DNA of 64,000 nt from Sanguibacter hominis ATCC BAA-789. Its GTDB lineage: Bacteria > Actinomycetota > Actinomycetes > Actinomycetales > Cellulomonadaceae. A model generated the notes under the pieces. It had not been told where the DNA came from. It made no database searches and saw nothing but the letters and a program-made list of their open reading frames with translations. Positions 1 through 64,000 of this stretch are shown here, one piece after another. The position numbers were made by a program, and so were the translations under genes. The DNA is taken from positions 1,178,001 through 1,242,000 of the forward strand of contig NZ_JAAXOW010000001.1 of NCBI RefSeq assembly GCF_012396185.1. Reading direction: 5' to 3'. The stretch's first letter is position 1. Every line of letters begins with the position of its first letter.

Positions 1-633
1 CGCGAGCGTCGTGTCCGAGCCGACGCCGGTCGCGCGGACCTGCAGGAACCCGCTGACCGCGACAGTGCCGGCGAACACCTGGTCGCCGTCGGCCTTCTCG
101 ACGGGCATGGACTCGCCGGTGATGGACGCCTCGTCGAGCGCACCGGACCCGCCGGCGACCACGCCGTCGACGGGGACCTTCGCGCCGTTCTTCACGAGGA
201 CGGTCTCGCCCGTGCCGACGTCCCGGGTCGGGACCTCCTCCTGCACGCCGTCGCGCAGGACGACCGCGACGTCGGGGGCGAGCGCGACGAGCTCGCTGAG
301 CGCGGAGCGTGTCCGGTCGAGCGTCGCCGTCTCGAGCGCGTGCCCGACGGCGAACAGGAACGTCACCGCGGCGGCCTCCCAGTAGTTGCCGACCAGGACG
401 GCCCCGATCGCCGCGACCGAGACGAGCAGGTCGATGCTCACGACCCGCACGAGCGCAGCGCGCACCGCCTTGACGACGACGGGCGCGCCAGCGACGGCTG
501 CCGCCACGATCATGAGCGCGTCCCCGACGGACGCGCCCCCGAACCGCTGCGCCGCGAACGACGCGAGCACCAGCAGACCCGACACTCCGGGAACCGTCCA
601 CCGGTTCCGCATCCACGTGCTGCCAGTCGTCAT
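1..633 (-). CDS. heavy-metal-translocating P1B-type ATPase, N-terminal part (runs off the left edge)
   Basis: Read on the minus strand from ATG at 633, this gives 211 uninterrupted codons to the window edge. The translation opens with short hydrophobic segments and continues into the actuator domain, which contains the P-type motif DEASITGESMPVEK followed by FAGTVAVSG. That order matches CadA/ZntA/CopA-like P1B pumps, which export metal cations at the expense of ATP. The protein starts directly with the transmembrane region, so it has no N-terminal HMA metal-binding domain. The CPx helix, phosphorylation motif and ATP-binding domain lie outside the window, so the metal cannot be assigned. A palindrome at 710-723 lies in its upstream region. 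Confidence 0.9.
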   Translation of the reverse strand, partial: MTTGSTWMRNRWTVPGVSGLLVLASFAAQRFGGASVGDALMIVAAAVAGAPVVVKAVRAALVRVVSIDLLVSVAAIGAVLVGNYWEAAAVTFLFAVGHALETATLDRTRSALSELVALAPDVAVVLRDGVQEEVPTRDVGTGETVLVKNGAKVPVDGVVAGGSGALDEASITGESMPVEKADGDQVFAGTVAVSGFLQVRATGVGSDTTLA

Positions 634-709
634 GTCGGGTCCTCGCCTTCGCTCGCGGGCCGCGAGCGCGGCCTCGCCCCGAGGCTAGGGACGACGACGT
701 GGCGCCACC

Positions 710-723
710 TTGACGTGCGTCAA
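710..723. promoter_or_regulatory. perfect 14-bp palindrome upstream of the metal ATPase
   Basis: TTGACG-TG-CGTCAA is a perfect inverted repeat in the 104-bp gap before the P1B-ATPase start. On the minus strand its TTGACG half also resembles a -35 element. A dyad in this position fits an operator for a metal-sensing repressor or activator, but no regulator gene is adjacent, so the role is inference. Confidence 0.4.
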
Positions 724-737
724 CCTCCCGTTTGTGG

Positions 738-1313
738 TCAGTCGGCGAGCGTCCTCAGGCGCCGCGGACCGACGGCGCCGACGAGCACCGTCGCTCCGGC
801 GAGCGCCACGGCCAACCCGAGCGTCGTGCAGGCCGCGAGCGCGCTCGTCACGGGCGCGCCGGGCGCTGTATCGACGATGAGCGACGCGAAGCCGGCCGCG
901 AAGACGACGGTCCACGCGAGGTCGCCGACGGCGGCGACCGCGAGGAGCCCGAGCGTCAGCGCGGCGAGGAAGAGGCGGGTGTCGTCGACGCTGTCCGGGA
1001 CGGCGACGGCGGCGGGCAGGTACGCGATGAGTGCGAGCGCGACAACCCCGTAGGGCCTGACGCGTCTCACGGCTCGCTCGCGGTCGAGCGTGTCGACGAG
1101 GTCGGGGAACGTCAGGTAGAGCGGCGTGATCGCGACGACGACGGCGACGACCGCGACCAGGACCCGCGCGGGCAGGCCGTCCTGCAGAAATGGGATGTCG
1201 AGGTACGTCGCCCGGCTCAGGTAGCCCACGAGTCCGAGACCGAGCGCCACTGCCAGGCTTGTCCCCCATCGGTGCGCCTTGAGCGCGGGGCTCACTCGAA
1301 GGAGAAGGTCCAT
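738..1313 (-). CDS. multi-pass membrane protein of unknown function, last gene of the secreted-protein/ABC operon
   Basis: The product is 191 residues with about six hydrophobic helices and charged connecting loops such as DTLDRERAVRRVR. No family motif is recognisable. It overlaps the end of the upstream ABC permease by 22 bp, so it is probably translationally coupled and belongs to the same operon. The chosen ATG has a GAGG about nine bases upstream. A GTG at 1295, making a 4-bp overlap with the permease stop, is an alternative start. It may be an accessory membrane or immunity component of the transporter, which is inferred from context only. Confidence 0.7.
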   Translation of the reverse strand: MDLLLRVSPALKAHRWGTSLAVALGLGLVGYLSRATYLDIPFLQDGLPARVLVAVVAVVVAITPLYLTFPDLVDTLDRERAVRRVRPYGVVALALIAYLPAAVAVPDSVDDTRLFLAALTLGLLAVAAVGDLAWTVVFAAGFASLIVDTAPGAPVTSALAACTTLGLAVALAGATVLVGAVGPRRLRTLAD

Positions 1314-2527
1314 GCGGGGATCGCCTCCTCGTCGCAGGTGGCGAGCGCCTCGAGAGTCTGCCGGGCGCCGTCGATGTCAGCGGGGTCGGTGCCACCGTCG
1401 CCGGAGAGCCGGACGTCGAGCCAGGTCATGAAGTTCCCTTGAGCGGCAAGCAGATCCTCGGGCGCCAAGTCGTCGCGGAAGGCGTCGCAGGCTGTCGGTC
1501 GCGAGATCGTGCTCACGACGTTGGAGCGCCCGAGGTGCCCCGGCTGGATCGAGCCGGAGTCGACCAAGAGCATCCCCGCCCCTTCAGCGGGCCGGTCGAA
1601 CCCTCTGACGTAGTCGAAGCGGGCTCCGATCGAGATGCCGTCGCCAGCGAGCACCTGGCCAGCTGCCCCGAGGTCCCGGGCCGCGAGCTCGTAGAGCGCC
1701 TTGCCCTCGCTAGGGCCACAAACTTTAGGCGCCGTCCCTGCACACACGACCTCCGTGCTGCTCTGACGCCACGCGTTCGACATCGGGTCGAGCGACTGGA
1801 GATAGCCAAGCCCCCCGACCAGCATGATCGCGAGCCCAGCCGTTCCCACCAGGACCGACACGCGCCGGGGCCCCGCTGTGTGGACCACCGCACGCCACGC
1901 AACCGCACCGATCAGCACGGTGCACATGATGCTGGCTGCGGCGACGGTGGGCTCCGTGGTGATCCCGATGGTGAGCGTCGTGGCCCCACCCGCCCGCATG
2001 ATCCCGTCAACGCCGGCCAAGGTGCCAGCGATGGGCAGCGCGTAGCAGAGAAGCGCGGCAACAGGTGCCGCCGCCACGTTGCGCATGAGAGTGCCGATCG
2101 CTGCTCCGACGCCGACGCTCGCGACGAGCGCAGCCATGCCCGCGCCGAGGATCCACCAAGGCAACGAGCCCGCGGCGCCGTTGCGTGCGGCGAGCGTGAG
2201 GGCGACACCTACGCCGAGGAACCAGGCGAGAGTCGCATACAGGAGGGTGGCACCCGCGAGCGCCATCGTTCCGCGTGCGCCTCGCCGTGTGGTGGCCGCG
2301 ATCGTGCGCATGGCGCTCGTCTGCCGTCGCCAGATGTCGAACGCGACGAGGCCCGCGGCCACCGGCCCGAGGATGATGACTGCGGTCGTGGACTGGTTCA
2401 CGGCGTGACCGATCTCCCAGGCCCACCCGGATCGTCCGAACAGGATGAACAGCGCGATGACGACCATCCCGGGAAATGCCAGTCGAGCGGTGGACCGTCG
2501 CAGCCACAGACGCAGCGCGAGAATCAT
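1292..2527 (-). CDS. ABC transporter permease with large C-terminal extracytoplasmic domain
   Basis: The product is 411 residues. About six hydrophobic helices occupy residues 15-255 (for example LVASVGVGAAIGTL). A soluble domain of about 150 residues follows and contains cysteines in contexts VVCAG, KVCGP, TACDA and ATCDE, which suggests disulfides outside the membrane. The ATG at 2527 overlaps the ATPase stop by 4 bp (ATGA); reading further upstream only extends into the ATPase gene in another frame. It forms the membrane part of an ABC-2-type transporter with the preceding ATPase. The substrate is unknown. The secreted protein encoded at the head of the operon is the obvious candidate client or partner. 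Confidence 0.8.
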   Translation of the reverse strand: MILALRLWLRRSTARLAFPGMVVIALFILFGRSGWAWEIGHAVNQSTTAVIILGPVAAGLVAFDIWRRQTSAMRTIAATTRRGARGTMALAGATLLYATLAWFLGVGVALTLAARNGAAGSLPWWILGAGMAALVASVGVGAAIGTLMRNVAAAPVAALLCYALPIAGTLAGVDGIMRAGGATTLTIGITTEPTVAAASIMCTVLIGAVAWRAVVHTAGPRRVSVLVGTAGLAIMLVGGLGYLQSLDPMSNAWRQSSTEVVCAGTAPKVCGPSEGKALYELAARDLGAAGQVLAGDGISIGARFDYVRGFDRPAEGAGMLLVDSGSIQPGHLGRSNVVSTISRPTACDAFRDDLAPEDLLAAQGNFMTWLDVRLSGDGGTDPADIDGARQTLEALATCDEEAIPAWTFSFE

Positions 2528-3276
2528 GCCGTCACCCCGGCTCGCGTTGAGAGCACTGCGAGGAAGCCTGCCTCGGCAGCACGCGGCGATTCGGGGTCCG
2601 GGCCTCGGCGGCACAGCTCGGGAAGCGTCCCGTCGAAGACGATCGAGCCACCGTCGAGGATGAGCACGCGGTCGGCGAGGTCGCTGACGTCCTCCATGAC
2701 GTGGGAGCTCAGCACGACGGCGCCGTCGAGCTCGCGGAGCCGGTCCACCATGAGGCGTCGCTGCTCGGGGTCGAGCCCCGTGCTGGGCTCGTCGAGCAGC
2801 AGGACTGCGGGCTTGGTCGCGATCGCCTGGGCGAGCGCGACGCGGCGCAGCATCCCGCCGGAGAGCGAGCTCGCCCTGCTGTTCGCGCGGTCGCCCAGGT
2901 GGACGATATCGAGCGCTTCGGCCGCCATCTTGCGCGCCTCCCCTGCGCGCGCTCCGCGCATCCAGGTGAGGTACTCGACGATCTCGCGAGCCGTCATGTT
3001 CCCGGGGAACGAGGAAGCCTGTGGCATGAGCGCCACGCCCGCGAGCGCGCGCCGTCGGCTGCGCGGCGAGTACAGCGACTCACCGCCGACCAGCACCGAC
3101 CCTGACGTCGGCCTCATCCCGCCCGCTGCGATCGTGAGCAGCGTGCTCTTGCCAGCCCCGTTGACGCCGATGAGAGCGGTAGTTCCTCGTGCGATCTGGG
3201 CGGAAACGCCCGAGATTGCGAGGCGTTCCCCATAGGAATGAGACACCGTCGCCAGGGTCAGTGCTGGTGTGCTCAT
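2524..3276 (-). CDS. ABC transporter ATP-binding protein
   Basis: This 250-residue ATPase has all the diagnostic elements: Walker A GVNGAGKST (37-45), Q-loop near 85, signature LSGGM (138-142), Walker B AVLLLDEPS (157-165) and the SSH switch histidine near 192. It resembles the CcmA/NatA-like ATPases of ABC-2 exporters. It begins three bases after the stop of the secreted-protein gene and overlaps the permease by 4 bp, so the genes are transcribed as one unit. It powers the permease at 1292-2527. Confidence 0.93.
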   Translation of the reverse strand: MSTPALTLATVSHSYGERLAISGVSAQIARGTTALIGVNGAGKSTLLTIAAGGMRPTSGSVLVGGESLYSPRSRRRALAGVALMPQASSFPGNMTAREIVEYLTWMRGARAGEARKMAAEALDIVHLGDRANSRASSLSGGMLRRVALAQAIATKPAVLLLDEPSTGLDPEQRRLMVDRLRELDGAVVLSSHVMEDVSDLADRVLILDGGSIVFDGTLPELCRRGPDPESPRAAEAGFLAVLSTRAGVTA

Positions 3277-3279
3277 TTC

Positions 3280-3741
3280 CTACAAGCCTCCGAACGGCGA
3301 GTACCGCTCCGTCGAGCAGATGTCAGGCCGCAATGAGGCATCCTCGCACACCTTGGTCCACCCGCTCGCGCCAACCCAGCCATTCGCGCTGTGAAGACGC
3401 GTCTGAGCAACGGTCGTCCAGTCGCGGTTATGAGTCTTCGCAGTGCTTGTCCGGGCGGTGCCCGACGAGGCCCACGCCTGCGAACTGACGAAGATGGCTC
3501 GGTCGTTGTCGGGCTTGTTGTCCCTCAGCGTCGCGGTCGTGATGACGTAGTTGTAGCCCGACCGGTACATCGCACCGTACCCGTCACCGTGCGAGACGCC
3601 CTTGTAGGTGGCCGACTGCGGCGCACTCTTTGTGGCATAGGTCCAAGCGGAGGCGCTGCCAGCCCCAGCTGCCATCATCGCGACCACCGTGAGAACCGTA
3701 AGCCCGGTCCGTCGTCCTCGAACTGTCAGAAAATGCTTCAA
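3280..3741 (-). CDS. small secreted protein of unknown family, first gene of the ABC operon
   Basis: From a TTG at 3741 with a purine-rich AAAGCGAGAG upstream, the protein begins MKHFLTVRGRR and has a clear Sec signal peptide ending AGAGSASA before WTYATK. The mature part is about 120 residues, rich in aromatic, Ser and Thr residues, with only two cysteines near the C-terminus (KVCEDASLRPDICS) that could form one disulfide. An ATG at 3771 in the same frame is an alternative start but would place acidic residues before the signal peptide. No known family was recognised. Its position three bases before a dedicated ABC transporter suggests an exported antimicrobial-like or signalling protein, or a sensed partner of the permease. 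This is inference. Confidence 0.65.
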   Translation of the reverse strand: MKHFLTVRGRRTGLTVLTVVAMMAAGAGSASAWTYATKSAPQSATYKGVSHGDGYGAMYRSGYNYVITTATLRDNKPDNDRAIFVSSQAWASSGTARTSTAKTHNRDWTTVAQTRLHSANGWVGASGWTKVCEDASLRPDICSTERYSPFGGL

Positions 3742-3771
3742 CGCGCTCTCGCTTTCTATTAGGCAATGCAT

Positions 3772-4465
3772 GGTTCTACGGGCACGCCTGTGCGCACAAA
3801 ACTCCGCACAGTCAGCGAGAGATGCAAGTACTGCGCGGCGCCCCCCGCATTCGGAAAAATAGCATCGGACTGGGCGTTTGACAACAGGGAAGCAAAGAGT
3901 GGGTCGCAATAGCTTCCAAGGTTCGAGCGATTGCCACGGCCATATTCGCGTGGAGGACTATATGACGAGGGCGTGGGGTCGATCGCGGCTGCCGAATAGC
4001 CCATGCTTTCGCCAGTCGACCATTCTCAGGGACGAGCGTTCGCCGCACTGACGGGATCGCACCCTAGCGCTAGGCTGCTCATCGGCTGGCCTAATCACCG
4101 GTCGACGGTTGCGCCCCAGAGACCGGGTGGACGAATGGAGCTGCACACCGCTGGCAGATCCCCTGCTGTCGCCCCCGACGTATGCGGTGCTAGCTCCGGG
4201 GCGGATCGTTGGCGACCGGGACGGGCGACGCCACAGCCGGGCGATTGCGCCGCTCAGCGCCGCCCCGTGTGCGAACCGTCCGGCACCGAGCGCGGCGTCT
4301 GCCACCCGTGGTGCCAGCCCTCACTAGCCGCTCAGTGCACACGCTCGACCGCATACGGTGCCGTCCCCCTGGCTCGTCTACCCCCTGCCCAGGGGCTTAG
4401 CCGGGACGCTATCCGCTCTGATATGTGCAGGTCAATCCCCCGAAGTGGGTCATCGAGAGACCTGG
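3772..4465. other. 694-bp region with no convincing gene
   Basis: This gap lies between the convergent-facing back of the secreted-protein operon and the amino-sugar operon end. Its composition looks less GC-rich than the flanks and its reading frames lack the third-position GC bias of neighbouring genes. It must contain the promoter of the 3741-738 operon. A GGAGG before an ATG at 3962 opens a 29-codon frame, which is too weak to call. No repeat or RNA was recognised. Confidence 0.5.
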
Positions 4466-5401
4466 TCAGTCGAGCGTCGCGAGCGCCGCGCCCACCACTC
4501 CAGCGCGAGGCCCGAGGCCTGCGGTGACGATCTCGGGGACGACGGCGACGCGGGCGCGGGCGAGGAGCCGTTCGCGCAGGGGCGCGACGAGGGCGTCGCG
4601 GGCGAGGGACAGGCCGCCGCCGAGGACGATGCGTTCGGTGCCGAGCAGCGTGATGGCGCCGAGGAGCGCGTGGGCGAGGGCGTCGAGCGCGTCGTCCCAC
4701 ACGACGTCGGCGGCAGGGTCGGTGCCGAGGGCGGCGACGACGTCGCGCGAGGTCACGTCGTCGCGGCCGGTCGCGGCGGCGTAGGCGCGGCCGATCGCGC
4801 GGGCCGAGGCGTAGACCTCCAGGCAGCCGGTCTGCCCGCACGGGCAGGGGCGGCCGGGCTCCCGGACAGGGACGTGGCCCAGCTCGCCGGCGTGGTGCCC
4901 GCCCTCGACGGGCGTGCCCGCGACGGTCAGGGTCGCGGCGATGCCGGTGCCGATGAAGACGGCGAGGAGGTCGCGCACGCCGCGGCCCGCGCCGAGGGTG
5001 CGTTCGGCGAGGCCGGCACACGCGACGTCGTGGTGCACCTCGACGGGCACGCCGAGACGTGCCGAGAGCTCGGCGGCGACGGGGACGTCGCGCCACCCGA
5101 GGTTCCCGGCGAGGTGCACCACCCCGGCGGCGGTGTCGACGACGCCCGGTACCGCGACGCCGACCGCGCCGACGGAGACGCGGTGCGACGTCGCGGAGTC
5201 GAGGAGGGTGCGGCAGACGCGCTCGATCGCGTCGAGAATCGCGTCGCCGTCAGGCTCCGCGCCTGCGCGCGGCGTGTCCGCGAGCACCCGCTCGAGGACC
5301 TCGAGGTCGACGACCTCTCCGGCGTCCCGGACAGGGCGGAGCAACTCACCGCGGATGCTCGTGCCGCCGACGTCGAGGGCGACGAGCGCGTCGGTGCTCA
5401 C
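4466..5401 (-). CDS. ROK-family sugar kinase, probably N-acetylglucosamine or glucokinase
   Basis: The product is 311 residues. The N-terminal phosphate-binding loop ALDVGGTSIRGE, the second glycine motif FIGTGIAATL, the ROK signature near HHAGELGHVPV and the zinc cluster CPCGQTGCLE are all present, as expected for an enzymatic ROK kinase. The GTG start at 5401 overlaps the nagB stop by 4 bp (GTGA). Reading upstream only fuses it with nagB antiframe sequence. Being last in an operon with NagB, a sugar ABC importer and a hexosaminidase, it most likely phosphorylates incoming GlcNAc or glucosamine in the cytoplasm. Glucose specificity cannot be excluded. Confidence 0.88.
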   Translation of the reverse strand: MSTDALVALDVGGTSIRGELLRPVRDAGEVVDLEVLERVLADTPRAGAEPDGDAILDAIERVCRTLLDSATSHRVSVGAVGVAVPGVVDTAAGVVHLAGNLGWRDVPVAAELSARLGVPVEVHHDVACAGLAERTLGAGRGVRDLLAVFIGTGIAATLTVAGTPVEGGHHAGELGHVPVREPGRPCPCGQTGCLEVYASARAIGRAYAAATGRDDVTSRDVVAALGTDPAADVVWDDALDALAHALLGAITLLGTERIVLGGGLSLARDALVAPLRERLLARARVAVVPEIVTAGLGPRAGVVGAALATLD

Positions 5402-6177
5402 AGCCCCTGCCACGCGGGCTTGTGGGCGTACACCTCGCGGTAGCGCTCGGCCCCGGTGAGGCGGCTCGCGGCCGCCTCGTCGAGCAGGACCGTGACGTGG
5501 CGGTGCAGCTGCGCGACCGATGCGGGGCACGACGCGCTCACCGGCCCTTCCGCCATCGCGGCGACCGCCGCGGCCTTCGCCTCGCCCGTCGCGACGACGA
5601 GCAGGTGCTTCGCGTCGCTGATCGTGCCGAGTCCTTGCGTGAGGGCCCAGCGCGGCACGTCGTCGACCGAGTCGAAGAACCGCGCGTTGTCCTGGCGGGT
5701 GCGGTCCGTGAGCGTGAGGATCCGCGTCCGCGACGTGAGCGACGAGCCCGGCTCGTTGAACGCGAGGTGCCCGTTCGCGCCGATCCCGAGGATCTGCACG
5801 TCGACGCCACCCGCGGCGACGATCGCCTCCTCGTACGCGGCCGACGCCTCGGGAATGTCCTCCGCGGCGCCGTCGGGTGAGTGCACCGCTGCGTCGGGCA
5901 TGTCGAGGTGCTCCGTGAGCTCGCGCCGGATCGTGCGGGCGTACGACTGCTCGTGCCCCGCAGGCAGGCCGACGTACTCGTCGAGCAGGAACGCCTGCAC
6001 GTGCTCGAAGGACAGTCCGGCACGGTGCCGCGCGATCAGCTCGCGGTACACGGGCAGCGGCGACGAGCCGGTCGCGAGGCCGAGCACCGGCGCGGGCGAC
6101 GTGCGCACGAGCTTCTCGACGACGTCGGCTCCGAGCCGTCCGATCTCTGCCGCGGACGGCAGGATCACGATCTCCAT
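5398..6177 (-). CDS. nagB: glucosamine-6-phosphate deaminase
   Basis: The 259-residue protein matches NagB in length and motifs: LGLATGSSPLPVY near the N-terminus, FLLDEYVGL with the catalytic Asp, and LGIGANGHLAFNEPG in the active site. It converts glucosamine 6-phosphate into fructose 6-phosphate and ammonia, feeding amino sugars into glycolysis. It sits between the ABC permease gene (27-bp gap with a GAGAGGTACC ribosome-binding region) and the overlapping ROK kinase. No nagA deacetylase is present in the window, so that step must be encoded elsewhere. Confidence 0.95.
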   Translation of the reverse strand: MEIVILPSAAEIGRLGADVVEKLVRTSPAPVLGLATGSSPLPVYRELIARHRAGLSFEHVQAFLLDEYVGLPAGHEQSYARTIRRELTEHLDMPDAAVHSPDGAAEDIPEASAAYEEAIVAAGGVDVQILGIGANGHLAFNEPGSSLTSRTRILTLTDRTRQDNARFFDSVDDVPRWALTQGLGTISDAKHLLVVATGEAKAAAVAAMAEGPVSASCPASVAQLHRHVTVLLDEAAASRLTGAERYREVYAHKPAWQGL

Positions 6178-6204
6178 GGGAGGTACCTCTCTGGGATTGC
6201 GGTG

Positions 6205-7020
6205 TCAGCCCTTGACGGCGCCGGCGACGACGCCGGACGTCATCTTGTTCTGCACGATGATGAAGAAGACCATGACCGGCACCGCGACGAGCACGGCACC
6301 TGCCATGACGCCGGGCCAGTCGATCGCCGCGTTCGACGACGTCGTCAGGCCGCGCAGCCACAGCGGCACCGTCCGGTTGGACGGGCTCATGACGACGGTC
6401 GCGAGCGTGAACTCGTTCCACGCCTGCAGGAACGCGTACACGCCGCACGCGACGAGGCCGGGCGCGAGGAGCGGGAACGTCACGACGAAGAACGCGCGGG
6501 TGCGCGAGCAGCCGTCGATCATCGCGGCGTGCTCGAGGTCGACGGGGATGCCCTCGACGAACCCGCGCAGCATCCACACGGTGAACGGCAGCACGGCCGC
6601 GACGTAGAGGAGCGACAGGCCGAGGATCGAGTTCAGCAGGTGCCAGCCCTCGAGCATCTTGTACTGGGAGATGAACAGGCCCTCGGCGGGGATCATCTGC
6701 ACGATCAGCACGGTGAGGATGAGCGCTTTGCGGCCGCGGAAGCGGAACCGCGACACCGCGATGGCGGTGAGGAACGCGAGCAGCAGCGCGACGACGACCG
6801 TGATGAGGGTGACCGTCACCGACAGCTTCATCGACGCGAGGAACGCGTCGTCGAACACGCGACCGTACGCCGACGCGTCGCCGCCGAACGGCCAGAACAC
6901 CGGGTCCTTGCTGCGCACCTGGGCCGAGTCGAGGAACGACGAGCTCACCATCCAGTAGACGGGGAACACCCAGACGAGCGCGACGACCAGCCCGAGGGCG
7001 TTGGAGACCTTGCGTGACAT
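6205..7020 (-). CDS. carbohydrate ABC transporter permease, MalG type
   Basis: The product is 271 residues with six predicted helices and the EAA-like cytoplasmic loop (FVEGIPVDLEHAAMIDGCSR) that docks the ATPase. The C-terminal segment IIVQNKMTSGVVAGAVKG is typical of MalG/CUT1 permeases. It begins one base after the stop of the partner permease. With the lipoprotein at 8058-9332 it forms an importer for an amino-sugar oligosaccharide such as chitobiose. No ATPase gene is in the operon, so a shared ATPase of the MsiK type probably serves it, as known for CUT1 importers in Actinobacteria. Confidence 0.92.
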   Translation of the reverse strand: MSRKVSNALGLVVALVWVFPVYWMVSSSFLDSAQVRSKDPVFWPFGGDASAYGRVFDDAFLASMKLSVTVTLITVVVALLLAFLTAIAVSRFRFRGRKALILTVLIVQMIPAEGLFISQYKMLEGWHLLNSILGLSLLYVAAVLPFTVWMLRGFVEGIPVDLEHAAMIDGCSRTRAFFVVTFPLLAPGLVACGVYAFLQAWNEFTLATVVMSPSNRTVPLWLRGLTTSSNAAIDWPGVMAGAVLVAVPVMVFFIIVQNKMTSGVVAGAVKG

Positions 7021-7021
7021 G

Positions 7022-7993
7022 TCAGTCCTCCTTCGCCAGCTTGCGGACGTAGCCGATGGTCAGCACGAGCGTGAGCACGAGCATGAAGATCGCGACGGCG
7101 GACGCCATGCCGTAGCTCGACTGGCCGATGCCGAGGTTGTAGATGTGCGTGCCGAGCAGGTCCGTCTCGGAGCGCAGCCCGCCTGCACCCTGCAGGTAGT
7201 AGATCTGCGCGAACACGCGCAGGTCCCACACGACCTGCAGGAGGGAGACGACGTATACGACCGGCATGATCGTCGGCACCGTGATGTGCCGAAACCGCTG
7301 CCAAGGGCCAGCACCGTCGAGCTGCGCGGCCTCGAGCTGCTCGCCGGAGACCTGCGTGAGGGCCGCGTACAGCGAGAACGCGACGAACGGCACGCTCATC
7401 CACACGACGATCACGGTCGCGACGAAGAAGAACGACAACGGCTCGAGGAGCCACGGGTGCTGCGCGTACTGCTCGAACCCGAGCTTCACGAGCAACCAGT
7501 TGATGACGCCGTACTGCGTGTCGAACAGCCACTGCCACACCGTCATGGACGCGATGACGGGCATCGCCCACGCGAGGAGCAGGACGGACTGCACGACGAT
7601 CCGCACCCACGTCGACAGCTTCGTCTTGAGGACTGCGACGGCCATGCCGAGGATCATCGTCACGGCCGCGTTGACCGCGCAGAACACGAGCGAGCGGATG
7701 ATGACCGCCCACGTCGCGTCGTCGGTCAAGAGGGTCTTGTAGTTCTCGAGGCCGACCCACTCGGGCTCCGCGCCGAACTGCTGGGCGAGCCCGAACTCCT
7801 GGAACGACATGACGAGCTGCCGGATCAGCGGGTAGCCGAGCGCGACTGCGAGCGTCACGACGACGGGCAGGACGAGAAGGTACGGCGCCACGGTCCGCAG
7901 ACGGCGGGAGGCCTTCGAGCTCGGGGGCCGGCGCCGGGCGCCGGGGCGTCTGCGCGTCGGCGGCGCGGACGGTGCGACGAGGAGGTCGCTCAT
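7022..7993 (-). CDS. carbohydrate ABC transporter permease, MalF type
   Basis: The 323-residue protein has a basic proline-rich N-terminus and six helices beginning with PYLLVLPVVVTLAVALGYPL. Its EAA-type loop reads VSGEQLEAAQLDGAGPWQRF. The ATG at 7993 has a strong AAGGAG eight bases upstream and is preferred over a start 17 codons earlier. It pairs with the MalG-type permease immediately downstream to form the membrane channel of the sugar importer. Confidence 0.92.
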   Translation of the reverse strand: MSDLLVAPSAPPTRRRPGARRRPPSSKASRRLRTVAPYLLVLPVVVTLAVALGYPLIRQLVMSFQEFGLAQQFGAEPEWVGLENYKTLLTDDATWAVIIRSLVFCAVNAAVTMILGMAVAVLKTKLSTWVRIVVQSVLLLAWAMPVIASMTVWQWLFDTQYGVINWLLVKLGFEQYAQHPWLLEPLSFFFVATVIVVWMSVPFVAFSLYAALTQVSGEQLEAAQLDGAGPWQRFRHITVPTIMPVVYVVSLLQVVWDLRVFAQIYYLQGAGGLRSETDLLGTHIYNLGIGQSSYGMASAVAIFMLVLTLVLTIGYVRKLAKED

Positions 7994-8057
7994 GGTGGGT
8001 CTCCTTGCAGGGCGGGGTGCCGGTCCCGGGGGGACGACCGGCACCCCGCAGCCGCGA

Positions 8058-9332
8058 CTAGTTCAGAACCTTGTTGAGGGTCGCGTCGGTCTCGGCCGCG
8101 AGGGCGGCGACGTCGCCGCCCTGCGCGATCTTCCCGAAGAACTCCTCCATGACCCGCGACTGCTCGACGGACGCCCAGCCCGCAGAGGCGGGCGTGAGCT
8201 TCGACGTCGCCGACGCCGCGATCGCCGCCTGGGCGAACTCGTCGTCGCCCATGAGGCTCGTGAACGAGTCACGCACCGGGCCCATGCCGTTCTCGGCGAG
8301 GACCTTCTGGTAGCCGTCCGAGTAGACGACCTTGAGCAGCTCGAACGCGAGGTCCTGGTTCTTCGACGCCTTCGAGATGCCCATGTTGGAGCCGCCCGCG
8401 AAGACGGGGGCGGTGCCGCCGTCGACACCCGGGAGGGCGAACGCGCCGAGGTTCTCGGCGAGGTCCTCGGTCACGGACCAGCGCGCCCAGCTCGGCGCCA
8501 TGAACATCGCCGTGTCGCCGTTGTTGAACGGCGTCCAGGCTTCCTTGTCCTCGCCGTCCTTCGGCGCGTGCGTCGCGTTCTCGAAGAGGTCCTTGACCTC
8601 GGCGAGCGCCTTCTGGCTCTCGGGCGACGACAGCTTGCCGACCCACTTCCCGCCCTCGTTGACGGCGATGTCGCCGCCGTTCGCGAAGAGCCACGAGATG
8701 CCGTTGCGCCAGTCCTGGCCGGGCAGCCAGAACCCGCTCTTCTCGTCGGTCGTCAGCTTCTTGGCGGCGTCACCGAACTCAGCGAGGGTCTTCGGCACCT
8801 CGATGCCCGCGTCCTTGAACGCGCCCTTGTCGTAGAAGACGTAGCGCGAGCCCCAGTAGTAGGGCACGGCGTAGACCTTGCCGTCGACGCTGCCAGCGTC
8901 GACGAAGCCCTGCGGCACGATCTTGGCGCCACCGGCGAGCTCGTCCATCTTGTCGGTGAGGTCGGTGAACGCGCCGACGGTCGTGAACGTCGGCGCCTGC
9001 GTGTTGCCGATCTCGACGACGTCGGGCGTCTGGTCCGGGTTGGACAGCGCCGTCGACAGGCGCGGCAGGAGCTCGCCCCAGCCGATGAACTCGATCTTCA
9101 GGGTCGCGCCGGTCGCGGCGGCGAACTCCTTCTTGAGGTACTCGGGCAGGGCAGGCGCGACGTCCTTCTCCTGGTCGGCGAGCCAGAGAGTGATGCTGCG
9201 GTCCCCGGCGGGGGTGGTGGCAGCGTCGGTCGGGGCGGCCGACGTCGGGTCCGTGGTGGAGCCGTTCGTCGAGCAGCCGGTGAGCGCAAGCGCTGCGGCA
9301 GCGCCGAGCAGTGCGATCTTGCGGATCTTCAT
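8058..9332 (-). CDS. extracellular sugar-binding lipoprotein of a CUT1 ABC transporter
   Basis: The 424-residue protein starts MKIRKIALLGA and has a lipobox LTGC with Cys20 as the lipidation site, followed by a Thr/Ser/Ala linker. The rest is a type-1 solute-binding fold resembling MalE and NgcE-like proteins (VVEIGNTQAPTF, YVFYDKGAFKDAGI, GGSNMGISKASKN). It captures the sugar outside the membrane and delivers it to the two permeases encoded downstream. GGAAGGAAGATC precedes the ATG. It is the first gene of the importer-nagB-kinase operon. Confidence 0.93.
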   Translation of the reverse strand: MKIRKIALLGAAAALALTGCSTNGSTTDPTSAAPTDAATTPAGDRSITLWLADQEKDVAPALPEYLKKEFAAATGATLKIEFIGWGELLPRLSTALSNPDQTPDVVEIGNTQAPTFTTVGAFTDLTDKMDELAGGAKIVPQGFVDAGSVDGKVYAVPYYWGSRYVFYDKGAFKDAGIEVPKTLAEFGDAAKKLTTDEKSGFWLPGQDWRNGISWLFANGGDIAVNEGGKWVGKLSSPESQKALAEVKDLFENATHAPKDGEDKEAWTPFNNGDTAMFMAPSWARWSVTEDLAENLGAFALPGVDGGTAPVFAGGSNMGISKASKNQDLAFELLKVVYSDGYQKVLAENGMGPVRDSFTSLMGDDEFAQAAIAASATSKLTPASAGWASVEQSRVMEEFFGKIAQGGDVAALAAETDATLNKVLN

Positions 9333-9405
9333 TGATCTTCCTTCCGGTTCGGCCGCGTGCGGCCTGGGGTGTCGTGAAGGTCGTGCGATGGGATGGGCTG
9401 TGGCT

Positions 9406-10563
9406 TCAGGCGAGGCCCAGCTCGCCGTCGAGGACGAGCGCGGCGGCGCCGGTGAGGACGCCGTCGTGCCCGAGGGCGGACATGCGGAGGTGCACCTCGT
9501 CCTCGCCGAAGGGGCGGGTGTGTGCGACGAGGGTGGCGGCGGTCGACTCGCGCAGGGCGCCGTCGACGAGGTCTTCGGGTCCGGACAGGACGACGTCGTG
9601 CAGGCCGAGCGCTTGGACGACGGGGGCGAGCGCGAGGCCGAGGCGACGCCCGGCGGCGGCGAGCACCTCGTCCGCCTCGGCGGGCGTGCGGTCGGCGAGC
9701 TCGGCGCGCAGGCGCGGGACGGAGACGAACGACTCGAGGCAGCCGCGGCGGCCGCACGAGCACTCCGGCCCGTCGGGGTCGACGGTGACGTGCCCGATCT
9801 CGCCGGCTGTCCCGAGGGGACCGCGCAGGAGGTGGCCGTCGAGGAGGATCCCGGCGCCGAGACCGCGGCCGATCTCGACGAGGATGAGCCCGGCGCCGCC
9901 GCTGCGGCCGACCGAGTCCTCGGCGAGCGCTGCGGTGTCGGCGTCGTTGGCGACGTGGACGGCGACGCCGAGGGCGTCGGCCAGGCGGTCGCGCAGGGGC
10001 AGGCGCGACCACCTGAGGTTGGGGGCGTTACGGACGACGCCCTCGGCGTCGACGACGCCGGGGGTGCCGACCCCGAGGCCGAGCACCGGCCCGGGTGCGT
10101 CGGCGAGGAGGCGGCGAGCGAGCTCGATCGTGCGGTCGACGGCGTCCTCGCCGCGGTCCTCGCCGAGCTCGAGCTCGTGCTCGACGACGATCGTGCCGGC
10201 GAGGTCGACGACGGCGCCGCGCAGGGCGTCCTCGCCGGAGAGGTCGAGGCTCGCGACGTAGGCGCCGGAGGGGTTGATGCCGACGAGGGTCGCGGGCTTG
10301 CCCATGCGGGTGCCGGGGCGCGGCCCGAGGTCGACGAGGAGGTTGTCGTCGAGGAGGCCGGCGACGACGTCGGACATCGTGACGCGGGTGAGGCCGGTGA
10401 GGCGGGCGAGGTCGGCGCGGGACAGCGGGCCCTGGTCGGCGAGGTTCTGCAGGACGAGCGCACGGTGGTGGAGGCGTGCGTCGCCGGGGAGGATCTTGGC
10501 GGCCGGCGCGGCGATGCGGGTGGTCCCGCGGCGGGCGTCGGTGAGGGGTGTCGTCCTGGCCAT
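9406..10563 (-). CDS. ROK-family transcriptional repressor of the amino-sugar locus
   Basis: The 385-residue protein has an N-terminal winged helix (VLQNLADQGPLSRADLARLTGLTRVTMSDVV written here in outline: helix-turn-helix at about residues 36-70) and a C-terminal ROK sugar-binding domain. The zinc cluster CSCGRRGCLE is intact. It resembles NagC/Mlc/XylR-type regulators, which release DNA on binding a sugar or sugar phosphate. It is divergent from the GH20 gene and lies upstream of the importer operon, with an AT-rich operator-like segment directly at its own start, so it probably controls all three transcription units including itself. Confidence 0.9.
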   Translation of the reverse strand: MARTTPLTDARRGTTRIAAPAAKILPGDARLHHRALVLQNLADQGPLSRADLARLTGLTRVTMSDVVAGLLDDNLLVDLGPRPGTRMGKPATLVGINPSGAYVASLDLSGEDALRGAVVDLAGTIVVEHELELGEDRGEDAVDRTIELARRLLADAPGPVLGLGVGTPGVVDAEGVVRNAPNLRWSRLPLRDRLADALGVAVHVANDADTAALAEDSVGRSGGAGLILVEIGRGLGAGILLDGHLLRGPLGTAGEIGHVTVDPDGPECSCGRRGCLESFVSVPRLRAELADRTPAEADEVLAAAGRRLGLALAPVVQALGLHDVVLSGPEDLVDGALRESTAATLVAHTRPFGEDEVHLRMSALGHDGVLTGAAALVLDGELGLA

Positions 10564-10564
10564 G

Positions 10565-10591
10565 TAGTTAGTACAGTTTACTTACTTAGTT
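10565..10591. promoter_or_regulatory. putative ROK-repressor operator between the repressor and hexosaminidase genes
   Basis: This 27-bp AT-rich stretch is exceptional in the surrounding GC-rich sequence. It contains repeated TTAGT/CTTA elements (GTTAGTACAG, TTTACTTACTTAGTT) resembling the TTAGTnnACTAA-like sites bound by actinobacterial ROK regulators. It abuts the repressor start codon and lies 61 bp before the GH20 start, so one bound protein could block both promoters. The assignment is by similarity and position. Confidence 0.6.
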
Positions 10592-10651
10592 CGGTCAAGG
10601 GATCTCGCACCCCGCGACCAAATCGTGACCTTCCCGAGCAAGGATGAACCC

Positions 10652-12103
10652 ATGCCGACGTCGCCAGCCGTCATCCCCGCCCCCCGCACCGTGCACCCCG
10701 ATCGCGGGACGACCGTCGTCGACCCGCGCGCGCTCGCCGCGCTCGCCGTCGCCCTCGAGCCCTGGGCGTCGAACGCCGCCCGCGCGCTCCGCGACGCGCG
10801 GACCGACGGGCCGCTCGTCGCGCCGCCGGAGCGCACCGCGACACCTGCGACCGCGACACCCGACCCGGACCTGCCGAGCGAGGGGTACACCCTCGACCTG
10901 TCCGACGCCGGCTGGCACCTCCGCGCAGGCGACGCCGCGGGCGCGTTCTACGCCGTGCAGGTCCTGCTCCAGCTCCTCGCCGGCGCGCAGCACGCAGGCG
11001 GCCGCACGTCGATCCCCGCCCTCGCCTGCGAGGACGCGCCCACCTACCCCCTGCGGGGCGTGTCGTTCGACGTCGCACGACACTTCTTCGGCGTCCCCGA
11101 CATCGAGCGGCTGATCGACCTCGCCGCGACATACCGCCTCAACCAGCTCCACCTGCACCTGACCGACGACCAGGGCTGGCGCCTCGAGATCGAGGACCGC
11201 CCGCTGCTCGTCGAGCGCGCATCGACGAACGACGTCGACGGCGGCGCGGGCGGCTTCCTCACGCTCGCCGACTACGCGCACCTGCAGGACTACGCCGAGG
11301 CTCGGCACGTGACGCTCGTCCCCGAGGTGGACATGCCCGGCCACACTCATGCCGCCCAGGTCGCCTATCCACAGATCAGCCCGGACGGTGAGCCGCGAGG
11401 GCCGTACGCCGGTATCGAGGTCGGCTTCTCGACCCTGCACCTGACGTCCCCGGAGACGTGGGCGTTCGTGGACGACGTCGTCGGCACGCTCGCGCGGCAC
11501 ACGCGCGGCCCACGCCTGCACCTCGGCGGCGACGAGGTGCACACGCTCACGGCTGAGCAGTACGCAGCGTTCCTCGAGCGGCTCGGCGCGGTCGTGGCAC
11601 AGCACGGCAAGCAGCTCGTCATGTGGCAGGAGGCCGCACCCGCGCACCTCCCGCCCGGCACGCTCCTGCAGTACTGGACTCACGACATCGACACGAGCCA
11701 CCTCGCGCAGCTCGCCCGCGAGCGCGACGTCCGCTTCATCGCCTCGCCAGCGCCGCACGCCTACCTCGACCTCAAGCACGACGAGAGCCAGGAGCTCGGT
11801 CTGACCTGGGCGGGCACGGTCGAGGTGCGCGACGCGTACGAGTGGGAGCCCGCGGACGCGCTCCCGGGGGTACCGGCCGACAAGATCGAGGGCGTCGAGG
11901 CGTGCCTGTGGACGGAGACCCTGCGGACGTGGGACGACGTCACGACGATGCTCCTCCCGCGCCTGCCCGCCGTCGCGTCCGTCGCGTGGGGGTCGCCGCG
12001 CGACACGGGCACGTTCCTCGAGTCGCTCGCCGTGCACGGCGAGCGGTGGGCGCGCGACGGCGTCGCGTTCCACCGGTCGCCCCAGGTGCCCTGGCGGTCT
12101 TGA
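10652..12103 (+). CDS. beta-N-acetylhexosaminidase, glycoside hydrolase family 20
   Basis: The 483-residue protein has the GH20 N-terminal alpha/beta domain followed by the TIM barrel (RGVSFDVARHFFG, NQLHLHLTDDQGWRLEI). The catalytic Asp-Glu pair lies in LHLGGDEVH at about residues 294-295, and the tryptophan-rich substrate pocket is present (MWQEAAP, EACLWTETL). It removes terminal GlcNAc or GalNAc from chito-oligosaccharides. No signal peptide is visible, so it acts in the cytoplasm on imported oligosaccharides such as chitobiose. AAGGATG seven bases upstream supports the ATG at 10652 over a GTG at 10625. Confidence 0.93.
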   Translation: MPTSPAVIPAPRTVHPDRGTTVVDPRALAALAVALEPWASNAARALRDARTDGPLVAPPERTATPATATPDPDLPSEGYTLDLSDAGWHLRAGDAAGAFYAVQVLLQLLAGAQHAGGRTSIPALACEDAPTYPLRGVSFDVARHFFGVPDIERLIDLAATYRLNQLHLHLTDDQGWRLEIEDRPLLVERASTNDVDGGAGGFLTLADYAHLQDYAEARHVTLVPEVDMPGHTHAAQVAYPQISPDGEPRGPYAGIEVGFSTLHLTSPETWAFVDDVVGTLARHTRGPRLHLGGDEVHTLTAEQYAAFLERLGAVVAQHGKQLVMWQEAAPAHLPPGTLLQYWTHDIDTSHLAQLARERDVRFIASPAPHAYLDLKHDESQELGLTWAGTVEVRDAYEWEPADALPGVPADKIEGVEACLWTETLRTWDDVTTMLLPRLPAVASVAWGSPRDTGTFLESLAVHGERWARDGVAFHRSPQVPWRS

Positions 12104-12116
12104 CCCAGGTCGTCGC

Positions 12117-12155
12117 GGCAGGGCCGCCGTCGCGCGGCGCGACGAAGGCCCTGCC
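12117..12155 (+). terminator. stem-loop terminator after the hexosaminidase gene
   Basis: A two-tier hairpin: outer arms GGCAGGGCC/GGCCCTGCC and inner arms CGTCGCG/CGCGACG separated by a 2-nt internal bulge on each side. It has no T-run, which is common for actinobacterial terminators. Confidence 0.6.
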
Positions 12156-12186
12156 CAGCGGGGCCGCCGCGTGGAAGGATGCCGCC

Positions 12187-12720
12187 ATGAGCATCGACAA
12201 GACCCTCGGCAACGGCGAGTTCGTGGTCCTGACGACCCGGACGCACCCCAAGGCGCTCTTCAAGCCGTTCCTGCTGTTCCTGCTGGTCGTGGCGGCTTTC
12301 GTCGCGGCGCTCGTGTGGTTCCCCGAGAACGACGCGAAGCAGTGGGTCCTGGTCGCCGTCGGTGCGGTCGCGATCGTCACGCTCGTGACGTGGGTGCTCG
12401 TCCCGTACCTGCGGTGGCGGCACTCGAGCTACACGTTCACGAACAAGCGCCTGATCACCCGTGAGGGCATCATCACGCGCGTGGGCCGCGACATCCCGCT
12501 GTTCCGCATCAACGACTTCACGTACGAGCGCGACCTCCTCGACCGCATGCTGGGCTGCGGGACGATCGTCGTGTCGGACGCGACCGAGAAGGCCGGCGTG
12601 CTGCTGTACGACGTGCCGCGCATCGCAGAGGTGCAGCGCCAGCTCTCCGACCTGATCTTCCAGGCGGACGACGGCTCCGACGACGGCGAGTTCCCGCCCA
12701 CGGAGCCCCGCCGCCGCTGA
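12187..12720 (+). CDS. membrane protein with bacterial PH-like domain (YdbS/DUF304 type)
   Basis: The 177-residue protein has two N-terminal helices (FLLFLLVVAAFVAALVW and a second at about 55-78) followed by a bPH2 domain beginning RHSSYTFTNKRLITREGI. The conserved NKRLI and PLFRINDF elements are typical of DUF304 proteins. The function of this family is poorly defined; membrane-associated assembly or lipid interaction has been suggested for relatives. GGAAGG lies upstream of the ATG. It is a single gene between the GH20 terminator and the met riboswitch. Confidence 0.85.
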   Translation: MSIDKTLGNGEFVVLTTRTHPKALFKPFLLFLLVVAAFVAALVWFPENDAKQWVLVAVGAVAIVTLVTWVLVPYLRWRHSSYTFTNKRLITREGIITRVGRDIPLFRINDFTYERDLLDRMLGCGTIVVSDATEKAGVLLYDVPRIAEVQRQLSDLIFQADDGSDDGEFPPTEPRRR

Positions 12721-12759
12721 GACGCACTTGGACACGCGATCTCGCCATCCGGACACCTC

Positions 12760-12788
12760 TTGGAGGCCGTGATTCGCGGGCCTAACCT
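12760..12788 (+). promoter_or_regulatory. promoter of the metF-metE transcript
   Basis: TTGGAG at 12760-12765 and TAACCT at 12783-12788 are separated by 17 bp, a good match to a primary-sigma promoter. Transcription would begin around 12795, just before the first stem of the SAM riboswitch at 12799. Confidence 0.6.
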
Positions 12789-12798
12789 CGAGTCACAA

Positions 12799-12897
12799 CC
12801 ATCCAGAGCGGTCGAGAGTCCTGGCTCGTCGACGCCGCAGCAACCCCCCACTACGGAAGCCTCCTGAGGGTGCGGGTGCTAAAGCCAGGTTCGATGG
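12799..12897 (+). ncRNA. S-adenosylmethionine riboswitch (SAM-I/SAM-IV clan)
   Basis: The segment is closed by a P1 stem CCATC/GATGG (12799-12803 with 12893-12897). It contains the conserved SAM-clan core elements AGAGCGG after P1, GCAGCAACCC in the middle, and GGTGCTAAAGCC before P1 closes. The last element is the joining strand characteristic of SAM-I and SAM-IV aptamers. It lies 20 bases before metF, a methionine-pathway gene, so high SAM should switch off metF and metE. The compact layout and the actinobacterial setting favour SAM-IV over SAM-I, but the subclass was not resolved by eye. Confidence 0.88.
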
Positions 12898-12916
12898 ACG
12901 TTCCCATGGAGGCTTC

Positions 12917-13954
12917 ATGAGCATCGCCGACCTCGTCGACTCGTCGGTCCGCCCGACCGTGTCGTTCGAGCTGATGCCCCCGCGCAACCCCGACGCCGCG
13001 CCCAAGTTCTGGACGACCGTGCGTCAGCTCCTCACGGCCCGCCCCGACTTCATGTCGGTCACCTACGGCGCCGCGGGCACGGACCGCGCGACGACCCGCG
13101 CCGTCGTCACCACCCTCGCCCGGCAGACGCCGGTCCTGCCGATCGCCCACCTCACCTGCGTCGGCGCGACGCGCCCGCACGTCGCCGAGGTCATCGGCGA
13201 GTTCCTCGACTCGGGCGTCCGCTCGTTCCTCGCGCTGCGCGGCGACCCGCCGCGCGACCAGCCCGACTGGCGCCCGCCGTCCGACGGCGTGCACTCGTCG
13301 ATCGAGCTCGTCGCCCTCCTGCGCGAGGTTGAGGCGAACCGCTGCGACCGCAGCGCGGCGTCGGCCCTGCGCGGGGCTGCGCGCCCGCTGACGATCGCCG
13401 TCGCGACCTTCCCGGGCGGCAACCGCGCTGCCGGGACCACGCCCGCGCAGGAGGTCGACCACCTCCTCGCGAAGCAGGAGGCGGGTGCGAGCTTCGCGAT
13501 CACCCAGCTCTTCTACGAGGCGGACACGTACCTGTCGTTCGTCGAGTCCGCCCGCGCGGCGGGCGTCACCATCCCGATCCTCGCGGGCGTCCTGCCCGCG
13601 ACCGACCCGGGCCGTCTGCGGCGAGTCGAGGAGCTCACGGGGGTGCCCGCGCCGTCGGCGCTCGTCCGTGAGCTCGAGTCCCTGCCCGACGACGAGGCCC
13701 GCCACGAGCGCGGCATCCAGGCGTCGGTGGGCCTCGTCTCCGCCGTCCTCGAGGCCGGCGCTCCCGGCCTCCACATCTATACGTTCAACAAGTCACGTCC
13801 AGCACTTGACCTGCTCGAGGGTGTTCACCTCGGCGGCGGCTCCGCAGGCCCGGCTCCGGCCGGGCTGGCGGAGCCAGACCTGGCCAGCGGGCCGTGGGTC
13901 GGGGCAGCACACGCACAGCTGAGCTCGACGAGCGACACCGTCGCCGTCGACTGA
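12917..13954 (+). CDS. metF: methylenetetrahydrofolate reductase
   Basis: The 345-residue protein has the MetF TIM barrel: SFELMPPR with the catalytic Glu near residue 18, [25 protein letters not shown] for FAD binding, and [13 protein letters not shown]. It reduces 5,10-methylene-THF to 5-methyl-THF, the methyl donor used by the next gene product, MetE. A GGAGG lies five bases before the ATG. About 40 low-complexity C-terminal residues (Gly/Ala/Ser-rich after [15 protein letters not shown]) exceed the usual family length. The gene is controlled by the preceding SAM riboswitch and is 19 bp from metE. Confidence 0.95.
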
Positions 13955-13973
13955 CCCCGAGAAGAGACGCATC

Positions 13974-16346
13974 ATGTCCAACCAGCAGCACAGCCCTGCC
14001 CTCGCCCAGGGCACAAACCTCGCATTCCCGGCAGCGACCGTCCTCGGCTACCCGCGCATCGGCCCGAACCGTGAGCTCAAGCGTGCGGTCGAGGCGTTCT
14101 GGGCAGGCCGCGTCAGCGCGGCCCAGCTCGAGCAGCAGGCCGCGGAGCTCCGGTCCCGCACGCGCGACCACCTCGTGTCGCTCGGCCTGACCGAGCCGGC
14201 CGCCGTGCCGTCGTCGTTCTCCTTCTACGACCAGGTGCTCGACGTCGTCGCCACGGTCGGGGCGGTCCCGCCCCGGTTCGCGCACCTCCGCGCCGCGGAC
14301 GGCTCGCTCGACCGCGCCGCGTACTTCGCGCTCGCCCGCGGCGACGACGAGGTCGCGCCGCTCGAGATGACGAAGTGGTTCGACTCGAACTACCACTACC
14401 TCGTCCCGGAGATCGGCCCCGAGACGGAGCTGCGGCTCGTGAGCGACCGGATCGTCGCGGAGTACGTGGAGGCACGCGAGGCGGGCGTCGTGACTCGGCC
14501 CGTCGTCGTCGGGCCGGTCACGTTCCTGCTGCTCAGCAAGCCGAGCAACGACGCGCCGGCCGGGTTCCGCCCGCTCGACCGCCTCCCCGACCTGCTGCCC
14601 GTGTACGCGGAGCTCCTCGGCCGCCTCGCGGACGCGGGCGCGCCGTGGGTCCAGCTCGACGAGCCGGCCCTCGTGACGGACGCGCTCGACGTGCCCGCCG
14701 AGCGCGTGCGCGCGGCGGTGACGGACGCGTACCGCGCGCTCGCGTCCGACCTCGCCGTGGGCGCGCAGCGCCCGGCGATCCTGCTCGCCGCCCCCTACGG
14801 GGACCTCGGCGACAACCTCCCGGTCGTCGCGGCGTCGGACGTCGAGGCCGTGGCCCTCGACCTGGTCAAGGGCCACACCCCCGCCCCCGACGTCGTCGAG
14901 GGGCTCGCGCGCAAGACGCTCGTCGCGGGGGTCGTCGACGGGCACAACGTGTGGCGCGCCGACCTGGATGCGCGCCTCGCGCAGGTGGAGGCCCTCGCGG
15001 CGCTCGGCGGCCGGGTGACCGTCGGGACGTCGACGTCCCTGTTCCACGTCCCGCACACCACCGCCGCCGAGACTCAGCTCGGCGCGGGCCTGCGCTCGTG
15101 GCTCGCGTTCGCCGACGAGAAGGTCGCCGAGGTCGTCACGCTCGCTCGCGGACTGGTCGAGGGCCGTGACGCCGTCGCCGGGGAGATCGCCGCCGCGAGC
15201 GCCGCGCTCGCCGATCGCGCGACCGCGGCCGGCGTGCGTGTCGAGGCCGTGCGTGCCCGCACTGCGGGGCTCACGCCGTCGGACCTCGAGCGCGGCGACG
15301 CCGCGGACCGCCGCACCGCCCAGGCGGCGCGCCTCGGCCTTCCTCCCCTGCCGACGACGACGATCGGCTCGTTCCCGCAGACGACCGACATCCGGGTCGC
15401 ACGGGCCGCGCACGCGCGCGGCGAGCTGAGCGACGCGCAGTACGACGCCGCGATGGAGGCGGAGATCGCGCGCGTGATCGCGCTGCAGGAGGAGATCGGG
15501 CTCGACGTCCTCGTGCACGGCGAGCCGGAGCGCAACGACATGGTCCAGTACTTCGCTGAGCTGCTCGACGGCTTCGCGGTCACCCGCAACGGCTGGGTGC
15601 AGTCGTACGGCACGCGCTGCACGCGGCCGTCGATCCTGTGGGGCGACGTGTCGCGGCCCGCGCCGATGACGGTCCGCTGGACGCGGTTCGCACAGTCCCT
15701 CACGCCGCGGCCGGTCAAGGGCATGCTCACGGGCCCGGTGACGATCATGGCGTGGTCGTTCGTGCGTGACGACGTGCCCCTCGCGGAGACCGCGAACCAG
15801 ATCGGGTTCGCGCTGCGCGACGAGCTCGCGGACCTCGAGGCTGCCGGTGTCGCGATCATCCAGGTCGACGAGCCGGCGCTGCGCGAGCTGTTGCCGCTGC
15901 GACGCGCGGACCAGCCGGCCTACCTCGACTGGTCGGTGTCGTCGTTCCGGCTCGCGACGTCGGGCGTGCGTCCGGGCACCCAGGTGCACACGCACCTGTG
16001 CTACTCGGAGTTCGGCGAGGTCATCGGTGCGATCGACGCGCTCGACGCGGACGTCACGTCGATCGAGGCCGCACGCTCGCGCATGGAGATCCTCGACGAG
16101 CTGCGGGCCTCGGGCTTCGGCCGCGGCGTGGGGCCGGGCGTCTACGACATCCACTCCCCGCGCGTGCCGTCGGTCGAGGAGCTCGGGGAGCTGATCGGCC
16201 TCGCGGCGGCGGACGTCGACCCGGGCCTGCTGTGGATCAACCCTGACTGCGGCCTCAAGACTCGCGGCTACGCCGAGGTCACGCCCGCGCTGACGAACCT
16301 GGTGGCGGCGACCCGCGCCGCCCGCGCCGCGCAGGTCACCGTCTAG
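13974..16346 (+). CDS. metE: cobalamin-independent methionine synthase
   Basis: The 790-residue protein has both MetE barrels: [20 protein letters not shown] at the start and the catalytic C-terminal barrel starting [12 protein letters not shown]. Zinc ligands are visible in [10 protein letters not shown] (His-x-Cys) and [11 protein letters not shown]. It transfers the methyl group of 5-methyl-THF (polyglutamate) to homocysteine to form methionine. It follows metF by 19 bp with a GAGAAGAGA ribosome-binding region and shares the SAM-riboswitch transcript. Confidence 0.97.
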
Positions 16347-16351
16347 CCGGG

Positions 16352-16384
16352 CCGGCGCCCCGCCGCGGATCGGCGGGGCGCCGG
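16352..16384 (+). terminator. strong stem-loop after metE
   Basis: A perfect 14-bp stem CCGGCGCCCCGCCG/CGGCGGGGCGCCGG with a 5-nt loop begins six bases after the metE stop. No T-run follows. Confidence 0.75.
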
Positions 16385-16425
16385 AAGGTGTCGAGGCGCC
16401 GGGGGCGTGCGCCCGTCGCGGCGGC

Positions 16426-16431
16426 TACGCT
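16426..16431 (+). promoter_or_regulatory. -10 element of a probable leaderless transcript
   Basis: TACGCT ends seven bases before the GTG at 16439, so transcription would begin at the start codon itself. No ribosome-binding site precedes this GTG. Confidence 0.5.
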
Positions 16432-16438
16432 GCCGCGT

Positions 16439-17170
16439 GTGACCGCAACCCCTCCGCCTCTTCCGGGCACGCCTCGCGCCACGACGGTGACCGCGCCCGA
16501 CGGCGGCGGCGACGTCCTCGTCGGACCTGCTGGCTGGTACCGGCATCCCGAGGGGGGCGAGCGCTGGTGGGACGGCACGGCGTGGACCGAGTCCGAGCGG
16601 GTCGACGGCAAGGTACGAACGGTCTCGCGGCCGGCGACGCCGCAGCAGGCCGCGGAGAGAGAGCGTGAACGCTCCTGGAACCGTCGCCGCGGGCGGATCG
16701 TCGGATGGTTCGTCGCGGCGGTCGTGCTGTGGGTCGTCGGGGCTGTGGCGTTCCAGGCCGCTGCCGACCGGTTCCCGGCGCTCGAGCGCACGACACCTGC
16801 CGAGAGGGTCGCGGCGCTCCTGCGTGCCCCTCGCGGCGTCGGGTCGGCTGCCGTGGAGAAGAGCGGCTGCCCGACGACGGATGCGATGCTCGCCGACCCG
16901 TCCTCCCCCGACGTGGCTCGGTTCCGCGAGGTCAAGGGCTGCACCAGGGCAGAAGGGCTCGCCCTGGAGCGTGCGGCGGTCGTGACGCCTGCGACGGAGG
17001 ACTCGCCGACGGCGGTCTACGACGTGACGTTCCGCGGGGTGAAAGATCCAGCGCATCCTGACTCCGCTCTGGGCGGGCAGACGGTGCGGCTGACGTTCAC
17101 CGTCACGAAAGCGTTCCTGGGCTGGAAGGTCGCGTCGGTGGAGGGCCTGCCGGCGCGCGTCGCTGGCTGA
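16439..17170 (+). CDS. single-pass membrane protein with N-terminal DUF2510-like domain
   Basis: The product is 243 residues. Residues about 25-60 form a tryptophan-rich module (PAGWYRHPEGGERWWDGTAWTE) of the DUF2510 type, common in actinobacterial membrane proteins. A helix follows at about 87-108 (IVGWFVAAVVLWVVGAVAF). The outer part has two cysteines, KSGCPTT and VKGCTRA, and no recognisable catalytic motif. The GTG start is chosen because it lies seven bases from a TACGCT -10 box. The function is unknown. Confidence 0.72.
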   Translation: MTATPPPLPGTPRATTVTAPDGGGDVLVGPAGWYRHPEGGERWWDGTAWTESERVDGKVRTVSRPATPQQAAERERERSWNRRRGRIVGWFVAAVVLWVVGAVAFQAAADRFPALERTTPAERVAALLRAPRGVGSAAVEKSGCPTTDAMLADPSSPDVARFREVKGCTRAEGLALERAAVVTPATEDSPTAVYDVTFRGVKDPAHPDSALGGQTVRLTFTVTKAFLGWKVASVEGLPARVAG

Positions 17171-17270
17171 CCAGCGCCGCCCCGGAGCGCCCTCCACCGG
17201 TGCGCACGGAGCGAGCGAGAGCCGCCCTTGCTTCTCACGTCGCCTTCACCCGGGGTGCACGGCCGGTCGG

Positions 17271-17276
17271 TAGGGT
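17271..17276 (+). promoter_or_regulatory. -10 element before the repeat-tailed membrane protein
   Basis: TAGGGT ends eight bases before the ATG at 17285, which would leave a leader of at most one or two bases. A GGAG also sits directly against the ATG. Confidence 0.45.
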
Positions 17277-17284
17277 CGTAGGAG

Positions 17285-18142
17285 ATGACTTCTCCCACCA
17301 CTCGCAGCTCCCAGATCCCTGCCCCGGCCTCTCCCGAGAGCACCGGGGCTCCGTCGTCTGCGTCTGAGCAGCGCCCGTCCGACGTCGCTCGGCCGTCCTT
17401 CGTCCAGATCACCGCGTCGGTGCTCACGGCTCTCACATCGACGGTCGCGCTCTCGTACCTGGGTGTCGCCGGCACGCTCATCGGTGCGGCCGTCGCGGCG
17501 ATCCTCACGGCGTTCGCGAACTACCTCTACACGCGGTCGCTCGTCCGCACGCACTACGTCGTGACGACGCTCGCGCCGCGCGTCGTGCGCGCTCCCGGCG
17601 AGACCGCGGTGCTGCCCGCGTTGCGGGGCGGGCGGGCGCAGGACGGGTCGGGCAGGTCGCCCGAGGCCCTCATGGCACCGGCCCGCCGCTCGCGCCGCCC
17701 GTACGTCGCGACGGCGCTCGTGACGTTCGTGCTGGTGATCGCTGCGGTGACGGTGGTCGAGCTGGGCTTCGGCAAGCCTCTCTCCGACGTCGTGCGCGGC
17801 AACGAGGGTTCGGGGACGACCATCTCAGGCGTGCGGCCCCAGCGCGGGACGCCCGCGGAGAAGCCGACGCCGGAGCCCACGCCGGAGGAGACACCAGCGC
17901 CGACCGACGAGCCGACGCCGGAGCCCACGACGAGCCCCGAGCCCACCCCCACTCCCGAGCCCGCACCGACGGACGTGCCGTCCCCGGCGCCCACGACGCC
18001 CGCGCCGACGCCGGCCCCCGAGCCGAGCCCGACCGCCCCGCCCGTCGAGCCGACGCCTGACGCCGGCGACCAGTCCCTCACGGACGGCACCGCGGACCCG
18101 TCGGGCGCAGCTGACGACGCAGCCCCTCCAGCGAACGGCTGA
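17285..18142 (+). CDS. membrane protein with Pro/Thr/Glu-repeat extracellular tail
   Basis: The 285-residue protein has a Ser/Pro-rich cytoplasmic N-terminus, a hydrophobic pair at about 42-80 (VLTALTSTVALSYLGVAG, IGAAVAAILTAFANYLY), and a further helix at about 140-160 (VATALVTFVLVIAAVTVVEL). The last 90 residues are built from PTPEP/PAPT repeats that should span the cell wall as an extended stalk. No enzymatic domain is visible. The repeated GC-rich codons make this a likely site of length variation. The function is unknown. Confidence 0.75.
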   Translation: MTSPTTRSSQIPAPASPESTGAPSSASEQRPSDVARPSFVQITASVLTALTSTVALSYLGVAGTLIGAAVAAILTAFANYLYTRSLVRTHYVVTTLAPRVVRAPGETAVLPALRGGRAQDGSGRSPEALMAPARRSRRPYVATALVTFVLVIAAVTVVELGFGKPLSDVVRGNEGSGTTISGVRPQRGTPAEKPTPEPTPEETPAPTDEPTPEPTTSPEPTPTPEPAPTDVPSPAPTTPAPTPAPEPSPTAPPVEPTPDAGDQSLTDGTADPSGAADDAAPPANG

Positions 18143-18161
18143 CGGCGCGCCCCCTCAGGCA

Positions 18162-19016
18162 TCACACCGAGGCGACGTACTTCCGGTCGTCGTTGCAGTA
18201 CGCGTAGTACCAGCCGATCAGCAGCCCACCACCGACGAAGTTGCCGGCGAGCGCGATCCCGACGTTCGCGGCGGCCAGCCCGACCTCCCCGGCGCCCAGG
18301 CCGAGGCCGCCGTCGAGCCCTGCGATCGAGAACAGCACCGTGTTCGCCACGGAGTGCTCGAAGCCCAGGTAGGCGAACAGCGCGACGGCGACGATCATGA
18401 CGAGCGACTTGGTGAGGTCTTCCTTGACGTAGCCGTTGTAGACCATGAGCATCGCGACGTTGATGAGGAAGTTGCACAGGATCGCGCGGACGAACAGGTC
18501 GCCCGCGCCGGACAGGCTGGTCACGTAGTCGAGCTTGTGCTCGACGGACAGCCGCGCGAGGTCACCGGTCACGCCGTCGAGGATCGACGAGAACCGCAGC
18601 AGCACGGCGACGAGCAGCCCGCCGAGGAAGTTGCCGCCGAGGCACATGCCGAGCAGGCGCAGCGACCTGCCGAGGCTGACCCGCCGGTAGTAGTGACCGA
18701 TGCTGACGATCATCATGTTCGACGTCAGCAGCTCGGAACGCGTGTAGTAGATGAACACCAGCGCCCACCCGAACGTCAGCGCCCCGGCGAGACGCCCGAT
18801 GGTCGTCAGCTCTCCGTCCCCGCCGACCTGCGCGAACGCGCCCATCACGGTGTAGTTGGCGACGTAGAAGACGCCGATGAGCATCCCGGCCATGCCTGCC
18901 CGCATGAGGTAGCGGCGAGCGATGAGCCCGGACATCTCCGTCTTGGTGTCGAGGGCGTCGAGGATCGCGGAGATGAAGTGCTTGCCGGGGAAGAGCGAGC
19001 GGGGATCAGCGGCCAT
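18162..19016 (-). CDS. formate/nitrite transporter family channel
   Basis: The 284-residue protein has six helices and the FNT features MLMVYNGYVKED and GFEHSVANTVLFSIAGL, the latter containing the conserved EHSVAN of the FocA/NirC selectivity region. A further hallmark is NFVGGGLLIGWYYAYC at the C-terminus. These pentameric channels move formate, nitrite or related monovalent anions across the membrane. The ATG at 19016 is preferred because the upstream extension lacks FNT similarity and overlaps the divergent gene's promoter. Substrate cannot be chosen from sequence alone. Confidence 0.88.
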   Translation of the reverse strand: MAADPRSLFPGKHFISAILDALDTKTEMSGLIARRYLMRAGMAGMLIGVFYVANYTVMGAFAQVGGDGELTTIGRLAGALTFGWALVFIYYTRSELLTSNMMIVSIGHYYRRVSLGRSLRLLGMCLGGNFLGGLLVAVLLRFSSILDGVTGDLARLSVEHKLDYVTSLSGAGDLFVRAILCNFLINVAMLMVYNGYVKEDLTKSLVMIVAVALFAYLGFEHSVANTVLFSIAGLDGGLGLGAGEVGLAAANVGIALAGNFVGGGLLIGWYYAYCNDDRKYVASV

Positions 19017-19090
19017 GCGCCCATCATTCCAGCCGGCGGTCGACGCCGTGCGTGTCTGCGCGACCCGGTGCCGCGTCGCCAGGTCGGGGC

Positions 19091-19096
19091 TATCGT
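19091..19096 (+). promoter_or_regulatory. -10 element of a probable leaderless transcript
   Basis: TATCGT ends six bases before the ATG at 19103, and no ribosome-binding site is present. Confidence 0.5.
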
Positions 19097-19102
19097 GCTG
19101 AT

Positions 19103-19975
19103 ATGCCTGCTGAGGGAAGTGCACGCCAGATCAACGTGACCCTCTCGACCGCGTCGGTGTACCCGCGCAAGGTGCCGTACGCGTTCGAGCTCGCTGCCGA
19201 GCTGGGGTATGACGGCGTCGAGGTCATGGTGTGGGGCGACAGGATCTCGCAAGACGACGTCGCGCTGAGCCACCTCGCGCAGGAGCACGGCGTCCCGATC
19301 CGTTCGGTCCACGCGCCGACGCTCATCGTGAGCCAGCAGGTGTGGGGCTCCCGGCCGCGGAGCAAGCTCGCGAAGACCGTGGACATGGCGCTCACGCTCG
19401 GGGCGAGCACGGTCGTGGTGCACCCGCCGTTCGCGTGGCACCGGAAGTACTCACGCAGCTTTGCCGACCAGGTGCACGAGCTGACCGAGGACATGGGCGT
19501 GACGATCGCGGTCGAGAACATGTACCCGTGGCGCGGCCGCAAGCGCGAGATCACGGGCTACCTGCCGGGCTGGGACCCCACGGAGCACGACTACGACAAG
19601 GTGACGCTCGACGTGTCGCACGCGGCGACGTCGCGGCAGTCGTGCCTGCAGCTCGCGGAGCAGTTCGGGTCGCGGCTCGCGCACGTGCACCTGACGGACG
19701 GCACGTCGTCGGGCTTTGACGAGCACCTGGTTCCGGGGCGGGGCACGCAGCCGGTGCGGCAGCTCCTCGAGCGGCTCGCGAGGTCGGACTTCGACGGGGA
19801 CGTCGTCGTCGAGATCGGGACGCGCAAGGCGCGGTCGGCGCAGGAGCGCCGGGACGACGTCGAGCAGTCGCTGCTCTTCGCGCGCACCTACCTGAAGCGC
19901 GGCCCGCACCCGGACTTCACGCCGCACGAGACGCCAGGCGCGCCCCACCACCACCCCGACGACGCGTGGGCGTGA
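19103..19975 (+). CDS. sugar phosphate isomerase/epimerase-like TIM-barrel protein
   Basis: The 290-residue protein has the AP-endonuclease-2/xylose-isomerase-like barrel. Typical elements are FELAAELGYDGVEVMVW, IRSVHAPTL, STVVVHPPFAWH, VTIAVENMYPW with the metal-binding Glu, VTLDVSHAA, LAHVHLTDGT and DVVVEIGTR. These supply the Glu/Asp/His ligands expected of a divalent-metal enzyme. The reaction and substrate are unknown. The C-terminus ends in a His-rich APHHHPDD tail. The start is supported by a -10 box six bases upstream. Confidence 0.87.
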   Translation: MPAEGSARQINVTLSTASVYPRKVPYAFELAAELGYDGVEVMVWGDRISQDDVALSHLAQEHGVPIRSVHAPTLIVSQQVWGSRPRSKLAKTVDMALTLGASTVVVHPPFAWHRKYSRSFADQVHELTEDMGVTIAVENMYPWRGRKREITGYLPGWDPTEHDYDKVTLDVSHAATSRQSCLQLAEQFGSRLAHVHLTDGTSSGFDEHLVPGRGTQPVRQLLERLARSDFDGDVVVEIGTRKARSAQERRDDVEQSLLFARTYLKRGPHPDFTPHETPGAPHHHPDDAWA

Positions 19976-19984
19976 GCGCGAACC

Positions 19985-21532
19985 TCAGAAGGACCTGAGC
20001 CGGGCGAGGAGCTCGGGTGCGCCGGCCTCGAGCCGTCGCGACCCGACCGCGATGCCGCCGAGCAGCACCGCGACGCCGGTCACGACGCCGAGCACAGCGG
20101 CGACGACCGCGAGGACGGCGGACGTCTTGACGACCGCGAGGACGCCGACGACGTAGGTCGGGGCAAGCACGACGAAGAGCGCGAGCGACCCGACCGCCTG
20201 CGAGACGACCGCGGCCATCGAGCCGCCCTGCTGCGCGGCGAACGGGTTCTCGCCGGGCGCGGTGACCGGGAAGACGACCATCGCGGAGACGACCGCGGCG
20301 AGGCCGAGCGACGCGAGGAGCGTCCCCAAGGTAGCGCCGAGCACGGCGGCGGCGGCGTCCCAGCGGTCGGTGTAGCCGAGGGTGCCGAGGGCGACCACGA
20401 GGCTGAGGACCAGCCCGGGGACGCCGATCGCGAGGGTCCGGCCCCAGCGGTCCGCGGTGCCGCGCAGAGGCGCGGCGACGTGCGTCCAGAATGCCGTCGA
20501 GTCGAGCGCGACGTCCGTCGAGATCGACCACCCGCACGTCCACGCGATCAGGGGCCCGCCGATGAGCAGCCCGGCGCGGTCTCCGGCGAAGATGACGAGG
20601 AGGATCACGACGACGGGGATCGACAGGAGCGACGTCACGTAGCGCGGGTCGCGCATCCAGTAGGTTAAGCAGCGCGCGAGGACGGCGCCGAGCTGCGAGT
20701 CGGGAACGCGGCCGAGGACGCCGAGCCCGTGGCCGCGCCCGGCCGACGCGCGGCGTGGCCGCAGGAACGCCCGCTCGAGGGAGCTGCGCCACCAGAGCGT
20801 GAGCAGGACAGGGCTCGCGACGGCGACGGCGAGGTGACCGAGCGCGGCGACCCAGGCGCCTGCGGCGACGGCGGCGGGGAGCGCGAAGGGCGCTCCGAAG
20901 GGGGTCCACGCGAGCACGGGTGCGACCTGGTGGGCGAGCGCGGTGTACTCGATCTCGGTCCCGGAGAGCAGCACGATGCCCGGCCCGATGAGGCTGACGC
21001 CGACGACGGTCGCCCCGAGCATGAGGTCCCGCCCGCGCCGCCCCTCGAGGAGGGGGCGGACGGCTGACGTCGTCGCACGCGACCCGACGACGGCGGTCGC
21101 GAGGGCGAGCACCGCCCCGACGAGCGCGGCCACGAGCGCGGCGGGCTGCGAGACCCACGCAGCGACGAGGCCGACCAGGACGAGGACCGTGAGAAGGCCG
21201 CCCGGGCCCATGAGCGCCGCGACGGCCGTGCCGAGCATGAGGTCGCGCGTGCGCAGCGGAAACTGGGCGAGGCGTCGCGGGTCGAACGTGTCGTCGATGC
21301 CGAACGCGACGAGCGGTCCGACGGTCCACACGACGACCAGGAGCGAGCCGAGCGCGACCACGTCGTCGGACACGTCGCCGCGCAGGCCGAGGAACAGCAG
21401 CCCGACGATCGCGAGGATGCCGAAGCCGACGGCGTAGAGGACCGCGAACGCGAACCCGATCATCTGCCAGACGCTGCGCCGCAGGGTCGAGAGGTAGACC
21501 TGCCAGCGCAGGCTCAGGAGCGGTGCAACCAC
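19985..21532 (-). CDS. large ABC-2-type transporter permease
   Basis: The 515-residue protein carries about twelve hydrophobic helices, starting at MIGFAFAVLYAVGFGILAIV. There are no solute-binding or ATPase motifs. The GTG at 21532 overlaps the end of the ABC ATPase gene by 19 bp, so the two are coupled; the frame upstream is only ATPase antiframe. It is the membrane partner of the ATPase at 21514-22269, probably an exporter. The substrate is unknown. Confidence 0.82.
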   Translation of the reverse strand: MVAPLLSLRWQVYLSTLRRSVWQMIGFAFAVLYAVGFGILAIVGLLFLGLRGDVSDDVVALGSLLVVVWTVGPLVAFGIDDTFDPRRLAQFPLRTRDLMLGTAVAALMGPGGLLTVLVLVGLVAAWVSQPAALVAALVGAVLALATAVVGSRATTSAVRPLLEGRRGRDLMLGATVVGVSLIGPGIVLLSGTEIEYTALAHQVAPVLAWTPFGAPFALPAAVAAGAWVAALGHLAVAVASPVLLTLWWRSSLERAFLRPRRASAGRGHGLGVLGRVPDSQLGAVLARCLTYWMRDPRYVTSLLSIPVVVILLVIFAGDRAGLLIGGPLIAWTCGWSISTDVALDSTAFWTHVAAPLRGTADRWGRTLAIGVPGLVLSLVVALGTLGYTDRWDAAAAVLGATLGTLLASLGLAAVVSAMVVFPVTAPGENPFAAQQGGSMAAVVSQAVGSLALFVVLAPTYVVGVLAVVKTSAVLAVVAAVLGVVTGVAVLLGGIAVGSRRLEAGAPELLARLRSF

Positions 21533-22269
21533 TCGAGCCCCTCCCCGGTGCGGCGTCCGCCGACGAGCTCGACGAAGCGGTCCTCGAGCGACGCCCCGGC
21601 GCGCACCTCGTCGACGGTCCCTGCGGCGAGGACGCGTCCGGCGGCGAGCACGGCGACGTGGTCGCACATGCGCTCGACGAGGTCCATGACGTGCGAGGAC
21701 ACGATCACGGTGCCGCCCGTCGCGACGAAGTCGGCGAGGATCCCGCGGATCGACGCGGCGGAGACGGGGTCGACGGCCTCGAACGGCTCGTCGAGGACGA
21801 GGAGGCGCGGGCCGTGCACGAGTGCGCACGCGAGCGCGATCTTCTTGGTCATGCCGGCGGAGTAGTCGGCGACGAGCGTGTCGGCGTCCTGCTCGAGGTC
21901 GAGGGCTCGCAGGAGGGAGTGTGCCCGCTCGACGGCGGTCGCGCGGGGGAGGCGCTGCAGCATGCCGGCGTGGACGACGAGCTGCAGACCGGTGAGCCGG
22001 TCGAAGAGGCGCACACCGTCAGGCAGCACGCCGAGCAGCGACTTCGCTGCGACCGGGTCTGCCCACAGGTCGACGCCGAGCACGTCGACACGGCCCGCGT
22101 CGGGCCGCAGCAGGCCGGTCGCCATCGACAGCGTCGTCGTCTTGCCTGCGCCGTTCGGGCCGACGAGCCCGTAGAACGACCCCGCAGGCACGGCGAGGTC
22201 GACGTGCTCGACCGCGACCTTGTCGCCGAACCTCTTGCGCAGCCCCTGCATACCGAGCGCGACGTCCAT
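21514..22269 (-). CDS. ABC transporter ATP-binding protein
   Basis: The 251-residue ATPase has Walker A GPNGAGKTT near residue 37, a degenerate signature YSAGM in place of LSGGQ, Walker B RLLVLDEPFEAVDP and switch histidine SSH. The ATG at 22269 follows a strong GGAGGAGGAG. It is in an operon with the 12-helix permease. The YSAGM variant and DEPFEAVDP are seen in ATPases of ABC-2 exporters. Confidence 0.92.
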   Translation of the reverse strand: MDVALGMQGLRKRFGDKVAVEHVDLAVPAGSFYGLVGPNGAGKTTTLSMATGLLRPDAGRVDVLGVDLWADPVAAKSLLGVLPDGVRLFDRLTGLQLVVHAGMLQRLPRATAVERAHSLLRALDLEQDADTLVADYSAGMTKKIALACALVHGPRLLVLDEPFEAVDPVSAASIRGILADFVATGGTVIVSSHVMDLVERMCDHVAVLAAGRVLAAGTVDEVRAGASLEDRFVELVGGRRTGEGLEWLHRS

Positions 22270-22391
22270 CTGCTCCTCCTCCGCGCCACCCGGTGAGCGG
22301 CGTCCCAGCGACGCTACCTGCGACGTCGGTAGGGGTGGAACCGACCCAGGTATGCGATCGCGGGTGTGGTCCCCGTCATTGCAGCGCCTGA

Positions 22392-22397
22392 GATACT
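22392..22397 (+). promoter_or_regulatory. -10 element of a probable leaderless transcript
   Basis: GATACT ends seven bases before the GTG at 22405, which would then be the transcription start. No ribosome-binding site is seen. Confidence 0.45.
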
Positions 22398-22404
22398 GGA
22401 GCAC

Positions 22405-23916
22405 GTGCCTGAATCAGCCTCCCCCTCCGTCGACGACGTGCCTGCGGGCGTGAACCCGGACGAGCTCGCGCGCGCTCTCGAGATCCTCGAGGCGGCGAAC
22501 GCCCTGCCGCCCGAGCACCCGGACAAGGTGGCGCTGCAGCGCGCGACGGCGAAGCTCTACAAGACGGTGAAGAAGCAGCGCCGCGACGAGGCGAAGTCGG
22601 CGATCCAGGAGGCGGACCGCGCGGTCATCGAGTCGACGGCGACGGGCGCTCCGACGCGTATCGACGACGAGACGGCGGGCGTCGACATCCGGCCCGGCAC
22701 GGCGACGGGCCCGTTCGCGGGTCGGCTGTCGAAGCCGCAGGGCTGCTACGTGTGCAAGGAGCCGTACCAGGACATCGACGTCTTCTACCACCAGCTCTGC
22801 CCGCGCTGCGCTGCGGAGAACCGCGCGAAGCGGGACGCCCGCACGGACCTGACGGGCAAGCGCGCCCTGCTCACGGGTGGCCGCGCGAAGATCGGCATGT
22901 ACATCGCGCTGCGCCTCTTGCGCGACGGCGCGCACACGACGATCACGACACGCTTCCCGAACGACGCGATCCGGCGCTTCACGGCGATGGAGGACTCGGC
23001 GGACTGGATCCACAACCTCAAGATCGTCGGTATCGACCTGCGCGACCCGGCGCAGGTCATGGCTCTTGCCGACGACGTCGCGGCGGAAGGTCCGCTCGAC
23101 ATCCTCATCAACAACGCGGCGCAGACCGTGCGTCGCTCGCCGGGCGCGTACGCGCCCCTCGCGAGGGCCGAGGACGCGCCGCTGCCGTCGGGCTTCCTGC
23201 CGCCCGTGACGACCTACGGTCGATCGCACGACGCGCACCCGGCAGCGCTCGAGGCGTCGGTGCGCGCGGGTGGGCGCGACGAGGGCAAGCCGGTGTCGAC
23301 CGTCGTCGACGAGTCCGTCACGGCCCCGGGCCTGCTCACCGAGCTGGCGCTGCGTGCCGGCTCGTCGTCGCTCGAGCGTGTCGCGACCGGCACGGCGATC
23401 GACGCGGGCGGGCTCGTGCCCGACCTCGTCTCGCAGAACTCGTGGGTCGACAAGGTGCAGGACGTCGACCCGCTCGAGATGCTCGAGGTGCAGCTCTGCA
23501 ACGAGACCGCGCCGTTCATCCTCATCTCGCGGTTGCGCGCTGCCCTGGCTGCGTCGCCGGCCCGCCGCAAGTACATCGTCAACGTCTCGGCGATGGAGGG
23601 GCAGTTCAACCGCGGCTACAAGGGGCCCGGGCACCCGCACACGAACATGGCGAAGGCCGCCGTCAACATGCTCACGCGCACGAGCTCGCGCGAGATGTTC
23701 GAGAGCGACCGCATCCTCATGACGAGCGTCGACACGGGCTGGATCACGGACGAGCGTCCGCACACGACGAAGGCGCGGCTGCACGAGGAGGGCTTCCACG
23801 CTCCCCTCGACCTGGTCGACGGCGCCGCGCGCGTCTACGACCCGATCGTGCGCGGCGAGGCCGGCGAGGACGTGTTCGGCGCGTTCCTGAAGGACTACCG
23901 CCCGTCGGCGTGGTGA
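22405..23916 (+). CDS. short-chain dehydrogenase/reductase with N-terminal helical and zinc-knuckle extension
   Basis: The 503-residue product is roughly twice a normal SDR. Residues 1-100 are charged and helical. Next come four cysteines in CYVCKEP and LCPRCAAE, a likely zinc site. The Rossmann part begins KRALLTGGRAKIGMYIALRLL, a variant glycine-rich motif, and includes LDILINNAAQTVRR. The usual YxxxK becomes YKGPGHPHTNMAKAA, where Tyr and Lys are far apart, after the expected VNVSAMEG. The substrate is unknown. GTG at 22405 is chosen for the -10 box seven bases upstream; a GTG at 22366 is possible. Confidence 0.82.
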   Translation: MPESASPSVDDVPAGVNPDELARALEILEAANALPPEHPDKVALQRATAKLYKTVKKQRRDEAKSAIQEADRAVIESTATGAPTRIDDETAGVDIRPGTATGPFAGRLSKPQGCYVCKEPYQDIDVFYHQLCPRCAAENRAKRDARTDLTGKRALLTGGRAKIGMYIALRLLRDGAHTTITTRFPNDAIRRFTAMEDSADWIHNLKIVGIDLRDPAQVMALADDVAAEGPLDILINNAAQTVRRSPGAYAPLARAEDAPLPSGFLPPVTTYGRSHDAHPAALEASVRAGGRDEGKPVSTVVDESVTAPGLLTELALRAGSSSLERVATGTAIDAGGLVPDLVSQNSWVDKVQDVDPLEMLEVQLCNETAPFILISRLRAALAASPARRKYIVNVSAMEGQFNRGYKGPGHPHTNMAKAAVNMLTRTSSREMFESDRILMTSVDTGWITDERPHTTKARLHEEGFHAPLDLVDGAARVYDPIVRGEAGEDVFGAFLKDYRPSAW

Positions 23917-23993
23917 CGCAGCACCCCCTCCTCCATGTCGGTCTGCGGTGCGAGAATGGCACCGGACCCGTTGCCCAGCCCGAAGGAACCGAG

Positions 23994-24431
23994 ATGTCTA
24001 CGATCACCACGCTCGACGTCACCGGCATGACCTGCGGACACTGCGTCTCCGCCGTCACGCGTGAGCTCGAGGCCGTGCCCAGCGTGAAGAACGTCAGCGT
24101 GGACCTCAACGTGGGCGAGGCGTCGACCGTCACCGTGGTGTCGGACGCCCCGCTCCCTGAGGACGCGCTGCGCGAGGCGATCGACGAGGCGGGCTACGAG
24201 CTCGCAGGCATCGCGACGCACAGCCCTGAGCAGGAGTTCAGCCACCTCGCGGACACGCGCGAGCGCGTCTACGCGGGCACCGGCATGATCGGCTCGGGCT
24301 CGGCCGTTGCCGTCGGACCGGTCGGCATCTCGCTCACCTCCCGCGAGGACGCGGACGCTGCGGTCCTCGCCGACGCCGAGGCGCCGCAGGCCGGCGGCTG
24401 CGGCTGCGGCGGGTGCGGCTGCGGCTCCTGA
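23994..24431 (+). CDS. heavy-metal-associated (HMA) domain protein with cysteine-rich C-terminal tail
   Basis: Residues 1-70 form a complete HMA/CopZ domain with the metal site GMTCGHC. Classical CopZ chaperones end there. This protein has 75 more residues containing a GTGMIGSGSAVAVGPVG stretch and a final GGCGCGGCGCGS with four cysteines, a possible second metal site. It probably binds copper or another soft metal in the cytoplasm. GAAGGAACC precedes the ATG. It lies between the SDR gene and rlmC on the same strand. Confidence 0.87.
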   Translation: MSTITTLDVTGMTCGHCVSAVTRELEAVPSVKNVSVDLNVGEASTVTVVSDAPLPEDALREAIDEAGYELAGIATHSPEQEFSHLADTRERVYAGTGMIGSGSAVAVGPVGISLTSREDADAAVLADAEAPQAGGCGCGGCGCGS

Positions 24432-24448
24432 GCACCCCGTCGAGCGTC

Positions 24449-25579
24449 GTGCGCTGCGCTTACCACGCGGCCGGCGTGTGCCGGTCCTGCACCCACCTGG
24501 GTGAGCCGTACCTCGGCCAGCTCGCTGCGAAGGACGCGCACGCGCGCGCCCTCCTGAGCAAGGTCCCGAGCGCCTCGGGCGCGGTCTGGCACGATCCGGT
24601 CGCGAGCCCCGAGCAGGGCTTCCGCAACAAGGCGAAGATGGTCGTCGCCGGGACGGTCGACGCCCCGACGCTCGGGATCCTCGACGAGGCCGGTCGCGGC
24701 GTCGACCTGCAGGGCTGCGGCCTGCACGAGGAACCTCTCCGGGCGGCGCTCCCGGCCGTCGCCGCTGCGATCACCGCCGCGCGCCTGACCCCGTACGACG
24801 TCCCGTCGCGGCGCGGGGAGCTCAAGCACGTGCTGCTGACCCTCTCGCCCGACGGCGAGCTCATGGCACGCTTCGTGCTGCGTTCGACCGAGGCCGTGCC
24901 CCGCCTGCGCAAGCACCTGCCCGCGCTCATGGCGGCGCTCCCCGGGCTGCGGGTCGTCACCGCGAACGTCCAGCCCGAGCACAAGGCGGTCCTCGAGGGT
25001 CCCGAGGAGATCGTCCTGACGCCAGACGACTCGCTGCGCATGCGCGTCGGGAGCCTCGACCTGCACCTGCGGCCGCAGTCGTTCTTCCAGACGAACACCG
25101 CGATCGCGCAGGCCCTGTACGCGCAGGGGGCCGCCTGGGTCGACGCGTCCGCGCCCCGGTCCGTGTGGGACCTGTACTGCGGTGTCGGCGGCTTCGCGCT
25201 GCACGTCGCCGCGCCCGGGCGCGACGTGCTCGGTATCGAGCTGAGCGCCGAGGCGATCGGTTCCGCGCGCCGGACGGCCGCAGAGGCCGGTCTCGACGTG
25301 CGCTTCGAGGTGGGTGACGCGACGGCGTTCGCGCTCGGCGCGGACTCCGCTCCGGACCTCGTGATCGTCAACCCGCCGCGGCGCGGCATCGGTGCCGACG
25401 TCGCGAGCTGGCTCGAGCGTTCGGGCGTGCGCGACGTCGTCTACTCGTCGTGCAACGCCGTGTCCCTCGCACGCGACCTCGCAGCCATGCCGAACCTGCG
25501 CGTCGCCGAGGCGCGGGTGCTCGACATGTTCCCGCAGACGGCCCACTACGAGGTCATCACCCGGCTGACGCGCGGCTGA
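24449..25579 (+). CDS. rlmC: 23S rRNA (uracil-C5)-methyltransferase, RlmC type
   Basis: The 376-residue protein aligns over its length with E. coli RlmC (RumB, 375 residues). It has the iron-sulfur cysteines VRCAYHAAGVCRSC and LQGCGLH, then PEQGFRNKAKMVVAG, RGELKHVLLT and RPQSFFQTN. The SAM-binding DLYCGVGGF and catalytic YSSCNAVSLA follow. It uses SAM to make 5-methyluridine in 23S rRNA, the E. coli position being 747. The GTG at 24449 gives the standard N-terminus; an in-frame GTG at 24413 would add 12 residues. Confidence 0.92.
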   Translation: MRCAYHAAGVCRSCTHLGEPYLGQLAAKDAHARALLSKVPSASGAVWHDPVASPEQGFRNKAKMVVAGTVDAPTLGILDEAGRGVDLQGCGLHEEPLRAALPAVAAAITAARLTPYDVPSRRGELKHVLLTLSPDGELMARFVLRSTEAVPRLRKHLPALMAALPGLRVVTANVQPEHKAVLEGPEEIVLTPDDSLRMRVGSLDLHLRPQSFFQTNTAIAQALYAQGAAWVDASAPRSVWDLYCGVGGFALHVAAPGRDVLGIELSAEAIGSARRTAAEAGLDVRFEVGDATAFALGADSAPDLVIVNPPRRGIGADVASWLERSGVRDVVYSSCNAVSLARDLAAMPNLRVAEARVLDMFPQTAHYEVITRLTRG

Positions 25580-25594
25580 GCAGCTGATCCCGGC

Positions 25595-25623
25595 GCGCCG
25601 ACCGTCGGAAAGACGGCCGGCGC
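25595..25623. terminator. stem-loop between convergent rlmC and CNNM genes
   Basis: Arms GCGCCGaCCGTC and GACGGcCGGCGC enclose a GGAAA loop with one internal mismatch. Position between two converging stops suits a bidirectional terminator. Confidence 0.6.
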
Positions 25624-25634
25624 ACGCGGGCTCG

Positions 25635-26912
25635 TCACTCGCGGTCGGCCAGGTGCACCTCGAGCACCTTGATGCGTCGCGCCTCGACCTCCGCGACGCG
25701 CAGCTCGTCGTCGCCCACGTGCACGACGTCGCCCACCTCAGCGAGCCGCCCGAGCCGGTCGATCACGTAGCCCGCGGCCGTCTCGTACGGGCCGTCGACG
25801 AGAGTGATGCCCGTCTGCTCCTCGAACTCCTCGATCGTGAGCCCCGCGTCGACGGTGAACACGCCGTCGACCGCGCTCTCGAACGCTGGCTCGTCCGTGT
25901 CGTACTCGTCGCGGATGTCGCCGATGAGCTCCTCGACCATGTCCTCGAGCGTGACGATGCCGTCCGTGCCGCCGTACTCGTCAACCACGACCGCGATGTG
26001 CACCCGCTCGGCTCGCATGCGCGACATCGAGGGCAGCAGCCGGTTCGTCGACGGGAGCAGCAGGATCTCGCGCGTGAGGTCGCGCACGAGCAGCTCCCTG
26101 TCCGCGGCCAGCAGGTCGCGCACGTGCAGGAACCCGAGGACGTCGTCGAAGCTGTCGTCGATCACCGGGTAGCGCGAGTACGGGGCGTCCGCCACGACGT
26201 CGAGCGCCTGCGCGACCGTCAGGTCCGCCTCCATGAACGCGACCTCACCGCGCGGGCGCATGACCTCGCTCAGCGAGCGGTCGCCTGCAGCGAAGACGTC
26301 GTCGAGGATGCGTCGCTCCATGTCCTCGAGGCCGCCGTGGCCCGCGACGATCCCGCGGAGCTCCTCCTCGCTCATCTCCTCGTTGCGCGCCGCCGGGTCG
26401 CCGCCCAGAAGCTTGACGACGACGTCGGTCGAGCGGGACAGCGTCCACACCGCCGGGCGCATGAGCCGCGCGAACCGGTCGAGGGGTGGCGCGACGAGGG
26501 TCGCGAACTGCTCCGTGCGCTGCAGCGCAATGCGCTTGGGCACGAGCTCGCCCAGGACGAGCGAGAGGTACGCGATGACGAGCGTGAGCGCGATGAGCGC
26601 CGTCGTCTCCGCTGCTCCCTTGGACAGGCCTGCGCTCACGAAGAGCGGGGCGACGTCAGGCGCGAGCGTCGAGGCGCCGAACGCCGCCGAGAAGAACCCG
26701 GCGACGGTCACGCCGATCTGCACCGCAGAGAGGAACCTGTTCGGGTCACGCGCCAGCTGCGCCGTGCGGGCCTTGCGCCCGCCCTCCTTGGCCATGCGGT
26801 CCACCTGGGACTCGCGCAGCGAGACGAGAGCCATCTCCGTGCCGGCGAAGACACCGCCGACGAGGATGAACACCAGGACGAGGCCGGCAGAGACAAGAGT
26901 GTCCTGGTCCAT
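25635..26912 (-). CDS. CNNM/HlyC-CorC family membrane protein with CBS pair
   Basis: The 425-residue protein has the DUF21/CNNM membrane domain in residues 1-200 (GGVFAGTEMALVSLRESQ, SLVLGELVPKRIAL). Two CBS domains follow (EVMRPRGEVAFME, VVVDEYGGTDGIVTLEDMVEELIG), then a CorC-HlyC domain to the end. Relatives are implicated in Mg2+ or Co2+ efflux. The ATG at 26912 follows a G-rich stretch; an ATG seven codons upstream at 26933 is possible. It converges on rlmC. Confidence 0.9.
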   Translation of the reverse strand: MDQDTLVSAGLVLVFILVGGVFAGTEMALVSLRESQVDRMAKEGGRKARTAQLARDPNRFLSAVQIGVTVAGFFSAAFGASTLAPDVAPLFVSAGLSKGAAETTALIALTLVIAYLSLVLGELVPKRIALQRTEQFATLVAPPLDRFARLMRPAVWTLSRSTDVVVKLLGGDPAARNEEMSEEELRGIVAGHGGLEDMERRILDDVFAAGDRSLSEVMRPRGEVAFMEADLTVAQALDVVADAPYSRYPVIDDSFDDVLGFLHVRDLLAADRELLVRDLTREILLLPSTNRLLPSMSRMRAERVHIAVVVDEYGGTDGIVTLEDMVEELIGDIRDEYDTDEPAFESAVDGVFTVDAGLTIEEFEEQTGITLVDGPYETAAGYVIDRLGRLAEVGDVVHVGDDELRVAEVEARRIKVLEVHLADRE

Positions 26913-27021
26913 CAGACCCACCCCCGCCGGCATTCGCTGGGGAGCAGGTCGTCGGTACTACAACTGTCATCCATGTGAACTAGTACAAAGAACGACCCGC
27001 GCCCTCGTCAAACTGGATGGC

Positions 27022-27459
27022 TCACGCGTCCGCGCCGCGGAAGCGCGCCCCCACGTGCTGCCGCAGCGCCTCGACGATCCTCACGTCTCCCGGCAGCCAC
27101 GGGACCGAGTCCCACTCCTCGGGAGCGAGCCAGCGCACCAGGTCGTGCTCGACGAGAGGTTCAGGCGCGCCCTCGCGGACCTGCGCGAACCACAGCCGCA
27201 TGACGTGGCGGTCCGTGATGATCCAGCCGCCGTCGTCAGGTCCGACCACCTCGCTGCCGAGCTCGACCTTCACGCCGAGCTCCTCGCAGAGCTCTCGGTG
27301 CAGCGCCTCCTCGGGCGTCTCGCCCGGGTCGACCTTCCCACCGGGAAACTCCCACATGCCCACGAGGTGCTCGGGCCGGGAGCGCCGCGCCCCGAGCAAC
27401 ATCGACGGCGCAGACAGGTCGTCCACGATCGCTGCGGCCACCACGAGCTTGCGGTTCAT
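27022..27459 (-). CDS. Nudix hydrolase, MutT-like
   Basis: The 145-residue protein has an intact Nudix box ([24 protein letters not shown], given here in part: [17 protein letters not shown] then EELGV) and the preceding GMWEFPGG typical of 8-oxo-dGTP diphosphatases. It ends with a [16 protein letters not shown] element as in MutT. It probably sanitises oxidised nucleotides or hydrolyses another nucleoside diphosphate derivative. AAGATA lies five bases before the ATG at 27459, with an AGGGG close by, so the transcript may be leaderless. Confidence 0.9.
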
Positions 27460-27510
27460 GCCCCTATCTTGCCAGGACCTCCCCAGAGATCCCATGACTT
27501 GCAGCGAGGG

Positions 27511-27801
27511 TCAGCGCAGGTCGAGGCCCTTCGCCGCCCGCACGGCCTCCGCGCGCGAGCTGATCCCGAGCTTCCTGTACACGCTGCGCACCTGCGACTT
27601 CACCGTGTTGCGCGTGACGTACAGCTCGCGCGCGATCTCCTCGAGAGTCACTTCCTCGTCCAGCCGCGCCAGCACCACACGCTCACGCCTCGTCAGCGTC
27701 GGCCGGGTCATGGTGTCCATCAGGGTCATGTCACTGTCCTCACTCTCACGCGCACCGGCCCCCCCGGGCGGTTGCTCTTCGTCGTGCGCGTTGCTGCTCA
27801 C
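27511..27801 (-). CDS. short LuxR-type helix-turn-helix protein
   Basis: The 96-residue product is essentially one GerE/LuxR DNA-binding domain at residues 36-93 (LTRRERVVLARL, LEEIARELYVTRNTVKSQVRS in outline, YRKLGISSRAEAVRAA). No receiver or ligand-binding domain is attached. The annotated start is the GTG at 27801. An ATG at 27729, with GAGG upstream, would leave a 72-residue protein still containing the whole domain. It could be a constitutive or partner-controlled regulator. Targets are unknown; the divergent ABC operon at 27980 is 178 bp away. Confidence 0.72.
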   Translation of the reverse strand: MSSNAHDEEQPPGGAGARESEDSDMTLMDTMTRPTLTRRERVVLARLDEEVTLEEIARELYVTRNTVKSQVRSVYRKLGISSRAEAVRAAKGLDLR

Positions 27802-27979
27802 ACGTCATGAGAGGGCGATGCCCGCAGACCATGACGCAACTCTGAGGAACTTCTTTCTGACCACGTGATACATCCGGGCTGTTCACCCGGCAGACGGCGG
27901 GCGGCGTGCCACCCACGACGCCGCGACGCCCCCCGCTAGGGTCGGCGGGAGCATCACATCGACACCAGCAGGGGAACTC

Positions 27980-29104
27980 ATGACTACACCGGCACCGCCT
28001 CCGCCCACCGACGGACCCGATCCGCGCGACCTCGCCGTCTGCACGTCCGGGCTCCGCAAGACCTACGCGTCCCTGCGGGGACGCTCCACCGCCGTCTCCG
28101 GCCTGGACCTTCGCGTCCCGTACGGGGGCGTGCACGGGTTCCTCGGCCCCAACGGCTCCGGCAAGACGACGTCCATCCGGATGCTCCTCGGCCTCGCCAG
28201 GGCAGACGCCGGGACGATGCACCTCTTCGGGCAGCAGGTGCCCAAGGCCCTGCCCGACGTCATCGGGCGCGTCGGCGCGATCGTCGAGTCGCCCAAGTTC
28301 TTCCCGAACTTCTCGGCCCGCCGCAACCTCGAGCTCCTCGCGACCGCGATCGGCGCTCCTGACCGCGCCGTCGACCAGGTGCTCACGGACGTGGGCCTCC
28401 ACGACCGGGCGAAGAGCAAGTACCGCACCTACTCCCTCGGCATGAAGCAGCGCCTCGCGATCGCCGCGACCTTGCTCAAGGACCCGGACCTGCTGATCTT
28501 CGACGAGCCCACCAACGGCCTCGACCCGGCGGGCATCCACGAGATCCGCCAGACGATGCGCCAGCTCGCGGAGAACGGCAAGACGGTCCTCGTGTCGAGC
28601 CACATCCTCGCGGAGGTCGAGCAGGTCGCCGACACCGTGTCGATCATCGGCCGCGGCCGCCTCCTCGCCGAGGGACGGGTCGCCGACATCATCAGCGCCG
28701 CCGGCGGCTCTTCCGTCCGTGTCGCGGTGCGCTCGGAGGACCACGCTGCTGCCGTGCGCGTCCTGCGGGAAGCCGGGCTCGACCTGACCGACGACGCGAC
28801 GCACGTCGTCGTCCGCGGCGTCGACGACGCATCGGAGATCGCACGCAGGCTCGGTCACCACGACCTGTGGGTCAACGAGCTCGTCACCGTGAAGGCCGGC
28901 CTCGAGCAGGTGTTCCTCGAGCTCACCGCAGGCGAGGGCCCGGGGACGACGGCGGGCGCCGGCGCGCTCGCCGCCCCCCGTCCGCAGCACGCAGGCCCCG
29001 GCGCCGGCACCGGCACCGACACCGACACCGACAAGGTTCCGCCCGCACCGCCGGCTAGCCCCTACGCCCCGAGGGCCACGGACACCGAGGGAGGCGCGCG
29101 ATGA
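27980..29104 (+). CDS. ABC transporter ATP-binding protein with C-terminal extension
   Basis: The 374-residue protein has Walker A GPNGSGKTT near residue 57, signature YSLGMKQRL, Walker B LLIFDEPTNGLDP and switch SSH. Beyond the ATPase and its alpha/beta accessory domain, the last 50 residues are low complexity (GPGAGTGTDTDTD and PPAPPASP). Its type is that of BcrA/NatA-like exporters of antimicrobials or lipids. The stop overlaps the first permease start by 4 bp. GGGGAAC lies upstream of the ATG. Confidence 0.92.
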   Translation: MTTPAPPPPTDGPDPRDLAVCTSGLRKTYASLRGRSTAVSGLDLRVPYGGVHGFLGPNGSGKTTSIRMLLGLARADAGTMHLFGQQVPKALPDVIGRVGAIVESPKFFPNFSARRNLELLATAIGAPDRAVDQVLTDVGLHDRAKSKYRTYSLGMKQRLAIAATLLKDPDLLIFDEPTNGLDPAGIHEIRQTMRQLAENGKTVLVSSHILAEVEQVADTVSIIGRGRLLAEGRVADIISAAGGSSVRVAVRSEDHAAAVRVLREAGLDLTDDATHVVVRGVDDASEIARRLGHHDLWVNELVTVKAGLEQVFLELTAGEGPGTTAGAGALAAPRPQHAGPGAGTGTDTDTDKVPPAPPASPYAPRATDTEGGAR

Positions 29105-30099
29105 TCCGCCTCGTACGCGCCGAGCTCAGCCGGTCCCGCTCCCGTCTTCTCGTCTGGATCGCGCTCGTCGCGACGCTCGCGGTGACGGCGATGGTCGCGC
29201 TGAGCGTCTACTCCTCGACCGTCCCCCCGAGCGAGACCGAGCTCGCGCAGCAGACGCAGTTCTTCGAGGAGAACCTCAAGGACTGGGAGCTGAACCACGT
29301 CCAGCAGTACCAGGACTGCCTCACGTCACAGGCAGACGATCGTGAGGCCGCGAACGACCCCACGATCGACTACGCGTGCGAGAGCATCAACCAGGTGCCG
29401 ACCCTCGACGACTGGCTCTACACCCAGACGGCGAGCGACGTCGCTCCGTACACGTACAGCGGCTTCCTGCAGGTGCTCCTCGGCGGCACGTTCGTCATCG
29501 GCGCGAGCCTGCTCGCCGCCGAGATCGCCACAGGAAACCTGGGGCTCTGGCTCACGTTCGCGCCGAGACGTGGCGCGGTCCTCGCGGCGAAGCTCGTCGC
29601 GGTCGCGCTCACGTCGCTCCTGTACGCGATCGTGGGCGCTGCAGCCGGCATCGCGGGCATCGCGGGCGCCGCTGCCATCAACGGCGCGCTCGACCTGACC
29701 TCCCAGCAGTGGGAGGACCTCACGCTCATGGCGGTGCGGGCGATCCTCCTGGCCGTCGCGACCGGCGTGGTCGGTGCGACGCTCGGGGTGCTGCTGCGGC
29801 ACACGGCGGCCGCCCTGGGGGCCGCCTTCGGCTACCTCCTCGTGTTCGAGGCGATGTTCGGTATGGGTGTGGGCAAGCTCCAGCCGTGGCTCCTGCTGTC
29901 CAACGTGTCGGCCGTGATCGATGGCCGCAAGGAGCTGTACTGGACGGAGTGCAAGGCCGACCCCACCACCGGCGTCGAGGTGTGCACCGAGATGACCAAG
30001 GTGCTCACACAGGCGGACAGCGCGCTGTACCTGGGCGTGCTCGCTGCACTGCTGGTCCTGGCGTCGTGGCTCGTGTTCCGTCGCCGTGACGTCGGCTGA
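29101..30099 (+). CDS. ABC-2-type permease, first of two paralogues
   Basis: The 332-residue protein starts with a helix (LLVWIALVATLAVTAMVALSVYS). A soluble outer loop of about 95 residues contains WELNHVQQYQDCL and YACESI. Four or five further helices follow. The next gene encodes a protein with the same layout and the same Trp-Glu-x-Asn-His ... Tyr-x-x-Cys-Leu pattern, so the pair arose by duplication and probably forms a heterodimer driven by the ATPase at 27980-29104. The substrate is unknown. Confidence 0.85.
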   Translation: MIRLVRAELSRSRSRLLVWIALVATLAVTAMVALSVYSSTVPPSETELAQQTQFFEENLKDWELNHVQQYQDCLTSQADDREAANDPTIDYACESINQVPTLDDWLYTQTASDVAPYTYSGFLQVLLGGTFVIGASLLAAEIATGNLGLWLTFAPRRGAVLAAKLVAVALTSLLYAIVGAAAGIAGIAGAAAINGALDLTSQQWEDLTLMAVRAILLAVATGVVGATLGVLLRHTAAALGAAFGYLLVFEAMFGMGVGKLQPWLLLSNVSAVIDGRKELYWTECKADPTTGVEVCTEMTKVLTQADSALYLGVLAALLVLASWLVFRRRDVG

Positions 30100-31111
30100 C
30101 GGGCTGGCCCGCCCACCTTCGCTCCGCCTGCTGCGCGCCGAGCTCGGGCGTGCCCGCTCGCGCCTGCTCGTCCGGTGGATCGCTGTCGCGCTTCTCGCCC
30201 TGGCCGCCGTGCTCGTCGCGGAGTCGTACTCGCTGACGGCCCCGCCGAGCGCGTCGGAGCGCGCGCAGCTCGACGTCATGTACGCCGGCGACCTCGCCTG
30301 GTGGGAGGCGAACCACGAGGCGCGGTACGCGGAGTGCCTCGAGGCCGAGGACGCGATGCGCGCCGCCGAGCCCGAGCTCGATCTCTCGTGCGCGTCGTTC
30401 CTCGAGCCGCCCGTGCGGGAGGTGTGGACCGCGAGCGTGGACCTCAGCGAGCTCGTGTCCGCGCACCTGAACCGGCTGGCGCTGGTGGTCGCGGCGGGCA
30501 CGTTCCTCGTCGGCGCCAGCCTCGTCGGTGCGGAGGGAGCGACCGGCGGCCTCGCGCTGCTGCTGACGGTCGAGCCACGTCGCACCCGCGTGCTCGCCGC
30601 CAAGCTGGCGAGCACGGCGCTGACGTCGCTCGCGCTCGCCGCAGCGGCCCTCGGGGCTCTCGTGTGCGCGGAGATCGCGGTGGCCGTCGCTCATGGCACG
30701 TTCGAGACGTCTGCCGAGCTCTGGCAGGCGGTCGGCTCTGTCGCTGCGCGCGGCGCCGCTCTCGCCGTCGCGTCCGGCGTCGTGGCGGCCTCGCTCGGGG
30801 CGGCGCTCCGCAGCACCACCGGCGTGCTCGGCGTCCTCCTCGGCTACCTGGTGGGGGTCGAGGCGGTCGTGTGGGGGATGTTCCCGTCGCTGCAGCCGTG
30901 GGTCGTGCGACCCCACGTCGCGGCACTCGTGAACGGAGGCTCGGAGGTGTCGTGGGACAAGTGCGGCGCCAGCCCGGTCGACGGCTCCCGCCGGTGCGTC
31001 CAGGTCGTCTACGACATCTCGACGAGCGCGGGGGCGGCGTACGTCGCCGGCCTGGCCGTCGTCGTCGTGCTCGTGACGTGGCTCATGTTCCGCAGGCGCG
31101 ACGTCAGCTGA
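30086..31111 (+). CDS. ABC-2-type permease, second of two paralogues
   Basis: The 341-residue protein shares the layout of the preceding permease: one N-terminal helix, an outer loop with WEANHEARYAECL and LSCASF, then several helices, ending LMFRRRDVS versus LVFRRRDVG in its neighbour. The GTG at 30086 overlaps the upstream stop by 14 bp. Its own stop overlaps the 3' end of the convergent aminotransferase by 8 bp, so no terminator separates them. Confidence 0.85.
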   Translation: MTSADGLARPPSLRLLRAELGRARSRLLVRWIAVALLALAAVLVAESYSLTAPPSASERAQLDVMYAGDLAWWEANHEARYAECLEAEDAMRAAEPELDLSCASFLEPPVREVWTASVDLSELVSAHLNRLALVVAAGTFLVGASLVGAEGATGGLALLLTVEPRRTRVLAAKLASTALTSLALAAAALGALVCAEIAVAVAHGTFETSAELWQAVGSVAARGAALAVASGVVAASLGAALRSTTGVLGVLLGYLVGVEAVVWGMFPSLQPWVVRPHVAALVNGGSEVSWDKCGASPVDGSRRCVQVVYDISTSAGAAYVAGLAVVVVLVTWLMFRRRDVS

Positions 31112-32291
31112 CGTCCGGCCGGGTCGTCGCCTGCCAGGCAACGATCCGGTCCACGGCCTCGCCGATGACCCCGGGGTCCTGTGCGAAGGACAGGCGCACC
31201 CAGCGGGCGCCGTCGACCTCGTCGAAGTCGGTACCGGGCGTGAGCGCGACGCCGGCCTCGTCGAGCAGGCGTGCGCACCACGTCACCGAGTCGAGGCCCG
31301 CGCCGGAGACGTCGGCGTACAGGTAGAACGCCCCGTCCGCGGGCGCGACCTGGGTCCAGCCGAGCTCGTCGAGACTCTCGAGCAGGAGCGCCCGCGACGC
31401 CGCGTAGCGGGCGACGTTCTCCTGCGCTGCGGCATAGCCCGCGTCGGAGAACGCCGCGACCGCCGCACCTTGCGCGAGAGCGGGCGGGCACAGCGCGACG
31501 TTGCCCGCGAGCGCGTCGACGGGCGCGACGAGGTCGTCAGGCAGGACGAGCCACCCGAGCCGCCAGCCTGTCATCGCCCAGTACTTCGAGAACGACGAGA
31601 CGACGACGGCGCCACCCTCGAGGTGGTGCACGGCGCTCGCGCCAGGCCAGCGCGCGTCGTCGTACACGATGCCGTGGTAGATCTCGTCGCTGATCAGGCG
31701 CACGCCGTGCGACGTGCACCAGGAGGCGATCTGGGCGAGCGCGGCGGCGTCGACCATCGTGCCCGTCGGGTTGGCGGGGCTCGCGAGGACGAGGCCCTCG
31801 AGCGGCGCCGCGGCGTGCGCGGCGTCGAGCTGCGCGACCGTCGGCACGTATCCCTCGGCGGGGCCGCAGCCGATCTCGACGACGTCGCAGCCGAGCGACG
31901 CGAGGATGTTCCGGTAGGCCGGGTATCCGGGGCGGACGAGCGCGACGCGGTCGCCGACGTCGAACGCGGCGAGGAACGCGAGCATGAACCCGCCTGACGA
32001 CCCGGTCGTCACGGCGACGCGCGACGGGTCGACGTCGGTCCCGTACCAGCGGCCGTAGTGCGCGGCGATCGCGCGGCGCAGGGCGGGCGAGCCCATCGCC
32101 TCGGTGTAGCCGAGGCTGCCCGTCGCGAGGATCTCCTGGGCGAGGTCGCGCACCGCGTCGGACGCGCCCGTCGTCGGCTCGCCGACGCACAGGTTGATGA
32201 TCGACTGTCCCGCGGCGCGGCGGGCGTTGGCCGCGGCGACGATCTCCATGACGGCGAAGGCGGGGACGGCGGCCCGGCGAGCGATCTTCAT
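31104..32291 (-). CDS. PLP-dependent class I/II aminotransferase
   Basis: The 395-residue fold-type-I enzyme has LCVGEPTTGASD near the N-terminus, TTGSSGGFMLAF for phosphate binding, ASPANPTGTMV with the substrate-side Asn, ISDEIYHGIVY with the cofactor Asp, and SSFSKYWAMTGWRLGW with the Schiff-base Lys. These match the AspC/PatA-like subgroup. The amino donor and acceptor cannot be assigned. It converges with the permease gene (8-bp overlap) and lies downstream of the phosphatase gene on the same strand. Confidence 0.92.
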   Translation of the reverse strand: MKIARRAAVPAFAVMEIVAAANARRAAGQSIINLCVGEPTTGASDAVRDLAQEILATGSLGYTEAMGSPALRRAIAAHYGRWYGTDVDPSRVAVTTGSSGGFMLAFLAAFDVGDRVALVRPGYPAYRNILASLGCDVVEIGCGPAEGYVPTVAQLDAAHAAAPLEGLVLASPANPTGTMVDAAALAQIASWCTSHGVRLISDEIYHGIVYDDARWPGASAVHHLEGGAVVVSSFSKYWAMTGWRLGWLVLPDDLVAPVDALAGNVALCPPALAQGAAVAAFSDAGYAAAQENVARYAASRALLLESLDELGWTQVAPADGAFYLYADVSGAGLDSVTWCARLLDEAGVALTPGTDFDEVDGARWVRLSFAQDPGVIGEAVDRIVAWQATTRPDVS

Positions 32292-32378
32292 GCGTCCATC
32301 CTGCCTCGCGCGGCCGATCGCTCGCCCTCATGCCCGAGTCGCGCATCCACGGGATACATCGGTAGCCCCTCCCGCCTG

Positions 32379-32942
32379 TCACCGAGGCTGTCGGGCGAGC
32401 CCGGTTCGGATCTCCGCCATGAGACCGTCGACCGCTGCCTCGACCTCGTCGAGACAGAGCTCGAAGTCCTCGGGCCCGCCGTACCAGGGGTCGGCGACGT
32501 CGAGGTCGCTGTCACGCCGGGGAGCTGGGGCGGCCGGGTCGAGCGAGCGGAACATGTGCACGCGGTCGGCGGCGTCGGGTGCAAGACGGCGCAGGGTCGC
32601 GGCATGGTGGGCCGTCATCGCGAGGACGAGGTCCCGTTCACCGATCTCGTCGGGCCGCACGCGACGCGCCCGGTGCGCGTCGACGTCGTCCCCCGCATAG
32701 CCGCGGCGCGCGAGCGCCGTGCGGGCGCGTCGGTCGATCGGGTTGCCGTGCTCCTCCGAGCTGATGCCGGTCGAGTCGACGACGACGCGGTCGTCCAGAC
32801 CGTGCTCGCGCAGCCGCGCGCGCAGCACGATCTCCGCCATGGGGGACCGGCAGATGTTGCCCGTGCAGACCATCATCACGCGCAGCGGGCCGCCCCGGGT
32901 GAGCGCTGGGCCGTCGGTCGAGAAGGGGTTCGCGCTGGTCAT
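32379..32942 (-). CDS. low-molecular-weight protein-tyrosine phosphatase
   Basis: The 187-residue protein has the P-loop VCTGNICRSPMAE (Cys-x5-Arg-Ser), and the acid loop DVADPWYGGPEDFE with the general-acid Asp near the C-terminus. These are the signatures of PtpA/Wzb-type phosphatases, which dephosphorylate tyrosine residues of proteins such as polysaccharide-synthesis kinases. The ATG at 32942 follows GAGG at a normal distance; an ATG three codons earlier lies too close to that GAGG. No tyrosine kinase gene is nearby. Confidence 0.92.
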   Translation of the reverse strand: MTSANPFSTDGPALTRGGPLRVMMVCTGNICRSPMAEIVLRARLREHGLDDRVVVDSTGISSEEHGNPIDRRARTALARRGYAGDDVDAHRARRVRPDEIGERDLVLAMTAHHAATLRRLAPDAADRVHMFRSLDPAAPAPRRDSDLDVADPWYGGPEDFELCLDEVEAAVDGLMAEIRTGLARQPR

Positions 32943-32974
32943 GGACACCATCCTCGCCCATCGAAGAAAAAGCC

Positions 32975-33185
32975 GTGCGAGGCCTCCGGAGCAGGCGTAG
33001 CGTCGCTCGCACGTAGGGAAAGGAGGTGGTCCACGAGATGAAGTACTCCAGGACTCTCGAGGTGGTCGCCGGCTGACTGCCGGCCCGACCGGACGGTCCG
33101 CCAATCCCAGGCGGCCACCGGGACCCGTGGGGGTGCGGACCAGTCCACCGCACCAGCGCAGAGCGCGCGACCCACGGGTCCTTTC
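32975..33185 (+). ncRNA. candidate structured leader/small RNA carrying a 12-codon ORF
   Basis: The segment holds successive stem-loops. GTGCGAG/CTCGCAC is at 32975-33012, before an AAAGGAGG ribosome-binding site and the short ORF. GCCGGC/GCCGGC overlaps the ORF stop, and CCGCC/GGCGG follows. A final outer stem GGACCCGTGGG/CCCACGGGTCC (33121-33131 with 33171-33181) encloses two inner hairpins (GGTGCGG/CCGCACC and GCGC/GCGC) and is followed by CTTTC. This looks like an attenuator or a self-contained small transcript. No known Rfam class was recognised. The next gene has its own -10 box, so the RNA may act independently. Confidence 0.5.
33038..33076 (+). CDS. 12-residue peptide ORF inside the structured RNA
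   Basis: ATG at 33038 is preceded by AAAGGAGGTGG, one of the best ribosome-binding sites in the window, and opens MKYSRTLEVVAG followed by TGA. The stop codon sits in the loop of a GCCGGC hairpin. The peptide has no run of a single amino acid that would identify a classical amino-acid attenuator. It may be a leader peptide whose translation controls folding of the downstream stems, or a small functional peptide. Confidence 0.45.
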   Translation: MKYSRTLEVVAG

Positions 33186-33271
33186 ACGTCTTCACACGGA
33201 CGTCGCCGCACTTTTGCCCGCGCGACGTCGGGGCACCGCTCGCAGGTCGGCTCCTTGTCAGAGGGCGCCGA

Positions 33272-33277
33272 TACGTT
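33272..33277 (+). promoter_or_regulatory. -10 element of a probable leaderless transcript
   Basis: TACGTT ends six bases before the ATG at 33284. No ribosome-binding site is visible. Confidence 0.5.
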
Positions 33278-33283
33278 AGCGCT

Positions 33284-33625
33284 ATGACTCAGATCACAGC
33301 CTCCATGGTCACGTTCGACTGTTCCGACGCCGTCGCGCTCGCGCGCTGGTGGGCGGGGGTCACCGCCGGCACGATCGAGAACGAGGACGAGTGGTTCACG
33401 GTCGTGACCTACGGCGACGCGAGCCCGAACCTCGGCTTCCAGAAGGTCCCGGACCCGACGCCCGGGAAGAACCGCGTGCACCTCGACTTCCACGTCGAGG
33501 ACCGCGAGGCGGAGGTCGCGCGGTTCGTCGAGGCTGGCGCGACCGTCGTCGGGGTCCGCGAGGAGGGCGGATTCACGTGGACCACGCTCGCCGACCCGGA
33601 CGGGAACCAGTTCTGCCTCGCCTGA
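33284..33625 (+). CDS. VOC-family (glyoxalase/bleomycin-resistance fold) protein
   Basis: The 113-residue product shows a compact VOC fold: ITASMVTFDCSDAVALARWW at the start, FQKVPDPTPGKNRVHLDFHV in the middle and TTLADPDGNQFCLA at the end. The terminal DPDGNxF motif is typical of the superfamily. Members bind metals or small molecules and include dioxygenases, isomerases and resistance proteins. The specific function is unknown. Confidence 0.88.
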   Translation: MTQITASMVTFDCSDAVALARWWAGVTAGTIENEDEWFTVVTYGDASPNLGFQKVPDPTPGKNRVHLDFHVEDREAEVARFVEAGATVVGVREEGGFTWTTLADPDGNQFCLA

Positions 33626-33683
33626 CCGTGGGGCTTTCCACCGATAAATGAGTGGCCCGTCGCACACGGGCCGCGACAGACTC

Positions 33684-33711
33684 GGGGAGTCCTCGAGAAC
33701 GAGGACTCCCC
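33684..33711 (+). promoter_or_regulatory. perfect 12-bp stem-loop just before the first micro-protein
   Basis: GGGGAGTCCTCG-AGAA-CGAGGACTCCCC ends nine bases before the AGGAGAG ribosome-binding site of the 33735 ORF. A weaker hairpin (GGCCCGT/ACGGGCC) lies at 33654-33672. Without a T-run this may be the end of the VOC transcript or a structural leader controlling the micro-protein. Confidence 0.5.
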
Positions 33712-33734
33712 CCATCTACCAGGAGAGATACGTC

Positions 33735-33902
33735 ATGTCCGTATTCCGCAGCGGGCGCTCGCTCAGGGCACCCGTCACCTCGGTCACCCAGCGCTACAGG
33801 CGCGCGGCCGTGCCGGACGGCGACCCGATGTCGCACGACCAGCGCACCGCGGTCGACATCTACCAGGCGAACCGCCCGATGCCGAACCTGATCATCCGAT
33901 GA
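33735..33902 (+). CDS. basic 55-residue micro-protein of unknown function
   Basis: ATG at 33735 has AGGAGAG eight bases upstream and the frame runs 55 codons to TGA. The protein is rich in Arg (MSVFRSGRSLRAPV ... RYRRAAV) and ends ANRPMPNLIIR. No membrane segment, cysteine or signal peptide is present. It lies between a perfect hairpin and a strong terminator, so it appears to be a separate transcription unit. A second basic micro-protein of similar size (34990-35139) lies on the other side of the LysR gene. No family was recognised. Confidence 0.6.
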   Translation: MSVFRSGRSLRAPVTSVTQRYRRAAVPDGDPMSHDQRTAVDIYQANRPMPNLIIR

Positions 33903-33930
33903 GGCGCACACCGATCCACACCCACCTTTG

Positions 33931-33957
33931 AAGGGGCCGACGCACCGTCGGCCCCTT
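33931..33957. terminator. bidirectional terminator between micro-protein and LysR genes
   Basis: A perfect 12-bp stem AAGGGGCCGACG/CGTCGGCCCCTT with a CAC loop lies between the converging stops at 33902 and 33975. Confidence 0.8.
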
Positions 33958-33974
33958 CGTCGTTCCCGGGCTTC

Positions 33975-34880
33975 TCAGACGAGCTCGAGGCCGCGCGCCT
34001 CTTCGACGAGCGCCTCGAGGAGCGCCTCGACCGCGGCACCCGGCTCGTGCCGGCTCTTCCGGTGCCGGGCGACGATGCGGCGGCTGCCGAGCCCCGGGAG
34101 CGACACGACCTCGACCCCCTCAGGGATGCCGGACTGCAGCGCAAGCGCAGGCAGCAGCGCGGGGCCGTCGCCTGCGGCGACGAGCGTGAGCGCGATGTCG
34201 AAGTCGAAGAACGTGTGCCGCATCTGCAGCTCGACACCGAGCGCCTGCGCGACGCGCCCGAGGGCGCGCGCAGCCGCCGTCGACGGGTCTGGAGCGACCC
34301 AGCGCACGTCGGCGAGGTCGTGGAGCGAGGTCGGCGTCGGGAACGACGACGGGATGACGAGCCGCCACGGCTCGTCGAGGATCGGGATCTCACGCTGGCC
34401 GCGCGGGATGTTCGGCGCGGTGTCCTCGTCGCGCTCGTGCAGGACGACGTCGACCTCGCCCGCGCGCAGCGCGCGCAGCGCCTCCGCGTACTCCATCTCG
34501 CGGACGTGCGGCTCGACGCCCGGAGCGGACTCACGCAGCTTGAGGATCGCCGGGACGAGCGCCGCGATCGTGACCGTCTGGAAGGACGCGACCGTGACCG
34601 TCCCGCTCGCTCCGTCACCCGCCGCGGCGAGACGCTTGCGGGCCGTGACGAGCTCCGCCTCGATGTGCTCGGCTGCCTCAGCGAGGATGCGGCCCGCCTG
34701 CGTCAGGGTGACGCCGCGCGGCCCGCGATCGAGCACGGTGACACGCTCCTCGGCCTCAAGCCGGGCAATCTGCTGAGACACCGCAGAAGGGGTCACATGC
34801 AGCAGGTCTGCGGCCGCCAGGACGCCTCCAGCCCTGTGCACGGCCAAGAGGAAGGCAAGTCTCTTCGGGTCTGCGGTCAT
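33975..34880 (-). CDS. LysR-family transcriptional regulator
   Basis: The 301-residue protein has the LysR winged helix at residues 5-64 (LAFLLAVHRAGGVLAAADLL, TPSAVSQQIARLE, LTQAGRILAEAAE) and a C-terminal type-2 periplasmic-binding-like effector domain. It is divergent from the 49-residue micro-protein gene at 34990. The 109-bp gap contains an AT-rich segment (ATCAAAGAAGATTCAATTGT) where a LysR protein would be expected to bind. LysR proteins typically control themselves and the divergent gene, so the micro-protein is the likeliest target. The effector is unknown. Confidence 0.92.
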   Translation of the reverse strand: MTADPKRLAFLLAVHRAGGVLAAADLLHVTPSAVSQQIARLEAEERVTVLDRGPRGVTLTQAGRILAEAAEHIEAELVTARKRLAAAGDGASGTVTVASFQTVTIAALVPAILKLRESAPGVEPHVREMEYAEALRALRAGEVDVVLHERDEDTAPNIPRGQREIPILDEPWRLVIPSSFPTPTSLHDLADVRWVAPDPSTAAARALGRVAQALGVELQMRHTFFDFDIALTLVAAGDGPALLPALALQSGIPEGVEVVSLPGLGSRRIVARHRKSRHEPGAAVEALLEALVEEARGLELV

Positions 34881-34916
34881 GTAGCAACACTACACTGGGT
34901 ATCAAAGAAGATTCAA

Positions 34917-34945
34917 TTGTGCTTAAGCAGATTCGCGGTCAAGAT
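34917..34945 (+). promoter_or_regulatory. promoter of the second micro-protein, in the LysR divergent region
   Basis: TTGTGC at 34917-34922 and CAAGAT at 34940-34945 are 17 bp apart. The preceding AT-rich 20 bp could hold the LysR site. Confidence 0.45.
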
Positions 34946-34989
34946 AGAGGTGTTCCTCCACCGGGACGACAGAGATAAGGAGCAGAGAG

Positions 34990-35139
34990 ATGACCGCCGC
35001 ACAGCACTCCATCGCCAAGGCCGCACGTTGGTTCAAGCGTCGGGCCACGGCTACGTCGTGGGTCCACGGAGAGCACCTGCGGATCAGCCCGGCCATCACG
35101 ATGCACCAGGAGCCGTTCACCGGGATGAACGTGCGCTGA
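34990..35139 (+). CDS. basic 49-residue micro-protein divergent from the LysR gene
   Basis: ATG at 34990 is preceded by AAGGAGCAGAGAG. The translation begins MTAAQHSIAKAARWFKRRAT, continues with SWVHGEHLRIS and ends EPFTGMNVR. It is basic, without cysteines or a membrane helix. A clear terminator with T-run follows at 35190, defining a monocistronic unit. It resembles the 33735 product in size, charge and an Arg C-terminus after a Met-containing hydrophobic end, but homology is not established. Position opposite lysR suggests LysR control. Confidence 0.6.
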   Translation: MTAAQHSIAKAARWFKRRATATSWVHGEHLRISPAITMHQEPFTGMNVR

Positions 35140-35189
35140 CGCGCACCTTCACACAGGGCCGCGGGACCCCCGCCCGCGCCGCCCACGAG

Positions 35190-35217
35190 AGCCGCGACCA
35201 CATGGTCGCGGCTTTTT
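35190..35217 (+). terminator. intrinsic terminator of the second micro-protein gene
   Basis: Stem AGCCGCGACC/GGTCGCGGCT with an ACAT loop and a TTTTT run: the most canonical rho-independent terminator in the window. Confidence 0.9.
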
Positions 35218-35275
35218 CGTACCCTCGGCACCCCGGACGCGCACCCCGCCCTTCGCGAGGCAGGCCCTGCCGTCT

Positions 35276-35395
35276 GAGGTAGGGGCCTCCACGCCGAACA
35301 GGGCCGTGCAGGGCCCTACCTCACACGGGCGGCCCTACCTCGCGCGCAGGGCCCTACCTCGGGACCGGCCCCCACCTCGGGACCGGCCCCACCTC
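35276..35395. repeat. tandem GGCCCTACCTC repeats with an 18-19-bp period
   Basis: GGCCC(C)(T)ACCTC occurs at 35312, 35331, 35350, 35367 and 35385, an 18-19-bp period. An inverted copy (GAGGTAGGGGCC) lies at 35276-35287. The intervening bases differ, so the conserved part is the 11-12-bp core. The array fills the 190 bp between the micro-protein terminator and the hairpin at the end of the oxidoreductase gene. It could be a multi-site protein target or a neutral tandem array. Confidence 0.75.
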
Positions 35396-35407
35396 GCGTG
35401 CGGGCGC

Positions 35408-35447
35408 ACCCTGGCGGGCGGCGCTGCTCGGCGCCGCCCGCCAGGGT
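35408..35447 (-). terminator. stem-loop at the stop codon of the NDH-2-like gene
   Basis: A perfect 16-bp stem ACCCTGGCGGGCGGCG/CGCCGCCCGCCAGGGT with an 8-nt loop touches the stop codon of the minus-strand gene. Confidence 0.7.
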
Positions 35448-36592
35448 CAGGCGAGGCCCAGGATCTCCTCGATCGGGCCAGTCATGAGGTCGGCGCCCTT
35501 GATCCGCGCAGTCTCCTCGCTGCCGAGGACGACGCGCTTCCCGTCGGGCTGCTGCAGCTGCGACGCCCCGCCCGTCGGCCCGAGGGGCACCACGATCTGC
35601 TCGCGCGCGGCCGTGTAGGTCGCGGTCGGGTTCTCACCGGCGATGAGCGAGCGGATGTTGGCGGCCGCCACGTGCGCGTGGGCGATGGCCGCCTGTGCGC
35701 GCTTGGACTCGGGGACGTCCGTGACGTCGCCGACCGCGAACACCGTCTCGAAGCCCTCGACCTGCATCGTGGGCTGGACGGCGAGCCGGCCGTCGCCGCG
35801 GCGCACGTTCGCGAACGCGGCGTCGAGGTAGTCGGACTCCTGCTGGTTGCCGAAGCACCGGAACCACATCTGCGCGTCGATGCGCTGCCCGTCGGTCGTG
35901 TGGACGGTGAAGTCGTGCAGCGTGCCGACGTCGCCGGACGGCCAGTAGGCGAGCTGCCGCCCGAGGATGAAGTGCACGCCTGCGGCCTCGAGCTGCTCGT
36001 GGAGCGCGGTGCGGAACTCGGGCAGGTAGGCGGGGCTCGGGAGGATGTCGAACTCTCGCTCGACCATCGTGATGTTGAGGTGCGGGAACGCGTGCAGCAG
36101 CTCGCCGGCGAGCTCGACGCCCACGGGCCCGCCGCCGACGAGAAGGACGTCGCGCGTCACCGCGAGCGCCTCCCGCAGCCGCGCGAGACGCGAGCGCGCG
36201 ACCCAGGCCTGCTGCTCGATGTACTTGGCGGGGAACGGGTACGTGGTGCCGGTCGCGAGGACGAGGTAGTCGGCGTCGAGCGTCGAGACGGGCGAGATCC
36301 GCACCTGGGTCGGCGTGACGAGCCGCGCGGTGTCGTGGATGACGCGGCCGCGCTCGAGCAGCTTGTCGTAGGAGTGGAAGACCTTGTCCTCCCACGCCTC
36401 GTCGACGGTGGCGCGCAGCGTCGCGACCGCGTGGACGAAGTGGTCCTTCGGCTCGACGACGGTGACATCGGCGACCGCGTCGAGCTCGCGTGCGACGGTG
36501 GCGCCGGCGTAGCCTCCGCCGACGACGACGACGCGAGGCTCGCGGGGGGCGTCGGCCGGTGCGGACTGGGTGGCAGGTGCGAGCTCGGACAT
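35447..36592 (-). CDS. FAD-dependent pyridine-nucleotide oxidoreductase, NDH-2/AIF-like
   Basis: The 381-residue protein has an N-terminal FAD motif VVVVGGGYAGATVARELD (about residues 21-38), a central NAD(P)H motif VLLVGGGPVGVELAGELL (about 148-165), and the FAD-binding ending TVFAVGDVTDV. It resembles type II NADH dehydrogenases and the AIFM2/FSP1 group, which pass electrons from NAD(P)H to quinones at the membrane. It has no long C-terminal membrane anchor. It begins one base after the YwiC-like membrane gene, so the two are coupled. Confidence 0.88.
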   Translation of the reverse strand: MSELAPATQSAPADAPREPRVVVVGGGYAGATVARELDAVADVTVVEPKDHFVHAVATLRATVDEAWEDKVFHSYDKLLERGRVIHDTARLVTPTQVRISPVSTLDADYLVLATGTTYPFPAKYIEQQAWVARSRLARLREALAVTRDVLLVGGGPVGVELAGELLHAFPHLNITMVEREFDILPSPAYLPEFRTALHEQLEAAGVHFILGRQLAYWPSGDVGTLHDFTVHTTDGQRIDAQMWFRCFGNQQESDYLDAAFANVRRGDGRLAVQPTMQVEGFETVFAVGDVTDVPESKRAQAAIAHAHVAAANIRSLIAGENPTATYTAAREQIVVPLGPTGGASQLQQPDGKRVVLGSEETARIKGADLMTGPIEEILGLA

Positions 36593-36593
36593 C

Positions 36594-37424
36594 TCAGACG
36601 ACCTTTACGAGCAGAAGGACGGTCAACGTCGCCGAGACGAGGATCTCGCCGACCCCGACCTGCTTGGGCGTCGCACCGGTCCGGGGCACGGCCAGCGCGC
36701 GGAGCAGCAGGATCACGTTGAGAGCGACCAGCAGCCCTAGGTCGAGCGTAGCGACCTGGGAGCCTGTTGCGCCCGGGACCATCCGTCCCGCGATCGCGGC
36801 GGCCGCGAGCGGCAGGGGGACCATCGCCGCGTGGTAGGCGAGCGACAGCGCGAGGTAGGTGCGGTTGCCGCGTTCCCTGATGATCGTCTTGACGTAGAAC
36901 GCGGTGCCGACGAAGTACGCGAGGACGAGGACGGTCGCGAGCCAGACGGCGGGCCACCCGTCCGCCGGGCCGTGTCCGGCGTCGTACGCGACGGGCAGCA
37001 TGAGGCACGCGGCCGTGACGGAGACGGCGTCGTTGAGCAGGGAGCGGTCCTTGCGACGGTGGGAGCACCACAGGGAGACGAGGAGCAGCGGCAGGAAGAC
37101 GGGAACCCAGCGCAGGAGTCGCGGCTCGGCGAGCGCGACGACGGCGCCGAGCGGTGCGCTCGCGAGGACGTAGGCGCGCACGGGCGGGAAGTAGCGGGCC
37201 TTGCGACGCGAGCGGAGCCACTGGCCGGTCGCGAAGAAGGCGAAGTATCCGACGAACCACAGGAGCGCGAGGGGGACGTGCACCCAGGCGCCACCGGAGG
37301 CTGCGACGCCGACGAGGAGCGGCACGACGAGCATCGCCCAGGCTCCGTGCTGGTCTGGGATCCAGCCGCGCGGAGGTTTCCGACGACGTCGCTCCGTCGC
37401 GCGTGGGGTCGTCACCGACATCAT
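36594..37424 (-). CDS. YwiC-like integral membrane protein
   Basis: The 276-residue protein has a basic N-terminus followed by the family motif PDQHGAWAMLVVPLLVG and about eight helices. The YwiC-like family is uncharacterised. In B. subtilis ywiC lies near anaerobic respiration genes, but no role is proven. Here it is coupled to an NDH-2-like oxidoreductase, consistent with a respiratory context. The second Met codon, adjacent to the first, is an alternative start. Confidence 0.87.
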   Translation of the reverse strand: MMSVTTPRATERRRRKPPRGWIPDQHGAWAMLVVPLLVGVAASGGAWVHVPLALLWFVGYFAFFATGQWLRSRRKARYFPPVRAYVLASAPLGAVVALAEPRLLRWVPVFLPLLLVSLWCSHRRKDRSLLNDAVSVTAACLMLPVAYDAGHGPADGWPAVWLATVLVLAYFVGTAFYVKTIIRERGNRTYLALSLAYHAAMVPLPLAAAAIAGRMVPGATGSQVATLDLGLLVALNVILLLRALAVPRTGATPKQVGVGEILVSATLTVLLLVKVV

Positions 37425-37514
37425 GACGACACCATCTCATGAAACGTCAGAATCTCTGCACGGCGTCGTGACGCAGCGGTCATGTCTCGTCGCTCACAAC
37501 CCGGCAAAACATCC

Positions 37515-37520
37515 TATGAT
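37515..37520 (+). promoter_or_regulatory. -10 element upstream of the AspT-type transporter
   Basis: TATGAT, a near-consensus -10 hexamer, lies 60 bp before the GTG start. No clear -35 is seen at 17 bp. Confidence 0.4.
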
Positions 37521-37579
37521 TCGCCCTCGTGACCCTCTAGCGTTGACACCAGATCCCCCACACCTTCCCGGAGCTGACC

Positions 37580-39157
37580 GTGTCCGCCGTGCTGGACCTC
37601 CTCGCACAGTCCCCCGTCCTGACCGTCTTCCTGGTCGTCGCGCTCGGCACCGCCCTCGGCACCGTGCCGTTCGGGCCCCTACGGTTCGGCGCCGCCGGCG
37701 CGCTCTTCGTCGGCCTCGCCGTGGGCGCAGCGGACCCCCGCCTCGGCGAAGGCCTCGGGCTCCTGTCCACCCTCGGCCTCGCGCTGTTCGTCTACTGCGT
37801 CGGCCTCGCCGCCGGCTCCACGTTCTTCCGCGACCTGCGTCGGCAGTGGCCCCTCATGGTCGTCACCGTCGTCGCGATCGTCGCCTCCGCCGGTGTCGCG
37901 AGCATCGCCGGCAAGGCCTTCGGCTTCGGCAGCGAGGTCGCCGCCGGGATGTTCACCGGAGCGCTCACCGCGACCCCCGCTCTCGCCGCCGCGACCGAGG
38001 CCGCCGGCAACAACAACCCCGCAGTCGGCTATTCGCTCGGCTACCCGGTCGGCGTGACCGTCGCGATCCTCGTCGTCGCCTCGACGGTGCGTCGCATGTG
38101 GGACGCCCGCCGTGACCCCGCCTCAGCCTCGGGCGCCGGCCTGTACGCGACGACCGTCGAGGTCGAGCGCCAGACCTGGCTCGGAGAGATCCCCGGCTTC
38201 GACGCGCAGGAGGTCCGCATGTCCTACCTCGCGCGCGGCGGCCGCACCCGCGTCGTCGCACCCGACGACGAGCTGCGCCCCGGCGACCAGGTCGTCGTCG
38301 TCGGCCCGGCCGACGCCGTCGCGCTCGCCGTCGAGCACCTCGGCCGCGAGGTCGAGATGCACCTCGCGGACGACCGCCGGTCCGTCGACTACCGCCGCGT
38401 CGTCGTCTCCAACCGCCGCATCGCCGGCCGCACCGTCGGCGACCTCGACCTGCCCGGCCGGTACGGCGGCGTCATCACGCGGGTCCGCCGCGGCGACGCC
38501 GACCTCCTCGCGAAGGACGACCTCGTCCTCGAGCTCGGCGACCGCGTCCTGCCCGTCGTGCCGCGCGACCGCCTCAAGGAAGTGCGCAAGCTCCTCGGCG
38601 ACTCCGAGCGTCACGTCTCCGAGATCGACGCCCTCACGATGGGCATCGGCATGGCCGTCGGCCTGCTGGCAGGGCTCGTGTCGATCCCGCTCCCCGGCGG
38701 CGTCGTCTTCTCCCTCGGGTCCGCTGCCGGCCCGCTCCTCGTCGGGATGATCCTCGGCGGGCTCGAGCGCACCGGTCCCGTCGTCTGGGGCATGCCCCAC
38801 GCCGCCAACCTCACGATCCGGCAGCTCGGCCTCGTGCTGTTCCTGGCCGCCGTCGGCCTCTCCTCCGGCCAGGACTTCGCGGCGCGGGCGTTCTCGCTCG
38901 AAGGGCTCGCGGTCGGCGCGTCCGCAGCCGCCGTCGTCGCGGTCGCCGCCCTGGTCCTGTACGCCGGTGCGCACCGGCTCGGCATCAGCGCGCAACGCAC
39001 GTCCGGAGCGTTCGCCGGGCTCCTCGGCCAGCCCGTCATCCTCGCCGACGCCAACTCCCGCATCATGGACGACCGCATCGACGCCGGGTACGCCGCCACC
39101 TTCGCCCTCGGCATCGTCGTGAAGATCCTCCTGGTCCAGATCCTCGTCGTGCTGTAG
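37580..39157 (+). CDS. AspT/YidE/YbjL-type transporter with two TrkA-C domains
   Basis: The 525-residue protein has the family's duplicated layout: five helices, two RCK/TrkA C-terminal domains at about residues 190-345 (DDELRPGDQVVVVG, LELGDRVLPVVP), then a second helical set. The AspT-type signature GALTATPALAAA is in the first half and GAFAGLLGQPVILADANS in the second. AspT exchanges aspartate for alanine; substrates of most relatives are unknown. The GTG start at 37580 follows CCGGAGCTGACC. It is a single gene. Confidence 0.88.
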   Translation: MSAVLDLLAQSPVLTVFLVVALGTALGTVPFGPLRFGAAGALFVGLAVGAADPRLGEGLGLLSTLGLALFVYCVGLAAGSTFFRDLRRQWPLMVVTVVAIVASAGVASIAGKAFGFGSEVAAGMFTGALTATPALAAATEAAGNNNPAVGYSLGYPVGVTVAILVVASTVRRMWDARRDPASASGAGLYATTVEVERQTWLGEIPGFDAQEVRMSYLARGGRTRVVAPDDELRPGDQVVVVGPADAVALAVEHLGREVEMHLADDRRSVDYRRVVVSNRRIAGRTVGDLDLPGRYGGVITRVRRGDADLLAKDDLVLELGDRVLPVVPRDRLKEVRKLLGDSERHVSEIDALTMGIGMAVGLLAGLVSIPLPGGVVFSLGSAAGPLLVGMILGGLERTGPVVWGMPHAANLTIRQLGLVLFLAAVGLSSGQDFAARAFSLEGLAVGASAAAVVAVAALVLYAGAHRLGISAQRTSGAFAGLLGQPVILADANSRIMDDRIDAGYAATFALGIVVKILLVQILVVL

Positions 39158-39228
39158 CGGCGCCACCAGCCACGACACACCCCGGACCGGTACGCTTCAG
39201 GCGACACTCGACGGAGTCCGGAGGCACC

Positions 39229-40188
39229 GTGACCGACAAGCTGACCATCGCGGCGATCGTCCCTTGCCACGACGAGGAGGTCGCGATCGGCAAGGTCGTC
39301 GACGACCTGCACGCGGCGGTGCCGGGCATCGACGTCTATGTCTACGACAACCGCTCGACGGACCGCACCGCCGAGGTCGCAGCCGCGCACGGTGCGATCG
39401 TGCGGTGCGAGGACACCAAGGGCAAGGGCAACGTCGTGCGGCGCGCGTTCGCCGACATCGACGCCGACGTCTACCTCATGATCGACGGCGACGACACGTA
39501 CGACGCGAGCGCCGCCCCGGAGCTGATCCGCACGCTCCTCGAGGGGCCGTACGACCAGGTCCTCGGCTGCCGTGCTGACGACCCGGCGGCCTCGGCCCAC
39601 CGTCCAGGCCACGCCCGCGGCAACGCCGCGTTCAACAAGGTCGTCGGGCTGCTCTTCGGCGCCAAGGTCACCGACATGTTCTCCGGGTACCGCGTCTTCT
39701 CACGTCGATTCGTCAAGTCGTTCCCCGCGCTCTCGCGCGAGTTCGAGATCGAGACGGAGCTGACGATCCACTCGATGGCGCTGCGCGTCCCGCAGCGTGA
39801 GGTCGAGGTCGGGTTCAAGGAACGGCCCGAGGGCTCCGCCTCGAAGCTGCGCACAGTACGCGACGGGTTGAGGATCGTCTGGGCGCTTGCGCGCATGCTC
39901 GTCCACGAGCGCCCGTTCGCGATCTACGGCGGGGTCGCGGCCCTCCTTCTCGTGGCGTCCCTCGCGCTCGGCATCCCGGTCGTCTACGAGTTCACGCAGA
40001 CAGGTCTCGTCGAGCGATTCCCGACGGCGATCCTCGCGTCGAGCCTCGCGATCCTCGGCGTCCTCTCCGGGGCTGTGGGGCTGCTGCTCACGGGCGTGCT
40101 GCGGCTCCGTCGGGAGTCGATGCGTCTCGCCTATCTGCGCCTGCCGCCCGTGCCGACGCCGGCCGAGGAGCCCCTCGCCACCCGATGA
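39229..40188 (+). CDS. family 2 glycosyltransferase, dolichol-phosphate-mannose-synthase-like, with C-terminal membrane helices
   Basis: The 319-residue protein has a GT-A fold at its start: AAIVPCHDEEVAIGKVV, VYVYDNRSTDRTAE, MIDGDDTYDA with the metal-binding DGD, and a later acceptor-binding FSGYRVFSRRF. Two helices (AIYGGVAALLLVASLALGIPV and ILASSLAILGVLSGAVGLLL) anchor the C-terminus. Such enzymes transfer a sugar from a nucleotide donor to a polyprenyl phosphate. GGAGG precedes the GTG. The last 101 bp overlap the 3' end of the membrane protein gene on the other strand. Confidence 0.9.
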   Translation: MTDKLTIAAIVPCHDEEVAIGKVVDDLHAAVPGIDVYVYDNRSTDRTAEVAAAHGAIVRCEDTKGKGNVVRRAFADIDADVYLMIDGDDTYDASAAPELIRTLLEGPYDQVLGCRADDPAASAHRPGHARGNAAFNKVVGLLFGAKVTDMFSGYRVFSRRFVKSFPALSREFEIETELTIHSMALRVPQREVEVGFKERPEGSASKLRTVRDGLRIVWALARMLVHERPFAIYGGVAALLLVASLALGIPVVYEFTQTGLVERFPTAILASSLAILGVLSGAVGLLLTGVLRLRRESMRLAYLRLPPVPTPAEEPLATR

Positions 40189-41515
40189 CGAGGGCGGCGA
40201 CGAGGATCGCCGTCGCGGCGCCCAGGCTCCGGTGGGTGAAGAACGCGTGGATCTGGCTGTGGTTGCGCAGGAACTCGTACCAGACGACGACGAGCAGGGC
40301 AGGAGCGGCGAGTGCGGCGACAGTCGTCCAGCCGCCACGTGCCGCTACGCCCGCGCGCAGGTCCGTACGCCGGAGCACCACCGTGACCACGAGAGCCACG
40401 ACGATCACGACGGCGGCCCACAGGCCCACGGTCATCGCCCAGTAGCCGAGATTCTTGCCGAGCGAGCCGAGCGGCACGTCGCTGAGCTCGATGGCCGCCC
40501 CGGTGAAGGTCGTGTCGCCGTCGATCCGGAAGCGCGCCGTCCGAAGCACGTCGTCGACCACGCCGTCCACGCCGACGTATGCCGTCGCGTACACCCACCG
40601 CGATGCCCAGGAGACCCCGTATCCGGCGCACCACGCGACAGCGCCACCCGCGGCGGCGGTCAGCACGGCGCCGGCGGGGCTGGCGGTCCGTCGCCCTGCC
40701 GCCCACGCGGACCACGCGCGCAGCCCCACGGCGAACACCGTGAGCGCCCACGACGTGCTGGGCACCGTGAGGAGGTCCACGAACACGAACGCCGACGCCG
40801 CCGCGGCAGCTGCGGGAACCACCCAGCGCCGCGGGACGAGCAGGACCAGGGCGGCGCCCGCGAGCGCGACGGACTCCGAGACGGCCATCGTGTAGGCGAG
40901 CGGCGTCGTCGTGACGTTCGACGTGAGCACGTACGTGCCGACGAGCGCTGCTGCTGCAAGGCCGCCAGCACGGCGCAGCACCCCGTGTGCGAGACCTGCG
41001 AGCGCGCCGACGAGCAGTATCGCGCTGCCCGTCTGAGCGGCGACGATGCCGCCGAGCGCAAGGAGGGGGCGCGCGACGATCGAGTAGCCCGACCAGTACC
41101 GGATGTAGCCGAACGCCTCGCCCCGGTCGGGATCAGCGAAGGGGCCGTCCGTGGCGAGGTTCCCGAAGTAGGCGCCGAGCTTCTCGCACTCGCCCGGCCC
41201 GCGGGGCACCATCGTCATCCTGTCGACCAGGCTCGTGGTCGACGACGTCGGGAGGACGCCGCTCGTCGTGCTCAGGCACTGCGTGTACCCGTCGAGGCGC
41301 CCACCGAGCGGGTTGTCGGGGTAGACGTCGGCTAGGCGCCCTGCGGCGAGGTCGGCTGAGACGTGGCGGACGATCGGGGCGTCCGGGATCGCGTAGGTCG
41401 CCGCGAAGAGGCCGACGAGCACGAGGTGCGCGCCGAGGATCGCCACGAGGGTGCGCAGGCTGGCTCCTGCCAGCCTGCGCCACGGGATCGGTCGGCGGGG
41501 GCCGTCGGTGGGCAC
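40088..41515 (-). CDS. large multi-pass membrane protein, unknown function
   Basis: The 475-residue protein has about ten helices and an outer loop near residues 55-125 with cysteines in TQCLST and GECEKL. The layout resembles polyprenyl-phosphate-sugar-dependent glycosyltransferases of the GT-C kind, which would suit the GT2 neighbour, but no catalytic motif was proven. GTG at 41515 has GAGGAG upstream. Starts further upstream lie before a TACGAT -10 box at 41599-41604 and would not be transcribed from it. Its last 101 bp overlap the glycosyltransferase gene. Confidence 0.75.
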   Translation of the reverse strand: MPTDGPRRPIPWRRLAGASLRTLVAILGAHLVLVGLFAATYAIPDAPIVRHVSADLAAGRLADVYPDNPLGGRLDGYTQCLSTTSGVLPTSSTTSLVDRMTMVPRGPGECEKLGAYFGNLATDGPFADPDRGEAFGYIRYWSGYSIVARPLLALGGIVAAQTGSAILLVGALAGLAHGVLRRAGGLAAAALVGTYVLTSNVTTTPLAYTMAVSESVALAGAALVLLVPRRWVVPAAAAAASAFVFVDLLTVPSTSWALTVFAVGLRAWSAWAAGRRTASPAGAVLTAAAGGAVAWCAGYGVSWASRWVYATAYVGVDGVVDDVLRTARFRIDGDTTFTGAAIELSDVPLGSLGKNLGYWAMTVGLWAAVVIVVALVVTVVLRRTDLRAGVAARGGWTTVAALAAPALLVVVWYEFLRNHSQIHAFFTHRSLGAATAILVAALVIGWRGAPRPASARAAGADRRDASTPDGAAARP

Positions 41516-41583
41516 GGGAGGCAGCTCCTCGGTCGTCGTGCGGGCCGGGGTCCCGGACCTGGTGCGGCCAGGCGGCGAACCCG

Positions 41584-41614
41584 CCCAGGCCGGTACAGAT
41601 CGTATCGGCCTGGG
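41584..41614 (-). promoter_or_regulatory. promoter with flanking inverted repeat
   Basis: On the minus strand TACGAT (41604-41599) is a good -10 hexamer. It is framed by perfect 9-bp arms CCCAGGCCG/CGGCCTGGG (41584-41592, 41606-41614). A protein bound to the dyad would cover the -10 region. Confidence 0.5.
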
Positions 41615-41683
41615 CAGACGCCCCGCTGGCGCCGCCCGATCGCCGTCGAACCATGTCAGGTCGGCACCGGCAGCACGCACAGA

Positions 41684-41718
41684 GACGGCCCCCACACGGG
41701 TCGCGTGCGAGGGCCGTC
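41684..41718 (-). terminator. stem-loop after dcuB
   Basis: Arms GACGGCCC/GGGCCGTC enclose a 19-nt loop that can itself fold. It lies 12 bp beyond the dcuB stop. Confidence 0.6.
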
Positions 41719-41729
41719 CTGTCAGCGGG

Positions 41730-43055
41730 TCAGAGGATGAACGACCCGAACAGGTAGCCGAGCGCCACCGCGATCGCGATGTTGATCAGGCCCGGGACCA
41801 GGAACGGGTGGTTGAAGACCGCCTTCCCGATCCGCGTCGATCCCGTGTCATCCATCTCGACGGCTGCGAGCAGCGTCGGGTACGTCGGGAGGATGAACAG
41901 TGCGGACACCGCCGGGAACGCTGCGACCATGCCGAGCGGCGAGACGCCGATCGCAAGCGCCGTCGGCATGAGCGCCTTCGACGTCGCTGCCTGCGAGTAG
42001 AGCAGCGCCGCAGCGAACAGCAGGACGACCGCGAGCAGCCAGGTGTTCTCCTTGAGGATGTCGGAGGACGCCGTCATGATCTCCTCCTCGTGCGCCTTGA
42101 CGAACGTCGTGCCGAGCCAGGCGACACCGAGCACGCAGATGGACGCGCTCATACCGGACTTGAACGTCGACGCCCCGAGGATCTCCGAGGTGTTGACCTT
42201 GCAGCAGACGACGATGATCGTCGCGATCGACAGCATGATCGAGATGATCGCAGCGTCACGGCCCATGACCGGCTCCTCGATGAGGCCGACCTTGTCCGAG
42301 ATGATCGTCGCGTACGTCATGACCACGACGAGGCCGAGGCAGAAGATCAGCACCGAGAGCTTCGCGCCCGGCTTGATGTCGCGCTCCTTGCGCCCCGTCG
42401 GTGCTGCGACGGTGCCCTCGGCGAGGCGCTTCTGATACTCGGGGAGCGTGTCGAGCTTCGTCGTGCCCCGCATCTTGTCGATCGCCATCATGATCGCGGC
42501 GGTCGCCATGCAGGCGAGGAACGTCGACGGGATCGCGACGGCGAGCAGGCCGATGTAGTCGACGCCGGTGCTGCCCTCCTCGAGCATCCCGGAGAAGAAG
42601 ACCACGGCCGCGGAGATCGGTGAGGCCGTGATGGCGATCTGCGACGCGACGACCGCGATGGACAGCGGGCGCGCGGGGCGGATGTTGTTCTCCTTGGCGA
42701 CCTCGGTGATGACCGGCATCGTGGAGAACGCGGTGTGGCCGGTGCCCGCCATGATCGTCATCAGGTAGGTGATGACCGGGGCGAGGAAGTTGAGGTGCTT
42801 CGGGTTCTTCCGCAACGCCCGGTCCGCGAGGTCGACGAGGTAGTCCATACCTCCGGCGACCTGCATCGCGGCGATCGCCGCGATCACGGACATGATGATC
42901 GAGACGACGTCGAGAGGCATGGCTCCCGGCGTCACACCGAGCATGGCGAGGACAAGAACGCCGAGACCACCGGCGAAACCGATCGCGATGCCGCCGAGGC
43001 GAGCACCGAGGAAGATGGCCGCGAGGACGACCAGGAACTGCACTGCGATCATCAT
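41730..43055 (-). CDS. dcuB: anaerobic C4-dicarboxylate transporter, DcuA/DcuB family
   Basis: The 441-residue protein is the length of DcuA/B and has their hallmarks: [55 protein letters not shown] and [15 protein letters not shown]. These carriers exchange fumarate, malate or aspartate for succinate. The ATG overlaps the aspA stop by 4 bp. Together with AspA it brings in aspartate, makes fumarate and expels succinate. Choice between DcuA and DcuB is by context only. Confidence 0.92.
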
Positions 43056-44509
43056 CGTGCGTCAACCTGCCTTGTCACGTCGTCGTCAGACTTGTAGAGG
43101 TGGCCGCTGTAGTGCGGCCTCATGAGGTTGGCCGGCGAGAGGATCTCGTCGAGCGTCTCCTCGTCGAGGAGCCCCATCTCGAGGACCACCTCTCGCACGG
43201 ACCGTCCGGAGCGGGCGCACTCCTTGCCGACCAGGTCACCGTTGTGGTGACCGATGATCGGGTTGAGGTAGGTCACGATCCCGATGGAGTTCATGACGTA
43301 GCGCAGGCACACGTCGGCGTTGACGGTGATGCCGTCGATGCACTTCTCACGCAGCGCCCGGGCGGCGTTGCGGAGCAGGCTCACGGACTCGAACACGCAC
43401 TGCGCGATGACGGGCTCCATGACGTTGAGCTGGAGCTGCCCGCCGTCGGCGGCCATGGTGAGGGTCACGTCGTTGCCCATGACCTTGAAGCAGACCTGGT
43501 TCACGACCTCCGGCAGCACCGGGTTGACCTTGGCGGGCATGATCGACGATCCGGCCTGCAGCTCGGGGAGGTTGATCTCGTTGAGGCCGGCGCGAGGACC
43601 GGACGACAGCAGGCGCAGGTCGTTGCAGATCATCCCGAGCTTGACGGCGACGCGCTTGAGCCCGGCGTGGACCGCGACGTAGGCGCCGGTGTCGGAGGTC
43701 GCCTCGATGAGGTTCTCCGCTGTGACGAACGGCAGCCCGGTCACCTCGGCGAGGCGCGCGGACGCCTTCTCGGGGTAGCCGAGCGGCGTGTTGATGCCCG
43801 TCCCGATCGCGGTCGCGCCGAGGTTCACCTCGAGCAGCAGCTCGATCTGCCGAGCCAGGTAGCGCATCTCCTCGCGCATGAGGAGGCCGAAGGCGCCGAA
43901 CTCCTGACCGACCGTCATGGGGACGGCGTCCTGCAGCTGGGTGCGGCCCATCTTGAGGACGTCAGCGAACTCGACGCTCTTCTTCTCGAACGCCTCGGCC
44001 AGCAGCCCGAGCTCGTCGCGCAGCCCCTCCACGACGGTGTGGACGGCGAGGCGGAACCCGGTCGGGTACGCGTCGTTCGTGGACTGGCACTGGTTGACGT
44101 GGTCGTTCGGGTTGATGACGTCGTAGCTGCCCTTGGGCAGGCCGCGCAGCTCGAGCGCGAGGTTGGCGACGACCTCGTTGGTGTTCATGTTGACGCTCGT
44201 GCCAGCGCCACCCTGGAAGACGTCCACGGGGAACTGGTCCATGCAGCGACCTTCCTCGAGGATCAGGTCGCACGCCTCGACGATCGAGTCGGCGACGTCC
44301 GCGGGGAGGGTGAACATGTCCTTGTTCGCGAGCGCGGAGGCCTTCTTGACCATGACCATCGCCCGCACGAACTCGGGAACGTCGCTGATCTTCGCGGAGC
44401 TAATGGGGAAGTTCTCGATGGCACGCTGGGTATGGACGCCGTAGTAGGCGTCGGCAGGCACGTCCTTCGGGCCGAGCAGGTCGACCTCTGTGCGGAATTG
44501 CTGGGTCAT
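43052..44509 (-). CDS. aspA: aspartate ammonia-lyase
   Basis: The 485-residue protein belongs to the fumarase/aspartase superfamily, with signature [12 protein letters not shown] around residue 320. [19 protein letters not shown] at the start, [17 protein letters not shown] and STNDAYPTG are typical of AspA. It splits L-aspartate into fumarate and ammonia. GGAGAAGAGAG directly precedes the ATG at 44509. Three tandem stem-loops (44533-44597) lie just upstream, and dcuB is overlapped at the 3' end. Confidence 0.95.
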
Positions 44510-44532
44510 CTCTCTTCTCCGTCCGTCTGGCA

Positions 44533-44597
44533 TGAGCGTCGTTGCTCACGCTAGGCGTGACCGGCGTCGTTGCCGGTCCGGCGGCGTCATTGCCGCC
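44533..44597 (-). promoter_or_regulatory. three tandem stem-loops with a conserved 6-nt centre upstream of aspA
   Basis: On the plus strand: TGAGC-GTCGTT-GCTCA (44533-44548), GACCGGC-GTCGTT-GCCGGTC (44559-44578) and GGCGGC-GTCATT-GCCGCC (44580-44597). The arms differ but each is perfectly self-complementary, while the centre is nearly constant. In aspA-sense RNA the loops read AACGAC, AACGAC and AATGAC. The last stem ends about 12 bases before the aspA ribosome-binding site. This is either a leader-RNA regulator or a set of protein-binding dyads. No known class was matched. Confidence 0.6.
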
Positions 44598-44637
44598 CTA
44601 GGTGATTCTGTCGGGCGCGGACGGCGCCCTGCTGTGG

Positions 44638-44665
44638 CCCGGGCGGAGCACGTTCTCCGCCCGGG
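44638..44665 (-). terminator. stem-loop at the end of the sdh operon
   Basis: A perfect 11-bp stem CCCGGGCGGAG/CTCCGCCCGGG with a 6-nt loop lies 8 bp beyond the sdhB stop. Confidence 0.75.
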
Positions 44666-44673
44666 TCGGTCGT

Positions 44674-45423
44674 TCAGTCGTTCCTGCCGCGCAGCACCAC
44701 CCTCATCCGCTCGCGGTTGACGACGGCGATCGCCGCGAGCGGGATGCCTGCAGGGCAGACGTCGGCGCACTCGCCGTAGGAGGAGCACGGGCCGAAGTCT
44801 TGCTCCATCTCGTCGACCATGGCACGGGCGCGCCGTCCGCGCTCCTTCTTCCCGCCCGGGAGGGCGGCGAGGTGCGCGAGCTTGGAGCCGACAAAGAGGT
44901 GCGCGGCGCCGTTGGGGCACGCGGCGACGCAGGCGCCGCAGCCGATGCAGGCCGCGAAGTCGAGGGCCATCTCGGCGAGCGCGTGGTCGACCGGGGTCGT
45001 GTCGGCGTCAGGCGCGGTGCCTGCCTGGACGGCGATGTGGCCGCCGGCCTTGACGACGCGGTCGAGCGCGGAGCGGTCGACGACGAGGTCGCGGACGACC
45101 GGGTACACGCGCGAGCGCAGCGGCTCGATGCGGACGGTCTGCCCGTCGGTCCACGAGCTGAGGCGCTGGTGGCACGACGGCGTGTTGGGCTGCGGGCCGT
45201 GGGGCCGTTCGTCGACGGTGACGCCGCACGCGCCGCAGATGCCCTCGCGGCAGTCGGACTCGAACGCGAAGGGTTCGCGTCCCTCTTCGACAAGGCGTTC
45301 GTTGAGGCGGTCGAGAAGCTCGACGACGGACATCTCGGGGGTGGCGTCGTCAACCTCGTGGGTCTCGAAGCGGCCTTGGTCTGCGGGGTTGGCCTGTCGC
45401 CAGACCTCGAGCACGAGTCTCAC
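44674..45423 (-). CDS. sdhB: succinate dehydrogenase/fumarate reductase iron-sulfur subunit
   Basis: The 249-residue protein carries the [2Fe-2S] ligands CREGICGACG with the fourth Cys in SCHQRL, and the [4Fe-4S]/[3Fe-4S] cysteines CIGCGACVAACP and CSSYGECADVCPAGIP. It conducts electrons between the flavoprotein SdhA and the membrane subunit. GTG at 45423 follows GAGGAGGAA and overlaps the sdhA stop by 4 bp. It is the last gene of the operon. Confidence 0.95.
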   Translation of the reverse strand: MRLVLEVWRQANPADQGRFETHEVDDATPEMSVVELLDRLNERLVEEGREPFAFESDCREGICGACGVTVDERPHGPQPNTPSCHQRLSSWTDGQTVRIEPLRSRVYPVVRDLVVDRSALDRVVKAGGHIAVQAGTAPDADTTPVDHALAEMALDFAACIGCGACVAACPNGAAHLFVGSKLAHLAALPGGKKERGRRARAMVDEMEQDFGPCSSYGECADVCPAGIPLAAIAVVNRERMRVVLRGRND

Positions 45424-47378
45424 TTGTAGTTCCTCCTCGTCAGCGGGACGGCGTCGAACGCCAGGGGCTCGGCGTGCCGGACGTGCCGACCGTCGCCGGG
45501 GACGCCCCACGCGGAGACGAACGCCCAGCGGTCGTCGTCGCGCACGGCCTCGCCGTCCTGCTGGTGCTCGGCGCGGAAGTGTGCGCCGCAGGACTCCTCG
45601 CGGTCGAGGGCGTCGACGCACATGAGCTCCGCCAGCTCGAGGTAGTCCGCGACGCGGCCCGCCTTCTCGAGCTCCTGGTTGAGCCGGTCCTCGTCGCCGA
45701 GGACCCGCAGCTCGGTCCAGAACCGTGTCCGCAGCGCACGGATCTTGTCGATCGCGGTCGTGAGGGTCTCGCGGGTCCGCTCGACGCCGCAGCCTTCGTA
45801 GAGGATGTCGCCGAGGAGCCGGTGGAAGTACGTCGGGCCGTGCTCGCCCTGGACGGACATGAGGCGGTCGACGCGGTCGCGGGTGCGGTCGAGGGCCTCG
45901 GTGACGGCGGGCGCGTCGTCGGGGAGGCGCTGGCTGCCGAGCAGGGGCGCGAGGTAGTTCGGCACGGAGTACGGCAGGGTGAACCAGCCGTCGACGCAGG
46001 CCGAGAGCAGCGAGTTCGCGCCGAGGCGGTTGGCGCCGTGGTAGCCCCATCCAGCCTCGCCGCCGACGAACAGGCCGGGCAGGGAGGTCATCTGGTCGTA
46101 GTCGGACCAGAGGCCGCCCATCGTGAAGTGGGCGCCGGGGGCGATGCGCATGGGCTCGGTGTACGGGTCCTCGCCGGTGGCGTGGGTGTACATCTCGAAG
46201 AGGTTGCCGTAGCGCTCGGCGATCTTCTTCTTCCCGATGCGCTTGATGGCGTCGCGGAAGTCGAGGTAGACGGAGTTCTTCAGCGGGCCGACGCCGCGGC
46301 CTGCGCGGATCTGCTCGTGCGCGTTGCGCGAGGCGACGTCGCGGGGGGTGAGGTTGCCGAACGCGGGGTACTTGCGCTCGAGGTAGTAGTCGCGCTCGTC
46401 CTCAGGGATGTCGCCGGGTGCGCGCTTGTCGTCCGGGTCGACGGGGACCCAGATGCGACCGTCGTTGCGCAGCGACTCGCTCATGAGGATGGTCTTGGAC
46501 TGCCACTTGCTCGACACGGGCAGCGCGGTCGGGTGGAACTGGATGAAGCTCGGGCTCGCGAGGAGCGCGCCGCGCTGGACTGCTCGCCAGGCGGCTGAGG
46601 CGTTGGAGTTCTTCGCGAGGGTGGAGAAGTAGAAGACGTTGCCGTAGCCGCCGGTCGCGAGGATGACGGCGTGGGCGGTGTGCGCGCTGATCTCACCGGT
46701 GAGCAGGTTGCGCATGATGACACCCTGCACGCGACCGTCCTCGATGATGAGGTCGAGCATCTCGTGGCGGGTGCGCAGCGTGACGGTGCCGGCGTCGACC
46801 TGGCGCAGGAGGGCCTGCGCGGAGGCGATCTGGAGCTGCTGACCTGTCTGCCCACGCGTGTAGTACGTGCGGGAGACCTGGACGCCGCCGAACGAACGGG
46901 TGGCGAGCTGGCCGCCGTACTCGCGGGCGAACGGCGCTCCGATCGCGTTCATGTGGTCGATGACGCGGACGGACTCCTCGCCGAGGCGGAAGGCGTCGGC
47001 CTCGCGTCCGCGGAAGTCGCCGCCCTTGACGGTGTCGATGACGAACCGGTCGACGGAGTCGTTGTCGACCTTGCGGGCCCGGGCCGCGTTGATGCCGCCC
47101 TGGGCGGCGACGGAGTGCGCGCGGCGCGGGGCGTCGTGGTACGTGAACGCATGGACGTCGTACCCGAGCTCGCCGAGGGCTGCCGCCGCGCCAGCGCCGG
47201 CGAGCCCGGTGCCGACGACGATGACGCGGAACTTGCGGCGGTTGTTCGGGTTGACGAGCTTGTAGGAGAGGCGGCGGCGCTCCCACGCGGTGCGCGGGTC
47301 GCCGTCGGGGACGCGGCCGTCGAGGATCGATCCGGGCTCGACGCCGGGGACGGAGCTGTCGGGGGCTTCGAACGTCAT
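45420..47378 (-). CDS. sdhA: succinate dehydrogenase/fumarate reductase flavoprotein subunit
   Basis: The 652-residue protein has the FAD motif VIVVGTGLAGAGAAAALGELG, the covalent-flavin histidine in RAHSVAAQGGINAA, the substrate-site FIQFHPTALP and HFTMGGLWSDYD, and GANRLGANSLLSACVDG. Length and SdhC type (single five-helix subunit) match the B. subtilis-like class, which can run as succinate dehydrogenase or fumarate reductase. The ATG at 47378 overlaps the sdhC stop (ATGA). The reading frame stays open upstream to 48038, but that part is sdhC antiframe. Confidence 0.96.
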   Translation of the reverse strand: MTFEAPDSSVPGVEPGSILDGRVPDGDPRTAWERRRLSYKLVNPNNRRKFRVIVVGTGLAGAGAAAALGELGYDVHAFTYHDAPRRAHSVAAQGGINAARARKVDNDSVDRFVIDTVKGGDFRGREADAFRLGEESVRVIDHMNAIGAPFAREYGGQLATRSFGGVQVSRTYYTRGQTGQQLQIASAQALLRQVDAGTVTLRTRHEMLDLIIEDGRVQGVIMRNLLTGEISAHTAHAVILATGGYGNVFYFSTLAKNSNASAAWRAVQRGALLASPSFIQFHPTALPVSSKWQSKTILMSESLRNDGRIWVPVDPDDKRAPGDIPEDERDYYLERKYPAFGNLTPRDVASRNAHEQIRAGRGVGPLKNSVYLDFRDAIKRIGKKKIAERYGNLFEMYTHATGEDPYTEPMRIAPGAHFTMGGLWSDYDQMTSLPGLFVGGEAGWGYHGANRLGANSLLSACVDGWFTLPYSVPNYLAPLLGSQRLPDDAPAVTEALDRTRDRVDRLMSVQGEHGPTYFHRLLGDILYEGCGVERTRETLTTAIDKIRALRTRFWTELRVLGDEDRLNQELEKAGRVADYLELAELMCVDALDREESCGAHFRAEHQQDGEAVRDDDRWAFVSAWGVPGDGRHVRHAEPLAFDAVPLTRRNYK

Positions 47379-48178
47379 GACAGCACTCCGGTCGTGATGG
47401 CGATGGGCAGGAGGATGTTGCCGACCAGGACGATGAGGGCGACGAGGCCTGCGACGACGACCCCGATCTTGCGCAGCCGCTGTCCCGTCCCCCCGAGGTC
47501 GGAGACGACCGTCCAGATCCCGTGCGCGAGGTGGACCGTGAGGATCAGGAGCGTGATCGCGTAGATCGCTGCGGACCAGGGCCGCTGCATGCTCGCGATG
47601 AGGTTCTCGTAGGCGTAGGACGTGTCCGGGGTGACGTGACGGTAGTCGTCGGTCGCGACGACCTTGCCGGCCGTCAGGTCGAGCAGGTGGAACACGAGGA
47701 AGCCGAGGATCACGAATCCGCTGACGAGCATGTTGCGGGCGCCGAACGACCGGAGGTTGAGCTTCTTGCGACGGAAGCTGCCTCGGGAGGCCCTGGCGCG
47801 CCGGGCGATGGTGACCGCTGCTCCGACGTGGAGGACGAGGCTGACGGAGAGGACGATGCGCAGGATCCAGAGCATCGCGTCGACCGGCAGGAGCGGGTAG
47901 AGGGCTGTGTGGAAGAACAGCGCGTAGTGGTTGTAGTCCTCGGGGCCGATGAACGCCTTGAGGTTGCCGACCATGTGCGCGAACACAAAGGCCACGAAGA
48001 TCGTGCCGGTGATGGCCATGGTCACCTTGAGGGCCCACGAGGGGACCTTGGGTGCCTTGCGGATCCGCTGATCGGTCACGCGGCCGAGCGCGAGCGCCGA
48101 GGCCTCGCCGCCAGGAAGGGTCCGGGGCTGGCGTGGCACGTCAACCGGAGCAGTCGTCTGGGGCTTCGCGTCGTCCAC
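47375..48178 (-). CDS. sdhC: succinate dehydrogenase cytochrome b558 subunit
   Basis: The 267-residue protein has five helices typical of the single-subunit membrane anchor, with candidate haem-ligand histidines in VFAHMVGN, YNHYALFFHTAL, SLVLHVGAA, LVFHLLDL and LTVHLAHGIW. It binds b haem and quinone and anchors SdhAB to the membrane. GTG at 48178 has AGGGAGAG five bases upstream and is preferred over GTG at 48205, which has no ribosome-binding site. It is the first gene of sdhCAB. Confidence 0.92.
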   Translation of the reverse strand: MDDAKPQTTAPVDVPRQPRTLPGGEASALALGRVTDQRIRKAPKVPSWALKVTMAITGTIFVAFVFAHMVGNLKAFIGPEDYNHYALFFHTALYPLLPVDAMLWILRIVLSVSLVLHVGAAVTIARRARASRGSFRRKKLNLRSFGARNMLVSGFVILGFLVFHLLDLTAGKVVATDDYRHVTPDTSYAYENLIASMQRPWSAAIYAITLLILTVHLAHGIWTVVSDLGGTGQRLRKIGVVVAGLVALIVLVGNILLPIAITTGVLS

Positions 48179-48283
48179 TGGTCTCTCCCTTGAAGTTCCC
48201 TCCACGCTAAGTGGGCCGGATCACATTCCGGTGGGACTTCCGGCCCCCGGTTGCCCCCCGGTCGGCCGGGGAAAACAGGACCT

Positions 48284-48303
48284 ATGTCGGACGATCCCGA
48301 CAT
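48284..48303. promoter_or_regulatory. ATGTCGG/CCGACAT dyad upstream of the sdh operon
   Basis: A perfect 7-bp inverted repeat with a 6-bp spacer lies 106 bp before sdhC. A further copy of the GTCCGACAT sequence, inverted, lies at about 48328. These may be operators for sdhCAB; no known regulator site was recognised. Confidence 0.4.
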
Positions 48304-48395
48304 GGTGTGCGGGCGTCGCAGCCGCAGGTCCGACATCGTCGTCGGGACTCTCGTCGGGCTATAGGGACTCCGTCAGGGTTCCGGGGAAAGACGAA

Positions 48396-48420
48396 GGCCC
48401 CGAACCAGAGGTTCGAGGCC
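48396..48420 (-). terminator. terminator of the tRNA-Leu gene
   Basis: Stem GGCCCCGAACC/GGTTCGAGGCC with an AGA loop and one mismatch. In the minus-strand direction it is followed by TTCGTCTTTCC, a T-rich run. Confidence 0.75.
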
Positions 48421-48430
48421 TAGTCTGCGT

Positions 48431-48512
48431 GCGTGAGGGGGGACTTGAACCCCCACGCCCTTGCGGGCACTGGCACCTGAAGCCAGCGCGTCTGCCATTC
48501 CGCCACTCACGC
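48431..48512 (-). tRNA. tRNA-Leu (anticodon CAG)
   Basis: The minus strand folds as a class II tRNA: acceptor GCGTGAG/CTCACGC, D-arm with GGCAGACGC, anticodon stem-loop CTGGC-TTCAGGT-GCCAG with CAG, a long variable arm (TGCCCGCAAGGGCG) and a T-arm GGGGG-TTCAAGT-CCCCC. No CCA is encoded. It decodes CUG leucine codons. Confidence 0.95.
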
Positions 48513-48625
48513 ATACGCTCCGAGGAGCGCATCGAAGACTAACACGCGCCTGTTCTGCTCCACCAATCGCGCTATCCCCACCGTGTTCACACACGTGCGC
48601 ACCACTGACGAGGAGGTTGACCGAT

Positions 48626-48643
48626 ACGATCACAAGGGATCGT
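48626..48643. promoter_or_regulatory. ACGATC/GATCGT dyad upstream of the FHA gene
   Basis: A 6-bp inverted repeat with a 6-bp spacer overlaps a TACGAT -10-like hexamer about 105 bp before the fhaA start, a possible control point of the seven-gene operon. Confidence 0.35.
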
Positions 48644-48731
48644 TGCGCCTGCCGACCCTCCGGATCAGCCGGAAGGACGGCGCAGCACCCTGCACGGACC
48701 TCGATCCGACGACAGCACGAAGGAGGTGGGC

Positions 48732-49442
48732 ATGGGCGTCCTCGACAGATTCGAGAAGGGCGTGGAGCGCGCGGTGAGCACGGCGTTCGCCAAGGTCTTC
48801 CGCAGCGAGCTCAAGCCGGTCGACCTCGCCAGCGCCCTGCGGCGCGAGGTGGACGACCGTGCGGCGGTCGTCGACCGCGAGCGCACCATCGTGCCGAACG
48901 AGTTCACGATCCAGCTGTCCCCGCAGGACTTCGAGCAGGTCGACTCGTGGGGCGCCGAGACGATGGCAGACGAGCTCGCCGCCAACGTCACCGACTACGC
49001 CGCGTCGCAGCACTACGCCTTCGCCGGCCCCGTGACGGTCACCTTCGAGCGCTACGACGACCTGCAGCCGGGACGCTTCGAGCTTCGCTCGCGCACAACT
49101 CGCGGATCGGTCGCCCCCGCTTCGGCGAGCCCGAGCGCCCGCCACCCTCTCGTGGACATCGACGGCCAGCGCTACCTCCTCACCGGGCCGGTCACGGTGA
49201 TCGGCCGCGGCTCGGAGGCCGACATCGTCGTCGACGACCCGGGCGTCAGCCGCAAGCACCTCGAGATCCGCATCACGCCCGACGGCGTCATCGCGTCCGA
49301 CCTCGGCTCGACGAACGGCCTGTTCGTCGAAGGTCACCAGGTGCCGGCCGCGACACTCCTGGACGGCAACTCGTTGACGATCGGCCGTACCCGCATCATG
49401 TTCTGGACAGGCACGACCGACGACGACGCCACGGGCCGGTGA
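48732..49442 (+). CDS. fhaA: FHA-domain protein with N-terminal DUF3662 domain
   Basis: The 236-residue protein has the FhaA N-terminal domain (MGVLDRFEKGVERAVSTAFA, residues 1-110) and a C-terminal FHA domain with IGRGSEADIVVDDPGVSRKH and LGSTNGLFVEG, the phosphothreonine-binding elements. In mycobacteria FhaA binds phosphorylated partners of the PknA/PknB system and MviN to control peptidoglycan synthesis. AAGGAGGTGGGC precedes the ATG. It opens the operon ending at pknB. Confidence 0.93.
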   Translation: MGVLDRFEKGVERAVSTAFAKVFRSELKPVDLASALRREVDDRAAVVDRERTIVPNEFTIQLSPQDFEQVDSWGAETMADELAANVTDYAASQHYAFAGPVTVTFERYDDLQPGRFELRSRTTRGSVAPASASPSARHPLVDIDGQRYLLTGPVTVIGRGSEADIVVDDPGVSRKHLEIRITPDGVIASDLGSTNGLFVEGHQVPAATLLDGNSLTIGRTRIMFWTGTTDDDATGR

Positions 49443-49452
49443 CACGAGAACC

Positions 49453-49923
49453 ATGAGCGAGCTGACGATCACCCTGCTGCGGCTGGGTTACCTGGCGGTG
49501 CTCTGGCTCTTCGTCTTCGCCGCGATCGGCGTCCTGCGCAAGGACATCTACGGCACGCGGATCACCGCACGACCGACCGACCGCCCCGCCCCGCGACGCA
49601 ACCCGGTCCGGCCCAGCCAGCCCGTCGCCCCGCAGGCGACCAGGCTCGTGGTCACCGAGGGCCGCCTGTCGGGCACGACGATCCCCCTGTCGACGTCTGC
49701 CGTCCTCATCGGCCGCGCGCCTGCGTGCACGCTCGTGCTCGACGACGACTACTCGTCGTCGCGCCACGCCCGGATCTTCCCCCAGGGGGATCACTGGGTG
49801 GTCGAGGACCTGGGGTCGACGAACGGCACGTTCGTCGACGGGCACCGTCTGAACGAACCCACCATCCTTCCGATCGACACCCCCGTGCGGATCGGCCAGA
49901 GCGTCCTGGAACTGCAGAGGTAA
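49453..49923 (+). CDS. fhaB: FHA-domain membrane protein (FhaB/FipA-like)
   Basis: The 156-residue protein has one N-terminal helix (LGYLAVLWLFVFAAIGVL) and a C-terminal FHA domain (IGRAPACTLVLDDDYSSSRHA, LGSTNGTFVDG). Relatives in mycobacteria bind the division protein FtsZ-FtsQ machinery and are phosphorylated by PknA/PknB. It begins 10 bp after fhaA and ends 7 bp before the phosphatase gene. Confidence 0.92.
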   Translation: MSELTITLLRLGYLAVLWLFVFAAIGVLRKDIYGTRITARPTDRPAPRRNPVRPSQPVAPQATRLVVTEGRLSGTTIPLSTSAVLIGRAPACTLVLDDDYSSSRHARIFPQGDHWVVEDLGSTNGTFVDGHRLNEPTILPIDTPVRIGQSVLELQR

Positions 49924-49930
49924 CCGGCCC

Positions 49931-51295
49931 GTGTCGATCGCCCTTCGTTACGCCCTCCGTTCCGACGTGGGGCTCGTCCGGTCCAACAACCAGGACTCCG
50001 GCTTCGCCGGCCCCAACCTCCTCGTCGTCGCGGACGGCATGGGCGGCCACGCGGGCGGCGACGTCGCGTCGTCGATCGCGGTCGCGACCCTCGCGCCGCT
50101 CAACGACGACTCGTTCGGCTCGGACGACGCCGTCGAGGAGCTCGAGCGTGCGCTCGTCGTCGCCCGCGAGGCGCTCGTCGCGCGGACCGCCGAGGAGCCC
50201 GACCTCTCCGGCATGGGCACGACCGTCACAGCGATCCTGCGCACCGGGACGAAGCTCGCGATGGCCCACATGGGCGACTCGCGCGCCTACCTGCTGCGCG
50301 ACGGCGAGCTGACGCAGGTCACGACCGACCACACCTTCGTCCAGCACCTCGTGGACACGGGCAAGATCACGGCGGAAGAGGCCGAGGTCCACCCGCAGCG
50401 CTCCGTCGTCATGCGCGTGCTGTGCGACTTCGGCCTGGACCTGCGTCCTGACGTCTCGGTCCGCGAAGGGCGCCCGGGCGACCGCTGGCTCCTCTGCTCG
50501 GACGGCCTGAGCGGGTACGTCTCGAAGCAGACGATGCAGCAGACGCTCGTGGACGTCGAGGACCCGGATCTGTGCACGGAGCGGCTGGTACAGCTCGCGC
50601 TGCGCGCCGGCGGCCCCGACAACATCACGTGCATCGTCGCCGACGTGCTCGACCCGGACGAGCTCCCCGAGGGCATCGAGCCGACGTCGTCCGTGCAGGT
50701 CGCGGGCGCCGCCGCGATCGAGCGCAACATCCCGTCGGCCGCCGCCGACGGACCGGCCGCCCGAGCCGCGGCGCTCGTCGCGAGCGCCGAGGAGACCGCG
50801 GAGGACGACGAGCCCGAGACGGCCGAGGACAAGGACGCCCCTGGCGAAGAGGCGAACCTCTCGGCGCTGCCCGCCCGTCGGAAGAAGCGCCGTGCCGGTC
50901 GGGTCCTCGGTCTCCTCGTCGTGCTCGTGCTCCTCGGCGGAGGCGCGTGGGGCGGGTACCGCTGGACGCAGACCCAGTACTACGTCGGCGTGGCTGACGG
51001 CGTCGTCGCGATCTTCCGCGGCATCCCGCAGACCGCCGGCCCGATCAAGCTGTCGTCCGAGGTCGAGCGCACGAACATCGCGGTCACGTCCCTCGACGCG
51101 TTCATGGTCGAGCGTCTGGAGCAGACGATCCCCGAGAGCTCGCTCACCGAGGCGCGCAGCCGCGCCCTCTCGCTCGCCGCAGCGGCCGCGGACGCGTCGC
51201 TGAGCCCGGCCCCCACGGACCAGCCGACGACGACACCCACGCTCCCGCCTGCGGCGACGCCGCCCGCCCCCGAGACCACGACGGTGGCCCCGTGA
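49931..51295 (+). CDS. pstP: PP2C-family protein serine/threonine phosphatase
   Basis: The 454-residue protein has the PP2C catalytic domain (SDVGLVRSNNQDS, VVADGMGGHAGGDVAS, MGTTVTAIL, GDSRAYLLRDG, CSDGLSGYV, GGPDNITCIV). These contain the metal-binding Asp residues. An acidic linker, one helix at about 318-340 and an outer Ser/Thr/Pro-rich tail follow. It dephosphorylates targets of PknA and PknB. GTG start; no strong ribosome-binding site, consistent with coupling to fhaB 7 bp upstream. Confidence 0.94.
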   Translation: MSIALRYALRSDVGLVRSNNQDSGFAGPNLLVVADGMGGHAGGDVASSIAVATLAPLNDDSFGSDDAVEELERALVVAREALVARTAEEPDLSGMGTTVTAILRTGTKLAMAHMGDSRAYLLRDGELTQVTTDHTFVQHLVDTGKITAEEAEVHPQRSVVMRVLCDFGLDLRPDVSVREGRPGDRWLLCSDGLSGYVSKQTMQQTLVDVEDPDLCTERLVQLALRAGGPDNITCIVADVLDPDELPEGIEPTSSVQVAGAAAIERNIPSAAADGPAARAAALVASAEETAEDDEPETAEDKDAPGEEANLSALPARRKKRRAGRVLGLLVVLVLLGGGAWGGYRWTQTQYYVGVADGVVAIFRGIPQTAGPIKLSSEVERTNIAVTSLDAFMVERLEQTIPESSLTEARSRALSLAAAAADASLSPAPTDQPTTTPTLPPAATPPAPETTTVAP

Positions 51296-51311
51296 CGGTG
51301 AGGCTGACGTG

Positions 51312-52823
51312 ATGGCGACCGTCGAACCGAGCCAGACCGCTCCGGGTCGAGGTCGCGAGCTGCTGCTGCTGGTCTTCGCGATCGCCGTCGGCATGGGGGC
51401 CTACGCGCAGGTGAGCCTCGCCGTGACGGACGAGCTGCCCGCGGACTTCTACCTGCACTGCGGGGCTCTCGTCCTGCTCGCTGCGGTGCTGCACCTCATC
51501 GTGCGGTTCGTCGCGCCCTACGCCGACCCGGTTCTGCTGCCGGTCGTCGTCGCGCTCAACGGCATCGGTCTCGCGATGATCTACCGGATCGACCTCGCGA
51601 AGGGCGACTCGTCGCTCGCGACGAAGCAGCTGGGCCTGACCGCGCTCGGTGTCGTCGCCGCTGCGGCGCTCCTGATCCTGCTGCGTGACCACCGCCTCCT
51701 GCGGCGCTTCACGTACACCGCGATGATCGCCGCGCTCGTGCTCATCCTCCTGCCGCTCGTCCCGGGCCTCGGCACCTCGGTCTACGGCGCCCGCATCTGG
51801 ATCAACATCGGCGGTTCCTCGTTCCAGCCGGCCGAGCTCGCGAAGATCGCGCTCGCGATCTTCTTCGCCGGCTACCTCGTGACGAACCGGGACACGCTGG
51901 CTCTTGCCGGCCCGCGCGTCGCCGGGCTCCAGCTGCCGCGGCTGCGCGACTTCGGGCCGATCCTCGTCGTGTGGGCCGTGTCGATCGCGGTCCTCGTCCT
52001 CGAGCGCGACCTGGGCACGTCGCTCCTGTTCTTCGGCCTGTTCGTCGCAGTGCTCTACGTCGCGACCGAACGCGTCTCGTGGATCATCATCGGCCTGATG
52101 ATGTTCGCGGGGGGCGCCGTCCTCGCCGCGAAGTCGTTCGCGCACGTCGCAGCCCGGTTCACGATCTGGCTCGACGCGATGGACCCCGAGGTCTACTCCG
52201 CCCTCCCGGGCTCTGAGCAGCTCGTCAAGGGCCTGTTCGGGCTCGCGTCCGGCGGCCTCCTCGGCACCGGTCTCGGCCACGGCCACCCGACTCTCGTCGT
52301 CTTCTCCGAGTCGGACTTCATCACGACGTCGCTCGGCGAAGAGCTCGGACTGACGGGCCTGCTCGCGATCCTCGTGATGTACGGCGTGGTCGTCCAGCGC
52401 GGCTTCCGCATCGCGGTGGGCGTGCGCGACGGCTTCGGCAAGCTCCTCGCGTCCGGCCTCGCGTTCGTGCTCGTGTGGCAGGTCTTCGTCGTCGTCGGCG
52501 GGGTCACCCGCGTCATCCCCCTGACCGGCCTGACGATGCCGTTCCTCGCGTACGGCGGATCCTCGCTCCTCGCGAACTGGCTCATCGTCGCCCTCCTCCT
52601 GCGCATCTCGGACAACGCTCGCCGCCCGACGCCGCTGCCCGTCCGCGGCGCGAGCCCCGTCTCCATGCACGAGGACGACCTGGAGGACGACGAGCCTGAC
52701 GACGCCATCCCCCTCCCTGTGCCCGCACCCCCGGCAGCAGAGCACCCTGCGACCGACGTCACCGAGGTGGTGCCGGTGGCGCGCACCGCCGAGGACGTCG
52801 AGCGGACGGAGGAGGACCGATGA
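51312..52823 (+). CDS. rodA: SEDS-family peptidoglycan polymerase RodA
   Basis: The 503-residue protein has ten or more helices and SEDS motifs GARIWINIGGSSFQPAELAKI, LERDLGTSLLFFGLF, GHGHPTLVVFSESDFI and GLTMPFLAYGGSSLLAN. It polymerises lipid II with the partner class B PBP encoded next, with which it overlaps by 4 bp. The C-terminal 65 residues are acidic and cytoplasmic, a possible kinase target. GTGAGG lies upstream of the ATG; a GTG immediately before it is an alternative start. Confidence 0.94.
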   Translation: MATVEPSQTAPGRGRELLLLVFAIAVGMGAYAQVSLAVTDELPADFYLHCGALVLLAAVLHLIVRFVAPYADPVLLPVVVALNGIGLAMIYRIDLAKGDSSLATKQLGLTALGVVAAAALLILLRDHRLLRRFTYTAMIAALVLILLPLVPGLGTSVYGARIWINIGGSSFQPAELAKIALAIFFAGYLVTNRDTLALAGPRVAGLQLPRLRDFGPILVVWAVSIAVLVLERDLGTSLLFFGLFVAVLYVATERVSWIIIGLMMFAGGAVLAAKSFAHVAARFTIWLDAMDPEVYSALPGSEQLVKGLFGLASGGLLGTGLGHGHPTLVVFSESDFITTSLGEELGLTGLLAILVMYGVVVQRGFRIAVGVRDGFGKLLASGLAFVLVWQVFVVVGGVTRVIPLTGLTMPFLAYGGSSLLANWLIVALLLRISDNARRPTPLPVRGASPVSMHEDDLEDDEPDDAIPLPVPAPPAAEHPATDVTEVVPVARTAEDVERTEEDR

Positions 52824-54268
52824 ACGCCGCCATCCGCCGTCTGTCCGTCGTCGCGTTCGTGCTGCTCATGGCCGTCATGATCGCCGCGACCAACATCCAG
52901 GTGCTGCAGGCGCCCGCGCTCAACGCGGACAGCCGCAACATCCGCACGATCTACCGCGAGTTCGGGCTGCCTCGCGGCCCGATCGTCGTCGACGGCTCCG
53001 CGATCGCCTCCTCCAAGCCGTCCGACGACGCGTTCGGCAACCAGCGCTCCTACAGCGAAGGCCCTCTGTACGCCCCGATGACGGGCTACTTCTCCATCGT
53101 GTTCGGCACCTCCGGGATCGAGAAGTACGAGAGCGACGTCCTCAACGGCACCGCGGACTCCCTGTTCATCCGGCGGGTCCAGGACCTCATCACGGGCCGC
53201 CAGCCGAAGGGCTCGTCGGTCGAGCTCACCCTGTCCGCTGCGGCCCAGAAGGCCGCGTGGGACGCGCTCGGCAAGCAGAAGGGCGCCGCCGTCGCGATCG
53301 ACCCGCGCACAGGCGCGATCCTTGCGATGGTCTCGAAGCCGAGCTTCGACCCCAACGACCTCGCTGCGCACTCGTCGAGGGGCGTCAACGAGGCGTACCA
53401 GGCGCTGCTCGCCGACCCGGACAACCCGCTCGTCAACCGTGCGACGTCCATGACGTATCCCCCCGGCTCGACGTTCAAGCTGGTCGTCGCGGCGGCCGCC
53501 CTCGAGGCCGGCACCGTCGACGCCGAGACGATGATCGCCGCACCGAAGGACCTGCCCCTCCCGCAGACGAGCACGACGCTCGGCAACTTCGGTGGTGTCG
53601 CATGCTCGCCGTCGGGCGAGATGACGCTCGCCGACGCCCTGCGGATCTCCTGCAACACCGCCTTCGCACAGCTCGGCATGGACATCGGTCAGGACGCGAT
53701 CCGTGAGACCGCCGAGAAGTTCGGCTTCAACGAGCAGCAGGCAGTCCCGCACCGCGTCGCGGCGTCCGTCTTCCCCACCGACATCGACTCCCCCGGTGTC
53801 GCCCTCAGCTCGATCGGGCAGAAGGACGTCCGCTCGACGCCGATGCAGATGGCGATGCTCGCCGCGACGATCGCGAACGACGGCGTGCCCATGCAGCCGT
53901 ACAGCGTCGAGCGTGTGCGGGACGCCGACCTGGACGTCGTCTCCGAGACCGAGCCCAAGGCGCTCGACCGCGCGGTCAGCACGGGCACCGCGGCCACCCT
54001 CAACCAGATGATGCAGGGCGTCGTCGAGCGTGGCTCGGGCACCGGCGCGAAGATCTCCGGCGTCAAGGTCGCCGGCAAGACCGGCACCGCGCAGACCACC
54101 TCGGAGGCAGCGCCGCACGCCTGGTTCGTCGGCTTCGCGCCTGCAGACGACCCGCAGATCGCCGTCGCCGTCATCGTCGAGAACGGCGGTGACCTCGGCA
54201 GCGAGGGCACCGGCGGTGCCGTCGCAGCGCCGATCGGCCGCGCGATCATGCAGGCGGTGATCAAGTGA
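52820..54268 (+). CDS. pbpA: class B penicillin-binding protein
   Basis: The 482-residue protein has an N-terminal signal anchor (LSVVAFVLLMAVMIAATNIQ), a pedestal domain and a transpeptidase domain with PPGSTFKL (active Ser), SCNTAF and KTGTAQT. It crosslinks peptidoglycan outside the membrane together with RodA. ATGA overlaps link it to rodA and to the following kinase gene. Confidence 0.95.
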   Translation: MNAAIRRLSVVAFVLLMAVMIAATNIQVLQAPALNADSRNIRTIYREFGLPRGPIVVDGSAIASSKPSDDAFGNQRSYSEGPLYAPMTGYFSIVFGTSGIEKYESDVLNGTADSLFIRRVQDLITGRQPKGSSVELTLSAAAQKAAWDALGKQKGAAVAIDPRTGAILAMVSKPSFDPNDLAAHSSRGVNEAYQALLADPDNPLVNRATSMTYPPGSTFKLVVAAAALEAGTVDAETMIAAPKDLPLPQTSTTLGNFGGVACSPSGEMTLADALRISCNTAFAQLGMDIGQDAIRETAEKFGFNEQQAVPHRVAASVFPTDIDSPGVALSSIGQKDVRSTPMQMAMLAATIANDGVPMQPYSVERVRDADLDVVSETEPKALDRAVSTGTAATLNQMMQGVVERGSGTGAKISGVKVAGKTGTAQTTSEAAPHAWFVGFAPADDPQIAVAVIVENGGDLGSEGTGGAVAAPIGRAIMQAVIK

Positions 54269-56076
54269 AGCCCGTCGCAGGACTCGTCCTCGGCAGTCGC
54301 TACCGCCTCGTGCGCCTCATCGCCGTCGGCGGCATGGGCGAGGTGTGGGTCGCCCACGACCTCGCGCTCGCCCGCGACGTCGCCGCGAAGGTCCTCAAGG
54401 AGGAGTACGCGGGCAACGAGGACTTCCTCGAGCGCCTGCGCACGGAAGCGCGCAACGCCGCCGGTCTCTCCCACACGAACATCGCCCAGCTGTTCGACTA
54501 CGGCGAGCAGGGCGGCTCCGGCTACCTGATCCTCGAGCTCATCGTCGGCGAGCCGATGAGCGACCTCCTCGAACGTGAGCCGATCCTCCCGCTGCGCAGG
54601 CTCCTGCCGATCCTGTCCCAGACGGCGCGGGGCCTGCACGCCGCGCACGTCGGCGGCGTCGTCCACCGCGACGTCAAGCCGGGCAACATCCTGCTCGAGC
54701 ACGGCTCGACCGTGAAGATCACGGACTTCGGGGTCTCGCTCGGGGCCAACCAGGTGCCGATGACCGCGGCGGGCATGGTCATGGGCACCGCCCAGTACCT
54801 GTCACCCGAGCAGGCGATCGGCAAGCCCGCGACCGGCGCCTCGGACATCTACGCGCTCGGCATCGTCGCCTACGAGGCGATCGTCGGGCACCGTCCGTTC
54901 ACGGGCGCGACGGCGGTCGACATCGCGGTCGCGCACGTCAACGAAGCGGTCCCGCCCCTCCCGGCGACGGTGCACGTCGACCTCGCCGCTCTCGTCATGC
55001 AGATGCTCGAGAAGGACCCGGTCAAGCGTCCACGCTCGGCAGCGACGCTCGCGCGGCTGCTCGACGAGCTCGCCGAGAGCATCGACGAGGACCCTTACGG
55101 CCACCTGTCGGCGAGCCGCAGCCGCCACAGCCAGCGCACGACGAGCCCGGCGACACCCGAGCCGTCCCGCATCGCGGCGACGGTCCACACGACCTACTCC
55201 ACGCGCACGGCACTCTCGGCCGAGGAGCCGGCTCCCGTGCTCGCGTCACGCTCGGCCCGGCGCGCACGCGCAGACCTTCCGCCATCCTTCCCGCCACAGC
55301 GTCCGATGACGCGCCGCGAGCTGCACGGCCGCGGGGTGTCCGAGACGGGGCCGTCAGCCCCGTCCGCGCGGTCGGCAGCAGCGCCAGCGCCGTCGGCTCC
55401 CTCGGCCGCAGCGCCGTCCGCACCTTCGGCTGCAGCACCGGCGGCGACGGGCGTTCCGGCGCCCGGCGTGCCGGGACCGTCGGCCGCCGTGAGCCGCGAC
55501 GCGACGCTCCCGGCTCGGCCGAGCCGAGCCGTCCCGCCGCCGCCGGCACCAGCACGGGCGGTGCCGTCTCCCGCAGCCCCCTCGGTCTCGTCGTCCCCGG
55601 GCGTCCAGTCCGCACGGTCTGCGCACGACACCGCAGCACCGTTGCGGGCCGCGGAGGCGTGGCGACCGCGGATGCCGTCGACGGACGCTCCTGCGTCGTT
55701 CGACCCGACCCTGCCGCCGGTGCCACCTCCGCCGTCGCTCCCCCCGGTGTCGGTCCACCGACCGCAGGCGCCCGTCCCTCCGCCGCCCACCGGGCGCAGC
55801 GCGCACGAGGTGCGTAGGTTCTCGACGAGCACCGGGCTGCGGCTCGGAAACCTGTCGTGGCCCCTCCTGGGGCTCGTCGCAGTCGGGGTGATCATCGTGA
55901 TCGCTCTGATCGTCAAGGCGGCGACTGGCGGTGGCGACGCCGACGCGGCGGCGGCCAGCATCGGGCTCGGAACGGTACTCATGAGCACCGCGACGCTCGA
56001 AGATGACAAGATTGCCTACGCGGGGCCGTCGTCACACGACGAGCTCCTCATCCCGACAACTCCTAAGGACGAGTAG
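54265..56076 (+). CDS. pknA: membrane serine/threonine protein kinase, PknA-like
   Basis: The 603-residue protein has an N-terminal Hanks-type kinase: VGGMGEVWVAHD, catalytic VHRDVKPGNILL, ITDFGVSLG. Residues about 285-525 form an Ala/Pro/Ser-rich linker. A helix (LLGLVAVGVIIVIALIVKAA) and a short outer tail of about 48 residues follow. No PASTA domain is present, as in PknA. It phosphorylates division and cell-wall proteins. GTG start overlaps the pbpA stop by 4 bp; its stop overlaps pknB by one base. Confidence 0.94.
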   Translation: MKPVAGLVLGSRYRLVRLIAVGGMGEVWVAHDLALARDVAAKVLKEEYAGNEDFLERLRTEARNAAGLSHTNIAQLFDYGEQGGSGYLILELIVGEPMSDLLEREPILPLRRLLPILSQTARGLHAAHVGGVVHRDVKPGNILLEHGSTVKITDFGVSLGANQVPMTAAGMVMGTAQYLSPEQAIGKPATGASDIYALGIVAYEAIVGHRPFTGATAVDIAVAHVNEAVPPLPATVHVDLAALVMQMLEKDPVKRPRSAATLARLLDELAESIDEDPYGHLSASRSRHSQRTTSPATPEPSRIAATVHTTYSTRTALSAEEPAPVLASRSARRARADLPPSFPPQRPMTRRELHGRGVSETGPSAPSARSAAAPAPSAPSAAAPSAPSAAAPAATGVPAPGVPGPSAAVSRDATLPARPSRAVPPPPAPARAVPSPAAPSVSSSPGVQSARSAHDTAAPLRAAEAWRPRMPSTDAPASFDPTLPPVPPPPSLPPVSVHRPQAPVPPPPTGRSAHEVRRFSTSTGLRLGNLSWPLLGLVAVGVIIVIALIVKAATGGGDADAAAASIGLGTVLMSTATLEDDKIAYAGPSSHDELLIPTTPKDE

Positions 56077-58163
56077 TGGCGCACGACGCACCCCGAATCC
56101 TCGCCGGCCGCTACGAGGTCGGTGAGCTGATCGGCCGTGGTGGCATGGCCGAGGTTCACATCGGCCACGATGCCCGGCTCGGCCGCACCGTCGCGATCAA
56201 GATCTTGCGGTCGGACCTCGCGCGGGACCCCAGCTTCCAGGCTCGCTTCCGCCGTGAGGCCCAGTCCGCGGCCGCCCTGAACCACCCGGCGATCGTCGCG
56301 GTCTACGACACGGGCGAGGAGACGTACACCGAGCCTTCGGGCGCCGTCTCGCACGTCCCGTTCATCGTCATGGAGTACGTCGAGGGCCACACCGTGCGCG
56401 ACATCCTGCGCGACGGTCACGCGGTCCCGATCGACGAGGCCGTCGAGATCGTCTCAGGCGTGCTGTCCGCGCTCGAGTACTCGCACCAGGCCGGGATCGT
56501 CCACCGCGACATCAAGCCCGCGAACGTCATGCTGACGCCCACGGGCGCAGTCAAGGTCATGGACTTCGGCATCGCCCGCGCGGTCGCCGACTCCGCTGCG
56601 ACCATGACGCAGACGCAGGCCGTGATCGGGACCGCGCAGTACCTCTCCCCCGAGCAGGCGCGCGGCGAGTCCGTCGACGCACGCTCGGACCTGTACTCGA
56701 CCGGCTGCCTGCTCTTCGAGCTCCTCACCGGGCGTCCGCCGTTCACGGGTGACTCGCCCGTCGCCGTGGCCTACCAGCACGTCCGTGAGGCGCCGCAGCG
56801 TCCCTCCGCGATCGCCGGCGACGTCCCCGAGGTGCTCGACCGCATCGCGCTCAAGGCGCTCGCGAAGGAGCGGGAAGCCCGCTACTCGACCGCGGCAGAG
56901 TTCCGCTCCGACCTCGAGTCGGCGCAGCACGGCGGCCGGGTCCAGGCTGGCCCGCTCGGCACCGTCATGGCCGCTGCGGCCGCGTCGGCGCTCCCGCCGC
57001 TGGGCGAGCCGACGACGCAGGTCATGGGCGGCACGGATGCCGCCACGCAAGCGTTTGCGCCCGTCGGTGCGGCCGTCCCCGTGGCCGCGACCACATCTGG
57101 CTGGGAGCCGACCGGCCTCGTTGCCCCGGCGGAGCCCAGGCCCGGCAACGGCGCCGTCGCGGACAAGGACTCGCGCAAGCGCAAGACGCTCCTGTGGACG
57201 CTCATCACGGTCGCCGTCGTGGCTGTCGTCGCGATCCTCGCGATCCTCTTCCTCCCGCAGGACGACGACGTGAAGACGGTCGCGGTGCCGACCCTGACCG
57301 GCATGAACGCCGAGGAGGCGACAGCCGCGCTCACGGCGTTCGACCTCAAGATCAAGAAGGGCACCGAGGCGTCGTCCGTCGAGGAGGGCATCTTCACGCG
57401 GTCCGACCCGGACGCGGGCGCACAGGTCGCTCCCGGATCGACCGTCTCTGTCTGGTTCTCGAGCGGTCCGGACGCGGCCCAGATCCCGGACGTGTCAGGG
57501 CTCGACCAGGACTCCGCACGGGCGAAGCTCACCGCAGCAGGCTTCCAGATCGCCACGTCGACGGAGTCGGAGTCCGGCGGACAGATCGACAAGGACCGCG
57601 TCACGCGCACGGACCCCGCAGCCGGGGAGACTCTGCCCAAGGACACGGTCGTCAAGATCTACCTGTCGGACGGCACCGTCGAGATCCCCAAGCTGGTCGG
57701 CATGACCGTCGACGAGGCGAAGGCGAAGATCAAGGAGGTCGCCGGCACCAAGATCTCCGTCGACACCCGCACGCAGCCCGACACCGCCGAACCCGGTACG
57801 GTCATCGACCAGTCGCCGTCGGCCGGACCGGTGCAGCACGGGCAGACGATCACGCTGACGATCGCCGAGGAGATCCCCCCGGCACAGCTCACGATCCCGT
57901 CGAACCTCGTCGGTATGACCGAGGCCGAGGCACGTTCGGCGCTGCGCGCCGCCGGCTTCCCGGACGTCACGATCGAGGCGGAGAGCTCGAGCGAGTTCGT
58001 CGCGGGCCTCGTCATGGGCGTGTCGCCGCGGGGCGGTACGACCGTCGACGAGGGCACGGTCATCACCCTGTTCGTGTCCAAGGGGCCAGGCCCGGCACCG
58101 ACGAACACCGACTCGCCGCCGCCCGCTGGCGAGCCGACCGGCGAGGGCGATCCTCAGCAGTGA
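56076..58163 (+). CDS. pknB: PASTA-domain serine/threonine protein kinase, PknB
   Basis: The 695-residue protein has a kinase domain in residues 1-280 (GRGGMAEVHIGHD, VHRDIKPANVML, VMDFGIARA), a linker, a helix near 370-392 and four extracellular PASTA domains, beginning VPTLTGMNAEEA, IPDVSGLDQDSA, IPKLVGMTVDEA and IPSNLVGMTEAEA. PASTA domains sense muropeptides or lipid II. The C-terminus is Pro/Thr-rich. It ends the operon that began at fhaA and is closed by a long hairpin. Confidence 0.97.
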   Translation: MAHDAPRILAGRYEVGELIGRGGMAEVHIGHDARLGRTVAIKILRSDLARDPSFQARFRREAQSAAALNHPAIVAVYDTGEETYTEPSGAVSHVPFIVMEYVEGHTVRDILRDGHAVPIDEAVEIVSGVLSALEYSHQAGIVHRDIKPANVMLTPTGAVKVMDFGIARAVADSAATMTQTQAVIGTAQYLSPEQARGESVDARSDLYSTGCLLFELLTGRPPFTGDSPVAVAYQHVREAPQRPSAIAGDVPEVLDRIALKALAKEREARYSTAAEFRSDLESAQHGGRVQAGPLGTVMAAAAASALPPLGEPTTQVMGGTDAATQAFAPVGAAVPVAATTSGWEPTGLVAPAEPRPGNGAVADKDSRKRKTLLWTLITVAVVAVVAILAILFLPQDDDVKTVAVPTLTGMNAEEATAALTAFDLKIKKGTEASSVEEGIFTRSDPDAGAQVAPGSTVSVWFSSGPDAAQIPDVSGLDQDSARAKLTAAGFQIATSTESESGGQIDKDRVTRTDPAAGETLPKDTVVKIYLSDGTVEIPKLVGMTVDEAKAKIKEVAGTKISVDTRTQPDTAEPGTVIDQSPSAGPVQHGQTITLTIAEEIPPAQLTIPSNLVGMTEAEARSALRAAGFPDVTIEAESSSEFVAGLVMGVSPRGGTTVDEGTVITLFVSKGPGPAPTNTDSPPPAGEPTGEGDPQQ

Positions 58164-58186
58164 CCTGAGCGTCTCGCTGTGACGCA

Positions 58187-58226
58187 CGAGAGCCCCGGAC
58201 CACCATGTGGTGGTCCGGGGCTCTCG
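58187..58226. terminator. long bidirectional stem-loop between pknB and the amidotransferase gene
   Basis: A perfect 19-bp stem starting CGAGAGCCCCGG with only a TG loop lies between the converging stops at 58163 and 58240. It is the strongest hairpin in the window. Confidence 0.85.
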
Positions 58227-58239
58227 ACGTATGTCAGCG

Positions 58240-58866
58240 TCACATGCGCACGAGCGGCGCCATCCCGGCTGAACGCTCGACCGCACCCTCGAGGCCTGCC
58301 AGCTCGAGCCAGTTGGCGAAGAGGCGGTGCCCACCCTGCGTCAGCACGGACTCCGGGTGGAACTGCACGCCGTGCAGCGGCAGCTCGCGGTGCTGGAGCC
58401 CCATGATGATCCCCGAGCTCGTCGTCGCGGTGACCTCGAGCTCTGCCGGAACCGTCGCGTTCACCACGGCGAGCGAGTGGTAGCGCGTCGCGGTGAACGG
58501 CACGGGGAGGCCCGCGAGCACGCCGGTGCCGTCGTGCTCGATCTCGCTCGTCTTCCCGTGCATCAGCTCGGGCGCGTGCGTGACCGTCGCCCCGAACACC
58601 TCACCGAGAGCCTGGTGGCCGAGGCAGACGCCCAGCATCGGGACGCGGGCGTCGGCGCAGTGGCGGATCACGTCGAGGCTCTGACCGGCCTCGGCAGGCG
58701 TCCCGGGGCCGGGGGACACGAGCACACCGTCGATCCCCTGCCACTCCTCGGGCGCAGGCACGTCGTCGTTGCGGACCACGACCGTCTCGGCGCCGAGCTG
58801 GCCGAGGTAGCCGACGATCGTGTAGACGAAGGAGTCGTAGTTGTCGACGACAAGGATGCGCGTCAT
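58240..58866 (-). CDS. pabA: glutamine amidotransferase of anthranilate/aminodeoxychorismate synthase
   Basis: The 208-residue class I amidotransferase has VDNYDSFVY at the start, VSPGPGTP, the nucleophile in GVCLGHQAL and His/Glu in HGVQFHPESVLT. TrpG and PabA have the same fold, and the enzyme may serve both folate and tryptophan synthesis. It supplies ammonia to a chorismate-binding partner, which is not in the window. In Actinobacteria this gene is often found next to pknB. The symbol trpG is equally plausible. Confidence 0.88.
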   Translation of the reverse strand: MTRILVVDNYDSFVYTIVGYLGQLGAETVVVRNDDVPAPEEWQGIDGVLVSPGPGTPAEAGQSLDVIRHCADARVPMLGVCLGHQALGEVFGATVTHAPELMHGKTSEIEHDGTGVLAGLPVPFTATRYHSLAVVNATVPAELEVTATTSSGIIMGLQHRELPLHGVQFHPESVLTQGGHRLFANWLELAGLEGAVERSAGMAPLVRM

Positions 58867-58898
58867 GGGTGGCCTCGTGCTTCGTAACGGGGTCGGGC

Positions 58899-59093
58899 TC
58901 AGGACTGGGGCAGCGCGGGCAGGACTGCCGAGGCCTGCTCGACGGTCTGCTCGTTGAACGGCATGTGCTCCGCCACGAGCGGGAACAGCCATTCGAAGGC
59001 GATCGCGACGAGCACGACCGCGAGGATCGTTAGGACGAGGATCTTCGCCCATGCTGGCCCCGGGAGTGCCCGCCACAACGCTCCGTACATCAT
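58899..59093 (-). CDS. small single-pass membrane protein in the sortase cluster
   Basis: The 64-residue product has one helix (ILVLTILAVVLVAIAFEWLF) and a short outer tail. The double ATG overlaps the sortase stop by 4 bp, with GGAG just upstream, so it is coupled to sortase. No family motif is visible. Position suggests a sortase-associated role, but that is inference. Confidence 0.75.
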   Translation of the reverse strand: MMYGALWRALPGPAWAKILVLTILAVVLVAIAFEWLFPLVAEHMPFNEQTVEQASAVLPALPQS

Positions 59094-59845
59094 GCTCCTT
59101 CCGTGAGGGCGGCGGGGACGCCGTCCGCGACCGGCATCCACCCCTCGAGCTCGCCGTGCACGATGTAACGCTCGCGCGCCGAGAACATGGGGTGGCAGGC
59201 GGTGAGCGTGATCGCCGCGCGCTCGGGCGCGGCGCCGGGCTTGCCGGGCACGGGCGCGACGACGTCGACCTGCTCGGGCAGGACGATGCGGTGCTCGGTC
59301 ACGCGGTAGACGAACCACAGGTCGGCTGTGCGCACGACGAGAGCGTCTCCCGGTTCGAGCTCCGCGATCCGGTTGAACGGCTTGCCGTACGTGGTGCGGT
59401 GCCCTGCGACGGCGAAGTTGCCGACCCCGCCGGGCATGGCTGTCCCGGGGTAGTGCCCACCCGAACCGGTGTCGAGGATCGTGGGACGGTCGACACCCTG
59501 CCGGACGGTCACGGCGTCCTGCCCGTCCCAGCGCGGGACGCTCAGGAGCGCGATCGTGTCGCCGTCCTGCGTGGGCTCGTCGAGGGTGGGGGGTGGGTCT
59601 GTCCGCAGCCCTGCGGCGGGTGCCTCGGCGCTCGAGGGTCGGGGCCAGTCGAGCCCGGCGACGATCTGCTCCTGCGCTCGGGCTGCCTGGACGTCGGTCC
59701 ACCACAGCTGCCAGACGACGAAGAGACCGAGGACGACGCCGAGGGTGATGAGCAGCTCGCCCACGACGCCGACGACGCCGAACATGACGTCGCTCGCACT
59801 GCGTCGCTTCGGGGCTGGCTGCCCGTTCTGCGCAGCGTCCGTCAC
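59090..59845 (-). CDS. class E sortase
   Basis: The 251-residue protein has an N-terminal helix (VVGELLITLGVVLGLFVVW) and a sortase domain with FAVAGHRTTYGKPF (catalytic His), ITLTACHPMFSARERY (active Cys in TLTxC and Arg). Class E sortases attach surface proteins, typically with LAxTG signals, to the wall in Actinobacteria. GTG start overlaps the upstream DUF881 gene by 4 bp. Confidence 0.94.
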   Translation of the reverse strand: MTDAAQNGQPAPKRRSASDVMFGVVGVVGELLITLGVVLGLFVVWQLWWTDVQAARAQEQIVAGLDWPRPSSAEAPAAGLRTDPPPTLDEPTQDGDTIALLSVPRWDGQDAVTVRQGVDRPTILDTGSGGHYPGTAMPGGVGNFAVAGHRTTYGKPFNRIAELEPGDALVVRTADLWFVYRVTEHRIVLPEQVDVVAPVPGKPGAAPERAAITLTACHPMFSARERYIVHGELEGWMPVADGVPAALTEGA

Positions 59846-60594
59846 GGCAGCACGTCGACGCCCGCGGGGACCTGCGCCTGAGCGAGCTCGGCAGGCAGGC
59901 TTCCGGCAGGGATCTCGAGGCTGTCAGCCACGTCGACGCTCCACCCGAGGCCGACCCTGTCGACCCACTGACGGTAGATCTGGATCTCGCGCGACGCGCC
60001 GAGCGCAGCCTCGAGAGCGGTGGGCTCCCCGATCGCCTCGACGCGGTAGGGCGGAGAGTAGACCCGGCCTCCGAGCGAGAGGACGTTGCCGACGCAGCGG
60101 AACGCCGTCGACACGGTGACGCGCTGCCCTTGGAGCGTCATCGCCTGGGCACCGCCGGCCCAGAGGGCGTTGATGACCGCCTCGAGGTCCTGCTGGTGGA
60201 CGACGAGGGAGTCCGGGCGCACCGTGGCGCTCAAGGGCGTGGACGGAGGCGCGTCGTCGAGCGTGACGCTCAGGCCCGGGCCTGTGACGGCGACCGTCCC
60301 TGCCATGATCGCGTCGCTCTGGGCGATGTTCTCGTCCTCGGGTGTGTCGACGACGGTGGGGTTGGCGAGGATGCCGTCGATCTCGGCGGTGATCTGGTCG
60401 ACCTGCTCCCCGAGCTGGCGAACGCGGTCGTTCTCGATCTCGACGAGCTCGGCGAGGTTGGTCGCGTGGCGCTCTCCGCCGCTGCGGGAGAGCCGCGCGT
60501 TGGCGGTGAACAGGAGGCCTGCGAGCGCGAGCACGAGGGTGACCGCGACGGTGGCTCGCACCGGTCGCTGGCCGCCCGCGACGGCGTCACGCAT
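59842..60594 (-). CDS. DUF881 family membrane-anchored protein
   Basis: The 250-residue protein has one helix at about 13-33 (TVAVTLVLALAGLLFTANA), a coiled-coil stretch (LAELVEIENDRVRQLGEQVD) and the DUF881 domain (VTGPGLSVTLDDAP, HQQDLEAVINALWAGGAQAM, SPPYRVEAIG). The family is linked to cell division and sporulation regions but its role is unclear. GGAAGGGAG precedes the ATG at 60594. It is first in the operon with sortase. Confidence 0.88.
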   Translation of the reverse strand: MRDAVAGGQRPVRATVAVTLVLALAGLLFTANARLSRSGGERHATNLAELVEIENDRVRQLGEQVDQITAEIDGILANPTVVDTPEDENIAQSDAIMAGTVAVTGPGLSVTLDDAPPSTPLSATVRPDSLVVHQQDLEAVINALWAGGAQAMTLQGQRVTVSTAFRCVGNVLSLGGRVYSPPYRVEAIGEPTALEAALGASREIQIYRQWVDRVGLGWSVDVADSLEIPAGSLPAELAQAQVPAGVDVLP

Positions 60595-60721
60595 GGCGGC
60601 ACTCCCTTCCACGGCTTCGACCTGCGGGGCATGTTACGGCAGGACCACTAGGCTATGGGGTGAACTGCGGATCGTCATGGTCCGCCTGACCCGACACAGC
60701 AGCAGGACAGGAGCCGTCTCC

Positions 60722-61024
60722 GTGACCGAATCCAAGTCGTCCGAGAACGACAACGCGGGCGAGAAGGTCGTCCTGCCACCTTCCGTGAAGAAGGAGCAGG
60801 CGAAGAAGGCGAAGTCGGGCAGCAAGCCGGTGAAGGTTGCGACGACGGGCAACCCGCGCTGGCTCGTCCCGACGATGCTGGGCCTCATGATCGCCGGTCT
60901 GGTGTACGTGGTCGTGGCTTACCTGGCGCAGATGCAGTACCCGCTGCCGATCGGCAACTACAACCTCGTGGTGGGCTTCGCCCTGATGATCGCGGGATTC
61001 GGTCTGACGACTCGCTGGAAGTAG
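60722..61024 (+). CDS. crgA: cell division protein CrgA
   Basis: The 100-residue protein has a Lys-rich N-terminus and two helices (WLVPTMLGLMIAGLVYVVVAY and NYNLVVGFALMIAGFGLTTR, joined by a YPLPIGNYN loop), the CrgA pattern. It binds FtsI, FtsQ and FtsZ at the septum. GTG at 60722 has AGGAG eight bases upstream; an ATG at 60677 would add 15 residues. Confidence 0.92.
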   Translation: MTESKSSENDNAGEKVVLPPSVKKEQAKKAKSGSKPVKVATTGNPRWLVPTMLGLMIAGLVYVVVAYLAQMQYPLPIGNYNLVVGFALMIAGFGLTTRWK

Positions 61025-61172
61025 CCGCGCCTCGTCGCGACGGCGTCACCCTCTCGAGGGTGGCGCCGTCCGTCGTTCCGGGGTCTGGTCAGCGCATGCG
61101 CGGCTCGCGTCCCGAGGGCCGTGCACAGATCAGGCTCTTCCCCAGCGCCCTGTCCCCAGCGGTGGACAAGGG

Positions 61173-61250
61173 TGTGGATAACTACACGGATGTAATTCCA
61201 CACCTGTGAGCAAGCCTGTGGAGAACTGTGGAAGGCCGAAGTTCTCCACA
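61173..61250. other. cluster of DnaA-box-like sequences
   Basis: TGTGGATAA at 61173-61181 is a perfect inverted TTATCCACA. TGTGGAGAA (61217), TGTGGAAGG (61227) and TTCTCCACA (61242-61250) are one- to two-base variants. All lie in the 230-bp gap between crgA and the rhomboid gene, near the conserved origin-region genes. It could be a DnaA reservoir or a dnaA-responsive element rather than oriC itself. Confidence 0.6.
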
Positions 61251-61255
61251 GCCAG

Positions 61256-62104
61256 CTAGAGGGCGGCGTACTTGACGATCGTGGCTGCCGCGAGCACAGC
61301 GGCCGTGAGCACGGGGATCGCGAACGCCCACGGCGTCCGTCGTTCCCGAGGCGCATATGCGTAACCAGCGCCCATGATGACGCCGACGACGAACCCGCCC
61401 AGGTGCGCCTGCCACGCGATGCCCGGGAGGAAGAACCCGAGCGCGAAGTTGATCCCGATCACCGCATAGAGTTGCGTGCTGCTCGCGTCGAAGCGCCGGA
61501 GCACCACCATGAAGGCCCCGAACAGACCGAAGATCGCGCCGGACGCGCCGGGGACGATCGTCACCCACGAGGCGCTCGTCGGCGACGCGAGGAGCAGGTA
61601 GCCGACGGATCCGGCGATCGCGGTCAGCACGTACAACGACACAAAGCGCCCGATCCCGAGCAGGCGCTCGAGGACCGGTCCCACCATCCAGAGCGCGTAC
61701 ATGTTGAACGCGATGTGGAAGATCGAGTCCGAGTGCAGGAACGCCGTCGTCAGGAAGCGGTAGGGCTGCACGTCGGCGATCCACGGCGTGAACACCCACC
61801 GCCCGGTCCACGCGTCGAAGGGCAGCGCGTTCTGCAGCACGAAGCTGAGCACGCACAGCGCGATGATCGTGACCGTCGCGACCGGACGCTGGGTCCGTAC
61901 CCGCGCACCGAGCGCGGACCGCTCCGGGCGCGCGGCCTTCTGCTGCTGCCTCACGCAGTCGACGCACTGCACCCCGACCGCGGCGGGCCGCTGGCACTCG
62001 GGGCAGGCAGGTCGCTCGCACCGCTGGCAGCTCACGAAGGACACCCGGTCCGGGTGGCGGGGACAGACAGGGGCCGCCGCAGCCCCGTCGTGTGCACTCG
62101 TCAT
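61256..62104 (-). CDS. rhomboid-family intramembrane serine protease with N-terminal zinc-finger-like region
   Basis: The 282-residue protein has about 50 N-terminal residues with eight cysteines or histidines (CPRHPDRVSFVSCQRCERPAC and QCVDCV) resembling a B-box/zinc knuckle. Six helices follow. Active-site GASGAIFG (Ser) and the downstream AHLGGFVVG (His) and HIAFNMYALW are those of rhomboids. It cleaves within transmembrane segments; substrates are unknown. Confidence 0.93.
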   Translation of the reverse strand: MTSAHDGAAAAPVCPRHPDRVSFVSCQRCERPACPECQRPAAVGVQCVDCVRQQQKAARPERSALGARVRTQRPVATVTIIALCVLSFVLQNALPFDAWTGRWVFTPWIADVQPYRFLTTAFLHSDSIFHIAFNMYALWMVGPVLERLLGIGRFVSLYVLTAIAGSVGYLLLASPTSASWVTIVPGASGAIFGLFGAFMVVLRRFDASSTQLYAVIGINFALGFFLPGIAWQAHLGGFVVGVIMGAGYAYAPRERRTPWAFAIPVLTAAVLAAATIVKYAAL

Positions 62105-62154
62105 GCTCTCGCTCCTGGGGTTGCGGCGGCCCTCGGGGTCGCTGCTGTCAACGA

Positions 62155-62694
62155 TCAGTTCTCGATGGTCACCGAGCTGATCACGATGTCCTCGACGGGG
62201 CGGTCGCCCGGGCGCACGCGCGTGCTCGCAATCGCGTCGACGACGGCGCGCGAGGCGTCGTCGGCGACCTTGCCGAAGATCGTGTGCTTGCCGTTGAGCC
62301 ACGGGGTCGGCGCGACGGAGATGAAGAACTGCGAACCGTTGGTGCCCTCGGCCTCACCCGTGATCGGGTTGCGGCGCGTCCCTGCGTTGGCCATGGCCAG
62401 CAGGTAGGGCTCGGAGAACTGCAGCTCCGGGTGGATCTCGTCGTTGAACTTGTAGCCCGGGTCACCGGTGCCCGTGCCGAGCGGGCAGCCGCCCTGGATC
62501 ATGAAGCCGTCGATGACGCGGTGGAACACCAGACCGTCGTAGAACGGCGCGTTGGAGGACTCGCCGGTCTTGGGGTCCGTCCAGGACTTGGACCCGGCCG
62601 CGAGACCCGTGAAGTTCTCGACCGTCTTGGGTGCGTGGTTCGGGAACAGCTCGATGCGGATGTCACCAGAAGTGGTGTGCAGGGTTGCGAACAT
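62155..62694 (-). CDS. cyclophilin-type peptidyl-prolyl cis-trans isomerase
   Basis: The 179-residue protein has the cyclophilin core FHRVIDGFMIQGGCP, GSQFFISVAPTPWLNG and HTIFGKV. It catalyses proline isomerisation in the cytoplasm; no signal peptide is visible. ATG at 62694 is preferred: GAGAAT ends seven bases upstream, suggesting a leaderless transcript. An ATG three codons earlier (62703) is possible. Confidence 0.94.
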   Translation of the reverse strand: MFATLHTTSGDIRIELFPNHAPKTVENFTGLAAGSKSWTDPKTGESSNAPFYDGLVFHRVIDGFMIQGGCPLGTGTGDPGYKFNDEIHPELQFSEPYLLAMANAGTRRNPITGEAEGTNGSQFFISVAPTPWLNGKHTIFGKVADDASRAVVDAIASTRVRPGDRPVEDIVISSVTIEN

Positions 62695-62814
62695 GAGCGC
62701 CATTCTCCCACGAGGACGCCCCAAAGACGCCGTGGGACCGGTGCGGGAGGGTCGCTCTGGTGGCAGAGTAGAGAGGACAACCACGCACAGGCACGTCACC
62801 GCTCAGGAGGACAC

Positions 62815-63843
62815 ATGTCGCACGGCATTCGCAGCTCGGCCCGGGAAGCCCTCGAGACGATCGACTCCGAGAAGGTCAAGGACCAGGCGGCAGCCGCTGC
62901 TGCGGCTGTCAGCGAGGCGGGGGCGCAGGCCTCGCAGGTCGCGGCGCACCTCGCGAACCAGGCGAAGGATGCCGCTGCGGCGGCGCTCGACTGGAGCCAG
63001 CCCCGGCTCGAGGCGTTCCGCGAGTGGCTTCAGCCGCGCATCGAGAAGGCATGGGACGACGGCGTCCAGGCGGCCGCGCCCCAGGTCGAAAAGGCGGCTC
63101 TCAAGGCGGCACCGGTGATCGACACGGCGCACGACAAGCTGGTCGAGGACTACCTGCCGCGCCTCGTGGCAGCGTTCAACGCGGCGGCAGCGACCGCTGC
63201 GGAGAAGTCCGGGCACGCGGCGGAGAGCGCCGCGGACGTGCTCGCGCGCGTGGCCGACGACGTCGCGGACAAGGCGGGGAACAGCACCAGCAAGGTCGCC
63301 TCTGCTGCGGGCGAGCGCGTGGCCAAGAGCGCCGACAAGCTCGCCGTCGTCGCGGAGAAGGCGGCGAAGAGCGCCGAGAAGGCGCAGAACAAGGGCGGCA
63401 AGGGCAAGGCGTTCTGGTGGGTCGCGGGGACGGCAGCCGCTGCTGGAGGCGCGTACGTCGTCTGGAAGAAGTCCCAGCCTGAGGTCGACCCGTGGGCAGA
63501 GCCGTGGGAGAAGGTCGAGGGCAGCACGTTCGACGACTTCGTCGAGGAGACGAAGGACGCCGTCGGCCACGCGGCTGAGGTCGTGGGCGAGGCGGCCGGC
63601 GTGACGGTGGCCAAGACGAAGGAGACTGCCGAGGAGCTCGCGGAGAAGGCGGCCGAGGCTCGCGAGGATCTCGCTGAGAAGGTCGACGAGGTCAAGGCGT
63701 CGGCAAAGAAGGCGGCCGAGAAGGTGCGCTCCGCAGCACCGAAGCCCAAGGCTCCGGCGAAGCCGAAGCCGGCCGCCACCGATGACGTCCCCGGGCCCGC
63801 AACGGGCACCGACACGGTCGAGAAGGCGGACGGCGAGGCCTGA
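62815..63843 (+). CDS. Ala/Lys/Glu-rich helical protein with one membrane segment
   Basis: The 342-residue protein is dominated by amphipathic helical repeats rich in Ala, Lys and Glu (EKVKDQAAAAAAAVSEAGAQ, AEKSGHAAESAADVLARVAD). One helix (FWWVAGTAAAAGGAYVVW) lies near residues 200-220, and a WxxPWE segment follows before another coiled region and a KPKAPAKPKP tail. LEA-like or apolipoprotein-like helical proteins have this look. The function is unknown. CAGGAGG precedes the ATG. Confidence 0.8.
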   Translation: MSHGIRSSAREALETIDSEKVKDQAAAAAAAVSEAGAQASQVAAHLANQAKDAAAAALDWSQPRLEAFREWLQPRIEKAWDDGVQAAAPQVEKAALKAAPVIDTAHDKLVEDYLPRLVAAFNAAAATAAEKSGHAAESAADVLARVADDVADKAGNSTSKVASAAGERVAKSADKLAVVAEKAAKSAEKAQNKGGKGKAFWWVAGTAAAAGGAYVVWKKSQPEVDPWAEPWEKVEGSTFDDFVEETKDAVGHAAEVVGEAAGVTVAKTKETAEELAEKAAEAREDLAEKVDEVKASAKKAAEKVRSAAPKPKAPAKPKPAATDDVPGPATGTDTVEKADGEA

Positions 63844-63861
63844 CTCTCGCCACCTGCCGCC

Positions 63862-63899
63862 ACGACGGCGCCGCACCCGGTCGGGTGCGGCGCCGTCGT
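63862..63899. terminator. bidirectional stem-loop between convergent genes
   Basis: A perfect 17-bp stem beginning ACGACGGCGCCG with a GGTC loop lies between the stops at 63843 and 63920. Confidence 0.8.
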
Positions 63900-63919
63900 C
63901 GTCTGCGTTGCGTTGCCAG

Positions 63920-64000
63920 TCAGCTCATAGCACCGGAGTACCGCCGCACTTCCCTGTTCCAGAGCACGACGACGAGCAGGACGACTGCGGCCGTGACGAG
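63920..64000 (-). CDS. C-terminal end of a membrane protein gene (runs off the right edge)
   Basis: The minus strand gives 26 codons then TGA: LVTAAVVLLVVVLWNREVRR followed by YSGAMS. It is one hydrophobic segment with a basic flank, a typical membrane protein C-terminus. The convergent terminator at 63862-63899 supports a real gene end here. The family cannot be assigned from this fragment. Confidence 0.55.
   Translation of the reverse strand, partial: LVTAAVVLLVVVLWNREVRRYSGAMS

Follow-up and report, generated by a model that had tools for sequence, protein, structure and literature searches.

A probable ANTAR-target RNA with three tandem hexaloop hairpins between sdhB and aspA in Sanguibacter hominis

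RNA targets of ANTAR-domain proteins are described as short tandem stems, each capped by a six-nucleotide loop whose first base is A and whose fourth is G (A1/G4 hexaloop; PMC3369931, PMC8164766). The published linker between the two hairpins measures 2-25 nt, few actinobacterial targets have an intrinsic terminator, so that a terminator is not a defining feature in this phylum, and few actinobacterial studies ask what the ANTAR proteins control (PMC8164766). In the eutP leader, a case of antitermination, dual A1/G4 hexaloops are read by EutV, a response regulator composed of a receiver and an ANTAR domain (PMC3369931, PMC8934654), for which a single hexaloop constitutes the minimal site (PMC8934654). 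A different arrangement is described for the PPE1-5' RNA, which has three hairpins near a start codon, binds PdtaR of M. tuberculosis in vitro and is proposed to titrate this regulator in trans (PMC8131098).

The locus considered here lies in a window of 64 kb, i.e., the whole stretch of DNA analysed (64,000 nt) from the genome of Sanguibacter hominis ATCC BAA-789 (G000), and its genes are encoded on the minus strand. aspA (43052..44509) codes for an aspartate ammonia-lyase of 485 aa that scores 759 bits with the equivalog model TIGR00839 (cut-off 681). Its stop codon is overlapped by the ATG of an anaerobic C4-dicarboxylate transporter gene of the DcuA/DcuB family (41730..43055; 455 bits with PF03605 and 592 bits with TIGR00770). 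Upstream, an ORF at 44674..46050 contains the iron-sulphur subunit sdhB/frdB as its C-terminal part, according to its translation read by eye, and is itself preceded by sdhA/frdA- and sdhC-type ORFs; the sdh gene names rest on such reading of translations rather than on a family search. The sdhB stop is located 164 nt upstream of aspA, and an sdhB end of the same kind is found in three congeners. The ribosome-binding region, GGAGAAGAGAG (44510..44520), precedes the aspA ATG at 44509. An in-frame ATG at 44533 was considered as an alternative start and rejected, as it is not kept in one of the congeners (G086).

Between sdhB and aspA, the aspA-sense RNA is predicted to form three consecutive hairpins with A1/G4 hexaloops: H1 (44580..44597; GGCGGC-AAUGAC-GCCGCC, 6 bp), H2 (44559..44578; GACCGGC-AACGAC-GCCGGUC, 7 bp) and H3 (44530..44551; GCGUGAGC-AACGAC-GCUCAUGC, 8 bp), all on the minus strand. 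The three dyads with a near-constant centre that a preliminary description placed upstream of aspA are thus present, the minus-strand loops being AATGAC, AACGAC and AACGAC. The third dyad, said to extend from 44533, actually comprises 8 bp from 44530, and the distance from the last stem to the ribosome-binding site, given as about 12 nt, counts as 9 nt between the third stem and the GGAG (44520-44517). With all 7 pairs of H2 included, the H1-H2 linker is a single nucleotide, and that between H2 and H3 measures 7 nt; the last base of H3 occupies position -21 relative to the aspA start codon. A 121-nt aspA-sense RNA folds with a predicted energy of -47.1 kcal/mol compared with -33.3 +/- 3.6 in shuffled sequences (z -3.87), and 0 of 200 shuffles fold as well. 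An alternative hairpin, TCACGC-CTA-GCGTGA (44546-44560, minus strand), is mutually exclusive with H3. By reading, it is retained in G086, where a U-A pair has apparently become C-G though an outer pair of H2 breaks, and it was not seen in the two other array-bearing congeners, G045 and G025; we do not propose a switch on this basis.

How unusual is such an array? The motif GCAAYGACGC occurs 26 times in the 2.98-Mb genome, compared with 8 matches for a reversed control pattern. Only three of the 26 lie in a continuous stem longer than 4 bp, namely H1, H2 and H3; the other 23, which lack such a stem, were set aside. When both strands of the window were scanned for stems of at least 5 bp closing an A1/G4 hexaloop, the array was the sole site where 45 nt contained two such hairpins or 90 nt contained three; in a Markov control of one strand, run 40 times, pairs numbered 0.2 and triples 0.025. 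Since other loop classes also pair up in the window (up to 3 pairs per class and strand, and one triple in one class), tandem hairpins as such are not rare. What is rare in the window is the loop class that the hairpins share, not their tandem arrangement.

Within the genus, six genomes were sampled, five of which have aspA. The array is found in four leaders, those of the window genome, G086, G045 and G025; the last, listed in the same genus as the window, has a leader identical to that of Flavimobilis rhizosphaerae. The A1/G4 signature is kept in 11 of the 12 hairpins, being lost from H1 of G086 (loops GACAGC, AAAGAC and AACGAA from H1 to H3) and present throughout in G045 (AATGGA, AACGAC, ACCGTC) and G025 (AACGAC, AGTGTC, ACCGAC). 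In the 11 retained loops positions 1 and 4 are constant, while positions 2, 3, 5 and 6 vary (8/2/1, 7/3/1, 8/2/1 and 9/2, respectively). H1 is kept in two of the three congeners (G045 and G025), with one G-C pair changed on both sides to A-U in G025. H2 is kept in all three, consisting in G045 of 4 bp, a mismatch and then more pairs, and so is H3, where G045 again has one mismatch; two stems of G045 thus need an internal mismatch. Two pairs of H3 have changed on both sides among the four species. Linkers measure 4-13 nt in the congeners (1-13 nt across the four leaders), and in all four the end of the third stem falls between -21 and -25 from the aspA start.

Over these four leaders and 21 pairs, 93.8% of 81 cells are paired and 4 of the 21 pairs show changes on both sides. 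The covariation score of the four leaders is 0.278 against 0.159 in shuffles, a value that 2 of 500 shuffles reach, and sliding the structure (six controls) gives at most 0.087. Further pair types are not unusually numerous (116 of 500 shuffles). The set comprises four sequences of one genus, and the scored structure was taken from one of them, so that covariation in the stems supports, but does not prove, an RNA structure. The idea that selection acts on RNA structure is supported at this level by paired changes in four congeneric leaders and by loops that drift everywhere except at positions 1 and 4. In G075, the fifth congener with aspA (78% identical), the array is absent though ANTAR proteins are present. 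G038, which belongs to another genus, likewise has an ANTAR protein and no array.

The window genome was found to encode one ANTAR protein (PF03861, 78.9 bits, cut-off 27.3), a polypeptide of 224 aa made of a receiver and an ANTAR domain (PF00072, PF03861). Among solved structures it is closest to 1S8N (Rv1626; E 2.9e-77), EutV (6WSH) following with E 1.3e-38. The same genome encodes a PdtaS-type kinase with a GAF domain (PF12282, 168 bits). Judged by its sequence, the ANTAR protein is a regulator of the PdtaR/Rv1626 type, PdtaR being the same protein as Rv1626. Compared by alignment at positions whose roles in RNA contact are taken from the EutV study (PMC8934654), it keeps Arg142, Lys143, Lys149, Glu160, Met172 and Arg175 of EutV, has conservative replacements at Lys147 (Arg) and Tyr164 (Phe) and differs at Arg168 (Gln), Asn173 (Asp) and Arg177 (Thr). 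At all these positions the Sanguibacter protein and 1S8N carry identical residues. One ANTAR protein was likewise found in each of G086, G045, G025 and G038, and two in each of G075 and G061, the latter a congeneric genome in which aspA was not found; the second, weaker ANTAR match of G061 (L160) and G075 (L161) lies in a much longer open frame.

With respect to actinobacterial ANTAR targets (PMC8164766), the array resembles the described RNAs in most traits. It consists of adjacent stem-loops of 6, 7 and 8 bp, where at least two of at least 3 bp are expected, and the tandem arrangement recurs in three congeners; all three loops in the window are A1/G4 hexaloops; the H2-H3 linker falls within the published range, that between H1 and H2 just below it; the third stem stands next to the aspA ribosome-binding site, a likeness of position only; and an ANTAR protein is present in the genome. 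No second hairpin overlapping an intrinsic terminator, as in firmicute and proteobacterial targets, was found in 44480-44760, which agrees with the actinobacterial examples. The differences are the number of hairpins, three instead of two, and the location between sdhB and aspA. The eutP leader shares the A1/G4 hexaloops and their reading by a receiver-ANTAR response regulator (PMC3369931, PMC8934654), whereas here a terminator was not found, there are three hairpins, and the protein is of the PdtaR type with Phe at the place of EutV Tyr164. With PPE1-5' RNA (PMC8131098) the locus has in common the PdtaS/PdtaR pair and three hairpins near a start codon, a likeness that rests on hairpin number and place and not on hairpin sequences; instead of a titrating RNA acting in trans, an intercistronic element acting in cis within a metabolic operon is proposed here. 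Taken together, the hairpin array is very likely an ANTAR-target RNA. Against this reading speak the small number of leaders with tandem hairpins, four from one genus, the loss of A1/G4 from H1 of G086, the mismatches in two stems of G045, the H1-H2 linker below the published range, and the leaders of G075 and G038, which have no array in genomes that encode ANTAR proteins. Of the possibilities raised by the preliminary description, that of a protein-bound leader thus finds a match in the A1/G4 signature and in a fitting ANTAR/PdtaR protein of the same genome, binding being a prediction.

The surroundings of the array bear on how it would be transcribed. The gap between sdhB and aspA is only 117 nt in G045 and 107 nt in G025, and the first hairpin begins 18 and 10 nt, respectively, past the sdhB stop, which leaves hardly any room for a separate promoter ahead of the hairpins. 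In the window, a simple consensus scan of 44480-44760, which would miss other promoter types, did not find a sigma-70-like promoter. On these two grounds the array probably belongs to an intercistronic region within an sdh-aspA-dcu transcript, which would run through it. An aspA transcription start downstream of 44533, which had been thought fatal to an RNA element, would accordingly weigh less, since read-through sdh mRNA would still carry the hairpins.

The same short distance would suit hairpins that serve the 3' end of the sdh message as a terminator, a stabiliser or an RNase site, without any ANTAR role. Directly 3' of sdhB, the window indeed contains an 11-bp hairpin (44638..44665, minus strand) with the A1/G4 hexaloop AACGUG, and this hairpin probably belongs to the 3' end of sdh; at the corresponding place in G086 a hexaloop of the A1/G4 type was not found. 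For the array itself such an origin is improbable, given that no terminator-like site with a T-tract was found in 44480-44760, that a stabiliser does not depend on a particular loop, whereas A1 and G4 never vary in retained loops that drift elsewhere, and that the array keeps its position ahead of the aspA ribosome-binding site. A metabolite riboswitch, or a leader bound by another type of RNA-binding protein, would also appear as a folded leader with recurring loops ahead of a metabolic gene. We regard this as very unlikely: the three hairpins are small and separate, with no junction and no conserved core beyond the loops, and the ANTAR rules fit better. The riboswitch-like leader evoked in the preliminary description finds no support: an Rfam search identified no family at threshold in 44490-44720, and the loops carry the signature of ANTAR targets. 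With a permissive threshold, Rfam gave two matches below the cut-offs, both on the plus strand (15.5 and 17.8 bits for cut-offs of 52 and 60), which are taken as chance. Elsewhere in the window, a SAM riboswitch (12796-12900, plus strand, 52.6 bits) and a match to the actinobacterial sRNA family Ms_IGR-5 (33011-33188, plus strand, 55.5 bits) were observed.

The dyads could alternatively act as DNA, serving as binding sites for a transcription factor ahead of an aspA promoter, the preliminary description having also envisaged DNA binding, and perfect dyads with a near-constant centre are what such a factor might be expected to recognise. There is, however, very little likelihood of this, considering that the centre drifts at 4 of its 6 positions, that the arms vary from dyad to dyad and from species to species while most of the pairing persists, and that the simple promoter scan of 44480-44760 came out negative. 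Attenuation by a leader peptide was rejected because the sequence, read by eye, does not place every Asn-Asp codon pair of the loops in the same frame. The explanation that we strongly favour overall is thus an ANTAR-target RNA that would be bound by PdtaR and would control aspA-dcu.

Searches with covariance models were used to look for further examples. The first model (R1) was built from the four leaders, which it recovers by construction (E 1.3e-17 or better). Across 121 genomes of the family its next best match has an E value of 6.5e-4, and nothing comparable was seen among the limited number of candidates scored per genome. The match at 6.5e-4, in G004, is one hairpin identical to H1, antisense to a permease-like ORF of 428 aa, and was judged to be chance. 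Some match at E <= 1 occurs in 103 of the 121 genomes, mostly as noise. At 15 other R1 loci (L167-L181), no adjacent pair of A1/G4 hexaloops on one strand was present within the stretch viewed, L169 having two on one strand, but far apart. A second model (R2), restricted to two hairpins and derived from the same four leaders, is biased to those stems, so that weaker ANTAR targets could escape it. In the six congeneric genomes its top ranks go to the aspA leaders of G000, G045 and G086, that of G025 being weak (E 0.105). Of 61 matches at E <= 1, 5 fall in aspA leaders; 10 of the 56 others were inspected and, all lying in long open frames, were judged to be chance, though such frames are common at this G+C content.

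Outside the four array-bearing species, 68 aspA leaders were surveyed, 66 after removal of repeats; enterobacterial loci, several presumed same-species repeats, aspA matches below G332/G264, and G342 are not part of the set, and the start codons come from a simple rule that is wrong in some cases. The best R2 match at 66 other aspA loci has an E value of 0.26, and a weak one (E 1.3) lies directly before aspA in L064. In 8 of the 66 leaders, a single hairpin with a stem of at least 5 bp and an A1/G4 hexaloop lies within 100 nt, where 1.67 are expected and 0 of 200 shuffles reach 8, but the G1/C4 class is equally frequent with 8 hairpins. The eight include relatives (L132/L137; L152/L153/L213), and the cases of L123 and L096 are probably chance. 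Single A1/G4 hexaloop hairpins with differing stems stand near the aspA ribosome-binding site in L132 (7 bp, loop AATGAC, -42 to -23 before aspA), L137, L152/L153, L129 and L064, the last of which contains two G-U pairs and is outside the count of eight. Since one hexaloop suffices as a minimal site for EutV (PMC8934654), such hairpins, e.g., that of L132, could be functional in other lineages. In-frame TAG or TGA stops are reported within the match of some aspA homologues of the order (L129, L152 and others).

For the ANTAR-target RNA of Sanguibacter, the following sequence of events can be envisaged. The PdtaS-type kinase would phosphorylate the PdtaR-type regulator, which would then dimerise and dock on the hexaloops by reading A1 and G4, and the docked protein would act on translation initiation of aspA and of the coupled dcu gene, most likely as a repressor hindering the ribosome. 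Translation initiation is the likeliest level because the third hairpin ends at -21 and no intrinsic terminator was found, and we give translational control of aspA somewhat better than even chances. Repression, favoured on account of mycobacterial precedents, is put forward tentatively, at a little less than even chances, and antitermination or effects on mRNA stability are possible. The GGAG is mostly paired in the predicted folds of three of the four species, and the folds of G086, G025 and, in part, G045 include a predicted long-range helix that covers the ribosome-binding region; as the pairing partners differ between species, we do not claim a common switch structure. A bolder version, which we consider rather unlikely, would see in the triple hexaloop a multivalent PdtaR platform at the junction of the sdh and aspA-dcu portions of a single message, which would uncouple oxidative succinate metabolism from aspartate/fumarate exchange on a PdtaS signal, possibly with a PdtaR-titrating sponge function, and would be the main or sole PdtaR target in these species.

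The kind of element is known; the aspA target, the intercistronic place and the triple array are new as far as the literature searched reaches. No link between ANTAR RNAs and aspA appears in the titles and opening lines of abstracts among the matches listed, a literature that leaves out most subscription papers. The terms aspartate, aspA, ammonia and fumarate are all absent from the main text of PMC8164766, whose supplementary target tables may list aspA. With one ANTAR protein found and one conserved candidate target ahead of a gene whose function is known, this genome offers a simple pair for asking how PdtaR acts and which signal it conveys. An array of three sites rather than two is also relevant to the model of sequential hexaloop binding (PMC8934654). 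If the proposal is true, PdtaR would be tied to aspartate/fumarate metabolism, and the cell could thereby tune its use of aspartate and fumarate.
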